A DNA stretch of 64,000 nucleotides from Polytrichum commune (Eukaryota; Streptophyta; Polytrichopsida; Polytrichales; Polytrichaceae): assembly GCA_950295325.1 (NCBI GenBank), contig OX485803.1, forward strand, positions 35,417,554 to 35,481,553, read 5' to 3'. The notes under the pieces are model-generated. The model saw only the letters and a program-made list of their open reading frames with translations, made no database searches and was not told where the DNA came from. Of the stretch, positions 1 through 64,000 are shown in pieces. Position numbers and translations under genes: made by a program. The stretch's first letter is position 1. Each line of letters starts with the position of its first letter.

Positions 1-1247
1 GTGGTGTTGGACCACATGTAAAGCTCATTGTCATCCATGGTGTCTTCATTGTCAAATGCAAACGGATCATGGGGGTTGTCAAAGCCCAAGTTCCTCCATC
101 GTGCCCACTGTCGCTATCGTTGTATGAAGGCCCTGAAGAATCTCCACTTGGTCTGCCAGTGGGTCATCATTTATATCCTCATCAACTAAGTAATTGAATC
201 TTTGGACATCATGTTCATTAGATTACATGCGGCCAAGTCACAACCCACCCTCTCCCATACCAACTGTTCATTGGTATAAATGTAAATCAAATTTTCAGCC
301 CTAGCCGAACTCAACCTGTTCCTAGTTTTTGTATGAACAAATGGATGGCTACATGACGAAGAGGAACACACTTGGGCTAACATACTCTTAGCCAAAGGGA
401 TCAAGTGTGTGCCACCTTCACCTACAAGGCTCCATCACGCATAGGGTGGAATGTTGCCTTCCATGGGCAAAGGCGTATTGACAAATATACCTAGACTATG
501 CTTTTTAAATGTTAGAAATTTGGCAACTACCCAAACGTATTGACCATCAATGCATAAGGTCAACCCTCCTCATGGCGCCCAAGAATCTTGATTTAACGTC
601 GGCATCTTTGTGATGCTAAGACCATCTAGTAAATACGGATTCAACATTGTATCCGCTTGGTGGAGGTCTGTGGGAAACATATGCTATCCGATATAGAAAT
701 TTTCTTCAACCAACATCATAAGGTTGTGGGCTAAGTTGAAATGATGGTTTCTAAGGCTAAGCACATGATTTTTTAATTTTTTCCATCGCCAACTAAGCAT
801 TGCTCATCGTTGGCTCTATGTCATCAAACATTCTTAGTGTTTTCAATACCTCTTCCGACATGTGGCGGTAATTATTGCAACTAGTCGAGAATTTGTAATC
901 AATCACACTTGCTCGATGTGCCTCGATGACACTTCTCCTCCAATGATCACTCCCCCGACTCAACTTGTTCACGTAGGCGATTTAATTGGGGATGTATGTC
1001 CATTTGTTTCAATGCATATTTGATTTTGACGAGTCGATCAATCATCAAGAAGTTGATGGCAAATTTTGTGGACCCATACATCTTCAATTCCAAATTGGGC
1101 AGGTACATAAGGAAGGCCACCATAGGAAATTTGTGGGCCTAGATGTATTTGACAATGTTTTGTTTGCATTGTTCATAATGTCTTTTATTCATTGTTGTTT
1201 CTCCCAATCCTTCAACAATGCTTTGTCATTCTCTTTACAGTTATTTT
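1..1247 (-). pseudogene. Decayed hAT transposase, C-terminal half (runs off left edge)
   Basis: Read on the minus strand and followed through shifting frames, this is the C-terminal half of a plant hAT transposase of the DUF659/hAT-dimerisation kind. The open piece 404-186 carries LAKSMLAQVCSSSSC and then RNRLSSARAENLIYIYTNE, the usual C-terminal dimerisation signature. Upstream (1060-700) short in-frame pieces such as LVKIKYALKQM, SVIEAHRASVIDYKFS, MFDDIEPTMSNA and LAHNLMMLVEENFY fit the segment that precedes it. Stops and frameshifts interrupt every few dozen codons, so no intact protein can be made. The 3' end continues to the window edge and beyond. Such proteins cut and rejoin transposon ends in the nucleus; this copy is dead. 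The family call is firm; the exact 5' limit (about 1247) is a guess. Confidence 0.7.
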
Positions 1248-1499
1248 CTTTTTTGAAGGAAAAATAGTTTCCGGTGTCGTGTAAGAAATGGTTTAATAAG
1301 TAAATATAGTGTGAAATGTTTTGAGAGTAGGGTTTAAAACAAATAAAAATAAAACTAAGAAAAATAAAGGTATAGACAAAAGGGAGGGGGGAGATCAGAG
1401 GAATAAGGGGAGAAGAGTAAGAACCGTGGTTAGAACCATGAAACTTAGAGTCACATGCTCAGGGGGTAGGTGGCGCCAACTGGTAGTTACTTACCTAGT

Positions 1500-1625
1500 T
1501 TTCACCAGCAATGCCAAGCCACGTGGCCATTCGCCTGCTCATACGGGTCCAGAGGGTTTCGAACCCGGACCAGTGCTATGACGCTTGAAGCACTTTGCTA
1601 GTTGGGCTTTCGCGGCTTGGCATTT
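1500..1625 (-). repeat. tRNA-derived SINE-like head
   Basis: On the minus strand an A-box-like TAGCAAAGTGCTTCA (1600-1586) is followed about 30 nt later by a perfect B box GGTTCGAAACC (1565-1555). That spacing and order are those of a tRNA gene or tRNA-derived SINE. The outer sequence GCCAAGCC recurs inverted at both ends (about 1513 and 1622). It does not fold as a convincing tRNA cloverleaf, so a SINE head is the better call. No target duplication was found. Confidence 0.45.
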
Positions 1626-1814
1626 ATCAGAGCATGCTGAAGGGATTTATATTCCTATCTATTGTTTACATGTTTTTTATTTTTTATTTATTTAAGTGGA
1701 TTTGAATGGAAGAAAGAATCATATTTTTTGGGAAAGCTTCCGAATGACGTATTTTTACTAGAAAGTATTTAGGTTACAAGAAGAAAGACCATTTCAGAGC
1801 TTCACCAGTTTGAT

Positions 1815-2306
1815 GTGGTTATTTTGATTTTTTTCTTTTTTTTGAACATGTCGAATTGGAGAGTTTTGCCCCAGTCTCAAGATGAAGAACTTCAACCAGA
1901 GCTTGAGCTGAACTTTTCTTTATCTCAACTGCCGACTCGTACTCTTCTGCCACTTAGTCATTTACCACTGCATGAGCGTCCACAAGAAGAAGTTGGGCCT
2001 TCTCGGCCGTTGAAGCAACCTCGTGTGGAGCAGCGGTGACACGGAAACCTTCAACAAGATGCTCGTGCATTGGTGATTTTTTTGCAGGCTGGGTGTGTTG
2101 AACCTGACACTCAGGATGTGACATTTGGACGAATTTTTGAAGGCTTAAATAACGATCAATATTTTTGTTGTCTTAAGCCTGCGAAAGGAAGTTGCGGCCA
2201 TCAACGTTGGCTACAAGGTCCAGTTAATCCATTGTCTAAGGCTGATCGTGCGGACTACGTAGTAGTTATTCTTCGACGCATCCTCAAGTTCTTGCAGTTG
2301 GAGTGA
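1815..2306 (+). pseudogene. Unrecognised ORF with one in-frame stop
   Basis: A reading frame stays open from about 1815 to 2306 except for one TGA at 2037-2039, giving about 163 codons. The first good ATG is at 1848 (MSNWRVLPQSQDEEL). The N-terminal part is rich in Q, E, L and P. The part after the stop is compact and more globular (TFGRIFEGLNNDQYFCCLK, then SKADRADYVVVILRRILKFL) and ends in a proper TGA. A strong acceptor-like TTTTTTTGCAG lies at 2078-2088, but the 52-nt intron that would remove the stop breaks the frame. No family recognised. It may be a pseudogene, a recoded gene, or exons wrongly joined here. The flanks are repeats. Confidence 0.3.
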
Positions 2307-2308
2307 AA

Positions 2309-4185
2309 TTCCTTTTGGAATTCTTTCCAATATCATTTGGAAATATATTTGAGGTTATATGTTTAGTTTTTTTTAATGTTTTCAAACTTTATCTTGTGTG
2401 TTTGAAGTTTGGTAAATAAAAAGTAGACATAGTTTATCATTTAGGTTGAATTTTGATGCCTTATGGCTAAGATAAGGGAATGACAAGGATTAAAAGATAG
2501 ATAAGGATGAAGTAAGCCTATTTGGATTAACCAATGACTAGTTGGAGCCCATGTGATATAGGTTTGGATTAGTGTTGACTTTGGCGAGGAAGTTAAGAGG
2601 TCGACCTTCTCTTTCCTCAAGGAGGTGTGTTGACAAGGATTAAGGATAGATAAGAATTAATGATAGATAAGGATTAACGATATAAAGGGATGAAGTAAGC
2701 CTATAGGGGTTAACCAATGATTAGTTGGCACCTATGTGACATAGGTTTGGGCTAGTGTTGACTTTGATGAGGAGGCTAAGGGGTCGGCCCCTCTCTCCAA
2801 GGGGGTGTGGAGTTTTAGCTTTGATGTGTGTGTGTGTGGAGGGCGAGAACTCAGTGTGTACTTGGAATTTTTCTATGAAAATTTGAGAGTTTGTACATTT
2901 TGTCGGTGTGGTTCCAAAATGCTATAGCACGCTCCATTCGGACTTTGTATGTGAATTCTATGAGTGTTAGAGTGAAACTATGTTTGTTGTAAAGAAATTT
3001 AGAAGACCATGACTTCAAAAGCTTGTAGAAATTTATGTATAGAATTTTGTTTATGAAATTTGAGTGAGTGATGTATTATTGTACCAGCTCTTCATGAAGC
3101 TTTAAAATTCTTAATTTAGAATTTTGAAGAGAAATTTATGGCTTTCAAGGCAAGAGGGTGTTAAGCTGCCAACTAGATTCAACAATGAAAGTGTGAACCA
3201 ACTTCAACAAAGCATAGAAAATGTTTGGAAATGATTCTTAAAATGAAATTTGGAGAGAACATGTGTGATGTTGTTAGTTTTTCAGAGCTATCACTTGGCA
3301 TTAATAAAACTTAGATGAAACCAGAACGTCCTATGAAGTGAAGGGAGGTGCAGCTAACAATGAATTTGGGAGTATGACCTTTGACAAGCTATGAAACTTG
3401 GATAGTATTTTACTAACCTTTAATATCTATTTTACTTTGTTAAGCACTTTGATAGCTTTCCAAAATGCTAAAGCACTCTTGATTTGGAGTAATTATGTTA
3501 TTTTGGTGGTTCTTCAAAGTTTGGCTACAATTTTAGAGGGAGATCCGGGATTTTGAAGATATGTGTAAAACTTATATGGGATTGTATATATGATGTATTC
3601 AAAGATGAATACTTCTTACATTATCTTAGTCTCCCATGTCTTAAGCCAAAACTAATTGCAGCTAGAAATCCAATATTTCCCCAAAGCAAAGACTTCTCTA
3701 CACGATACCGGCTATGACTCTTCCTAAATATATGCAAACTCTTTTAATTTTATTGGTTATAGATGCCTCAACCTTATATTTACTTGCAACTTGGTAGGAG
3801 GAGGGTCAATACAGGTTGTCCACCACCTGATTGTTGGTGGGTGGGGCCACAATTCATGGAATTAAATGTTGTCGGTATAATTACACTAAAAAATAACATA
3901 AGGTAAAGGGTGCTAGAACCAACACCTATAAATGCCTCCCAATTGCCAAACTCTACTACCTTGAAGAGTGTCGGGGCCCATCAAGTGATGGTTTTAAAAG
4001 GGGGGAGGGGACAGTTTTGGCTTTTTTATTTACAAAGCCAAGAAGGTAGGTTCACAAAGCACAGAGGAGGTCGGTTCTAGGCATAAAGGGGCCAGTTCAT
4101 GGGATGCAAGGGGCAATAGTACAAAACATGGTCCTTTCAAACACTTGGCTTCGACACAAATTTTTTTGTATCAAAATCTATGAAC
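2309..4185. other. Spacer with a 183-bp tandem duplication
   Basis: No gene seen. About 2506-2640 and 2689-2820 are two diverged copies of one unit (both start GATGAAGTAAGCCTAT), offset 183 bp. Each contains the phrase 'ggtttggRttagtgttgac'. The remainder is AT-rich unique-looking sequence. Confidence 0.5.
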
Positions 4186-4189
4186 TTTT

Positions 4190-4630
4190 GGATCACTAGC
4201 GGAGCCATTTTCTCATGTGGACCACCAGTAATTTTCTACTATTAATCTTCTAGATTACAAACACATTCTTGTGGGCCATGGTATCGTCTTGCTATTTTGT
4301 TGGCCATGCAAAAGGTGCATGACATATTTGTTATCTTTTTGGCTACTTATTAGATATAGATTCCATTCAAGCTTACTCATAATATCTACATCCCATGTAT
4401 ACTACTGAATGTACAATATAAAGGAACTTATTATAATCTCTTTGTTTAATTTAAAGATTTTCTTATAGTGATTTATTTCCCCTCCTGCAAATTGTTATAT
4501 TTTTGGCTACTCATTCAAGCTTACACACTAGATTCCATATTTATTATTGAATAGCCATAAATGAATGTTCTATCTTTATTTATTTTTAGAGATCTTGTAG
4601 ATCTAGAAACGAGTCACCTTACTAGGTAAT
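4190..4630 (+). repeat. Dispersed repeat, copy 1 (inverted partner at 10.7-11.2 kb)
   Basis: The segment matches the reverse complement of about 10725-11160 over more than 400 bp, including GTTGGCCATGCAAAAGGT and CTTACTCATAATATCTACAT. Both copies end in GAGATCT-T-TAGATCT followed by a GAGTC motif. No coding frame is conserved. Probably an old transposon fragment of unknown class. Confidence 0.6.
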
Positions 4631-5540
4631 TACTAATGTGTGAGAGAGAGGGAATTATTGCCATGTTTTGTACATATTTTGTTCCAAAGAGGCATACTCT
4701 ATACATGTTCAAAAGAGCCATATTTGGTAGTAATGTCCAAGGGCAATTTTTAGAAAATGAATAATCTTACTTATCTCATTAAAAACCTATTCAACATGTC
4801 ATTAGGCCCTCCACACCAAAGTTGCCTAAGTTACATAGCAATCTCTCATACACATTAGTAATTACTTAGGATAGTGATTAATCCCCTCTCTTTCTTACAT
4901 TAATAATTTACTAGGAACAATGAATGGGGAAAATTGATGGTTCTTTACAAATGAACTGATTGCTATGGGCAAATAATTGGATATAGATGAGGGTAGTCGG
5001 AGGGCATCCAATTTATAAAGGGAGGAAACCAGATATCGACCGGTCTTCATTTTGAATTAACAGATAATTGATGGGTTGAAGGTGTAAACCCCTGGATATT
5101 AATTGTCCCCCCCAAGAGTATCGGCGGATCCTAGCCAGCCACCGAGGGTATGGGCCAGATCTCGTTTGGGGAGGATCATAGGGAGATAGTAGTCCCCTCC
5201 CCCTGTCAATTCTACACTCATTCTCACTCATTCTCACTCATTCCTGTTCTCCTTCGTTGTTTTTCCTCGTTGCTCTCCGTGGCTTCTCCTTTGTTGCTCC
5301 CTCGTTGCTCCCTCGTCGCTCCCTCGTCGCTCTACGTGGTTGCTCCCTCGCTGCTCTTTGTGACTTTTTTGCTAGATTTCTTAAGCATGGCTTCAAGGGG
5401 CTCTCAGTTGTGTGTGTTGCCTTTTATTGGATTTTGATTTGAGTAAGAGCAGCAGGAAATTGAGCCGAACTCCTAGTTTTCTTGGCTTTCGCCTACTTCA
5501 GTAACACTCCACCCTCTTCGGCTATGGTAGGTTTTCCGTT
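4631..5540. other. Spacer with low-complexity TTGCTCCCTCG tract
   Basis: No gene seen. 5245-5360 is a pyrimidine-rich imperfect repeat of GTTGCTCCCTCG/GTCGCTCCCTCG that opens several frames at once and so mimics a Leu/Ser-rich protein. 5217-5246 repeats 'tcattctcac'. This could be the leader of a retroelement, but no LTR ends were found. Confidence 0.4.
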
Positions 5541-5544
5541 CCTT

Positions 5545-6005
5545 ACATGTGTGAAACTTGTCATAGCTGCATCATCAACATGACTCGGTTGCAAATGACA
5601 TTCATCTTCTAAATTTTGTACATAATGTCCATGTGTAGAAAGTTATGAGAACTTGGTGGATATTTGAATTTCGGGTTGCATAGAATGTGTCATTTGATGC
5701 CCGCACATACAAAACTTCTCATGGCTACATCATCAACATAGCTCTGCTGCCAATGGCATTTGTCTTGGTGATCAAACCAAAACTTTGTACATCATGTTTA
5801 TGTGTAGAAAATTGCGGGAACTTGGTGGAGATGTGAATCCCAAATTGCATAGAATGTCTCCTTTGATGCCTACATGTACACAAAACTTGTCATGGTTGGT
5901 TCGTCAACATGACTTTGCCGAATATGACACACATCTTGGTGATCGTACCAAATCTTGTACGCAATGTTTATGTGTGTAGAGCTGCAAAGACTTGGTGATG
6001 ATTGG
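5545..6005. repeat. Three tandem copies of a ~160-170-bp unit
   Basis: Three diverged units begin near 5545, 5703 and 5871, each with AAACTT(G/C)TCAT(A/G)G followed by CAACATGACT-like and TTTRTGTGTAGA motifs and ending near GGTGATG. They are 75-85 percent alike by eye. No conserved frame. Confidence 0.6.
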
Positions 6006-6477
6006 TGCCCAGTGAGTGGATGTTGAGACCTTTGCAATCGACATCAAACACATGGCTTGGACTCTCAGTTTCCTCTAGGGTTGGAGTGAATGAATTATGA
6101 ACATGACGTCACATGATTCATTGAAGTATTTACTTGACTAACACTTTACAAAATGTGGTCCACAAAATGTGAGTGCTCATGAATCTAGAGGTCCGTGTAA
6201 TCTAGTTGAGAATGGTTAATTAAATATTGTGTTTTGCTGCAACTTTAGCATGTTGTTATAGTGGTGGATTTATACACACAAGGAGAATATACACAATTTT
6301 ACAGTGATGGAAGTAAACAACAATCACACCCCCTTTTATTTTATGAATTTTTTTGTCATAACAAATTGATTTTATCCTATGAAATTAATGTTACCTTTCA
6401 TAAATGAAAATTGACATTTGAACTTGTGTTCAACTTGTTTGAGTGTAGAATTATCCTTCAAATAGAGAGGAGATGTT
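6006..6477. other. AT-rich spacer
   Basis: No gene, repeat unit or structure recognised. Confidence 0.4.
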
Positions 6478-6600
6478 GAGGCAAACCAACCCGTACACTA
6501 GTTCCTTGAAAGCAAAGGTTTAGGCATCCAACAAGGAACGAGTGTATGGATTGGTTCACCCAGATCGAGAGAAGGGAAGTTGAAGTTGTCTCCTTATATG
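6478..6600 (+). repeat. Dispersed AACCGGTT-family fragment with hairpin
   Basis: 6481-6562 folds into an imperfect hairpin of about 26-bp arms (AACCAACCCGTACACTAGTT against GAACCAATCCATACACTCGTT). The stretch TTTAGGCATCCA-CAAGGAACGAG recurs at 17460-17505, where the arms are shorter. It belongs to the dispersed family annotated at 17.4, 45.4 and 51.2 kb. Confidence 0.45.
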
Positions 6601-7388
6601 AGAGAGATTCCCATTATCCTATCATTTTGTGTTAGAGGACATGTTTTCACGTGTTTTATTTTTATTTTTTATGAAGCCTCACTTGAGTATTAATGTCTTC
6701 ACATATATTTAGTGACTTGAGTTATATCTACAGAACATCAAAATGATTCAAAATCCAAGTTAATGATTAGTTTAAGTTTGCATGTAAGTTGTGGGGGTAG
6801 GTGGTCAGACATTACGTGAAGCTAATTGACAATTTTTTGTAGAGGCAAAATTCAAGATGTTTTCCATTATTTGATATTGAATTCCCAAATCCCACTCCAC
6901 ACATTGAAATGTAGAGAACATAAAGTTATATGATTTTGATGGTTTTCTAAAATCCTAACCAGAAGTATGAATTGACTTTCAATGTATACAATAGACTATT
7001 GCATGTCTTAATCTTTGGGTTTAGGGTTATTGGTGTAAGTTCTAAGATTTCTCTCTGGTTGGATGTGTAGATCCACGTTATTGCATCAACGCTCTAATAC
7101 ATTGAAATTGGATTATATTTTTTAATCATTATAGCTTAGGTGTTGGTAATGGACTTGCATTGGTTTTCTCTTGTTTGTTGTGTTAATATTTTGTTTGCCT
7201 TGTAGTTGTATCCTAGGAACTTTGTTGAATATGGAAAATTTGTTTTCACATGGCAAAAAGACAAAAATGCCTCTGTACGATGCTTTATAAAAATTCATGA
7301 AGTAACGATACAACACTACTCGAACATCGTTATCATCTAAAGGTTGGTCTTCTCCTCTTGATTTGACTCCAATACAAATTGTTGTCAA
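6601..7388. other. AT-rich spacer
   Basis: Nothing recognisable as a gene. Open frames here (for example minus 7388-7122) have no family features. Confidence 0.35.
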
Positions 7389-7389
7389 T

Positions 7390-9370
7390 TAGTGGAAGGA
7401 CACATGGTATATTCAATTTGATTGGATTGAATTTGATTATGTCACGAGTACAGTTTATTGCAAAGTTTGCAGACATGAAGAGGGAGATCAACATTTGTCA
7501 ATATGGATAGTATAAATATCCGAATATCAACTTTTCAAGACCATGAAAATTGTGGAGAGCATGGGCGTTTGACTTGGACAATAAATAAATAAACGTGAAC
7601 AATGGCAAAAAAATTGCAGAGGTGAATGGTACATGTGATGAACCATGCATTTCTTATGTCAAACAATTTATTACATTGGGAAGGAAATCATTTAAAAAAA
7701 ATTATTGGTTTGTTTTCTTTGTATGTAAAGTTAAAATGAATATGATGAAAAAAATTTATCATGGTGAGAAAAATTATGGTAAGATCTTATTTTACATTTC
7801 ATTAGTGGTTCAGTAAATTTTTTGGATAAGATCCAAGACTCTAGTTTATTTGGTATTATGATTGATGATTTTACAAATATATTTGTAATAGGCCATCTTG
7901 TTGTGTTTGCTAATTTTATTGATGATGGCCTTTGTCTTTATATTTTTATTATTATTGCATATTGAAGATGGAAAAAAATACATGTATAATATTTGAAAAT
8001 TTAACAAGAAGTATAAAAGAGTGGAGACTAAATTTTGACAAGTGTATATTTATTGATGATGCCCTTTGTCTTTGTATTTTATTATTATTTCATATTGAAG
8101 ATGGAAAAAAATACATGTATAATATTTGAAAATTTAACAAGAAGTATAAAAGAAGGGATACTAAATTTTGACAAGTGTATAAAATTTGGCTTTAATGGTA
8201 CATCAACCATGATCGGCAAAAATAATGATATTGTAATGAGGTTGAAGGAAAAGGTAATTTCTTTCTTTATATGCATCCATTATGTAACATATAAGACGAA
8301 TTTGACAACGATGAATATAACAAAAGTTCCGATTCCCAAAGAGTTGTTTAGAATAATAGATTGCTCTTGCATTTATTGACAATGCATTTCAAAAATCGTA
8401 CAAAAGAAGAATAAAAATGCGTTGTTTGATTGCAAGAGGAATTTACCGATATCAAAAAATATTAAAAAGATATATACCAACAAATTAGATGGTTGTCACC
8501 ATGGCAAAGCGTGACAATCCTTTGTGATTCTTTAGAAAATATTCTAACATACTTGAACAATCTTGATGTTATGGAGGATGAAACTGTATTCAATATAATT
8601 ACAAAAACTTCACACATTCAAGTACATCTACGTGACTTATTTTTTGGATGATATTTTACATGTTTTCTTCATGTTATTACAAATATTGTAAAATAAGTTT
8701 GTGGACCTTACTACAATATATTGGGTGGTGAAGACTGGTATGCTCAAATTTGTATGTTATTTATTAAAGGGACTACAAATTGAAATAGTAAGACCTTCAA
8801 TAAACAAACATGGTATCATATTTTTCCTGAATTTGGTCTTGAAGGAAGATATCTAAACATGTAATCTAACAAGAATAAGGAAAATAAAATCATGATGTTG
8901 AAATGATATGGAATAGATTGGGACATGACCTCATGAATGTAATGGCATTTCAAAAGTAATTTGTTTTGGTAGTGTGAAACGCATTAGACAGTAAGTCTGA
9001 AAACAACCACATCATAGCAACGTTTGTAAGGTCCGACCAATATGTCTTATAAACAAATTGGTTTGGCTAATTATGGGATAGTTGAGATAGCTAAAATGCA
9101 ATGTGTTAGTGCGCACGGTGACTTGTAAGAGGGTATTTTCAGTACAAAATTGCATAAAGATCAAACACATGAATAGAATGTTGATGAATAATTTGGAGAG
9201 TGTTTTACAGGGTACTTTAGAGGGGTCAATCAAAGGTTGCTATGAATTTGTTTATGAAGCCATAGGAATGTGACAAAATAATACCAAATTCATATATATC
9301 TATTCTCGCACCTATAACGGTATCTTTGTAGAGTTGTTGGTCTTGAGCAAAAAGACAACTTATTTGATGT
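7390..9370 (+). pseudogene. Decayed hAT transposase (zinc-finger/DUF4371 type)
   Basis: Almost the full course of a hAT transposase can be followed on the plus strand in changing frames. First comes a TTF-type zinc-finger start (FDYVTSTVYCKVCRHEEGD, about 7425-7485), then IRISTFQDHENCGEHGRLTW (about 7520-7575). The DDE/RNase H-like core follows, with GIMIDDFTNIFVIGHLVVFA (about 7855-7915) and FGFNGTSTMIGKNND (8190-8230), then RLKEKVISFFICIHYVTYKT. Next is the WQSVTILCDSLENILTYLNN block (about 8500-8560). The C-terminal dimerisation motif is CKRVFSVQNCIKIKHMNRML (about 9130-9190), followed by SVLQGTLEGS. Many stops and frameshifts and a 134-bp internal duplication kill it. It is the same broad hAT type as the two copies in the 60.5-63.7 kb palindrome. 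TIRs were not found. Confidence 0.75.
7921..8188 (+). repeat. 134-bp tandem duplication inside the hAT pseudogene
   Basis: 7921-8054 and 8055-8188 are near-identical head-to-tail copies starting GATGATG-CCTTTGTCTTT and containing GAAGATGGAAAAAAATACAT. The duplication repeats the region coding for LHIEDGKK-like residues and arose after insertion, since only this part is doubled. Confidence 0.8.
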
Positions 9371-9865
9371 GATTTTTTTTGTATGAAATGTAAATTATTT
9401 TGTAGGTGGTTTTTTGTACTAATCTAAATCCTTCTAACCTTTAATGGCTTCAAATCGTCTAAATTTGTAGGAGGATACTGAATGTGTATTTTTATATTTT
9501 ATATTGAAATATGTGAATTCAATCTTTGATTACGAAACTTTATTGTGGTTGGTTTGTATTCTATTTTCATGTCATGTGTATAAGAATATATGTGGAAGAT
9601 GAATTTGCTGATCCTTGTAGTTTTATAATCTTTGAAGACATTGGTGGTTTGAGGGGTTGTCAATCAATAAGGGGCATTTGAACAAGGTGCAACTTTTGCT
9701 AAGGATAATTTGGATTCTTGGCAAGGGAATGTAATTTATTTGAAAAAAAAATGAAAACCGGCCAAAATTTGATTTAAACAAAGTTTTGTACATCCGGATT
9801 TCAACCGAGCTAAACTGCCAAGTGGGAAAATTGAACTAGATCATCTTGGTGGATCCCTTCCCAAA
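9371..9865. other. Spacer and left flank of solo LTR
   Basis: No gene seen. 9750-9865 appears to be the interrupted half of an AACCGGTT-family repeat that resumes at 10623 on the other side of the LTR. Confidence 0.35.
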
Positions 9866-9870
9866 CCAAC

Positions 9871-10617
9871 TGTTACAAACCTCTCATCAACAATATCTCA
9901 AAGTAAGAATTGAAACCAACACCAATTTTATTTCTTCCTCTAAGTACAAACCGCAACCAAATAAAGTTTGGTCAAAAAAGCTCTACCACCCGACCATAGG
10001 AGAAAGACAAAAAAGATCCTCTCTCCTCCCCCGAGCTTCCTCTTATGCCGAAGCACTACTTTTACTTTCTATATTTACATATAGTAAAAGTATTCTATTC
10101 ATAGCTCTATCTCATAGTTCTACTATGAATCTTCTATCTTTGGTTCTTCTAGAACCTTCTTTCATCTCTTATCTCAATTCCATTCTTCCAATTGGAACTG
10201 TCTAATTCCAATTGGATTCATCCATTCTTCTTTCTAGTTGGAACTATCTAATTCCAACTAATTCATTCATTCAATCTTCTAATTGGAACTGTCTAATTCC
10301 AACTAGCTTTATCTATTCATTGAGAGTTGTCTAACTCCAATGAATAACATTCATCTTTCCAAATATGGAGTGGTCTAACTCTTGTGCACCTCATCGAGAG
10401 TTGTCTAACTCACGTGCACATGTTCTCAATTGGAATGGTCTAGTTCCAATGCACTAAATGCGGAGCTGTCTAACTCCAGTGCACATGTTGTCAATCTGGA
10501 GTTGTCTTACTCCTTTCCATTCATCCTCAACTGAGAGTTGTCTAGCTCTCATCTTTCTCTGCTTACACACTGGCACATGTAGTTAGAATATTCCTTAATA
10601 ATTCTAGTTACATTACA
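9871..10617 (-). mobile_element. Solo LTR, 747 bp, 5-bp TSD CCAAC
   Basis: The element is bounded by TG...CA (plus strand TGTTACAAAC ... GTTACATTACA) and by perfect 5-bp target duplications CCAAC at 9866-9870 and 10618-10622. No internal retrotransposon domain or second LTR is present, so it is a solo LTR left by LTR-LTR recombination. The minus orientation is inferred from the relative at 60.1-63.9 kb. In that sense a repeat-rich U3 (ten palindromic motifs, 10555-10190) precedes a TATA-like CATAAGAG (about 10040) and a CTCGGGGGAGGAGAG leader shared with the other copy. Confidence 0.8.
10188..10556. repeat. Ten spaced copies of palindromic motif GGAGTT-GTCT-AACTCC
   Basis: Ten imperfect palindromes of the form TTGGARYTRTCTAAYTCCAA occur every 35-47 bp; the spacers differ. 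Three use the variant TTGGAACT-TCTAATTCCAA, the others GGAGTTGTCTAACTCC. They fill the presumed U3 of the solo LTR. The same motif on the opposite strand occurs seven times at 60.22-60.50 kb in the related LTR. Each could bind a dimeric protein; this is inference. Confidence 0.8.
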
Positions 10618-10622
10618 CCAAC

Positions 10623-11165
10623 AAAGAATAGGTTCTAACCGGTTGGGGCCCCATCTCAACCAGTTATTAGAGAGTTCATGTAGAAAATCTCCCCGATCGT
10701 TGCTTATGAAGGGGACTCACATCTAGATCTAGACTTAGATCTATAAGATCTCTAAAATCAAACAAAGATATAACATTTATTTACATACATTCAATAACAA
10801 TCATGGAATCTAATGTGTAAGCTTGAATTAGTAGCCAAAAATATAACAATTTGGAGGAGGAAAAATAGATCACTATAAGAAGATCTTTAAATTGAAAAGA
10901 GATAAAACATAAGTTCCTTTATATTATACATTCAAATCTATACATGGGATGTAGATATTATGAGTAAGCTTGAATGAAATCTATATCTAGTAAGTAGCCA
11001 AAAATATAACAAAAACATCCTGGACCTTTTGCATGGCCAACAAAATAGCAAGACAACACCATGGCCCATAAGAACATGATTATAATCTGGAAGATTCCTA
11101 GCACAAAATTAATGGTGGCCCAAATGACAAAATGGCTCCAATGATGGTCCAAAAGAGCAAGGATT
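10623..11165 (-). repeat. Dispersed repeats incl. inverted partner of the 4.2-kb repeat
   Basis: 10623-10720 carries AACCGGTT and AAAATCTCCCCGATC, shared with about 45.4-45.6 kb. 10725-11160 is the reverse complement of 4190-4630. No gene seen. Confidence 0.55.
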
Positions 11166-11401
11166 TCAACATGAAAAATCCTATGTCAGAGCCAAGTGTT
11201 GGAAAGGGCCATGTTATGTACTAGTGCGAATAAAGTGGGATCATGGAGGTGGCCATGTGGCTTTGCGCGCTGTTACTAGTTGAGCTTTGATCTAGCTTGG
11301 GTCTAGTACCCAACTATGTTATGTTGGTTCTAGGTGGACATTAGGTCATTAACATTACAAACATATACTTCATTCATGCCGGCTTTGCAAAAGGTATGGA
11401 G

Positions 11402-11432
<31 letters not shown>

Positions 11433-12876
11433 GAAGGTAGGGGTCCTCATCATATGCAAGGTCGTCATACATGGGACCTATGAATTGGTTTAAGGAAGCT
11501 AGTGGTTTTGACTTTTACTATTCATCAAATTTTCAATTGAGGCTTAAAATATTTTAGTTTTCTTTATACCTATGTTTACCCTAAAGGCTAATATGAATAA
11601 CCACATATTATTTATGTTATATCAACCACATAGCCATGTGTATGCGCAATAGCTTAGCGTAGTGGTTGAAGCACCCTCTACCTTACCACATATTCCTGGA
11701 CCCTCCCAACTCCCAACTCCCAACTAATGTTGGATAATGTGATATGTGATATAAAGTTGTACACCCTAAACTTTGTAATGTCAACCCCCATAATGTCACA
11801 CACTCTCTAATATCCCAAAATTCTAGGGACAAATGTTTGTAGTTCAAATCTCACTCCTTATTGTCACATTTCTCTCCCTTATATCACGAAATTTGTCATT
11901 AATGCAAACCACCAAAGAAGTCAACCTGCACCCTCGCATTGCTCCATGTGGAGTGTCACCATCTTCTTCTTCTTTTGCCACTTGTTGAATGTTGGTGCAT
12001 CCTTCCGCCACATCGCCCAGGACGGCCAAGTGGAGTGGACCACACTAGCATAGGTGATGGGGAGGAATTCAAATTGTCCTCACACCTCCTTTATATTATT
12101 CCATAATGTCACAAGCTACACTAATCCTATAGTATCACGCATCCATGTTAACACTACAAAACTATGTAATAACATGTGCACTATAGTTACCACAAATGTG
12201 ATACTACGGAGTTTAGATTGTAATGCCTTCCTTTTGGAAGGTGGGCTCCACTAAAGACTAAGATCATCTTCAAGGATATTCGAGCGATCGGTGACCTAAC
12301 TTATAAAGTTAGGCGGTTTGAGAGTGAGCCGAAAGGAGGGAGACTTACTAAACTAACTTAAAGAGGGGGAAATACTACGGTATGGCAGACTTGTGGGAGT
12401 GTAAATTGTGATGACTTACATTTTGCTTTGTTATTTTTATAAAGGATCGTCCCAGATGAGGACAATGACATACTTCACACGTCAGGGACTCGCATAATAA
12501 AAACACTCGTACAAGCATGTCAAATTCAATACCCAAGCCCAAAATACATTTTATCTTCACTTGATGGACTTGGGATCGTGATTCATGATGTCCAAACAAC
12601 CGACCAGAACAAACACCTATCCTTGTGTCAAGCTTAACCGTAAATGCTACAAAATAACAACAATAATAATAATAATTTATGAAATAGATCATGTGCACCT
12701 ACTGTCCTGAGGGAAAGGCCACGTGGGCTCTGAGTGATTCCAGTGGCAATCATGAAACTAAGAAACAAGAAAAAACGCAAACAAGCAAGCACTAGCTAGG
12801 CCCTGCCACCCAACGAGTTAATTGATCATTGGTTATAGCTTATATATATATATATACTTGTAATGTATCGAGCATG
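11166..12876. other. Spacer with (TATC)n and (TA)n microsatellites
   Basis: No gene recognised. 11402-11432 is (ATCT)n; about 12839-12856 is (TA)n just left of the Harbinger MITE. 11645-11670 has an A-box-like TAGCGTAGTGG but no B box at the right spacing. Confidence 0.45.
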
Positions 12877-12879
12877 TAA

Positions 12880-13381
12880 GGGCCACTTCACACACGAGCC
12901 AAGAGCCGTGACCATGAAATTGTGGGAGCCCAAAAGAAAAGCGTCCAAAGGCCGTCCCAACACACCTCCAACATCAAGTAGTGTGGTCACGGACCCTCAA
13001 GTGTAGTGTGAAGTCATGTGTGGCCATGCCCTCAACCAAATGCTATTTCAATGCATTTCTATTCATGCGGGTCCTCAACCATGATAAAATAGAGTAATTC
13101 AATGGTTGTAAGCGGTCGGAGTGCCATGTTCTCCTAGTTTGGTGTTAAGCCTACCTTCAAGAGGTGGTTTTTTGAAAATAGTCCAAATGATCATGAACAC
13201 ATGATCCATTTGATGCCATGTAGGAATCCATGAAGACTCTACATCCGTCTTGCATTCACATACTCTGTTGGTCCCTCAAGCGTAGTGTGAAGCGAACTTG
13301 GACCAACTCCGCCTTTTCCACCGATGAGAGTGCTTGAAGTGTGATGGTCACGGGCTCTCAGTCTCGTGTGTGAAGTGGCCC
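12880..13381. mobile_element. PIF/Harbinger-type MITE, 502 bp, TSD TAA
   Basis: Both ends read inward GGGCCACTTCACACACGAG (19 bp identical), continuing imperfectly for about 38 bp to GTGACCAT. TAA flanks both sides (12877-12879, 13382-13384), the 3-bp target of PIF/Harbinger elements. An internal phrase CCCTCAAG-GTAGTGTGAAG occurs twice (about 12998 and 13274). It has no coding capacity and would depend on a transposase in trans. Confidence 0.8.
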
Positions 13382-13642
13382 TAAAACCTCAATTTATCTT
13401 CACATCTGCATTTCAATTTAGCAGGACATTTTGATTCATGCGATCTTACTAATTTACAATCTACATTTGTAGTCCACATAGCATGGATATTTGTAACTGA
13501 TGAATGATGTAATCATGGAGATTTAAAGAAAGAAAAAGAAAAAGAAAAACATCATTCATGGACAACCTATGGCTGAAAAAGTGACAATAAAAAAAGATTT
13601 TTGCTCCTAGACATAGCTGGGGAAAATTTAAGATTAATTTCT

Positions 13643-13803
13643 CATCATACCATTATTCAAATCCATAACAATGTTTTGTGGGACTGACAGTAATCCAAGG
13701 AATATTCTTGATATTTTTCACATTCGGTCTAAATGTGGGGAATATTTCCTATAATATTGTCAGTCCCACGAAACATTAGTATGGATATGAATAATGTTAT
13801 GAT
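13643..13803. repeat. Long imperfect hairpin (~65-nt arms)
   Basis: 13651-13710 pairs with 13738-13796. The best stretch is GTGGGACTGACA against TGTCAGTCCCAC, and the outer arms CATTATTCA-ATCCATA also pair. The loop is about 25 nt. It could be a small MITE or a miRNA-like precursor. No target duplication was identified. Confidence 0.55.
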
Positions 13804-14095
13804 TCAATCACTCATTATGATAATGCTTGTTTTTGCTAGATTCCCTCCCTCCCTCCCTCCCTCCCTTCTTATCTATATCTATATTTTACCGCCTCCTAGA
13901 ACCCACCATTTGAATGAAAGACATGGCCCGCGTCCCATCCTGCAAGGGAACTCTTGAACATGAAAGGACTACCATGCTCGTATTCATGTCGGCAAACCAC
14001 CAATGATCATAATTCTTTTCTTTCCTTTGCATAAAAGCAAATGTGATGTGAATCGAACTTATAGTAAGTTTGAACATTACTGCATGCGGGTGTTA
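13804..14095. other. Spacer with (CCCT)n microsatellite
   Basis: 13842-13866 is (CCCT)n. No gene seen. Confidence 0.5.
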
Positions 14096-14099
14096 TTTG

Positions 14100-14275
14100 G
14101 TTACCTTCCCTTAATTGGACACCTATATTTGATTGGTGTGTATTTAGGTGAGGATCAAAGGACAAACACCATAAAAGACACTTGTGTTGAGAAAGACTGG
14201 ACCACGTCTTCAAATTTCATACAATACTACTCTACACTCAAATAATGAACATAATTGAGAGGACTTGTATATACG
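14100..14275 (+). repeat. Dispersed family R2, copy 1
   Basis: Carries the family signature: 'ggacacctatatttgattgg', then GTGT-TTAGGTG, then GACACTTGTGTT and GACTGGACCACGTCTTCAAA. Similar copies lie at 24.5, 26.4, 28.3, 28.7, 37.7, 40.2 and 57.7 kb. Confidence 0.5.
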
Positions 14276-14279
14276 GTTA

Positions 14280-15230
14280 CGGGATCAACAAACATACATT
14301 TCCAATTGTCATAACTATATCAAGAAAAGTTAGCTTTTCAATACAATTATTTGTGTTGATGCTTTCTCATAGATTTGCTAGTGCAATACAAGTTCCGTTG
14401 TGTCAAGCGTAATCAGTAGAAGTCGGAGGACATGAGAAACCGAACCGAGTGACACCCATATACTCTAGTGTGGTTAGTGTTATCGTACTTCACATTCTTA
14501 ATAAGTTGAACATGCATTCAATCAAGGGAACAACAAACATGCACTTCCGATCACCATAACTAAATCAAGAAAAATCCAAATTTCAATCCGGTTTTTTTTG
14601 TGTTGATGTTCATCGTAGATTTGCTAGTGCAACACAAGTCCGTTGTGTCAAGCATAATCAATAGAAGTTGGAGGACATGAGAAACCGAACTGAGTGACAC
14701 CCATATACTCTAGTTTGGTTAGTGTTATCGTACTTCACATTCTTAATAAGTTGAACATGCATTCAATCAAGGGAACAACAAACATGCACTTCCGATCACC
14801 ATAACTAAATCAAGAAAAGTCCAATTTTCAATCTGGTTTTTTTGGTGTGTTGATGTTCATCGTAGATTTGCTAGTGCAACACGAGTTCGTTGTGTCAAGC
14901 GTAATCAGTAGAAGTCGGAGGAAATGAGAAACCGAACCAAGTGACACCCGTATACTCTAGTGTGGTTAGTGTTATCGTACTTCACATTCTTAATAAGTTG
15001 AACATGCATTCAATCAAGGGAACAACAAACATGCACTTCCGATCACCATAACTAAATCAAGAAAAGTCCAATTTTCTAATCTGGTTTTTTTGGTGTGTTG
15101 ATGTTCATCGTAGATTTGCTAGTACAACATGAGTTCCGCTGTGTCAAGAGTAATCAGTGGAAGACGTCGGAGGACATGAATAAACACCCACATGCTTTTT
15201 AGCTTGGTTAAGTTAAGTGTTATCGTACTC
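14280..15230. repeat. Four tandem copies of a ~245-bp unit
   Basis: The phrase CAACAAACATGCACTTCCGA begins at 14531, 14776 and 15023 (steps 245 and 247), with a more diverged first unit near 14286. Each unit also has GATTTGCTAGTGCAACAC, a GTAATCAGTAGAAG-like stretch and GTTAGTGTTATCGTACTTCA. No long frame is conserved. A single diverged copy at 28.38-28.60 kb shows that the unit derives from the R2 dispersed family. Confidence 0.85.
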
Positions 15231-15234
15231 CATG

Positions 15235-17435
15235 TTCTTTTTAAAAGTTGCATCACACATGCTGCATTTAAAAAAGGACATGATCACCGCATCTGAATGA
15301 TCACCTGCGTGACTTAACTTATAGCTACATCCATAGAGTAGATCTGCAGCCAAAACTTTTTGAGAAAGCCATGCAACTTTACTTTACTGACAACACATAA
15401 TTTTTGGCTCTGCTTGCCTCGCCCTCTACTCTAGATCTTATAGGAGCCGCCAACACTGTCACCACGAACCACCTGATACGGAGCCGAGACCTTTTGCTAA
15501 ATTAAGCATCAATATGCTGGTTGTTTATCTGGTCTAAATATAAGCCATGTTGAAGATCGAAGTCTTCAATGCCCTTCAAACGCGATTTGGCCCTTCAAAA
15601 TATGCCTCTCTCAAAACAATCCTTCAAAACGCACAACCTCAAATTGAAAATGAAGACGTCACTTGAAGTCTTCAATATAATCTGCCCACCACAAGAACCA
15701 ACGAGCATAGGGCATTGTCACGACAAGAAGTGGATTCTTAGTTCTTCACATTGTACTAGAAACATGTATCGTATAATTCATGCACAAGTTTAATATGAGT
15801 TTTGTATCTCATTTCTATGTTCTTGGATTGATGTCTTGAATTTGAACTAGCTCTTCAACTGAAGGGCTGAAATTTGAGAGCCCTTCAAAATGAAACTCAT
15901 ATGAGGGCTTCAATCTTGAACATTGATTGTAAGGTACGTATATATGCACACCATTTATGGTATTTGCACTATATACACACTATTTGTAAAGGCCCTAAAC
16001 TAGATGCCTAGAGGTCTCAAAGTGCCACATGCGTTGATTGCCAACATAATATGATACTATTTGTCAACATAAGTAGCTTTTCAAACAAAAGAATGTTTAG
16101 TTTATGACAAATAGCATAAAACATTGGGGTACTTGACATGATTGTTTTGCGTTTTAGTATGTAAAGGGAAGATATCATTGAGCTTACTAATGACAAGTGT
16201 CATTTGTTTACATTTTAGTATGCAAGAGGAAGATGCACATGAGCATACTAATGCCAAGTGTCATTTGTGTGCACTTTAGTCAACTTGTAGGCCATTGCGG
16301 AACATAGATATGCACATCTTAACATCTTTGAACATACTCATGCCAAGATATTAGTAAGTGCACTTGAACGCCAAGTGTCATTATGTGACACTAATGATGA
16401 AGTTGTTGATCATTAGTGTAACCTAACATATTCCAAGTGGAGCAGGGGGGGGATAACATATAAACAAGTAGATTCGGCTTGTTATCAAACAAGCAAGTTG
16501 GAATGTGGCCATCATTTGCGTTTACAAACTTCAAAAGTTGCACATTGAGTGTATTTATTGAGCTTTCTATCTCGAGAGTCTCTAATACGAAAATAAATCC
16601 AAATACATGAAAAGTTGAGGCAAGGCTTGAATAATAAGAATATGTTATCATGAAGATATGACAATCTCAAGTGAGGACCATGTTTTCACATATCAAATTT
16701 TTGCTCCAACGAAAGTCAATTATTGGTTTCATATAAGTAGGTGGCAACTCCTCCGGAAATTGCAACTCCCCCTTACAGTTGTGTTGGCCACCGATTTCCA
16801 TTCTCTAGACAAAAATATATATGCACACATCCATCTAGAAGGGGGCCTTAACATTTAGTGGTTTTCACTAACTTGGCTAGCACATGGAAGGAAGCCTTGA
16901 GACATGAAGCTCTTGCAACTAGCCATCCATGTTGGTTTCAATCAACAAACTTGAAGAGACCATATGTTTAGTTGTTCTTTAAAGCTACGTCATGCATATA
17001 ACTACATGTTTTTCGTTGAAGCTCAAAACCTAAATGTTTTTCAAGCTTTTCGAGCACATGGAACATAATGGTATACAGATTGTGAAGCCACCTCATAGTT
17101 GGGTTCGCAAATAACATGTGAACCCGCCATTATAGAACACTTAAAATCACTACAATGATTATCCCAATTACTGAGTGTTACTATTTTAAGGTTCAAAGTG
17201 CAATACTGTCTTACTCAAAAGTCCAATTTTTACTAACATAAGCTCACCAGGTTGTTCGAACATAAATGACTTTGCTTGGTAAAATATTACATTTTCAATA
17301 AATACTTATAGAGCCGCGTAACTCCAAATAGTAACACGCACTAATTGGGGTAATCAATGTAGGTTCAGTTTCAAGACAAGCTCGAGTTCCACATTAATGG
17401 ATTATGACCACATGCCACCACACATGTATACATTG
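15235..17435. other. Spacer, no gene recognised
   Basis: AT-rich. 16140-16390 contains a loose repeat of 'gccaagtgtcatttgtktrca' and 'catactaatgccaagt'. Open frames in both strands lack family features. Confidence 0.4.
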
Positions 17436-17439
17436 ATTG

Positions 17440-17720
17440 GGGCAAACCGACCCATACACTGGTTCCTTGGAGGCAAGGGTTTAGGCATCCACCAAGGAAC
17501 GAGAACAGTGTCTCGGGATGTTTATGGACATAGTCGATTGAGATCCTAGTGTTTCCAAGTCCAACGAGTTACATGTTGACATCTTTCGGTTTCTCTTTGT
17601 TAAATGGGGCATATCTTATAAATTCCTCTAAAATGATCAGTAATTTTCCTGAAGTCTTGACCTTCAACTGGCTCTCCCCATTCATTGGACCGGACTACGT
17701 CGCAGCAGGTAATTAGTACT
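17440..17720 (+). repeat. AACCGGTT-family dispersed repeat copy
   Basis: Shares CACTGGTTCCTTGG-GGCAAGG-TTTAGGCATCCA with 6.5 kb. It also shares TTCCTCTAAAATGAT and GTAATTTTCCTGAAG with the 87-bp repeats at 51.3-51.7 kb. Confidence 0.5.
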
Positions 17721-18729
17721 GTGTGAGGATGACCAAAGTGAAGACATTAATGACACACATACAAGCCATGAGCAATAGGCCTGTAGCCTTTTATAATTAA
17801 AGTAGCTATCATAGGGAGCAGGTGACTATCCGTCTCCTGGTCCCGCCCTCCATCACATTGCTTTTGGAACATCCGACTCGTCAATTAATGCATCCAATTA
17901 GGCTCATGACAAATTACTCAACATTGGGTCAAATTGCAATTCAAACCAACTCTCACAATGTTATTCAGTATATAATGCACCATTTCCATAACAGTGATGG
18001 GAGTAAGGTGTGTGGGTGTTATTTGGTTACTTTGTAATGCTATACAATGTTTGTTGTATAAAATGCGGAAAACAAATCAAATAATACCCACATACCTTAG
18101 GCGAATCTACATTGGGTTGGTTGATAGCAAGAATTCCGGCACCAGGTTACATGGGTCAATGATGGGCCAATCCAATCGCACTTCAATAATGAAGGACATA
18201 AAATCATTGACTAGCTCAAACCGAATCATTCCCTTGGATGTTATGGTAGCTTGGATTTTACAATAACATCCTTCACATCCCATACTTTCAAAATTCGCAT
18301 CAAACTGAATTGCTTCCCCCATCCAAAGCCAATAATGGCTCTTCATCAGTGATTGTTACATCTCACTCATTCAGCATGGCAATTGTTTGGAGACAATGCA
18401 AACACTGGGAGTTCATCATGTATGCAGTTGGTAAGTTTATTAGTTGCGACGCATAGTTGGAACAGACAAATCTCTAGCAACAATCGCTAAGAAACAAAAG
18501 TAAACATCCAATGTCAATAAAGCCTGGTTGGTCTTGCTTTTTACTATCCTTTTCAGCATCCTGAAATGCCCATGTGGACCATCTTGGACCTATTCATGTG
18601 CAGATTTCAATCCCAGGATAATTTATTTATGAATGTTCAAACAAAAGGGCCAGTTGAGGAACTTAGCCTACAGAAGCCACTAAATTCGTAGGCATGTAAG
18701 ACGATAACTAACTTAGGCTGCCAAAGTGA
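17721..18729. other. Transition to gene island; hairpin at 18007-18096
   Basis: 18007-18028 pairs with 18075-18096 (22-bp arms, about 3 mismatches, loop about 46 nt). The arm phrase GGGTGTTATTTGGTTAC also occurs at about 14087, so it is repeat-derived. A minus-strand open frame at 18346-18107 has no recognisable domain. Confidence 0.35.
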
Positions 18730-19330
18730 CCATCTCTGCTATACTGCTCTGGATTTTCATCACTGCCGTACACCAGTCACCTAATGTGCAGTAAAGAACT
18801 CTCAGAACCAGTAATTGAGTGCATCACAATCAAGAAGAACTCACTGCAAGAGCTGACAAGAACCGAAAACAGAGTCAGAAGTTTCAGAGGCAAAGTATTT
18901 CACTCAGGTGTGCAGCAGGAATGTTGTTCAAATTTGTTTTTGAGAGAGAACAAACAAGTTTGCCTGTACACCTGTACACCAAAAGTCCTTAACATGGTTG
19001 CTAATCCCTTGAAAATTTCGGTCAAAGGATGGAACCCTAGCTGCTAGACTACAAAAACAGCAACAGCCTGCCAGAGGACTGCTCTGGACTGCCATCATCA
19101 TCACCATGCATCAGTCATGTGCGGTGAGGAAACACTTGTTAAACAATTTGTAAGTACTCAACTTCATCAAGAGTGTAGAAACTGCAAGAAGTGACAGTAA
19201 GAAGGAACATTTGAAGAACAAAGGATGGCAAAGTTTCTCGAACTTATGTTTAGATTACATATTCAGAGAGAACAAACACGTGTACCTATACACCCAACAT
19301 GGGAAGTCCCTCGAAGAAGATTGCTACACA
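18730..19330. repeat. Old ~340-bp-offset duplication downstream of LBD
   Basis: About 18738-19010 and 19075-19310 share CTGCTCTGGA, CATCAAGA-like stretches and AGAGAACAAACA-GT-T-CCT-TACACC in the same order. The sequence is GC-balanced and lies 3' of LBD, so it may be part of its 3' flank. Confidence 0.4.
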
Positions 19331-19889
19331 TGCTTCACGCAGCTTGCGCTTCCCAGCAGCATTGAACGGAGCCATGGCTGCAATAGCTTTCTTTAAGGGC
19401 AACTTACTTGAAAATGGATTCCAACAGGTAGTATAATGGCTAGCCATTGCAACGAAAAACAACAACGGATCGAAACCTAAAAGAACACGTATCTAGAAGC
19501 TAGGAGCTTTTTGCCCCAGGCAGAAAACCACAATGGCCTCCTACACTGGTAACTTGTTCATAAGCAATTCCAGCATTTACATAAGGATGGGGTTGGTGCA
19601 GTGTGTTCAAGAAAGACAGATCGTGTCTTCATTGCGACCGCCACTGGTCTGCAGGGTGTAGTATCTCTACAACAGTCCGGGCGAGGTATACAAAAAGTGG
19701 AGGAAAGGAACTGGCCATTTGGTTTGTGACCATGTAGGCTTTCGCACACTCGTTTCAAATCGCGTCACAATTTCTACATTTCTAGGCCTTTCAGAAGAAT
19801 AAAATTACAGAAGCAAGAAGAGAGAGAGAGCCCTAAATTAGCGAGGTGGTGATGGGTGGTTGCTGGATAGAGTTTGAGAAGCCTCATTA
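19331..19889 (-). other. Probable 3' UTR/downstream flank of LBD
   Basis: No ORF of note. A short (AG)n lies at 19819-19830. It sits directly after the LBD stop codon. No clear poly(A) signal could be fixed. Confidence 0.35.
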
Positions 19890-20872
19890 TTATGTCCAAA
19901 GAGGCTCTCCCAGCTCCAAATTTTCCATACGATGGTAGCCACCAGGCTTGTAGTGATGCTGAAGCTCAGGTGATGTTGGCTGCACGGGAGGAGACATCCG
20001 ATGGTGCTGCTGCTGATGCTGCATCCCTTGCAACATGTCCTTTGAACTTCCACCATCAGATGTTGCATTTGTGTGATTCATCCGCATACAAACAATCTCG
20101 GCGTTAGCGACAGCCAGTTGAGTCTGCAAGTGAGCCACTTGATGCTGAAGAGAAGAAATAGCACCCACACAGCCATAAACAGGGTCTCGTACTCGTGCAT
20201 CAGCTTCGTAGACCATGGAGCTCACTGCATCACCCCGCTGCTGGACGGGAAGATCCTGCTTACGAAACGATCCAAAGTCTTGTGAGCTCTACATCTTGGA
20301 GAAGATCAATGGTTGGAGCTACAAGCTTAGATCGAGTTTCTAGACCTGCTTTCATGGGTGTCATGTCGTCAAGAAGAGACTCCGTCTTCCCGTCTTTACA
20401 AAGCTAACCCAGATATGATAAAAACCCCTTTACATGTCTGGGTAGGCTTTGTAAAGACCAGTAGACGGCGCTTCGCCAATACAGATCCCAAAGTCAAACT
20501 TCTGAGAGGACAACTTTCTAAGAAGCTGGCAAACTTTCACGAGCGAGGAGGCACATTGCAAGAATAATCTATGATTTCATCCTTGTGATGATCCGCTACC
20601 TCATGAAAATGAGACTTAGATTGTGGGTGAGAGTTATCGTCGAAGATTTTCCAGAGCTTGATGTTTGCAGAGTTGCAGTTTGGAGAAAGGTTAACCAGAT
20701 GAGACAATACCTGAAGCATTTTGTTCACATTGGCGGCTCCAAAAACCTTGTGGACATTGGCAAATTTTTGGGGTTCATCTGGGGGGAAGTGCGGGGCAAA
20801 AACGCAATCTCGAGCACATCTCCGTCGGAGCAACTTGCAGGCCGCGCACGGAGACATTCCGGACCCAGGCAT
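19890..20872 (-). CDS. LBD: LOB-domain (LBD) transcription factor, class I, two exons
   Basis: Plant-specific DNA-binding regulator, nuclear by family. Exon 1 is 20872-20711 (54 codons) and exon 2 is 20255-19890. The intron 20710-20256 (455 bp) is GT...AG and phase 0, at the usual LBD position just after the GAS block. The joined protein has 175 residues, normal for small class I members. It starts MPGSGMSPCAACKLLRRRC. The C-x2-C-x6-C-x3-C zinc-finger-like block is complete (CAACKLLRRRCARDC), followed by VFAPHFPPDEPQKFANVHKV, the GAS block FGAANVNKML, and in exon 2 DPVYGCVGAISSLQ. A leucine-zipper-like L-x6-L-x3-L-x6-I follows (LQHQVAHLQTQLAVANAEI). The tail is H/Q/M/P-rich and less conserved. 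It resembles the LOB/LBD3/LBD4 group, roles in organ boundaries or vascular tissue, but orthology cannot be set here. It looks intact and is the one convincing host gene. Confidence 0.95.
20382..20468. ncRNA. Candidate intronic hairpin in LBD intron
   Basis: 20382-20417 pairs with 20433-20468: 36-nt arms with about 30 matched positions and a 15-nt loop. The best core is TCTTTACAAAGC against its complement. It lies wholly inside the LBD intron and could be a miRNA-like precursor or a MITE remnant. Function is unproven. Confidence 0.35.
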
Positions 20873-23740
20873 CCTGCTCTTCTCTCCCGCCAGATTGACC
20901 CTATTTTCTGCACTTCCGTTTAGAACTCTCTAAATTATCGATAGCTTTCAAAGACAATTAGACTGGCGTTTGGATATAGCCACTGCTACAACACATCTAG
21001 ACAGATACCAACTCAACCACCAAATCTCATTTCCTCTAAATCACCAACTCTGAAAATCACCTTTAGAGATGCACACAAATTTGAAAGCCTTTAAATTGCT
21101 CGGCAACAGCCTTCCATCAACAACTTTAAAAGAACCGGAAGCTAATCAATCAGCTCTCCGAAACATCACTCATGCGAAACGTCTTGCTTGCGCTCGCTAG
21201 CAGCACCGACCTTTTAACAGATCCTGTATGCGAAAGAATTTTCCCACGTGTTAATGAAAACAAACAAAGAAGGAAACTCTCTCTTAACAAACAAAAAAAA
21301 CTGAACGGAGTGGCTGTCCACAGAGACTGGCTGTGGGTTTGTAAGGGTCGATAAGAAGAGTAGTGAGCGGCTCGGCTTCCAAGGAGCTCCGATAGTCGAA
21401 TGAAATTTTTTTTAAAAGAATGCCCACTTTGGCAAATCAGGGAAAGGACGAAGGGAAGAGAAGAAATGTCCACGCATCGGGAAAAAGGAGATGGAGAGTG
21501 CTTTTGCAAAGACAGACTAACTTATATGGCTGTAAGTAAGGTGACAAATGCCTATTGTACCTGCTGGTTGATCTCAATGCTTAGAGCCTTCCGAAGATGT
21601 AAGGAAGGCGAACAGTTACATAGTAGTTATAAACTAATTAAGACGGAGGTTGAAGCTTGGAGAGGGGAAATTCAAAATTTCCTCGTGTCTCTCGCCGGTT
21701 TTATCGCTTTGTCACATGCAAAACTTTCAACAAGAAAAACTCGTCCGACACTTGCTAAACCGAGAACTCGACAATATAAGAATGAGAATAAGGAGCCTCT
21801 GACACAGATCTTAGGCCATTTCCTAAACTTAGTTCGTCAAGGAACGGAATCGTACTGCTCGCATGTGAGGGTATACGACACTTGGCTCTCATATATACAA
21901 ACAGTTCGTAAAAGGGTGACCAGATCCACCAGAGAATATGTGGAATCCTGCAATGTCCCGTAATAACAAGTAATATTCCACGTGCGAGGCCCACAGAAAC
22001 TGAAGACTGCAAACTTGAAAGGTTGAACATGAACTATAGTCTATAAAGGATGATTCAATGAATTAGTTATGATCTTCTGGTCACCAAAGCGGGAGGAAGA
22101 GTGGATACTCCGATAAAGCAGCCTGCCATTAGCATGTGAGGAGGCTTCCCGATTCTTCAACATTGCACCGGGACACGATTCCTAGATACATTTCACATCT
22201 TAATGTAAAGAAATGGAGAGGAGCGATTTATAAAGAAGAGATGGCTGTATGCAGGCATACCGCAAATTATTTGTGAGTTTCTCCTCACGTTCTCCAAGAG
22301 GTTCGAATACTCCTCAGCCCTGAAGACACAGTACACAACAGGGTTAGGCGTACGTACGTCGGCAAAGTTCAGATTATGAGGCGATTTCATGTGCTACCTG
22401 CGTACATTTAGCTTCTCCAACGAACAAGAGGGTTAAGGTACCAGAATTCCGTGATTCTGAAGCCCAGACGGTCGATTATTACAGCACAAAACGACACTCT
22501 GCTTGCTCTTTAAGCGAGAAGCAGAAGAAAAGTTTTCAAAAACCTTAAAAGTTGGACGACCGTGTGCGTAAGGGTACAAGAGAGATTTGTGGGCTTCTAG
22601 AGAAAAAGCTTCGACAGTGATCACCTACCACCTTGAAGCTGCAAAACAACCGCAACACAATCGAGCTTCCTTCAATTGACTTTAGAGCGCAAAGATGCAT
22701 CACTAGCTCTTGGTGCATCTATCGGGGCGGACAGAGAGCAGAAATTGACGGGAAAAAAAAGGAAAAAAAAAAAGTGGAAAAAAGGAAGAAGGCAAAGGAC
22801 ACCGGACTCACTCACTCTCTCACTACTGAGTATTTTTTCCAGCGCATCATAAATGCATCAACAACTTGTACGTGGCCTTCAAATGTGCAGCAGTCTCATG
22901 GCGACCACCTCCGCAGCACGTTGTTGTCGTAAGAAGGCCCCACACACGCACATACATACATACAAATACATACATACATATTAACGAACTAGAGTATATA
23001 TGCGTAAGTAACTCTGTCAAGAGTTGGTCATGTGCATGAACTTATAAGCTCGGAGACACTACACGCAGTTAAGAGACCAATGCCAATTGCAGACAGACAC
23101 AAACTGCACACGACAGGCGAACGAACGAAGATGAACCTATATTACCTCCTGCTCCTCTCAGCTCTCAGCTCTCAGCTCTGTACCGGCCACCTTCCACCTG
23201 CGGCTCTTGTCAATTGTAATTATGACAACGCACTTCAACTGTTTCTGACCTGCTCCCCCTCGACTTTCATCTGAAGTATGTCTCACTCCTAAGGAACACC
23301 TTCTACTTGTCAATTCAGAGCTTTCACGAGAAACTGACAGAAATTCCAAGCTGCACTGCTGATGAATGCTGCAGCCAGCAGACCAGAGTCCAGACCACCC
23401 TCCCTCCCTACTCCGAGACTTTATTGCTCTCTGACGCTTGCTCAGAATCAATCGCAACTGCCTGCTACCCGACTTGTCAGGTGATCTCAGACTCGCACTC
23501 ACCTCCAACAATTTTTCCCGACAAATTTTCACGCTCTTCCCTGCTCATCCCATTCCACCAATTCCCTGCCTCCCCTTTGCTTCCTTCCTTTCTCAATTCC
23601 TTCACGAATCACGATGCTCTCTTCGCTCCCTGCCGCGGTCGGTGAGACATCGATGCCCTTCCTCGAAGCTGACTCACCGAAATCGCCTCTCTCCCTCTCT
23701 CTTCTCTCGGGGTTTCTTCCCTCAAAACCCTATGCACTAG
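20873..23740 (-). promoter_or_regulatory. LBD upstream region, possible 5' leader
   Basis: About 2.9 kb with few repeats and higher GC than the surroundings. A donor-like TTTCG|GTGAGT on the minus strand at 23678 follows a purine-rich leader-like GAGAGAAGAGAGAGGGAG (about 23695-23712), so an untranslated first exon is possible. There is no direct proof, and no TATA box was assigned. A 187-codon plus-strand frame (21400-21963) here shows no domain. Confidence 0.3.
22950..22981. repeat. (CATA)n microsatellite
   Basis: Run of ACATACATACA broken once by AAATA. Confidence 0.8.
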
Positions 23741-23778
23741 TGTCTCTCACACTAGTCCTCCACTAGTCCCCACTAGTC
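23735..23778. repeat. Cluster of four ACTAGT palindromes
   Basis: ACTAGT occurs four times within about 40 bp, each preceded by C, spaced 9-13 bp. It lies just upstream (minus sense) of the candidate leader. Confidence 0.6.
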
Positions 23779-23779
23779 T

Positions 23780-24465
23780 CCCTTAGTAGCCCCACTAACT
23801 AGCTTTGTTTGTGGCCCAAGCAACTAACCTCCACTACCCACCCGCGCTCTCTCGCTTGGGTTGTGTGGTACCGGTTTCGGGGCTTTTCACGGACGTTGAG
23901 GACGAGGAGAAATCATTGGGGCTCGTAGTAAGCTCATAAGGGCCGACGAAAGAGACTAGGGGGAGCACCTCGCATTTATGTAGCTTATGCCAAGCCACCC
24001 GTCCATCCGTCCACCCTCTCTTTCTCCTTTCCAAGGCCCCATCGTTTTGTGATCAAGCACGCGAAGCAACTACATTCGTGTGCTTTACATCCATGCACAT
24101 GGCATGACACCATGACCACACCCACTCCCACTTAAACAATGGCGAATGTTGCATAAAGAGGTCCCACTCTCTATGTATGTATGTATGTATGTGTGCGTGC
24201 GTCTATGTATGTGTATGTGTGTGTATGTGAGGTATATATGTGGGGGTTGATCGGTTCGTGTCTCATGTTCTCCAACTTCTACTGATTGGATTTACACAAC
24301 AAAACGTGTGTTTGCAACAACAAATCTACGATGAAACATATGCAAAAACAAGATTGAAAATCAGACCTCCCCATGTTCAATTATGTCACCGAAAATGCAT
24401 GTTTGTTGGTTTCTTAAGTGGATGCATAGGTCTTGCCAATTGTGTTGATTATTGAATGTAGAGTA
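23780..24465. other. Spacer with (GTAT)n microsatellite
   Basis: About 24172-24240 is a degenerate (TATG/TGTG)n tract. No gene recognised. Confidence 0.4.
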
Positions 24466-24469
24466 GTGA

Positions 24470-24590
24470 TTGCTATTTGAAGACATAGTCCAATCTCTTT
24501 CCAACACGTGTCTTTATGATGTTTCCTTGTTGATCTTCACCAAGCCACATACCAATCAAATAGATAGGGGTCCAATTAAAAAAAAGGAAC
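24470..24590 (-). repeat. Dispersed family R2, copy 2 (inverted)
   Basis: Contains the complement of the R2 signature: AGACATAGTCCAATCTCTTT, then ACACGTGTCTTT and CCAATCAAATAGATAGGGG. Confidence 0.5.
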
Positions 24591-26435
24591 CACTTAAGAC
24601 CCATCTACCTTACATGAGATATTTGGTAATTTGGTGTTGAGGTTCTATATAAGTTATGTGGGTCGAGGTCTTCGCCTCATGAGATGTAGCATCCCAAGAG
24701 TGTTGAAGTGCTCTTATTCTACATATTTGTATGCATGCCCATAACTTAAAGCCACCCCACATCAATCTTATTCTTTTCAAGCGCTTAGGATTTTGGACAT
24801 TGCTTTTGGAGAAGCAAATTGGGCAACCGTACATTTGGGACCGACTTGTGTACTATGTCCGGTATTGGTGATGTGTCATCGAGGGTTCTATTAGGATTGT
24901 CTCACCTCATGAGACATATAATTTGTCCAACATGTATTTGGCTCTTACTTATGTGAAGTGCGTCCTTATGTGGTTATTTGTCTTATGTGGCTAGTTGGTT
25001 ACAAGGGTCTAATTGGAGTTTAAGCACATATAAACTAGTCACATTCTAATTTTGTGTATATTGAAAGTGAAGTCCATTTTCATTCATGGAACTTGATGTT
25101 GAAAGTTGAAGAAGAAACATAAGGACATTGGGATCATTTCCAATTGAAGGAGTAGAGGTTGACTTTGTAATCACTTAAAGACCACTTTCATACATCCAAC
25201 ATGTGTTAAAAAAAAATTCAAGACATGCATGTACCAATGTGATAGACTAATACTTTGTACATTGTCTCACACCTGAGTAGGCACACAAAATCTCCATTCC
25301 AAACACAACATGAAACTGAAAATATGCCCCCTCCCCCCCCTTCACAACCATAAATTTGCACTTCGACTAAAGGATCTACTAATAAGAGCATGTGAATAAT
25401 GATTGCAAGTTTATCATTGGCAATCTTCTTCAATAAAAAATGCTAGCATAATTTATTCTTCGGCACGTTAATCCAAATGTCATATTGGTCATATGGTCCC
25501 CACCATAGAGACACATACCTTATAGGGTTGTGCACCCGCTTGAGCTAGAACCTAGCGATGTCTAGGTAACTTCATCCGTTGGGGATAGTGAGAATGTAGC
25601 AAAATATCCTATACCATGGTATTTTAAAATTTATATTGGACTTGACTCCAAAAATGCCATCAAATACCCCAAATTAGTGCAATTAGGTCTAATGGGAATG
25701 AATCGACCGTCATCCTATAATATGCTAGATTTTACTGTAGTTGTTTCATACATATGTATGAATGTACCTAGGCATGACAAAATCCAAGCCTCTCAAGTGT
25801 CCATTCTTATGTAAGTAACTCCTAAGGGTAGGAGCATAACTCTTAAGCGTCTGAGAGGCCTACACTGGGCTTTTTCACACACAAAAACATGTGTTTTTAA
25901 GCTACATATCTACATTCTAGTTATTTTTATCAAAACTGACCATATCTTTTTGTATCATTCAGATACTTGTTATTTTTAAGAATTTAAGTTCACATATGCA
26001 ACTTGGGTGCCCTTGTATGCAAATACATACATTGTATTTTGATCACCAATGTCAAGCATGCGTATATTTTAAATTTCTCCTTCACATAAGAAAACGTATA
26101 AAGTAAGGTTTCAAAACCCATAGATTTATAAAGTATGATTCTATGAACTTGGTGAGGCCCATATAAATTTTGTATAGGGCCGTGGATTGAGACCCTACGT
26201 CCTTTGAGGGTTCTAGAAAACTAGATTACATGTGAGATGCACCGGGGTCCATGCATTATATTGCACAATACAATGAGCATGGTTAAGTACATGCAAGAGA
26301 GTGCTTGACATACCCTTGTAAAATCCCCATGGTGCATATGTTTGCCCAATTTACAATAACCTTCGTGTGCGACGTTGTTATTCTAATGCCTTTCATGCCC
26401 TTTTTATAATCATGAAAGACTGTCTTCCTAAATGG
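24591..26435. other. Spacer, no gene recognised
   Basis: AT-rich intergenic sequence. C-rich tract CTCCCCCCCC at about 25330. No conserved frames. Confidence 0.4.
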
Positions 26436-26439
26436 GACA

Positions 26440-26660
26440 ACCATAGTTTAGTGGTTTGTGGTTAGGTGTGGATGTAAGAATGCTTACTAACAAGACATGT
26501 GTTTAAGAGAGATCGGACTACATGCTCAGAATATGGTAGTCGTTCTAAGCTCCATAGTCAACATACGGGGGAATACTTATATAATGACCATTTAATCACA
26601 CCGAGAATCTTCTCTTTGACAATGGATAAGATATTCATGAGTTACAAAAATTTGAAGTGA
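26440..26660 (+). repeat. Dispersed family R2, copy 3
   Basis: Shares ACATGTGTTTAAGAGAGATC, GGACTACATGCTCAGAATAT, AGTCAACAT and GAGAATCTTCTCTTTGACAA with the copies at 28.7 and 57.7 kb. Confidence 0.5.
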
Positions 26661-28295
26661 GTGGCGAAGGACATGGTTTGGAATTGGCACTTGTCTCTCA
26701 CTTATTGGATGTTTTCGCGACGTATGAGAAGTGGGTCCAAAGCTTAAAATGACTATTTGACAACCGCTCACCTTAGGGTGAACACACTGGTTTTATGATT
26801 CTCTTGCTCATATATTTGTGTGAAATGTGCTCGAAAAGGTTCTAAGCTTACCCTTCTCGATTAGGGCTATCTACAATGTTGATGTGTAAAGCTCGCCTCA
26901 CATCTATCATGAGATATGAAATGAAATGAGCCACTAGGGCTAAAGGCCCACATTGGTGGGAGGGGGAGGCTCACGTATCTAATTAACTCTAACAAAAGTA
27001 ATTGTAACGAAAGAAATTAGTTATAATTAAAGAATTTCTTTAAAGGTTGAGAACCGAATCAGAGAAGTTGAGAAGAACTTAGGGCATTCTACACATTGTA
27101 CGTCCATTTTAAATATAAAAAAAACATAAGTTTTGGTCAAAACCTTAAATGTTTTAATTTGCATATCCTTTCACATGCAGAAAGAAATACGCAATTAAGA
27201 TTTTGTCAAACTCTCTACTGCTTAAACTAAATATAAGAAGGATAGCTCACCCGGTTAATTTTTATTTTTTTTTTAAAAAAAACTATTCATACACAAGATT
27301 GAATTGTAGTGGGCCTTAAAATTTGAAAACAAGGAACGAAGGCCTTTGAAATAATGATGCTTGTTGCACTTCTATTGGTTACTCCTTTTCTAAGGAGCGT
27401 AGAACTTCCAAGTTGGGGCTCACCTCACATAATGAGTGTATTTCTTCTTTTGGTTGATGGTCGGTTACGGTTTGCTTAATCGGTCAAAACACCATCAAAA
27501 AATTCGTTAACATACTACAAAAAACCCTTTATTCTTAATCTTATTCAAACCTTTTACACCTACTTTCCCCATGTGCTCCAAATAGGAGACACTAGAAATG
27601 GCAATTGTCAACATGGTTAATTGTACATACACCAATTGAAATGCAAGGTTGCAATTCTAGATACTCAATACATGTTAAATGCAATTCATACAATTGTGAT
27701 TGGAACAAAGCCATCCAAAGCAAAAGAACACATGGCTTACCATAGTGAATCACCAAAAACCCAACAAATTCTCAAATGAAGACTAATTCTACTCCCCACC
27801 TCCACCCTAGGCAGCCCGATTGTGCAATTTCTATCCCTCTCGACCTCTCGAGGCTAATCCAATTGCTCCAAGGATGAGTGAAGATAACATTTCAGTCCAT
27901 TCCCACATGCCAAGAATGCAATAACCTCAACGAAACATGAAAATTATGGCTAAAAGAGTACAAAAGAGCTCATACCCAAAGCAACTTATTAAAATGTTGC
28001 TTGAGATCACATGATGAGTTTAGGGTCTAGTAGAATTGATGAATTTGGGTTTACACTCAGGGCTTGTGCCCTCCACCCGCCCTCCAAAAGACGTTTAGGC
28101 AAGTGCACTTTACAATAGATACCATTTGAAAATCACCAAATTTAAATGAGCTACATGAGAATTGATTTTTCCTATTTCTAGAATGAAGGTGAATATCTTC
28201 ATAATTTCATGAAATGAAAATTATAGATGACTTACAATAGTTTTCTTTCAAATATCTACACTTCGGTTTTGGATATGTATCTTTAAGTTTTAAGG
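26661..28295. other. Spacer, no gene recognised
   Basis: AT-rich, no family-like frames and no clear repeat boundaries. Confidence 0.4.
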
Positions 28296-28299
28296 TATG

Positions 28300-28600
28300 T
28301 AAGTTTTCTCTATTTATATTTGATTGGTGTGTGTTTAGGTGAGTAACAAAACAAACAATACAAAGACATATGTTTAAAAGAGATTGGACTATGTCTTCAA
28401 ATTTTATCAACTACTTTGCACTTGATAATGAACATTATTACAAAGACCTCTGTCTTCAATTAAGGAATCAATGGGCATGCACTTCCATTAACCAAAATCA
28501 CATCAAGGATCATTCGATTTTCAAACCGATTTTTGTTGATGTTACATCATAAATTTGCTAATACAACATAAATTTATGATGTTACATCATAAATTTGAAG
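28300..28600 (+). repeat. Dispersed family R2, copy 4
   Basis: Starts TTATATTTGATTGGTGTGTG and runs through GAGATTGGACTATGTCTTCA into a diverged single copy of the 245-bp unit seen in tandem at 14.3-15.2 kb. ACATAAATTTATGATGTTAC-type duplication at 28545-28600. Confidence 0.55.
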
Positions 28601-28689
28601 ACATAGATATGGTCAATAGAAGATGGAGATCAAGAAAAAGTAACCGAATTACAGCCACATACCTTGTCTTAGATTAAGAGAGACATGCC

Positions 28690-29030
28690 TAATTCAATAA
28701 ATTTTCTTAATCATACATATACATTGGAGTGGTGCGTGATTCAATGTGGATCCAAGAATGAACACCCACTGGACATACTTTCAACAAAAGAGATTGGTTT
28801 ACATGCTCAAAACATGTTACTAAGACTTAATCAAGTGGATATAGTTGAGGGAACCTATATACCCATTTAATGAGCACGAGAATCTCCATTTTGATAATGA
28901 ATATTCAGGTACCCAAAATCGTGAGGAAAGTGACTATGACCTCAATTTAGATTTGCTAACCATTTCATGACCTACTAATTGCGTGTTTCATATCCAAGGA
29001 GAAGTAGACTAGTCGGACAAAAAAACAACC
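28690..29030 (+). repeat. Dispersed family R2, copy 5
   Basis: Contains TACATTGGAGTGGTGCGTGA, AAAGAGATTGG, TTTAATGAGCACGAGAATCT and TTTCATATCCAAGGAGAAGT, in the order seen at 37.7-38.07 kb. Confidence 0.55.
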
Positions 29031-29602
29031 AATTCAGGGCCGGTTTACACTATGGACTATGAAGTTGGATCAGGGCAATGTAAGAGCGTTGATTGGTTGT
29101 TGAACTCCACTCGGGACCACTTCAGTTTACACTAAGGAAAAAATGGCAGAGGGACCATGGAGGTCGAGGTCCTCAAATTACGTTTTTCAAGGCCTAATAA
29201 ATACGTTGGACATGGTCCAACGTGTTTTGCGGTGAGAAGAGACAAGAGAGGTGGTTTGGTAGGAAAAGGCAAGGACCCATGGCAGTGAAATGCCATTATA
29301 ATAGCTTTTTAATGAAATTTCTTTTGGGGGCTTTATGTACAATTCTTCGCACTAGGTAAGGCTCACAAGGCACACTTTTCAACATCTATACAATGTAATG
29401 AATTTTGAGAAGCAAGTCCACCCTCTATGTGCCTAGATCATATCATAGCCCTCGAGACATACCATTTCTTCCATGCCCTACCCCTTTAACTTGCTCCCCA
29501 CATGTTTCATCAAACAATGTGGGACATCTAGAACAGAAGAATTTGAGTGCAGATTTGTTTTTTTGGTCTACCAACTGAAATGTTTGGAATGTGAGGGCAT
29601 AT

Positions 29603-29650
29603 AATATACCGTTGGAAAGGGCTTTAAAAATACCTTTCCAACGGTATATT
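29603..29650. repeat. 18-bp perfect hairpin
   Basis: 29603-29620 is the exact reverse complement of 29633-29650 (AATATACCGTTGGAAAGG) with a 12-nt loop. Pairing continues weakly outward to about 25 bp. Confidence 0.85.
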
Positions 29651-29787
29651 ACACGCCCCAAAATTTTAAAAAATTACAATTGCAAAACAATAAAACAAAA
29701 ATCCATAGTCGTTTAGCGACTATAGATCATGGTGGTCAAAAGAACCACAATGGGAAAACGATTGTGGTTCTTTTTTGCATAGTTTTC

Positions 29788-30116
29788 TACTACACTAAAT
29801 AGGATATTTATTGTCTGATACACTAAATAAAAAATACATATACTAAGTATTAATAACCCTATGAAAGTTAGTGACATTAAATGTAAACTCAAACACTAAA
29901 TATCAACTATGGTAATATGTGGAAGTTATATGTTTTAATTTAGTGCTAATAAGGATATGAAAAAAAGAATAACAATGATAAAAGGAGAATTCCAACATAT
30001 CTTCTAGCAAATCTTCTAACACTTATGATCAAAGAATTGAATATTAATGTTGAGCAAGGGACGGTGGTAACAACATTAAGTATAAACAAGCACTAAATAT
30101 CCTATTTGGTGTAGTG
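29788..30116. mobile_element. CACTA-like MITE nested in the Harbinger element
   Basis: The ends are inverted: TACTACACTAAATAGGATAT on the left and CACTACACCAAATAGGATAT read in from the right. The motif CACTAAAT recurs inside at several places, like the subterminal repeats of CACTA elements. No 3-bp target duplication is visible, so the class is tentative. Confidence 0.45.
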
Positions 30117-30513
30117 ACAACACAAAGTACATGTCACATGTACAAATTAAATTGTTCAACATTTTTTGTAAATTTTTTGTGAGAAGATTTGCAAGCCACA
30201 TCTTCGACACATTTAACAAGAAGTGAAGACAAGTGAAGCCCAAGAGAAGACAAGAAAATGATCAAAATTGACTTTTTTTTTCAAAACTATCGTTTTTGGG
30301 CATGTATTAAAAAAAATCAGCACATTTAGTTTTTGGTGCATGGTCATTCTTCTTGGTCCACATTTGGTGTACACCTAATGGGAGGCCCAAGGCTTTCAAA
30401 ACTATTTTTTTTTAAGAAGTCAGACCATGGAAGCTGGACCATGAACTCATACCATTGAAAAAGGCCCTCTTCCATGGTCCGACTTCATGGTCCATAGTGT
30501 ACACCAGCCCTAA

Positions 30514-31423
30514 GAGTCATCTACCTTGTAAAGTTATTGTTCATCCAACACCCTACACCTATGTAAATTTAAACTTTGGTGGTGCCATGAACATAGACCA
30601 CTCTTCATAACTAAAGCTTGGCTAGCTAGTCAACAATTTCTATAGATGAGGGAGATGACCATCCCACCATGTCCACTTGCCAAGTGCTTCAAATTCATCT
30701 CTCCATGTTACCATTGCATGCTCCGTGCACACTTCGAACACACAACACAACACAACATCATTCATCCCCAACAGAAAGGAAGAAACAAAAGAAACTTTGC
30801 TCTTCACCATCTCATGTTCACTGAGTGCCACCATTGCCATCCCCCTACTACCACCATCACCAAAAATCTCCCAACATTAATTTGCAACCTCAAAGACCGA
30901 AATCATGCACCTCCTAACTTATTCCCCATCCACACATATTGCAAATGACCTCAACAAATTGCCAAACTTGCAAATTTGCACACAAACTTCCCCGGAGTTG
31001 TGGATGTGTAGGCAAATTGTAGGATTTGTGAATTTGCACGCATATCAGGACACTTTGTGAATGTTACATGGAAGATGGCAGGGAATTTGGTGGCAAAGAC
31101 TTGATTTTGATCTCCAGGTGATGTCGTTGTTGACTTTGAATATGCAACCAGAGGTAGATCCATCGTGGGTTTCTACACTCTAACATTGTCTCAGAGCATG
31201 TTGGGTCTGAATTTAGGTTGCACATGTGCAAACAAACGGCTGAATTTAAATTGCACGTTTGCGAGCCAACGGTTGGGAGGATTGAGTGGCAGTGGTGGCG
31301 GTGTGTTGAAGCTTGGATATGGGGTCCGTCCATTGGTTGGAGGTTGTTGGCATGGTTGCATTCGGGAGAGGATTGTGAGGAGATAGGGTAAGGTTTTCGA
31401 TACAATTGGTGCCGGGACTAACG
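30514..31423. other. Spacer, no gene recognised
   Basis: Several overlapping frames at 30640-31405, none with a known domain; some composition bias (H, P, T). Confidence 0.35.
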
Positions 31424-32350
31424 ATGGGTGCTCGGAGGGAAGCTATGGCGGGGGAGGATAGGAAGAGAAGTTCCTCCGTGGATGTGGAGGACAATTTTGC
31501 GAGACTAGCTTCTTATGCAACATGAGAAGAAGAAGCAAGAATTTGAGCTGAACTGGGGTAGGGTGGCATTTCCATTTTTGTTTCCTGCAATCGGAGGTTT
31601 CACTCTTCGGCTATGGCATCGGAGCGACCTCCGATGCAACGGTGTCGATTGTGTCCCCCCGGAGCTCAACGGCAAAGATTGGTATGCTTTGACATCGCAA
31701 CAGACACGGTTAGTGGTAAGCGGGGCTCCCTTTATGGCGCTAAGGTAGGGGTGGCAATGTCCGTCCAAATTTCAGATGTGCCTAGTTGGGATGCTGAAAC
31801 TATTTTTTTTATAAATTTTGAGCGCTCCGCAAAGCTGGTGCAAGAGCAACTATGAAAAAAATCAAAATTTTCCAGCATGTTTATGATTTCCTACAAAATT
31901 TTAAAGGAAACCTTGTAAAGTGACCAACACTCGCACATAGGGTACGTGGTATATCCACAGGGTGAATTTCTAAAACCGACCGCTGGCACCATTAAACCGA
32001 CCGCTGGCAACGCTATGAACGGTAAAAGCACCTTGATAGGTGCTTCCGACATAGGGGTCGACTTTAGGACCCGCACGGAAATTGCCACCCCTACCTTATT
32101 CTGGGCTCCATCCTCGCATTCAACATTGCACGTGAGGCCATGCATGCGCTTGGGCTTATTGAACTTGTGAATCTCGGACCCAACGCATGGTGGCATTGGC
32201 GTTTGCCCTGCTGCAAGACCTTGTTGGTGAATCGAACACCTTCGTCATCTTTGGTATCGTCAGTATCATCTCGTTAGGGTTTATTATTCCTACCGTTCTT
32301 GAAACCAAGGAATTGAACTTAGAGCAGATCGAGGCAAGTATAGGTGTGCT
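31424..32350 (+). pseudogene. Broken MFS sugar-transporter copy (xylose/vacuolar glucose transporter type)
   Basis: Fragments of a plant 12-helix sugar/H+ symporter appear in shifting frames. The N-terminal part has FPFLFPAIGG (about 31570), SLFGYGIGATSDATVSIVSP (about 31600-31660), then GKDWYALTSQQ and LVVSG, then GSLYGA (about 31725-31742). After a MITE (31743-32096) the frame resumes as ILGSILAFNIA, the expected continuation of helix 2. It then jumps to the C-terminal end: LVNLGPNA, ALLQDLVGESNTFVIFGIVS, and the ETK-ELNLEQIEA tail that closes this family. About two thirds of the protein, helices 3 to about 11, is missing. At least three frameshifts are present. Parts that are separate exons in plant relatives lie joined, so a retrocopy or TE-captured fragment is possible. 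It cannot make a transporter. Confidence 0.75.
31743..32096. mobile_element. 354-bp MITE with TA target duplication
   Basis: The ends are inverted: AGGTAGGGGTGGCAATGTCC at left and AGGTAGGGGTGGCAATTTCC read in from the right, flanked by TA at 31741-31742 and 32097-32098. Taking the element plus one TA out makes the host sugar-transporter frame continuous, which fixes the boundaries. TA targeting suggests the Tc1/mariner (Stowaway-like) group. CCGACCGCTGGCA is repeated inside. Confidence 0.8.
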
Positions 32351-32889
32351 TTTGACATACCTATACTCTCACTCACTCCTGTATTGTAGGTTTTTTGGTC
32401 ACTCAAGGTTGACAATTCCAAAGAAAGTTTAGAAAGCCAACATACTTAGTTGTGTGAACACCCCTTAATCTGCATCCATGGTATTACAGACTTGCCTACA
32501 AAGGCCAAAAACACAAGCAATAATGTGTACAAACCTCATATATTACATTAGAATTAATCCCTACTATGCAATATTACGCTCACAGTTAGCTCCCATATCC
32601 ATTCTATAATTTACCCCATGCTCTTGCCTTGCCACATTTTGCAGATTCAACACATTGTTGAAGGTTTCCCAAACTCGTGCACCATTCAAGGGAAGTGGGT
32701 GCCTACGATATTTTTGTCATTGTCTTGTTTCGACACTTGCTAATTTTTTTGGCCAATGTTAGAATCATCATACATAGTGTTGGACAGCTTTATTGTGACA
32801 CTATGCAAGTGACAAAAATATCAAAAAATCATTTGTAGAGGAACATTGGATCTCTTGAATCAATCATATTTCGGCAAAGAAACTACGTA
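32351..32889. other. Spacer
   Basis: No gene recognised. A short inverted repeat GTATAGG...CCTATAC lies at about 32339-32365. Confidence 0.4.
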
Positions 32890-33006
32890 GGGCATGTTTA
32901 CACGCAAGTCCGTAGGGCATGGCTCTTGAGAATCCTTGAATTCTCATTGGTTGAGAGTGTCACGGGCTCCCACTATAGGTTTATTTGAGGGTATTTATGG
33001 ACTTAT

Positions 33007-33657
33007 GTCACTGAGGCACTGTGGATGCAGGGTGTGTGGTCGTGGGCATACCACATCCAAGCCATCTTTTCACATAGCCCCATCCTGTGGTCTACGAAAC
33101 TACTCGGGCAACCCGAAAAAATACTTCCGCCAGATAAATATTAGCAGATGAAAAATCAATGTTTGCAAGACAAAGGGGCTGATTGTTCATCCCATCGTAT
33201 GAGAGCATTTGTGTGGGATTTTGAAAGTTCCCAAAGGGGGAGCCTTTAAAATCCCACACAAATGCTCTCATACAACCAGTTAAATTTCATTACATTTCAA
33301 GGTTGGTCACCAAAAGGGGCTTGGAGTTGATAGCTATCACTCTTGGTTCTACCTTTCATAAGGAAGAGGTAGAAGTTCGAACCCCCCCCCCCCCGCCGCA
33401 GTTGGCATCACCTCCTTTGCAAGTCATGTTAATGAAGGACTTAATTTGAAAATTTTCATCCAAAATTTGTGAGTGGATGGAGGTGGAGATTTCATTCAAC
33501 ATGAAGTTGTTCAAGCTCTACCCGAGGGGAAGAGAAGCTTGAAGTTGGGGGCAACATAGGTGCCTTTAGATCTACCAGATCGCAATCGATGGCCGAGATC
33601 TTCCTAGCCCCCAACCACACAAGAGACATTCACAGTGCCTCAATGACGTTGCTTATG
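33007..33657. mobile_element. TIR element nested in the old MITE
   Basis: The ends match inverted: TCACTGAGGCACTGTGGATG at left and TCATTGAGGCACTGTGAATG in from the right. CTTATG flanks both sides (33002-33007, 33652-33657), a likely 6-bp or longer target duplication. Inside are a perfect hairpin (33197-33273), a SINE-like B box GTTCGAACC and a C13 tract (33378-33395). Superfamily uncertain. Confidence 0.55.
33197..33273. repeat. 26-bp perfect hairpin
   Basis: 33197-33222 (GTATGAGAGCATTTGTGTGG...) is the exact complement of 33248-33273, with a 25-nt loop. It has the size and shape of a short miRNA-like or MITE-derived foldback. Confidence 0.85.
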
Positions 33658-34130
33658 AACCACAACTCATAACATCTTTAGGGCCGGTTTACACTACGGT
33701 GGAGAAGGCCTCCGGTCGGTCAAGAATGCTTGGCCAAGACATGGTTATATGAGGCAAGTGGTGGATGTGCCGGAGAAGAATTAAAGGCAATAAAATATAT
33801 CTTAAGGAGTCTTGACCGGTTGAAGTCTAAACACCTAGAGGAGAAGTTTAGCGGAGAAGTCCACCGGTGAAGAGAAGTTCACCTAATGGTGAAGATTTTT
33901 TGTGATAAAAAACCATAATTCTCTACATTCACATTGTATCAAAAGATTTCAACAAGAATTGTGTTCATAAGAATTGTGTAATATAATGTTTAATTTTATT
34001 CAAAAGATAATGAAAATTGCCAAATTGCCAATTGTCAAGTTTGGCCCATGTAGGAAATAAATGTCTCCTTGGGTGTTGAAGAATGAAGAGGGGAAAACCC
34101 ATACACATTGGACAAAACACTACTCTTTGG

Positions 34131-34141
34131 TATTATATAAG
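34131..34141 (+). promoter_or_regulatory. TATA box of the Harbinger transposase gene
   Basis: TATTATATAAG lies 61 bp before the ATG at 34202, followed by a CT-rich leader. Spacing suits a start of transcription near 34165-34170. Confidence 0.55.
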
Positions 34142-34201
34142 ACATGCTCTCCTCTTAATCATCCTCATCAATTTCTCTCTTCTTATCTTTGATCTTCAAT
34201 C

Positions 34202-35629
34202 ATGGATAATCGAAGAAGAGAGATTTTGTGCTCTCTTATGATCTTTATGGTTTTAAAGTATTTTATCGTTTCAACTATGGCGATACAAAAAACCATCATG
34301 TATCATCATAATGCTTCAATTATGATGATGGCATATTTTTTGTTTGGGAGCAAGGAGAGGGTGGTGTGGAAATTTGACCGGCCAAGTGGATATGTGTCAC
34401 AATTTCTTCTTGGATCATATAATGCAAAAATGTTCAAAGATCGTGTACGGGTGAATAAGCCTACTTTTTTTTATTTATGTCATTTGCTTGGACCCATATT
34501 AAGCAAGAAAGATACAAAATTAAGACTTTGTATTCCAATAGAGTGTAGAATTTCTTTGACATTGCATCGATTGGCAACCGGTGATACTTTGCATACACTT
34601 GCCGATTTGTATGGTATTTCAAAGTCAAGTGCTTCAATCATAGTGAGAGAAATATGTGAGGGTATTAAAAGTGTTTTGAGGCCTTTGGTTTTTCCTAAAC
34701 CAACATTATCAAGAATGAAGCAAATAGCTTTAGACTTTGAGAGTTTGCATGAAATTTCATACATTTTAGGGGCAATAGATGGGAGTCACATTCCAATCAT
34801 AGCTCCTAGTATAGATCATGCTTCATATTATTGTAGAAAGGGATTTTATTCGGTTTTACTTCAAGGTGTAGTGGATTCTCAATGCAAATTTTGGGATTAT
34901 GATTTTGGGTGGGCCGGTAGTATACATGATTGGGTCTTATTTCAAAAATCAGAAATCGGAAAGAAAACAATGAGTAGAACATTTTTACCATATAAGCTTA
35001 TTGGAGATGCTGCATATCCTATGCGTCCATGGTTCTATACACCATTCAAAGGAGAGAAGACTGGTCTTTCAAGGGAGAAACAACATTGGAATTTCATTCA
35101 ATCAAGCATAAGAATGGTAGTGGAGCGTACATTTAGAATGTTAAAGGGGAGGTGGAGGATTCTACTTAAGAAGATTGACATGCCAGTACGTAGCATTCCG
35201 GGTATGGTAACCGCTTGTCTTTGCCTTCACAATTTATGCCTAATTCATGCTGATGAGTTTGACATGAATTAGGTAAGAAGTGCTGAAGAAAAGTTGAAGA
35301 AAACATCTCTACAAATCTTTGGTGATTTTAGAGATGTGGATTTGTTCCATGTGTTAGAATCCGGCATTAGTGAGATGAGGAACATACAAAAAGAGGTAGT
35401 GCAAATAGAATTCAATGACATTGACACAAGTGAGATGGACATGGCTTTTGAGCTTGAAGAAAATGTTACTGAAACAAGAGGAAATATAGATGAGAGGACA
35501 AAAATTATGTTGAAAGAAGCAACTGAATTTCACTTGATGCTAGCAGATATCTATTACAAAGAGCAGTTGAAGAGAAAAGCTAAGGTAGTATTTCCAGAAG
35601 ATGTTAGCATGGAAAATGATGATATCTAG
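34202..35629 (+). CDS. PIF/Harbinger DDE transposase, one in-frame TAG
   Basis: Catalyses cut-and-paste movement of this element and its MITE relatives, in the nucleus. Codons 1-356 are open (34202-35269), then TAG at 35270-35272, then the same frame continues open to 35629, for a full length of about 475 residues. A helix-turn-helix-like stretch (LHTLADLYGISKSSASIIVR) precedes the catalytic core. The three acidic residues are visible: D in LGAIDGSHIPI, D in LIGDAAYPMRPWFYTPFK, and E in MVVERTFRMLKGRW, followed by CLCLHNLCLIHADEFDMN. The TAG follows DEFDMN, where a TGG (Trp) codon would be expected, so a single G-to-A change (C deamination on the other strand) explains it. The tail after the stop (VRSAEEKLKKTSLQIFGDF) is still protein-like, so the mutation is recent or read through. 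It shares its final stop with the convergent partner gene. Confidence 0.9.
35626..35629. other. Shared stop: one CTAG ends both convergent genes
   Basis: Plus-strand TAG is 35627-35629 (transposase). Minus-strand TAG is 35628-35626 (Myb-like gene). The two coding regions overlap by the palindrome CTAG, leaving no intergenic 3' space, so both 3' UTRs must lie antisense to the other gene. Confidence 0.9.
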
Positions 35630-36963
35630 AGCTTCTCAATAAGGCGATCAATTTGCTGATCCACCTTTTGAAGCAATTCATTAGTTCTAGCAAAGTGATC
35701 TAACATTGCTACACCGTTATCTACCATTTTACCAAAGTAATGCAAAGCTTGGTCCTGAAACTTGTTCTTCTTTGAGGCAGATGATGGTTCGGATTGATGG
35801 GTACTAACCGGTTGTAAAACATCGTCATTAGCATGTGCTGAATTTTCTTGTCCTCCTATACTAGTGATGTTCATTGTAGTAGCACTAACGTGTTTCATAA
35901 CGGAACCGGCCTGATGCCACCAATGATCAATTGAATCATAAAACTTACACTCATGCCGGTCATTCCCTGAAATCGAGTTAGTAAGTTTGTCCTCCTTATA
36001 TTGCTTGAAAACCATCTCGAATTTCTTTCGACATGCCTCGGCCGTGCGTGAAAATCCTGGAATTGTCACTATCATCCGTGCTTGAAGTCGAATCCATGTA
36101 TCAACACCTAATCAATATCAACAACACCATTAGTACCTTATATCCTCATGTGCACAAAAACATGATAAAATGCCCAAAAATTAAGCTCTAAGCCTTCAAA
36201 ATGGCTTTGAAAAAATTACTTCAGCATGTGGACCTAGAGTGAGAAGTGTATAAATACAATTCCAAGAGGATTGGGACACAAGGAGAAGGTGGGGATGAAT
36301 GGCTAACCCAAGTGGCTTGTGTTAAGGGTTGGCATGAGGTCCCCGGATCGATCCTTGTTGGAGGTATTTTGCCAAAACACCTCCAAGGCCAATTTCAAAC
36401 CTCAATGGGGGGGAAAGGGGGGGCCAATACTATGACCTTTACTCGACTACGAGCGAAGGCATCAGCATCGAAAGGCATTAGCCTTTTACTAAAATCCCTA
36501 ACTTCTTACAAAAAAAATTTAGCAACGTACCTTGTTTTTTTGCATTCTTCTCAAATTCTGTATGCATCTCCCCACGCATAGAAATTAATTGCTCAACTTC
36601 GCTATCCAACCAATTTTTCTTCTTCTCCCCTTCTCCTTCACCTTCTTCTTCACCTTCTTCACCTTCTACCTTCACCTTGGTGGCTCTCCTCTTGGCTGGA
36701 GCTTTCTTCTTTGCTATTGGACCTCTCTTCTTCCTTGTGGTCTCAATCGGCCGTTCCACAATTTCTACATCATTCTCTTCCTCTATCTCTCTTCCTCCTT
36801 CAAACTCTTCCCTCAAATTCCTTGCAAGGGGAGAAGGGTGTTGAACATAAGCCCTAAAAGCACTTCCTGGAAATTGCCTTGAGGGCTCAAAATAATTCTC
36901 ACTACCAATGAGGTCATCCTCATCTTGGCTACTACCAAACTGAAATTGTGAGTAACCAGCCAT
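35626..36963 (-). CDS. Harbinger Myb/SANT (trihelix-like) DNA-binding protein, two exons
   Basis: The second gene of PIF/Harbinger elements; in the family it binds transposon ends and helps bring the transposase to the nucleus. Exon 1 is 36963-36531 and exon 2 is 36107-35626. The intron 36530-36108 has donor CAAG|GTACGT and acceptor ATTAG and joins in phase (Gly split), giving 304 residues with no break. The start is MAGYSQFQFGSSQDEDDL; a longer frame upstream begins only with GTG. A basic stretch (RKKRGPIAKKKAPAKRRATK) looks like a nuclear signal and is followed by an E/G-rich linker. The trihelix spans the junction: KKKNWLDSEVEQLISMRGEM, then VDTWIRLQARMIVTIPGFSR and ACRKKFEMVFKQYKEDK. The C terminus (NELLQKVDQQIDRLIEKL) suits a short coiled coil. 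It looks functional, unlike its partner. Confidence 0.9.
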
Positions 36964-37011
36964 TGCGAAAAAAAATTGCACAAAAAAAAATCGCTAAGGA
37001 GCTACTACAAC

Positions 37012-37018
<7 letters not shown>

Positions 37019-37061
<43 letters not shown>
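37019..37061. repeat. (GA)n tract in the leader of the Myb-like gene
   Basis: About 21 GA units, read as (TC)n on the coding strand, 56 bp before the ATG. Such CT tracts are common in plant leaders and core promoters. Confidence 0.8.
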
Positions 37062-37062
<1 letters not shown>

Positions 37063-37145
37063 CTTGCCAACACCTTAAGTTTTGAAAAAAACCAGATCTG
37101 AAATCTACGGTCCAGATCTGTTTTTGAAAAATAAATTTTTATTGA

Positions 37146-37225
37146 GTTGGGCTTCTCCGGAGGAGGAGTTTCTTGTCCAGCCTCAAGAGGCCGGACAAGA
37201 AACTCCTCCTCCGGAGAAGCCCAAC
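37146..37225. repeat. 38-bp-arm hairpin upstream of the Myb-like gene
   Basis: 37146-37183 and 37188-37225 are inverted copies with a single mismatch and a 4-nt loop CAAG (arm begins GTTGGGCTTCTCCGGAGGAG). It lies between the right TIR and the (GA)n leader. It could be a regulatory cruciform or a small hairpin RNA. It is not a copy of the TIR. Confidence 0.85.
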
Positions 37226-37699
37226 TCCAAAAAGTGCCGCCATGTAGGCGGCCATGTCATTTTATCATCCATGAGAAAAGTTCTCCACCATTGCTTTCTT
37301 CACCTAGTGTAAACACCCACCGGTCAAGAGTTGCATTTTTGACCAATCACAATTGAGAAACGCCCTTTTTTTCATGACCGGAGGCCTTCTCCACCGTAGT
37401 GTAAACCGGCCCTTAGTGAATGGGAATTTTATGTAGAATTCCACATGGCAAGTATGGATTATGTTGGCCAAGATTCTAGGAATTTTTTTCGGGACAACTC
37501 TTGAAGGTATGCCAAATGGATTTTGTGGCGGGACTAAAGGTTTGTGCCCTCCAAAAGACTTCGGACTGTAGTCCATGGACATCTCTATGGTCTTATCTAA
37601 AGAGAGGGAGTACCATGGTTGTTTTAAGAGCCCGTGGCCTAATGCCTTTGGTGTAAACATGCTCTTAGTTAGGGAGATCTTGACCCTTCATGTGCATAG

Positions 37700-38070
37700 C
37701 TAAGATAGAGAAACCTCATTTGGTTATTTTTCTTACTAAGACACCTACACGTGAGTGGCATGTGGTTTGGTGTGGCTCCAAGAACGGATATCAAAAAGAC
37801 GTCGTGTTTGAAAGACGCTCAGATCATGATAATCATTCCATGCTCAATAGTCAACGTAACAAGAGGGATCACTATAACTATTTAATGAGCACGAGAATAC
37901 GATGATGATGAATAACATATTCACATGAGCTCTGAACATTATGAGGAAGGTGACTATGGCCCCAATTTGCCATCTTGTACCAATTGTGTGTTTCATATCC
38001 TAGGAGAAGTGAGCTAGTTAGGAAAGAAGAAAGAAAAAGGTAACCATCTAAGACCCATCTAGCTTAGTCA
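37700..38070 (+). repeat. Dispersed family R2, copy 6
   Basis: Contains GAGTGGCATGTGGTTTGGTG, GTCAACGTAAC, TTTAATGAGCACGAGAATAC, TTTCATATCCTAGGAGAAGT and ends AGACCCATCTAGCTTA. Confidence 0.55.
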
Positions 38071-40135
38071 TTTGTGAAGTCAAAAGAATGTGTAAGAACG
38101 TCATGTGTTCATTGTTTCTAATGACATGTGATAGCTTGTTTTAAACATCTTTAAGAGAGCTATAACACAATCTCATCATTCATTTCATTTGAGTGCAAAT
38201 GAAATGAAAGAATGAACCAATACAATCTAATGCAACTTTGGAAGCTCAATGCTTTTGGATGGCTACCCAAAATCACTCACTTGATTAACACAATTTCAAA
38301 AAAATGTTCTACCAATCATTACCAATCATTGCATATATGATATCATAATGTATACAACATAGAGAGAGGTTACATATATACCCTCCGAGGCTTGTACATA
38401 CGAGGCGTCCACTTGAATGGATGGAAAAGTCCACACGAGGTCCTACATGGCACCAAATAGAAAATAGTTTATGACAATATAGGATTTTCCCAAATTCCAT
38501 GTCTTTGAGATAAGCCTACTATGAATCCGGTAGACCATGAGATTTCAAAATGTTTCAACCTTCGATTCTTTTGTTCCTTTTTTCTTCCTATTACGAAGAT
38601 GGACCCCGCATAAATAAGATGAGAATGAAATAGCTTGGTTGGCACATATGGCTTTACACTACACGTGAGGTTTTGTGACCTCACAATTCTCAAGATTGAT
38701 TTTCCACAGTGTAACCTTGAGATTGATTACGAAGGTGGACCTCATGGTCATAGCCCTTTGGGTAATGTGCAAAGTGAGCCTTCGGAGCCGTAGTTTACAT
38801 TAAGCTAGAGATCGATGGCCTTGGATGCATCTAAAAAGGCCACGAGGATAGAAACACAAGCTCGTTCGTGATTGAATCGGTCACTTGGCTCAACGGAAAG
38901 TGGAAGTGGACCGCGACAATGGTCTAGTGATAACTATCAAGAAGTAAATACATTATCAAAATCGACACATGTGGATTGAAGATCGTTTGGTCCCCAATCT
39001 AGGCATTCTTTCGAGCACACCTAGTCGTTGAGGTAGGCCTTTACAAAATCCAACAAACCGTTGATCACCAATTATTTGATAAGCTTCCCATATCATTTCA
39101 TGGGTTTTTCTTGGTCATATTGGGTATATTTGGGCATAGAATATGGATGGGTTTACACTAGTTCCTAGACCAAAGAAACTCCAAGATTGAATGATCTGAT
39201 TCGTCAAGAGCACAATTATGGACCCAAGGAGTCTACACTAGGGTCCTGGTCCAAAGTATGAATAATAAAGTGGCAATAAGCTGACATTACTTTCATGAAC
39301 AATTTCAATGTTTCTTGCTCAAGAAAATGATCTCCCAATTCAAAAACCTAATCTGCAAGCTTGGGTCCAATTTCGGGTTCGAAAATAAGGTCTATTAAGT
39401 GGTTTTTTGGACCTCAAGTATTATGGGCTCAAACCCTAACATAGATCCACCCTTCATATTGTAGCCAACTTAAACGATTATCATTTTCTTCTCCAATCAT
39501 TGATTTTTTGTATTCTATTATTATGCATGAGAGTAAGGTATATGGACCTTATAGCACTTCATGTGGTCACATGAAATTGATTCTCTTGTTTATTAGCTTT
39601 CTATATTTATGGAGTCAAGATCATGTGCTCATTCCACCTCGAAACCCATATGCTTTTTAAAATCTTATTGCCCATTGATTATTGAGGGAGAGGTCACCCT
39701 CTAAATCCCTTTCCACTATTGGGGGTTGAAACACTTTAGATTGGCATCTCTTTCTCTCTCTTATCAATATGCAATGAAGATTTACGGGATATTTACAAGC
39801 TTTATGTGTGAGATGAGTATGTTGCATTGGTTCAAAAAACGTTGAATATTGATTTATTGAGATAACAATTTGGAGTGACCATAGGAGGTGCTTTTATGTA
39901 GTCACTATCCAAAGGACAACTATGTTTGAGTGGTATATTGTACGACTTGTAGTTTAAAATGGTCACCATTTACAAGATGTGTTAAGGAATAATTTGGACT
40001 ACTTGCATATCTCTCTCTCTCTCTATAGAAACACCGGCTTCCCATAATTTGTTGAAAGCGATTTAACCATTATAGGTTCAATAATCAACGCAATTGAAAA
40101 GGCCTATGTGATCACTCAAAGAGAATGAGATATGT
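38071..40135. other. Spacer; small repeat shared with 54.1 kb
   Basis: No gene recognised. 39150-39250 (GGGTTTACACTAG, GACCAAAGAAACTCCAA, TGGACCCAAGGAGT) matches the complement of 54085-54192, probably ends of another TIR family. (CT)n at about 40011-40024. An imperfect foldback TTCATTTCATTTG...CAAATGAAATGAA lies at about 38180-38207. Confidence 0.45.
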
Positions 40136-40139
40136 TCAC

Positions 40140-40385
40140 TTTGATCTTTTATAACTTCTAAATCAAATCAACCCCATACTAAATCTTTGAATTTCTTATA
40201 CATATCAAATTCTCGTGCTCATTAAATGGTTGAATAGGTCCCCCCCTCCTCTTCCCAATTATATTGACTACGATGGTCATCGTATTTTGAACAAGTAGTC
40301 CAATCTCTTTTGGACATGTGTCTTTTTGGTATCCTTTCTTGGAGCTACATTTAACCAAATACCACTCCAAAATAGGTGTATGATA
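40140..40385 (-). repeat. Dispersed family R2, copy 7 (inverted)
   Basis: The complement of TTTAATGAGCACGAGAATTT and of GAGATTGGACTACTTGTTC is present in R2 order. Confidence 0.5.
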
Positions 40386-40830
40386 AAGACAAGTAACTCA
40401 TTTACACACCTCAATTAACGTTAAGCTACAAACTCATGTTGACACTCAATGATCAATAGCCCTGAAATTTTAATTTGTTTGTCAATGTCAAGACCTACTG
40501 AATGAAAAGTGGGCACACATTGCAAACCAATGGCGAATAATAACTAGAGGGAGAGAGGGAATTATTGTATACAAGTGTACCTCTCATTCATCCAACATAA
40601 AAGCCTTGCAAGAATATGTAGCCCGGAGGTTAGTTCTTTTTAGTTAATTTGACATTGGAGTTGGCTTCAAAGACCCCTAATTAGTTTACTCGAGATCATT
40701 TGAGATGAATTGGCAACAAACTTACAGGGGTCAAGTTTTTATGAGAGTTGGTACACTCATACGCAATACTTCCCTCTCTCAAAACTAGAGGGTGACATTG
40801 TTCTCGGGTCGGTGGTTAGCTCGCCCTTTA

Positions 40831-41208
40831 AGGGCATGTTTACACAAAAGCCACTGGGCCATGGCTGTTGAAACCCCCTGGCTTCTTGAAGGCTGAGAAT
40901 GTCATGGGCCCCACTTGAGGTTTACACGAGGGTAGTTTTGGACTAGAGCCCATAACATCTTCACTGGATGAAAAATCTACCTGGAATCCCACAAGACAAG
41001 TATGGATAATGTTGGCCGGGATTGTAGGGAATTTTTTTGGGACGGCTCTTGAAAGTAGGCCTTACGGAATTTGTGGTGGGATTCCGAGTTTACACTAAGG
41101 ACTCGTGCCCTCCATAAGACTTTGGGCTACAGTCCATGAACTTCTCTACGATCTCATCCAAAACATTTTAGAACCATGGCCTCATAATGCCTTTGGTGTA
41201 AACATGCC
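40831..41208. mobile_element. Harbinger-type MITE, 378 bp, TSD TTA
   Basis: The left end is AGGGCATGTTTACAC and the right end read inward GGCATGTTTACAC. TTA flanks both sides (40828-40830, 41209-41211). It is the uninterrupted relative that reveals the split copy at 32890-37664. No coding capacity. Confidence 0.8.
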
Positions 41209-41316
41209 TTATAGACGTCGAGAACCGAGACTGCCATGTTGGGATGTGGAATATATTAGTACTTTATAGGTGGAAAATCATTGTGGTCATGGCACGGTTT
41301 CTACTAGAAACTTTGA

Positions 41317-41320
<4 letters not shown>

Positions 41321-41353
<33 letters not shown>
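41321..41353. repeat. (TA)n microsatellite
   Basis: About 16 TA units. Confidence 0.9.
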
Positions 41354-41354
<1 letters not shown>

Positions 41355-44300
41355 TCTCTTATGCCTTCTTAGCAACATCCGCCTGTAAAAGCTGCAAACC
41401 CATGAGATATATAAGGTACAGTAGTAGTGGTGGGCACTTGTTATATGTTATTGAAGTCGTTTGTTTTTTGGGGTGTTTTCCGACCTCACTTGTCAATTTG
41501 CTTGCTTGCTTGAAACGCAAGCCGACGTGTGTCATGGCCGAGGGCGAAGTCAAAAGTTAAGTTAGACATGGATTGCCGTTTCATGGGAAGAGTGCGTTGA
41601 CATTCTACAAAGGTACGTACACTATTGATCGTATTTTAGAGACGATTAGTATGTCGAATTGCCCAATGCTATGGATTCTTACTATAGACGTAATGCCTCT
41701 TTGTCAAATTGAGGTTGAATAGGTTGCTAGCCAGTTATAAAATGCATTAGATATGATTTGGCAAAACTTTACGTTTTTTATTTTATGTTACAGCACTGCG
41801 TAGTTTTAAATAGTGAGTGACATGAAGCATCACGAATCATGTTGGGGTTTGCATTCACTTGGTTACCTCGATGTAGAAAATGTCGCTTCGGGAAGAGGTT
41901 GTCATTGGGCCATCTTAAGGACACTTCACATGTTTGTTTGGGTCACCTTGTGGAACAAAGGGTGTTTTGAAGAGGATATGGAAAGGGCCACTCATAACAT
42001 CCACTTTAACTTCAAACCCAACCTCTCATAGCCATTGCAACAATTCACGTTTATTATAGACTACTGAAAATCACGTGTTGACATTCCTCATTTTTCACAC
42101 TTACTTATTTAGTACACATGTGTTAATACTTATTACCAAATCATATTGCGCACACACTATGGCTATCTTATGTGTTATTTATATATGAATGAATGAATGA
42201 AAATAAAAATTGAATTTTGTTGGTCACAACAACTAATTGTCTCGATTCTTGAAGGTGCACATTCCATGCTCCCATATATTGTGGTTGTAACATATGTTCC
42301 AAACCTCATGAATATTTTTATTTTATTATATTTATAACCTTTCTTGAAAATCATGAAAGGTTGAATTTTTGTCACATGAATTTCATAGTCAGTTATGCTT
42401 TAAAACTCTTTGATGATATCGTAAAGCACCATTGTCAGTGTTTTACCGAGGTTTATACATACATATATTAAGTAGTATTCTAAAAGTAAGATAAAAATAT
42501 GAAGAATATATGATGGCAATTTTCACATGATTTACCATGAGTTGAATTCAATGCACTACAAGGATCTCGGGGGGGGGGGGGGGGGAGGGGGACTCTTCAT
42601 ACCGCGTACGAACTAACATCAGTGTGGGGAGGGAAATATCTTGAGGCATCGCCATGCAAAGTATACATAAGCAAGAGGTAGTAATTTTCTTTAGTTTGTG
42701 CATTTAAAAAGGTTGTTAAGAATCTTAAAGTAAATGTAGATGTACAAAAGAGGGCCACAAAGTTTTGAGAATTAAATTGACAACATATATGTTACATTCA
42801 TCTAGTTCACCTTTTCATCTATTATTGTCATATGGTGACAATCCTTAATGACTACCTTGTCCAAATCTGTTAGGGTTTGCATTTGGGTTCCTGTTGATAC
42901 CAATTGGAGGCTCTTAGAGCGCTCATGCGCTCCCTTGAGTTTTGCTTTATGGATTGTGGCTAAGTTATTGTTCTCTTGTCTTTGTTTCTTTAATACAATG
43001 ATTGAGTTACATGCTATGTATGAAAAAACAAATGTTCAATGACTTTCTCATTGGAAAGCAAAAGTGGATTTTATATGTAACAAAGGCTTACATAGTTTTT
43101 TATTTATATTTTATATATGTAGTGGAGGCATTTATCACATTAAATTGAAATGCTTAGTACAAATACCCAAGTCCATTTCCTAGCATGCTATTAGTATGTA
43201 TACATTTGTTTTTCTCTACAAACTTCTTGTTAAGTAGGGGATTTAATTTCATACTGATCCACGCATGTCATTTACGCTTCCAATGAAGAGTCCACCCCCT
43301 GCGACAAGGATCACGTATGTTTCCACAAATTCTTCGTCATTGCAAGATAATTCCCAGGTGTTCAAATCTAATACAACACTACATTTGAATAACTTAAATC
43401 TACCTAACAATAGCAAAACAACAAAACTAGTTAATGATATGTGATCCTTGTACCCATGAATGCCTAGGCCCTTTTTGTTGAGAAGCTTAAACGGACATGG
43501 CTACAGATATTGATCCAATTAGTGAGGGAGAGCTAATAGTGCATGTGGGAAATAAGTGAAGGCGACACTAAATTTCTTCACACTATGAAATCGGTGCCAC
43601 CAAAAGATCTAGGAACCAATGTTCATCTCGACATTTTTTTTTTATTGAAAATGTCATTCATAGCAACCATTTCCACTAAAAATACCAGCACTATTCATTG
43701 ACAAATATGTGTTTGCATGTAACTTTTTAAAAAAAATCACTTTACAAGCACCTTTGAGCACGCACTGCTTTTCTTGAACTGTATGGGTAAATGAACGTGT
43801 ATTCATGAATTCAGTATCACTCAATAAAAACCCTCAGCCCTCATTGATGTTGAGACTAGGCTAAATAGTGTGTGTTTCGGGAATTAGTAGCACGCACACG
43901 AATTGGGAAGAGTGAGTGAAGCATACATAGTTTCGATGATGATTGTGCATGCTATGCTAGTTCTTCGAAACTCCTCCTCGACCGAAACTATTAAACACTC
44001 TGCATGCAGGAGGAGGTAGTTGAGGCACACTCGGCAACTGCAAAACTGGTAAAATGTGTCAGAAATCCAAACCACAAGAAAACAAGAGGAAGAAGTCCAC
44101 GGCGGTTGGACGCAACTGCTGCATGATGGAGGAGAAGGGAATATTGAGCGGCCGGATTGATTTGTTTGAATTCGAGGTGCAGGGCCATGGGGTTAAATCG
44201 CGTTACCGGTGTGGAAGTGGAAGTTTTTCGAGTTGTCAATCCTCTATGATCTAGTGCAAGGGTGGAGGAGGATGAAAAAACAAAAAAAAAAAAAAAAAAA

Positions 44301-44690
44301 ACCCAATTTTTTTCTAGCCGATGCATTGGGTTTTTGGTTTTAATGCAAAAAAAATCATTTCTAACAATAAAACCATGGTTTTATTCCAGCTGTCACCATA
44401 TGTATTCTAGCCGGCAATTATCAACTTATCATGGCCCAATAGCATATGGGCTTTGGAGTCTTGCGATGACATCCCCTAACTCAGGCTACTGGACATGCCC
44501 AATCACCACTCACCACTGGCTAGTTGGCACTTGGCTCTCAACAATGCTCTATAATTTATTAATCTCAGCTAATCTGCAATAAAACCTATTAAAATCCGAT
44601 TTTGTTGGACCTCATATGATTGGCCTTTTAGAAGGAAAAAAACCCCCGAAAACCCCCAAAAAACCTAACCATAAAAAACCTCGCGTAGCC
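41354..44690. other. Spacer; G17 tract at 42569-42585
   Basis: No gene recognised. CTC followed by 17 G and A (about 42566-42586) copies the left end of the 203-bp MITE at 46.8 kb, but no matching right end is found. A20 tract near 44282. A minus-strand frame at 44326-43991 is hydrophobic and without a known motif. Confidence 0.45.
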
Positions 44691-44700
44691 AACCTTGATC

Positions 44701-45109
44701 ACGGGTAGATCACTCCATTGTCAAGTTGAACACCACGTGCGACCAAAAAAAATCTTCTTTTGGTAAGTTGCACCACCAAAATGGGTCAAAATTTTATCAA
44801 TTTTTTTTCATGAGTAGATAAACAAAGTACCTATGACATAGGTAAAAGTGGTAACTAAATTTGATGATTTTTTTTTTCATAAAACATACCGTTTCTGACT
44901 AGAATGACACATAATTGAACTAAAATATTTATTAAAAAAATAAAAGATGACTAAAAATTTCAAAAATTATATACAAAAGATACTATCAATGGTTATGTAT
45001 ATGTAGAAAAAATATCATAAATTTTAAAATTATATATGGCATGTAATATAGGGGTAGCAAACTTTGTCCGCACGTGGTGTCAACTTGACAATGAAGTGAC
45101 CTCCCCGTG
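44701..45109. mobile_element. hAT-type MITE, 409 bp, TSD CCTTGATC
   Basis: The ends are inverted for about 45 bp at roughly 85 percent identity: (C)ACGGG-AG-TCACT-CATTGTC, then AAGTTGA-CACCACGTGCG. An 8-bp duplication CCTTGATC flanks it (44693-44700, 45110-45117), as for hAT elements. The interior is very AT-rich and non-coding. Confidence 0.75.
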
Positions 45110-45117
45110 CCTTGATC

Positions 45118-45410
45118 TAGTGTAGGTATGTGTAGGACCCCACACAAGTTCAAGGTACATGGGTGTCCTTCGGTTCATTGCTCATCTTCTCCAACTTCCG
45201 CCACCTAGTATCACACAACAAAACTTGCATTACATGAGCATAAATTGGATTGGAAATCATACTTCCTGTGATTTAGTGATGATTATCATAAGTGCACGTT
45301 CGTTGATTTTTGCCAATTTGAAGCGGTAAAGTTAGGGTAACACATAGTCAATCTATAGGTTAGCTCATTAACCGCTCATCTAAATGCTAATGCTTGAGTA
45401 CATCCTCGAG
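45118..45410. other. Spacer
   Basis: Nothing recognised. Confidence 0.35.
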
Positions 45411-45600
45411 GAGAACCGGCAGTTAGTTACATATGAACCAGTTGAGTTTGAAAAATGACTGGTTGAAATTCAAGACTGCAGAAAAATTTACCAAAGGCTG
45501 TCATCAACATATAACCGGTTGGACTTGCAAACACTAGGATCTCAACCGATTATGCCCAAAAATCTCCCCGATCACTGCACCCACACGCCTTATACTTGAG
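45411..45600 (-). repeat. AACCGGTT-family dispersed repeat copy
   Basis: Contains AACCAGTTGAGTTTGAAAAA, ACTGGTTGAA, ATAACCGGTTGGACTTGC and AAAATCTCCCCGATC, in inverted order relative to 51.2-51.7 kb. Confidence 0.5.
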
Positions 45601-46011
45601 GTGAGGGTCAAAATGGTCACATTGTGGTCAAAGAACGTGTGGGTAATAAAGTGTATGTGTGTTCCTTGGCAGTCATCCATGTAGGCAAATGCAATACCAT
45701 GACTTTTGTGACGCCGGGGCATGACATTTAATTTACTTGGGCACAGGCGTAAGCTGACATGGAATTGTCTAAATTTATGACCCCCCCTTCACCCTCTCTC
45801 CCACCCATTGATCAACGAGACTGGACATTCGAGAGCAAAAGATGTTGTCGGTGTGTGTCGGGGGGCCTGCCCCTTTGCCTGACACCATCATGCGCCCACC
45901 CGCATCCATATGGCAACTACTATACTCGTGCATATACACTATGGTCGCACACATACTAGGGTCTTGAGGGTTAGTTTCCGTGTCGTCTTCCGAGCCTTTT
46001 GGATCCTATTA

Positions 46012-46675
46012 CAGTCCACCCTCTATAAATGTTACATCTATAAATGTTAACCCTTTCTAAATGTTAACTTTTTTCTACTCCCCACATATTGCACATTATA
46101 AATGTTAAACGTGTTAATTGTTAACAAAATGGTACTCCCTTCTTTGTAAATTTGACTCTATAAATGTTAACGAATGAAATACAACCATAATATGGATGAT
46201 AATATGGGATGTTTTAGGCTCTATTGGTGGGACTTCTAATGTCTTAGATGATGATTGTGAGGGAGAGGAGTGTGAGGTGGAACCCATTCCATCTTATAGT
46301 GACTTGCAATCTAGTTTTGGTACCATTAGAAGGTACATGGAATCACGTTCATGTGATGTGTCCAAGTATGTGGGTTTGTTGGTGCAGATTGAGAAATATT
46401 TGCAAGTTGTGCATGCACATGAATCTCACCAAAGAACCATTGATTCATACTTCACCCGTGATTTGTAAACTTGATGTTGAATGAAGTTTTGATTGGGTTT
46501 GCAATTTTATGAATGGCATTCTCTCACAAGGACTCTTCACAATTGCTTATATTTATAAATGTTAAGATTTGTATATTGCTCAAAAAAGTCATTTTATAAT
46601 TGTTAATTATTAACACCTCTATAAATGTTAACTTTTATCCACTCCTGAGGGTTAACATTTATAAAGGGTAGACTG
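46012..46675. mobile_element. Pogo/Tigger-like element, 664 bp, TSD TA
   Basis: The TIRs are CAGTCCACCCTCTATAAATG (left) and CAGTCTACCCTTTATAAATG (right, read inward), flanked by TA at 46010-46011 and 46676-46677. The motif TATAAATGTTAA recurs about eight times near both ends, like transposase-binding subterminal repeats. Deleting it restores the 250-bp repeat unit. Internally deleted, with only the C-terminal transposase tail left. Confidence 0.75.
46196..46468 (+). pseudogene. Residual C-terminal tail of pogo-like transposase
   Basis: A 90-codon frame with an acidic stretch (DDDCEGEECEVEPIPSYSDL) followed by SSFGTIRRYMESRSC and a final HQRTIDSYFTRDL. An acidic segment plus an -R-TIDSFF-like end is typical of the C terminus of plant pogo/jerky transposases. 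The DNA-binding and DDD catalytic parts are absent, so it is not active. Based on resemblance only. Confidence 0.4.
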
Positions 46676-46813
46676 TAGATATGTAGATTCCACCTGGTGG
46701 AATCTACATTCGACTAGGATCTGGTGGGCAATTGTGGCTTACATGGAAGCTGACCCTAAGTGGCTTGTTTTCTTGATTGGACCTCCATGTTAGATTGATA
46801 TGTGGTTATGCAT

Positions 46814-47016
46814 CTCGGGGGGGGGGGGGGGGGAGTAGTCATTGGTTGGAGTAGCAATATACGTGCGAACAAATCATTAACCCAAAGTAGAAATTTACAT
46901 AATGATAGCATGTGAAAAAAGAAGAGAATTGAAAGTAATACCCCTCTATAAAATAGTGGTTGTTCGCACCTATATCCTTAACTTTTTAACACACTGCCCC
47001 CCCCCCCCCCCCCGAG
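46814..47016. mobile_element. 203-bp MITE with G17/C17 terminal repeats, TSD TTATGCAT
   Basis: It starts CTC+G17+AG and ends TG+C17+GAG, so the inverted repeat is CTC followed by seventeen G. The 8-bp duplication TTATGCAT (46806-46813, 47017-47024) and clean restoration of the array unit prove an insertion. An 8-bp target suggests hAT. No coding capacity. Confidence 0.8.
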
Positions 47017-48008
47017 TTATGCATCCTTCCGCATCCATACGGCAACTACAATACTCGTGCTTATATACTATGGTTGCACACATACTAGGGGTCGTGAGGG
47101 TTAGTTTCCGTGTCGTCTTTCGAGCCTTTTAGATGCTAATGGGTATGTAGATTCCACCTGGTGGAATCTACATTTCGACTAGAATTCGGTGGGCAATTGT
47201 GGCCTACATGGAAGCTGACCCTAAGTGGCTTGTTTTCTTAATTGGACCTCTATGTTGGATTGATATGTGGTTATGCGTCCTCCCACATCCATACGGCAAC
47301 TACTATACTCGTGCTTATATACTATGGTCGCACACATACTAGGGTCTTGAGGGTTAGTTTCCGTGTCGTTTTTCGAGCCTTTTAGATCCTAATGGATATG
47401 TAGATTCCATCTGGTGGAATCTACATTCGACTAGAATCCGGTGGGCAATCGTGGCCTACAAGGAAGCTGACCCTAAGTGGCTTGTTTTCTTAATTGGACC
47501 TCTATGTTGGATTGATATGTGGTTATGCGTCCTCCTACATCCATATGGCAATTACTGAACTCGTGCATATATACTATGGTCGCACACATACTAGGGTCTT
47601 GAGGGTTAGTTTATGTGTCGTCTTTCGAGCCTTTTAGACCCTCATGGATATGTAGATTCCACCTAGTGGAATCTACATTTCAACTAGAATCCGGTGGGCA
47701 ATCGTGGCCTACATGGAAGTTGACTGTAATTGGCTTATTTTCTTAATTGGATCTCTATGTTGGATTGATATGTGGTTATGTGTCCTCCCGCATCCATACA
47801 ACTACTATACTCGTGCATATATAATATGGTCGCACACATATTAGGGTCTTGAGCGTTAGTTTCGTGGCGTCTTGTGAGCCCATCGAATCCTAATGGATGT
47901 GTAGATTCCTAATGAATCTACATTGTGACTAAAATTTGGTGGGCAGTACTAGCCTACATGGAAGTTGACCGTAATTGGCTCATTTTCTTAAACAGACCTC
48001 TACGTTCG

Positions 48009-49890
48009 TGTGAGGTCAAATCCACCACCCTTAGGCGTCCTAGTCCGGGTGATGGCTTTGAGAATCACATGTATTGTTTGTGTCTTGAAAATGCTCCCTT
48101 CACCTCCCAAGGCGTTCATGTCATTTTGAATCACTTTGTTTATAAATGGTAGCCTCTTGGCTTGTGGCCGAATTGGCCTTTTCAAGGGTCCAACCGGCGG
48201 CCTTGACAACACAAGCTCTCAAGGATATTCCCCTTTGGCCTTTGATTATCCTATCCTTCACTTTACCATTGCTAGAGTCTTCCAATTTCTCCATTGTTAT
48301 ATAAGTGATTGGTTTTTACCACAAAGGATGTAAGTGTTGAAAAACACTCCCTCCATGGTTAACCTCAAATACATTCGCCTTAGAGGCCACACATAACTCT
48401 AACTAGCCTATTGAGTCTAATCCTTTGTCTACCGCTAATGTAGCCCAATGTGGTCTTATTGTTCTACGTGCTAGCCACCACTAAGTGGGATTAGCCTCGC
48501 TAATCACCTAGACTACCTAAATATGATTAGTCAACCAGCCGAACAGTAGCCAACTCCCTTCTGTACTAGCGGCTTAGCCGAATAGTAGCTAGCTCCCTTC
48601 TGGGCAGAAGCTTGGCCGAACAGTAGCCAGCTCCCTTCTGGGCAGAGGCTTGGCCGAACAGTAGTTAGCTCCCTTCTGGGCCGAGGCTTGGCCGAACAGT
48701 AGCCAGCTCCCTTCTGGACAGAGGCTTGGCCGAACAGTAGTTAGCTCCCTTCTGGGCAAAAGCTTGGCCGAACAGTAGCCAACTCTCTTATGGGTAGAGG
48801 CTTGGCCGAACAGTAGCCAGCTCCCTTTTGGGCCGAGGCTTGGCCGAACAGTAGCCAGCTCCCTTCTGGGCAGAGGCTTGGCCGAACAGTAGTTAGCTCC
48901 TTTTTGGGCCGAGGCTTGGCCGAACAGTAGCCAGCTCCCTTCTGGGCAGAGGCTTGGCCGAACAGTAGCCAGCTCCCTTCTGGGCAGAGGCTTGGCCGAA
49001 CAGTAGCCAACTCCCTTCTGGGCAGAGGCTTGGCCGAACAGTAGCCAACTCCCTTCTGGGCAGAGGCTTGGCCGAACAGTAGCTAACTCTCTTATGGGCA
49101 GAGGCTTGGCCGAACAGTAGCCAGCTCCCTTCTGGGCAGAGGCTTGGCCGAACTTGGCCGAACAGTAGCCAACTCTCTTCTGGGCAGAGGCTTGGTGATG
49201 TATCTTCCCGTGTTGGTTGCTGCTGCCTTATACCACCCCCTTTATAACCACTAATCGGACATTCACCATGTCGTTTCTTTTCTTATTGAACTAATGAACT
49301 AACCTAACACACATATCATCACTAGCTTTTAAGAGCTACTCAACTAATTTCACTAATGATCAACTAACATAATTCCCTAACCTCACTAAGGTCTAACTAG
49401 TCCACACACGTGGCCTCCTAGCTCTAAGAGCTCGCTCCCTTTGGAAGACTTGAGAGAGAGAGGTAAAATGAGAGAAAAACACCTTAAGTAGCAAAGAGGG
49501 AGAGAGGGAGAGAGAGGGAGAGAGGTGAGGATAGGGTGAGAGGATTAGCACCTCCAATCACAATCCTTTAACCCTCTCCTCCAAAGTAGGGACTAATCTC
49601 CATCCACAAAACCTTCTCATTCCTAAACCAACAAGGTGGATCCAAAAGTGGGTATTTAACCCGCGGAGCTCACCTTGCCTCACCTTACCCCCCTACTCAC
49701 ATAATCAAGGCATTCTCTTATTGAAGTCAAACCTTGGAATAATCACACAACACCACCTAATGCCTAAACTTAATTCCACACCACACTTCACTCTTTTTAT
49801 GTTTTGTGAATAATCATAACACATCAAAGTCAAACTAAAATTGGTTTCGAAGAGTTAATCACCACATGTGGGCACCATTTTGGGCTCACA
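48009..49890. mobile_element. Solo LTR (or LARD-like element), 1882 bp, TSD GTTCG
   Basis: It begins TGTGAG and ends CTCACA, with a 5-bp duplication GTTCG on both sides (48004-48008, 49891-49895). Removing it rejoins a 250-bp array unit. No gag or pol domain is evident, so a large solo LTR is the simplest reading. It contains the 38-bp minisatellite (48534-49191), a TTTATAACC at about 49233 and purine-rich (GAGAGG)n at 49495-49530. Orientation not settled. Confidence 0.75.
48534..49191. repeat. Minisatellite: 17 copies of a 38-bp unit
   Basis: The unit starts GCTTGGCCGAACAGTAG and ends CTCCCTTCTGGGCAGAG. Starts fall at exactly 48572 + 38n up to 49142. The first unit is diverged, and the last carries a 12-bp internal duplication (GCTTGGCCGAAC + TTGGCCGAAC). 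Variants CCAGCTC, TTAGCTC and CCAACTC alternate, so higher-order copying has occurred. 38 is not a multiple of 3, so frames through it are artefacts. Confidence 0.95.
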
Positions 49891-50033
49891 GTTCGATTGG
49901 TATGTGGTTGTGCATCCTCCCGCATCCATACGGCAACTACTATACTCGTGCATAATATGGTCACACACACATTAAGATCTTGAGGGTTAGTTTCGTGTCG
50001 TCTTGCAAGCCCATTGAATCCTATCCTAATGTG

Positions 50034-51175
50034 TCATCGTGGATTTGCTCAAACATGTAAAACAAGCTCTGTTGTGTAAATCTAATCGGTGAAAGTTGGA
50101 GAACATGAAACACAAACCCACACACCTTACACAGTCATGGATGCATATTTCAATTACATGTGGAACTCAAGTAGGTCATGTAGGTGGTCGCTCTAGCTGT
50201 GATCACATGAGTATCTCACAACCTCAAAAAACAGTCACTAGGGTTGTGGGTTGCTGCACAATGTTCTTCAGCTCAGTGATAGAGCTTGGTTTCTATTAAA
50301 CCCCCCATTCTTGTTAACTTGGCTTCCATGTGACAATGTCAGGGTGTAGGATTACACTGGTGTACCATCCTCACCGTCTTTGCATGAGGGGAGGAGGGGG
50401 GATGATCAAGATCCTCTGCAAGGTCTAATGTTAAGTTAGTGGACACTTATTAGATGGCCTTATTAGATTCCTTAAGTCAGCGAGCATTATAAAAAGGCTC
50501 AGGTAAACCTTGGGCCTAGAGGGATTGGTAACGGCCACTAACACTGAAAACATATAGCTACTGAGTCTACCGGTCATTATTTTCGGATCCAGTCCAAAAT
50601 GGTCGAGGTATTCTACGTTGTGGATGCTGGAATTCTGGGGGGCTAAGTGCCGGCCTTGCAGAACCCACCCCCCTACCTGAAAATGATCATGGTTTTGGAC
50701 GTTGCATTAGAAAAAAATTTATCCATTTCATCATCCGTTGTGACTCATGGCGAGAATATGCATAAATACATCATTGGTTGTCAATCGGAAGGTCTTTGGT
50801 TGTGGTTTGTGGACAATGAGATGGTTGCAATCCTGTTGCAATAGACAAGTTTTCTTCTAGTGGTCAGAGACAAGAAGAAATGGCATGAGCACAAATTTTG
50901 TCGTGTAGAAGGCATGCGCACTGCAAAAAACAACACACACACACACATGTGTGTCTTGCAGAAGGTCACCTCGCACACATGTACCCCGCGACCTGAAGGA
51001 AGGAAAGAACTTGTTGGCTTTGTGAGTTGCCGTATACGAGGTTGATTGTTGGTTCGTTGTGGGTTGTAGAAGAAGTAGAAGAAGAAGCTACATCAACACA
51101 AACATACATACATCAGTAAAGTATGTGATGCAAAAAAGGCCAACGTACTTGAACACCCACAGTCTAAAGATGGCG
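50034..51175. other. Spacer
   Basis: No gene recognised. (AC)n/(GT)n foldback ACACACACACACATGTGTGT at about 50934-50953. Confidence 0.4.
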
Positions 51176-51179
51176 TCGC

Positions 51180-51720
51180 GGCTACAAATTGCCGCTGGTT
51201 GGTGGTTCCCGAGGGCTACATAAGAAGCAGTGTCCGGGGAGAATTTTGAGCACAATCGGTCAAAATCCAGGTGTTCGCAAGTCCAACCGATTACAAGTTG
51301 TGATCCTTTGGTTTGTCTTTACTAGTTCGAGGTGTACTCCGTAGATTGCTCTAGAATGATGGGTAATTTTCCTGAAGCATTCGACCGGTTAATTATTTCT
51401 GAAATTCAACCAGTTCATCTGTCTAGATTCCTCTAGAATGATGGGTAATTTTCCTGAAGCTTGAACTTCGACCGGTTAATCATTTCTCAGATTCAACCGG
51501 TTCATCTGTCTAGATTCCTCTAAAGTGATGGGTAATTTTCTTGAAGCTTGAACTTCGACCGGTTAATCATTTCTCAGATTCAACCGGTTCATCTGTCTAG
51601 ATTCCTCTAAAATGATGGGTAATTTTCCTGAAGCTTGAACTTCGACCAGTTATTTCTCAAATTCAACCGGTTCATCTGTAACTACCCGTCGGTTCTGCTC
51701 GTTCCTTGATAAGAAGACAT
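51180..51720 (+). repeat. AACCGGTT-family repeat with four 87-bp tandem units
   Basis: Units of 87 bp begin near 51343, 51423, 51510 and 51597, each TAGATTCCTCTARARTGATG, then GGTAATTTTCCTGAAGC, CGACCGGTTAAT and CAACCGGTTCATCTGTC. Single diverged copies occur at 17.6 and (inverted) 45.4 kb. The paired ACCGGTT boxes are palindromic. Confidence 0.75.
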
Positions 51721-54640
51721 GAGGAAGCAGTTTGGATTCAGTGGCCGCTGCTGCTGCAATTTCATGTACAAATCACATGTTGTTTTCGCCCTTGGTGCTT
51801 TGCAATGCAATGACCGGCTTCTAACAATCTAGGCAACGTGAATCTGGGGTTTGCTTCCTGTCTGACACGAGCTTGCATCTGCCATCCATATTGCAACTAC
51901 TTACTCTGCGCGCATGCGTATCCGCATACAAGAAAATCCACGAACATGAGGCCCCTTCTGCACTAAAGTTCGAAAAGCTCAAACTTGCAAAACCTCAAGG
52001 GTTTGATACCTGGAATAGACAAGAAGCTTTTCATCCAAGGGTCAAACTTCGCAAAGCCTGAATAATCCTCTAGCTCTCAAGAGTGGCCATGCTGGGACTC
52101 AGATATTGTAGGGGTAACTGAAAGTAAAGAAGGGTATGCGGCTTTGCCACCAGAGGCTCTGTCCTAAAATGATAATTTTAAAGTAATTTATTTATTAAGT
52201 GTCATATGATATTCATGTCACTATGGTGACTTTTCGGATACCACGTCTTATGAATAAGTGAGCAAATATTGTCATGGATGATGGATGAGTTCATCCATTG
52301 GCCAAAACCCTACCTTTTCTTGTCAGCAACTTCTGGTGAAATATTGTCATGGATGATTAAAATTTGGATTAAAAAATGTTGGGTAAGTGATAGTAATTGC
52401 AACACTATCAATCTATAATCGCCCCCAAAAATTACAAAGAATGACAAAGAATGTTGGGTTAACACTTAGTGTCGGTGAAACTATACCACGGTTTACAATT
52501 AATTAGTATTGAGCAAGACAATTAGAATTGGTAACACTAGATTGATATTTAGAGTAGCTCTTTTCATATTAAATTGGAAATATCAATGAGCTTTCACTGA
52601 GCTTCACCAATCCTTATTCATTAAGTTCTAACATGCATTTCATGGGCCCTTTTCCAACTCAAAAGCAATCTCTACTATATCTATCCCATGATATGAGACA
52701 AAACCAACAAGGGAAAAGTGATGATAAGATAAAGGTTGCTTGCTAAGCCATTTGACTTGGGGTGACAAATCAAGAGCTTGACCTCTAAACATTCTTAATC
52801 GACCTCCATGAAAAATTTGACCAAAAGGTGGTCAAAATCCTCAAAGACCTTGTCATATATGCTCCACATGAAATCTATCAAATTAACATCTAAGTGTTGT
52901 GAACTTAGTAAAATCTTCAAGCTCTCAAGTTGAAAAGCTCAAGTGTAAAGTGAGATTGAGTGAACAAGAATGTGAAGAGGCTTCCCACCAATATGAAGGT
53001 TCTTTTCTTTGAACTCTTGATCTTTGAGCTTTCAACCTCTCTAGTGGAAAGGGGGCTAGGCATAGTCTACAGAAAGCGAGTGCACATGAGCGCCCCAAAA
53101 CCTCAAAAAGAGCCACTTGGACTATGAGTTTCTATCTCGAAGGTCAATCGGCGGAAGAAGAAGCGGCAATGATGACGACGACGACAACAACAACCTTGTG
53201 TGCAATAGACATTGAAGCTCTAAATTGAGGTAAAATCAACCCATTATAGGTCTTAGTTATGTAGAAACTAACATTAAAGCATATTTGGACAAACTGCATG
53301 TCCAAAAATAATAAGGGATGTGCACTTGTGGGGACAAAAACATCAAACAAGAATAGCAAAAGTAGAAACACAACAACCACAACTTTGAATGTTTGTATTT
53401 CATGTTTGCTAACTTGTGTACGTCATAATGACAGTTGGAATTGTTCAAAATTTATGCATAAATCCAAATAGACTTAAATCTTAATGTAGAAATAATATAA
53501 TAAACACTATAAATATACTATTATATTTCTCAAAGTATTATAAGTATTTATTCACTAAACATCATATTCACAATAATGTTATCCTTAAATATCTCTTAGA
53601 AAGTCTTATTTTAGTAGAGAGTTTTGCCCCACTTTTAATATCTGTGATATCTATGGAGTGTTCAAGTCGTGTTCAAACCCCCCCCCCCCCAATTTTATTG
53701 ACATGAAGGGGACAAGTTTGATTGTGGACAAAAGACCACTTTATAGAAATGAACTCCTTGTCAACCTTTCGAAAGCAATTATCTGGCCAAAGTTGAGCAC
53801 CTCCCTTTCAATACCACTTGAATGTTTCTTAAACATCATAAATTGTCAAAAGTGGGACGAACATCCCTACCAATGCACCACGAGTCATTGCGAGACTTTA
53901 AAGATAAATCTAACACACACTAAAGATGCCATTTAGTGTGACCCACAACCAAGATTGGACCCAAGCTCAACGATTCGTTTCTCAAACTAGGAGGAGTATT
54001 GCCTTCTAAGTGAAGACCACCAAGATTGGACAGGAGATTGGTACCACATCAACGCTACTTCATGTGTTCATATCTTAGACCCAAAACCCCAGAGTAAACT
54101 CACTCCTTGGGTCCAGAATTTTGCTCTCGACCAATCAGATCACTTGGTTTTGGAGTTTCTTTGGTCTTGGACCCTAGTGTGAAACCCGCCCTTCGGCTTT
54201 AAGTACGACTGCCACTAATCCTTGACCTCCTTCGAGTCCCTTATCCATGAAGAAATAAACGCCACTAACTTAGACTAGACTAGTACACCACTTACTTCCT
54301 TACAGCGCCATATCCATTCCGACGCTGTGCACTGGTGCTGCAGCAGGTCCTTTCACACCTTTGCTTTCGCCAGGCCTAAGTTAACTTACAGTCTGATGCG
54401 CTTGCCAGCCGAATAACCAGAAAAACAGTTTTGAGAATCGAGGACTTACAATTAGTAGAAGAGTGGGGCTTCCAGCTGACACACGGACAGAAGAAACGCC
54501 ACTTTCTTTTCTTCCAAATCTACCACTTGGACTTCATATTCCAAAGCGCCTCATCATAAAGAACTTCGAGACATGATACAACTCCATCTGACAACCTTAC
54601 TCATCAAGAAGATGCAGGAGGCGACCACATTCATCGGCAA
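51721..54640. other. Spacer; C13 tract and repeat shared with 39.2 kb
   Basis: No gene recognised. 53678-53690 is a 13-base C tract. 53149-53190 is a run of GAA, GAC and CAA triplets. 54085-54192 (ending AAACCCGCCCT) is the inverted relative of 39150-39250. Confidence 0.4.
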
Positions 54641-54642
54641 GC

Positions 54643-54870
54643 CTAGCTAGGTTCACTGTCACGCATTTCCAACAAATCCATGTTTCGATCAATCCTTGGA
54701 ATTAAAGAAGCCTCCATCATCAAGGCGCTAAGTTCAGGCAGCGTATGCAGCAGGCACATCACAAAACCAGGCTTAATTAAGTCAACAATCAGTGGTGCTT
54801 GTGACACATATCCTGAATATTTTAGTGGCGTTCTTGGCAACGCGAGGTGCGCGTCGAGTAATTGATGTAA
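54643..54870 (-). CDS. Possible terminal exon of an unrecognised gene
   Basis: The minus frame from about 54870 reads LHQLLDAHLALPRTPLKYSG, then VSQAPLIVDLIKPGFVMCLL, HTLPELSALMMEASLIPRID and a final NMDLLEMRDSEPS before TAG at 54645-54643. It begins without ATG shortly after an in-frame stop, so it would have to be spliced in. Helical, leucine-rich and free of repeat hallmarks, it reads more like real protein than its neighbours. No family recognised and no upstream exons found; it could be a captured fragment. Confidence 0.25.
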   Translation of the reverse strand, partial: LHQLLDAHLALPRTPLKYSGYVSQAPLIVDLIKPGFVMCLLHTLPELSALMMEASLIPRIDRNMDLLEMRDSEPS

Positions 54871-57715
54871 GTTAAGACTTGGTGCTTATGATCAATCGGT
54901 CATGGAAGTGACAAGATCTCTCCATCTGTCGAGCATGACTTTGAATGCGAGGCTTTGGCAGATGATCCCAGCAGTACTGAGATTGCGATTTAATTTGGTG
55001 TGATTTAATTTGTGTTGTGGGTTTTATTACACAAGTCAAGGTAGGTAACCATCATTTCTCTTCCATGCATTTATGCAAAATAGGTGCACCTTGACTACAA
55101 GCATATCAGTTCTAGGCACTTTGACCTACATCACTCGAAACTTGTCCTACGTAACTGTAAAATTTGCAAATATAGCACAGTGCTAGATTTGCATTGTTCT
55201 TTCATCAATGTGGGAGGATTGCGTAGGACTCGTATGCTAGTATGCTAGTATGTGAGTAGTGCTCTTACAATAATTTCGATGTGATGTCGTGATTCTTGAG
55301 TCCGTCCAAAGCCATCCGAGTCGAGATGTGGGCCTTATGTGGTCGCTTTTCTGTACCCTCATTTTTACACACATGACCAAGGTCTGTGGGAAAACATGAC
55401 TTGGGATTTCTCATGGTCATTGGTGCGCAAGCTCTCTCTTCTCTTTCTCAATCAAATGGAAAATCTAGTATGCAACTCATTATGGTTCTTATGCGATATT
55501 ACGATCTATAGTTTATCACATGTCATACTTTATCTATAAAAAAAATGTATCGGAGTGACATGAGGTTAAACAATGTTATGAATGATAAATGTTGGATTGT
55601 TTGACTTCAGTTATTACATTATGCTTGCAATTGCAATGGAAACTATTAATGGTAATCATAAATGTGTATCCCACGATCCATCCACCTAGAAGTTTTGTGA
55701 CCCCACTACAAGCATATGAGTTCTAGGCAATTGACATATTTCATTAGAGGTTTGTCCTATGTAACTAGAAAATTTGAATTCTAGTACAATGGTAGATTTG
55801 CATTATTCTTTCATTGACGTGGGACGATTGTGTAGGACTTTTTGCTCATAATGACCTCTTCCTTTGATAATTTGATGGTAAGTTAAGTGGGTAACCGAAA
55901 TAGGTCAATTCTGATACCTTCTATGTTGTCTCGCCCTTTCAAGGATGCACTCTATGAGCATAGCATTCATTGGATTCCTACATTATAGGCTAGGTTGTCT
56001 AGATAAATGGACTTTCCATTCTGAAGCGGTCGTTTGAGACATTTTGTGAATGTCATAAATTGCATTAGGTATCCACTCTAGGGTTACTCATGGGTTGTTC
56101 ACACACAAGCACAATCACAACCACATCGGTTGATAATTGTGGATTACTTTCTTTGGCTTTATTTTTGATGGATGACAACCACATCCACAACTATTTGCTC
56201 CATCAACACATCAATGATGATACAAAGGGTAATTTAGGTAGTTGAGGATGCTTGTGATGGTTGTAAAAAACTTGTGTATCCATTTTGATCGTGGTTACTA
56301 TGTGGCACGGCAAGATAATATCAAGGCCAAAGCATGGGATAGGGCTTGTAGAAGGCAAGTTATCACTCTCAAACAAAACCTCGTACTGATCTCCACTCCA
56401 TGGATTGCAATAATTAGCAAGAAATTAATTGACACAAATCCATTTATCAACCACAACTAAGCCTTGTGTCCAAACAAGAACAAGTATTTTCAACAAGCTT
56501 TCAAGGCACCTTGCATCATGCCTCTTGTTTCCTACATGCATAGCTACACCATCCATTTGATCAAGTTCACATATTCCACCCTATTTATCATTGTCCACAT
56601 TAAGCATCTTGCAACTAGTTTGTGACAACCATACATTCTTCTTCTTCTTCTTTCCCCATTTTCTCTTTCATTGACAACAAGAGCTAACTGGATTGGTCAT
56701 TGATGCTACAATGAATTTCCATATACACAATTTGCCTAAAGAGATCTATAGTGAATTTTTTTAATAACAAAGTTTATATTAAATCATGTTCATACAATCA
56801 TCGTGCCATCTTATATAACCATAGCAACCTTCCTTGATGGTTCCATTGCTAGAAGTTAGTCCTTTCAAGTCAAGATAAGGATCTTCAATTAAAAAGGAAA
56901 GGAAGAAAGCATGTACAAGTTGTTTGGTGAGAAAAACCCAAACATATGCACATTCAAAGGAGATCTTTGCTTTCCTTCCAAAAATAGATGTGTGAAATTC
57001 TCTTCAATAGTTAAAAAATTGACCTCCAAGGACTTGAACCCTATTTCTAAGATCTCAAAATGGAAGACCTTATGTTGGCGGTACTAAAACCCTTAAAAAA
57101 AAGATGTGTACTTACTACGTATATTATTTCTAGGCATCAACTCAATATAAAATCGATTACAATGAGCTTGACCTAAATCGTTTAATTATAACATGTTACA
57201 AAGAGGAAATGGAAACATAGTCATCCATGACAACAATGACTAAATATATTCAGTACGTATTTGGACCAATTTATATATTTATAATATGTATCGATGTAAT
57301 TGGAAGCATGCAATTGATGGATGAGTTAAGTTTAGGTAGAGTTGGTTTTAACATGACCCACTCAACATGTTAGCATTTATGTCGAGCACCTACATCTTGA
57401 GGTCTCTAGATTGGGCTCCGTGAACTTGAGACATCTTTAAATAGGACACCATTTCCACCAATAGCCACCTAAAATAGGACATCTCACAAGGGCCACATAG
57501 TACACATATAGTATGTCAAAGGACTACTCCGAAAGTAGCTACGGTTGGGACATTCTTGTGAAGCTAAACTTAGGGCAACAAACATGGTGACAAGTTGTAC
57601 GTTGAATTAAATTTTTGCGAGGCCATGGCCCATGTGAAATGTAGTAAAACATGTTTTACACTCTTGGATATTCAAATAGCCATTAATGGACCAAGTGACT
57701 ACATCAAGCACATCA
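54871..57715. other. Spacer, no gene recognised
   Basis: 55090-55230 and 55700-55850 are diverged copies of one segment (TTCTAGGCA-TTGAC, GTCCTA-GTAACT, TTGCATT-TTCTTTCAT). Otherwise unremarkable. Confidence 0.4.
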
Positions 57716-57719
57716 ATAA

Positions 57720-58025
57720 TGTGGACACCTATATTTGAGTGGTACGTGATTAGGTGTGGGTTTAAGAATTCGCATTAAGAAAAAAAAGCACATGTTTCAA
57801 AGAGATTGGACTACGTGTTTAGAATATCCTAATCGTTCTAAGTTCAGTAGTCAACATGATCGTGGAAACCTATATGGCCACTTAATGAGCAGGAGAATCT
57901 TCACTTTGAAATTTGATGATAGTTTTTCCTATTCATATGAGCTTTGAAAAGCAGGAGGCAAAGGTTATGACTACAACTTAGAATTCCTATTAGTATTGCA
58001 CTAATTTCATGTTTCATATCTTGCG
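57720..58025 (+). repeat. Dispersed family R2, copy 8
   Basis: Reads ACACCTATATTTGAGTGGTA, then GTGATTAGGTGTGGGTTTAA, CAAAGAGATTGGACTACGTG, AGTAGTCAACATGATCGTGG and TTAATGAGCAGGAGAATCTT. Best-preserved copy. Confidence 0.55.
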
Positions 58026-59580
58026 CATATGGTATACAAATATGGTTGGAAAATCCACTATGCACTCTTATTTGTATCAACCATTCTTGTGCAATGTCAC
58101 ATCTTCATTCCACTAAGATGGTCTCAATATCCTTTGGCTTGAGGTAATACCAGGGGTGCACGTTTCAATAAAGCCAACAATCACGTGCATTTGCAACATA
58201 CTCTAATAGACCCTACATACAATTTTTTTTTTCTAAGATTTAGCAATACACGTACAATTTCAATGATAATAATACAAGTGACGGTCTATCTATCTATCTA
58301 TGTATAACATTTATATATAGTCATGAACATAAGTATAGAAATATACTTTTGAATAAGAATCAACCCGTACCAAATGTATAATGTAAACCCCAAGCATTCA
58401 TTAATAAAGTCGTTGAAAAAAAATTCACCCCCCCCCCCCGATGACACTCTTAAGCATCTAAGGTTGTGAAATATGTCATAAAAGCTATTGAAATTATTGT
58501 TATTGAGTCTACAATCAAATGCTTAGTATAATTATATGTTTGCTTGTTGTGGTTCATTTTTGATACCAACTTAAGCCAATCCACATGTTTGATGGTTCAT
58601 CCATCAAGTCAATTGGATCCCTAAACTTTCTATACATCCTATAAACCCTCCCAACAAACCAAACCGACGTTATTGGAGCTAGTTTTCTTGTTGTACATCA
58701 TTTTTTTTATAAAAAATCCAGATTCACAATCAAGATGTAACGTACTATCATGATTTGTGGCAGTAAGGATTTTAGGTTTCATATATAAATTGACAGCCTT
58801 TATTTGATTCAATTGATCTTTAGATAAAGTTGGATTGCTATTCAATTGACTAACAAACATACTTTTGAAAATTATAGAATCCCCCTACCTCTATGTGCTT
58901 TAAAAAATTAATAAAAAAAATGTGCTTTAAAGTCTAGTGACACCAGCATACAAGTACATAACTACGAGGTTTAATTTGTGTAGCATATGTATACGTAGTA
59001 CAGCAATGTTCAAATTAATATCCCTGTTGTGCACTCATATATAGTCGTACATGTTTAGCATAGTGCAGCCCCCGGGGAGGTAACATCATGCTCGAAAAAT
59101 AGTGTGAGATCCCTAGACTCTTTTTCAAATCCAAAGGACAAGTTCAACTGAATAACAAATACTACTAAAGGACATGGTCCAAGAACACACTTCCTATTTG
59201 ACATGGGAGATCATTTGCACACAACCCAAGTGTTGTCTATCATATTCACATATTGCATTTAGGACATGTGCTAAGAACCACCCATGTCATGATGAGAAGT
59301 GTGCCATGAGTCCATTTTTCCTATTAGTGATGTTTTTGCAAGGATAGTGAAGTCTTTGCAAGTTGTCGGGAATAGTCACTAGGTCCATAGATTAACCATT
59401 TATTGCCTTTATGGCCACCATGGAGCTCTTCCTTTTTTTTAATCTGGCCCCCATACTCAACATTGAGATTCTTTAATGTTTCACTCATCCTTGTGCAAAT
59501 TTCGTTCATTTCATTTCGATTTGAAGGGTCATGCACTCCAACGTTTTCTTTTTCTTTTTCTTTGAAAGCTTGTAGATGGT
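58026..59580. other. Spacer with (TCTA)n and C12 tracts
   Basis: 58285-58300 (TCTA)n; 58428-58439 C12. No gene recognised. Confidence 0.4.
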
Positions 59581-60224
59581 CACTAAGGGGTTGTTTGCAT
59601 CATGGACCACGGAGTTGTCCCATGTCAAATGACATTTTTTCATGGTCACACTTCCATGGTCGAATTTATGAAAAATGAAACATTTATAGCATGTGGGCCC
59701 CTTGTTAGGTATACACCGAAAGTGTACCAATAGTAGTGACCATGCATTGAAATTGGATGTGTTGATTATTTTTAAATTATGCCCAAATATGGAAGTTTTG
59801 GAATTGTTTCATGTTTTACATTCTCTCATTCTTTCTCACTTCTTCGCTCTTAACTACAATGACGTTTGGCAAATAACTGAGAAATCAAATATTAAAACGG
59901 CACTTTTCAACCGTAGTCCCCTAACTTTTGCAACAAAAGAACCTCATCTGCCTCTCTTACCACAAAATTTGTTGGCCCATGAAATGGATAGTGTAGGCCC
60001 AAAAATGGGCCTTTGGGGGACCTCAAGCTCCACGATCACTCTTATAATTTTCTCCTTGATGTAAACCGAAGTGGTCCCAAGACAAGTTCAATAACCAATC
60101 ACATATTTTAGGGGAGCAAGGGTGTGATATACCATGTGGTTCTTTAATTAAGATATTATTGATTGATGGATTGAAAAAAAAATGATAATTTACCATGCTT
60201 TGATGTATTTAGCATGTGAGCAGA

Positions 60225-60492
60225 CATGGATTGGAGTCAGACAACTCCAAGGGAAGAAATGGGCTAGACAACCCATGGACATAGTGTGCACGGGAGTTAG
60301 AGAACTCCTGATGGAAGATCTTGGCTTTGGAGTTAGACAACTCCAACTGGGAGTTACACATCTCCCTTTTGAAGACCTTTGTGTTGGAGTTAGACAACTC
60401 CAACTAGAAGCTAGGATGGATGTTATTCAGTAAGGTTAGACAAACTCTCAATGGATAGATGAATCAAGTTGGAATTAGACAGTTCCAAGTAA
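60225..60492. repeat. Seven palindromic GGAGTTAGACAACTCC motifs
   Basis: The best copies read TTGGAGTTAGACAACTCCAA (about 60328 and 60383); others are degenerate (GGGAGTTACACATCTCCC, TTGGAATTAGACAGTTCCAA). Spacing 30-50 bp. Same motif as the 10.2-10.55 kb cluster. Confidence 0.8.
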
Positions 60493-60742
60493 AAGATTGT
60501 GATCAAGCCAAAAGATAAGAAAAGATTATACAATGCAATGATCTATGCAGGCCATAAATTTGACACCCTAGCCAAATTTCCAGGGGACACCCTGCTCCAA
60601 TTTTTGGGTGTCCTCATAAATTTCTCTTAATTTTTTTTTGTCAAAATAGGTACAATTTTGAAAAATATATAATATCATTTCAAAATTTCAATTAAAAATA
60701 AAAAAAATCACTACATATCATACCTTGCAATGCAAATCAAAC

Positions 60743-61477
60743 CTACAAGCGGCGGCCTTTCATAGCACACCACTTTACCCATACTTGTTCAAAGTCAATG
60801 GCCTCTATGTGGATTTTTGCCATTGCAACTCTCATTTGTGCTTCCAAAGTCTCTAATACCAAACTACACCGTAAAGTAGATTTAATATGATTTTGAGTAG
60901 AAAATCCTCTCTCACAAGAAGCTGTACTAGCAGGAATTACAAGAACAGCTTGCCACAACTTTGTCATATGAGGATATCTTCCAACATAGTCCAAATTGGA
61001 AGAATAAACCATCCAAGCTTGGTGCATTTTAAGACCACCACATGAAATATGAAGTGTATCCAAAAAACCTCGAAGCTCTGATTTTAAACCACGCTCATCA
61101 AAAAGATTCCCTCCATTAGTGCAGAAGTGGTCAATGAAACTCTGAAGCCATAAACGAGCATTTCGATGAAGAAGTGTCAAGTCTGTTGAAAAACAGACAG
61201 GGCTAAATAGCTTAGCTGCATTGAAGAGCTTCAAATCAGGAAATCGTTGCTGCAATGATTCTATCACCTTAACCACATAGGCCTGTGCAATCACCTTGCA
61301 CCCATGGAGGGTACCATCACCACCAAACTCAATTGCATGAGGCAATGGTGCATAATGCAATATATGTGAATGCACCACTCCTGTAGAGTCTTGAAAATGG
61401 ATCTCACCACCTCTAGAAATGTCCAAAAATTGTGCCACAAATTTGGTATCCGCACCAAACTCCTCATATTCATACAC
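60743..61477 (-). pseudogene. hAT transposase C-terminal domain, left copy
   Basis: A 244-codon frame identical in translation to 62743-63477. It contains LHGCKVIAQAYVVKVIESLQ, a middle part with LLHRNARLWLQSFIDHF, and the dimerisation signature KLWQAVLVIPASTASCERGF followed by STQNHIKSTLRCSLVLETLE. The frame opens at a GTG with no early ATG, and the zinc finger and catalytic core of the DUF4371-type family are missing. It is therefore either the last exon of a deleted transposase or a dominant-negative-like fragment. The domain normally makes transposase dimers. Confidence 0.75.
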
Positions 61478-61756
61478 CAGTGATTCAATGGGAATTGCTC
61501 AAAACAGTTTTGGTTGAAAAGCAAGAAAAACTCACATTGGTAGCAAGAAAAAATTCATTGAGTGGAGGATGTGGAGGCACCACGGTGATAGAAACATTTG
61601 CCTCGCCATGTTCCTAGTTAGTCTCGCTCTCCATTCACCGTCCTAGCTCCCGGTTACAAAGGAAATTGCAAGAGCAAAGTTGAACTTAAGTATGTGAGTG
61701 AGTGTAGGAAGTTCTCCTACTGTTATGGGTTATGTTTTCCGGATACTTGAGCTGCA

Positions 61757-61764
61757 CTTTATAG
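61757..61764 (-). promoter_or_regulatory. TATA-like box, left arm
   Basis: CTATAAAG on the minus strand about 280 bp before the left ORF; mirror image at 62456-62463. Confidence 0.3.
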
Positions 61765-62077
61765 TACTCAAGTAATACATGTCATTTCAATTTCTAGTGT
61801 GTCAATTGACGTGTGATTTTTTTCTTCACAAGTCACAGTACGTGTCAATTTCTAGAATGTGCGTGTCAATTGACATGCATTTTCTTTTTGTGCAAGTTTT
61901 TGCGTGTCAAAAAAGAAAAACTTGCAAAAACTTTGTCAAACATATGCGCTGATAGGCCCTACAAGTACAGGGGACACCCTGAATTTTTTTTGGGTGTAAA
62001 AAGGACACCCTTGTAGGATTTTTGGGTGTCCTCGGGGACACCCTGTTTGAGATTTGGGTGTCCTAGGACACTCTAGG

Positions 62078-62142
62078 GGAATATGTATACATATAATGAA
62101 ACTTGGGGATAAAATTGACACCCTGGGGGGTGTATTTTGCTT
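62078..62142. other. 65-bp asymmetric centre of the palindrome
   Basis: The only unpaired part of the inverted repeat. It contains GGGGATAAAATTGACACCCT, which resembles the outer terminus (CCATAAATTTGACACCCTAG). The inner end of the right-hand hAT copy therefore seems to start here (about 62103), and the left copy lost its last ~35 bp. Confidence 0.6.
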
Positions 62143-62455
62143 CCTAGAGTGTCCTAGGACACCCAAATCTCAAACAGGGTGTCCCCGAGGACACCCAAAA
62201 ATCCTACAAGGGTGTCCTTTTTACACCCAAAAAAAATTCAGGGTGTCCCCTGTACTTGTAGGGCCTATCAGCGCATATGTTTGACAAAGTTTTTGCAAGT
62301 TTTTCTTTTTTGACACGCAAAAACTTGCACAAAAAGAAAATGCATGTCAATTGACACGCACATTCTAGAAATTGACACGTACTGTGACTTGTGAAGAAAA
62401 AAATCACACGTCAATTGACACACTAGAAATTGAAATGACATGTATTACTTGAGTA

Positions 62456-62463
62456 CTATAAAG
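62456..62463 (+). promoter_or_regulatory. TATA-like box, right arm
   Basis: CTATAAAG within AGTACTATAAAGTGC, about 280 bp before the right ORF. Confidence 0.3.
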
Positions 62464-62742
62464 TGCAGCTCAAGTATCCGGAAAACATAACCCATAACAG
62501 TAGGAGAACTTCCTACACTCACTCACATACTTAAGTTCAACTTTGCTCTTGCAATTTCCTTTGTAACCGGGAGCTAGGACGGTGAATGGAGAGCGAGACT
62601 AACTAGGAACATGGCGAGGCAAATGTTTCTATCACCGTGGTGCCTCCACATCCTCCACTCAATGAATTTTTTCTTGCTACCAATGTGAGTTTTTCTTGCT
62701 TTTCAACCAAAACTGTTTTGAGCAATTCCCATTGAATCACTG

Positions 62743-63477
62743 GTGTATGAATATGAGGAGTTTGGTGCGGATACCAAATTTGTGGCACAATTTTTGGACA
62801 TTTCTAGAGGTGGTGAGATCCATTTTCAAGACTCTACAGGAGTGGTGCATTCACATATATTGCATTATGCACCATTGCCTCATGCAATTGAGTTTGGTGG
62901 TGATGGTACCCTCCATGGGTGCAAGGTGATTGCACAGGCCTATGTGGTTAAGGTGATAGAATCATTGCAGCAACGATTTCCTGATTTGAAGCTCTTCAAT
63001 GCAGCTAAGCTATTTAGCCCTGTCTGTTTTTCAACAGACTTGACACTTCTTCATCGAAATGCTCGTTTATGGCTTCAGAGTTTCATTGACCACTTCTGCA
63101 CTAATGGAGGGAATCTTTTTGATGAGCGTGGTTTAAAATCAGAGCTTCGAGGTTTTTTGGATACACTTCATATTTCATGTGGTGGTCTTAAAATGCACCA
63201 AGCTTGGATGGTTTATTCTTCCAATTTGGACTATGTTGGAAGATATCCTCATATGACAAAGTTGTGGCAAGCTGTTCTTGTAATTCCTGCTAGTACAGCT
63301 TCTTGTGAGAGAGGATTTTCTACTCAAAATCATATTAAATCTACTTTACGGTGTAGTTTGGTATTAGAGACTTTGGAAGCACAAATGAGAGTTGCAATGG
63401 CAAAAATCCACATAGAGGCCATTGACTTTGAACAAGTATGGGTAAAGTGGTGTGCTATGAAAGGCCGCCGCTTGTAG
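62743..63477 (+). pseudogene. hAT transposase C-terminal domain, right copy
   Basis: Same 244-residue frame as the left arm. In-frame codons continue a little upstream (AIPIESLVYEYEEFGADTKF) to a TGA at 62719-62721, and GAG|CAATT there could be a splice acceptor, so this may be a terminal exon. The C-x-R-G-F and hydrophobic positions of the hAT dimerisation domain are kept (ASCERGFSTQ), and no stops interrupt it, unlike the older hAT copies at 0-1.2 and 7.4-9.4 kb. Confidence 0.75.
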
Positions 63478-64000
63478 GTTTGATTTGCATTGCAAGGTAT
63501 GATATGTAGTGATTTTTTTTATTTTTAATTGAAATTTTGAAATGATATTATATATTTTTCAAAATTGTACCTATTTTGACAAAAAAAAATTAAGAGAAAT
63601 TTATGAGGACACCCAAAAATTGGAGCAGGGTGTCCTTGGGACACCCAAAATTTGGGACAGGGTGTCCCCTGGAAATTTGGCTAGGGTGTCAAATTTATGG
63701 CCTGTTAGATACTATGGATAAAGAAGGATAAGACTAGGAGTCCCTTTGGAATATAAGAGAGAGCTCGGGGGAGGAGAGGGGATTTTTCTTTTGTCTCCCT
63801 CCTATGGTTGGGTGGTTGGAGCTCATAGAGGACATTGTATTTGTTGAGAGATTTTTTTTTATAAAATATTTTATTGAAGGTTCACAATTGTTTTCTGGCG
63901 TGTATTTGTTCTTGTATTGAGGTACGTGACAAAAGGACTCCTTCATGGTCAATGATGATGTAAACAACCCCTATGACTTGAAGGAGAAGACAAACTTCCA

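Follow-up and report, generated by a model that had tools for sequence, protein, structure and literature searches.

Organization of the palindrome

The window (the whole stretch of DNA analysed, 64 kb long, C1:35417554-35481553) contains two inverted copies of a hAT element that together form a palindrome of 3.16 kb, with an interspersed host repeat on either side. The features of this locus are listed below.

60150..60547, + strand: interspersed repeat of the host, to the left of the two arms, with at least 73 matches in its own genome including itself (40 of 663 candidates scored)
60540..60547, + strand: GATCTATG, outer copy of the 8-bp target site of the left arm
60548..62077, - strand: left arm, inverted nonautonomous hAT copy; outer 3' end intact, last 40 nt of the 5' end lost, one 32-bp unit fewer
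60548..60568, + strand: 3' terminal inverted repeat of the left arm (CAGGCCATAAATTTGACACCC), 21 nt identical in 17 of 19 relatives
60743..61498, - strand: 251-aa open frame in the left arm, C-terminal transposase fragment with the hAT dimerisation region
62078..62081, no strand: GGAA, putative filler at the junction where the 5' end of the left arm was lost
62082..62085, + strand: TATG, surviving half of the inner GATCTATG target-site copy
62086..62107, + strand: host-repeat DNA between the insertion points, matching L052 at 19 of 22 positions, from alignment with empty-site paralogues
62109..63704, + strand: right arm, nonautonomous hAT copy; 5' tip (~6 nt) lost, 3' end intact, two 32-bp units
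62457..62462, + strand: TATAAA upstream of the first ATG of the right arm, mirrored in the left arm (motif match only)
62722..63477, + strand: 251-aa open frame in the right arm, the same as that of the left arm
63636..63670, + strand: stretch containing the additional 32-bp subterminal unit found in the right arm; exact borders ambiguous among tandem units
63684..63704, + strand: 3' terminal inverted repeat of the right arm (GGGTGTCAAATTTATGGCCTG)
63705..63712, + strand: TTAGATAC, outer copy of the target site of the right arm, the inner copy being lost
63705..63931, + strand: host repeat right of the pair, ~230 bp of it matched by L037, L038 and L039

The two arms lie head to head, with their 5' ends inward and their 3' ends outward. 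Complementarity is 100% over 1493 nt (60585-62077 against 62143-63635) across a spacer of 65 nt, and the outermost 66 nt (60548-60613 and 63639-63704) are 95% complementary. Element-wise alignment of the left arm (60548-62077, 1530 nt) with the right arm (62143-63704, 1562 nt) reveals 0 differences in 1530 positions, which places a 95% upper bound of 0.2% on their divergence, and the sole difference in length is one 32-bp subterminal unit that is missing in the left arm. These results agree with the original prediction, which gave the same coordinates, arms of 1530 and 1562 bp, a 65-bp centre and a single 32-bp difference, and which ascribed the near-zero divergence of the inverted hAT copies to a recent event or to gene conversion. 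The predicted subterminal arrays are also present, as there are 16 exact copies of GGACACCC/GGGTGTCC within 60548-63704 and one elsewhere in the 64-kb window. A chance origin is excluded by the length of the arms alone, and the 3.16-kb near-perfect palindrome is confirmed as real.

Other features were noted in the window. A DDE_Tnp_4 transposase frame (E 1.3e-32) is located at 34193-36111 beside a Myb/SANT-like frame (E 1.2e-5, just below cut-off), and we take this element to be PIF/Harbinger-like. Tandem arrays occur at 14281-15179 (245-bp units), 47016-48006 (252 bp), 48538-49153 (38 bp) and 51342-51679 (87 bp). A search of the 64-kb window against Rfam at gathering scores gave no match, and a tRNA scan of the same DNA gave no tRNA.

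Coding content and the hAT family

Both arms share one 251-aa stop-to-stop frame with its C-terminus directed outward. The hAT dimerisation domain that had been read in each arm was recovered by Pfam as Dimer_Tnp_hAT (PF05699; E 3.9e-8, above cut-off), and this C-terminal frame is all that the arms retain of a complete DDE transposase. Single-sequence AlphaFold prediction for the 251-aa frame gave no usable model (mean pLDDT 39), and one scan of the frame against viral_contigs gave no match. A PDB sequence search returned six matches at E 0.2-0.92 (two Hermes transposase entries, two labelled only "transposase", and two from enzymes or factors of other kinds), which were not used as evidence.

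The family was characterized by searching the genome of the window itself (407.8 Mb, 64 contigs). The arm query gave at least 68 matches (best 40 of 1050 candidates scored) and the query with the palindrome centre at least 82 (best 40 of 125 candidates scored); the copy number of the family is a lower bound, with at least 65 loci listed. Twenty loci were fetched for analysis of the ends, and 19 were examined at both ends, L028 holding one end only. All 19 are single hAT elements of 1.1-1.65 kb, and none of these 19 is palindromic. Their 5' ends fall where the right arm of the window begins. The 5' tip CAGGGCATAAAATTGACACCC is exact in 12 of the 19 and carries small changes in the other seven, while 17 have the 3' tip GGGTGTCAAATTTATGGCCTG without change; L017 and L027 each deviate by one base from the 21-nt sequence of the left arm. 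The family thus includes related copies with the same termini, as had been anticipated. It also possesses the 8-bp target-site duplication (TSD) of the hAT superfamily, which matches at 8/8 positions in 15 relatives and at 7/8 in two, and is absent from L021 and L023 (best matches of 4/8 and 6/8, with 56 offset pairs tried for each).

A genome search for a full-length hAT element had been suggested, and a full-size family member of 3943 nt, L048 (C2:33443000-33452900, 1301-5243), was found, flanked by GCCGAGAA on both sides as its TSD. L048 is 97.9% identical to the window arm over a 967-column match. Its transposase frame is split into 524 aa and 134 aa where a single frame would be expected. 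The longer part has sub-threshold Pfam matches to zf-C17orf113 (E 1.4e-4) and DUF4371 (E 0.011), and the shorter part matches Dimer_Tnp_hAT above cut-off (E 1.4e-8). Taken with the single-element relatives, L048 indicates that the arms are nonautonomous hAT copies with an internal deletion.

At another locus, L051 (C5:33417000-33426000, 2946-4574), a 543-aa open frame has 63 bp in common with the frame of the arm, and the same place matches 190 bp of the internal segment of L018 at 99%.

The subterminal 32-bp unit varies within the family: 8 of 30 copies have one unit, 20 have two and 2 were unclassified. On a tree of 28 scored copies the unit changes 8 times, compared with a shuffled mean of 7.2, and consequently the difference between the two arms tells little. 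The 3' ends of L010 and L015 hold single or partial units with different breakpoints, suggesting that the unit was probably lost more than once.

Host repeat and empty sites

The listed paralogues of the host repeat, other than itself, are 66-94% identical to it, and a distant paralogue lies inside the window at 9985-10381 on the minus strand. Fourteen host paralogues were tested for both flanks of the palindrome. An empty site is present in 10 of them (L037, L038, L039, L052-L057 and L063), whereas L059, L060 and L062 differ at this place and L058 has no flank pair. The two flank matches are separated by 60-64 bp in 8 of the 10 empty sites and by 124-126 bp in L037 and L038, the wider spacing being due to an extra repeat. 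GATCTATG is exact in 8 of the 10 and TTAGATAC in 4 of the 10, the others holding near variants. The empty site of L052 reads GATCTATG-TATATAGATAAGGAAACTTGGGTCTAAG...GTATCTC-TTAGATAC, and the order in the window is GATCTATG-(left arm)-GGAA-TATG-TATACATATAATGAAACTTGGG-G-(right arm without its 5' tip)-TTAGATAC. Alignment of the window with these empty-site sequences, together with the retained TATG half-copy, places the insertion of the left arm at GATCTATG and that of the right arm at TTAGATAC, ~62 bp apart.

The same alignment accounts for most of the 65-nt centre, which consists of host DNA (62082-62107) and the 5' end of the right arm itself (62109-62142), and reveals what has been lost. The left arm lacks 40 nt of its 5' end, as counted from the printed sequences of relatives and window, and is accompanied by a full outer copy and half of the inner copy of its target site. 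On the right, ~6 nt of the 5' tip, about 40-50 bp of host DNA and the inner target-site copy are gone; only the outer copy remains, and a TSD of the right arm therefore cannot be demonstrated. Two details count against a reading with two insertions, namely the GGAA filler and base 62108, which is G in the window where C is expected.

A palindrome that arose in place from a single element by fold-back DNA synthesis, or that arrived as one unit, would account for the perfect identity of the arms and for the short centre. Such an origin is highly improbable, as there are two target sites ~62 bp apart with host DNA in the centre, the whole palindrome is not enclosed by a TSD (GATCTATG on one side and TTAGATAC on the other), and 0 of the 19 relatives examined are palindromic. 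Long perfect inverted repeats are also a known type of artefact, arising by fold-back of an assembly or of a read, and an assembly fold-back had been raised in the original prediction. This explanation is more remote still: the arms end exactly at the 3' termini of the family, they differ by a 32-bp unit, the flanks are collinear with the empty sites, and the centre holds the expected piece of host DNA. Neither insertion as one unit nor fold-back is supported, since the empty host site matches both flanks and part of the centre and has two separate insertion points.

Two further candidates were rejected. The best match of the centre outside the window (among the best 40 of 125 scored) is C4:1939524, at 89%, with a 13/14-base resemblance just upstream of the 5' tip of that copy. 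This likeness was taken as coincidence, the C4 copies having TSDs of their own, and the flanks of the C4 copies gave no match to the host repeat of the palindrome. The sequence TAGAT, found just outside both 3' ends and considered as copied flank, was dropped as a probable chance occurrence.

Divergence of the arms and linked pairs

Divergence within the family was examined by pairwise comparison of 29 copies (406 pairs), with L048 excluded from the alignment. The median divergence is 1.76%, and the window arms are the closest of the 406 pairs, followed by L018/L025 (5 differences in 1105 positions) and L033a/L033b (3 in 598). If the arms were ordinary members diverged by 1.2%, the probability of 0 differences would be ~1e-8.

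Clustering of the family was tested by typing 65 listed loci and setting aside the one on C24; random placement then served as the null model for the 64 that lie on the seven large contigs. Two pairs of these 64 listed loci are within 1 kb of each other, where random placement gives a mean of 0.0075, and four pairs are within 20 kb, against a random mean of 0.19; 0 of 400 simulations reached the latter number. The window pair, which was the reason for testing, is part of both counts, and leaving it out reduces them to 1 and 3, respectively. Clustering at 100 kb is weak, with 5 pairs among the listed loci, the window pair again included, against a random mean of 1.05, a count reached in 3 of 400 simulations.

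The second pair within 1 kb is also head to head. L033 (C4:1934500-1944400, 3733-5649) comprises copies of 635 and 599 nt about 680 bp (0.7 kb) apart, each with its own TSD, with facing 5' ends intact and with a shared internal deletion; as in the window, the copies differ by a 32-bp unit. The members of L018/L025 are 16.5 kb apart, and their differing internal deletions weaken the case for a local hop. L064 and L065 are 15 kb apart and are not close in sequence, the nearest relative of L064 being L026 (7 differences in 456 positions). As a result, a clean local hop is apparent in only two of the four linked pairs.

The position of the window arms as the closest of 406 pairs and the presence of a second head-to-head pair on C4 make a sister copy that hopped locally, over a very short distance, the favoured source of arm identity. 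In the main rival, the two arms descend from different family members that entered the repeat in separate events 62 bp apart. Breaks at the facing ends would then have set off gene conversion from arm to arm, which would have erased every difference but the outermost 32-bp unit. Conversion could equally yield 0 differences, losses are visible at both inner ends, and the occurrence of both one-unit and two-unit forms in the family (8 and 20 of 30) means that the difference between the arms could be parental. Two family members within 1 kb of each other would, however, rarely arise by chance, and a unit that is often gained and lost can differ between sister copies, as it does in the L033 pair. 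An origin by conversion is consequently considered unlikely, though not far-fetched.

Proposed history of the locus

It is thus quite likely that two sister nonautonomous hAT copies inserted head to head in one older repeat and that their facing 5' ends were subsequently lost. First one copy, perhaps the right arm, would have inserted at TTAGATAC; the sole basis for this order is that the two-unit form is the commoner. Next, a sister copy, oriented the other way, would have re-inserted at GATCTATG by local transposition over ~62 bp. Later the facing 5' ends would have been cut, possibly by transposase, or broken, and rejoined with loss of 40 nt of the 5' end and half of the inner target-site copy on the left-arm side, and of ~6 nt of the 5' tip and ~50 bp of host DNA on the right-arm side. 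Loss at both facing junctions of terminal inverted repeat and TSD is the trace expected of breakage there. The end state would be the near-perfect palindrome of 3.16 kb now seen, in which both 3' ends are intact but neither 5' end is, and which is probably incapable of renewed transposition. Sister-chromatid transposition was also considered as the direct maker of the palindrome and was set aside, as it should leave inverted flank DNA and none is seen here. A survey of the general, largely open-access literature found no prior report of a hAT palindrome resolved in this way.

Comparison with known systems

The first role that had been put forward for the locus is a "double-Ds"-like one. A double Ds consists of one copy inserted inside the other in inverted orientation. 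The window pair resembles it in having two inverted hAT copies, but these lie side by side at two host points ~62 bp apart, with host DNA between them, and both facing 5' ends are damaged. Transposition generally needs an intact 5' tip. As no intact 5' end remains, a double-Ds role for the window pair in breakage or further movement is unlikely. Multiple ends are a property of chromosome-breaking Ds in the available part of the literature (PMC3260210), and alternative transposition of Ac/Ds is described there for a 5' end acting with a 3' end (PMC3744419, PMC8225341); because both facing 5' ends are damaged, such 5' and 3' end pairs are missing at the palindrome. Closely linked Ac/Ds pairs of maize, as portrayed in the same sources, are similar in being two nearby hAT copies whose facing termini are the places of breakage (PMC8225341, PMC3744419). 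They differ in that 5' ends act with 3' ends there, whereas the facing ends of the palindrome are both 5', and in that the palindrome is known from its sequence alone.

VANDAL21 elements are Mutator-like and do not belong to hAT. The accessible text on a head-to-head VANDAL21 pair in Arabidopsis met1 gives spacer deletion as the commonest rearrangement, with borders that are not always at the element ends (PMC12312487). That pair likewise comprises two elements of the same family head to head, with a spacer of ~200 bp, but the events described are somatic and in mutants, compared with one product in an assembly here (PMC12312487). In an Arabidopsis case an inverted repeat of 598 bp also arose beside a hAT element, Ds, although that repeat is made of DNA from outside the element and adjoins a single Ds (PMC1978519).

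The second role that had been put forward is that of a Mu killer-like source of hairpin RNA silencing its own hAT family, which would be compatible with an origin by two insertions. The locus shares with Mu killer a long inverted repeat of transposase sequence whose two outer element ends are of the same type (PMC3440606). Mu killer differs in being described as a single MuDR that has an internal deletion and a partial duplication, with TIRA ends outermost and a centre that was not sequenced (PMC3440606); the locus here holds two insertions with 3' ends outside and is known at the level of sequence only. The 1.5-kb identical arms span the C-terminal coding region of the family, and the full-size L048 matches the arm at 97.9% identity over 967 columns. 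The coding strands of the arms point outward, however. Any promoters within the arms would yield sense RNAs that are identical for the two arms, and a hairpin would therefore depend on read-through transcription that starts beyond the palindrome. To the left, one nearby frame, at 59690-60061, has no Pfam match; to the right (L061) there are four frames of at least 100 aa. The part of the Mu killer report that was available describes two short antisense transcripts in silencing plants, and not the proposed read-through from a flanking gene (PMC3440606). A hairpin role for this locus, which its sequence would permit, is doubtful.

Implications

The striking 3.2-kb near-perfect palindrome can be read, by way of the empty sites, as ordinary history: two short-range insertions followed by loss of ends. 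Its past can be traced, and events of this kind are broadly familiar. Furthermore, the window pair, with its facing ends lost, and the C4 pair, with its ends intact, offer a natural before-and-after comparison for head-to-head hAT landings. A speculative and rather improbable extension is that ultra-short hops in opposite orientation, over tens to hundreds of bp, may regularly build long perfect palindromes in this hAT family, and that destruction of the facing 5' ends would then fix these as hairpin loci able to feed siRNA against the family of at least 65 listed loci; the pair at C4:1.94 Mb would represent the state before and the window pair the state after. The palindrome gives a defined place for asking whether chance arrangements like this one trigger small-RNA silencing of the whole family.
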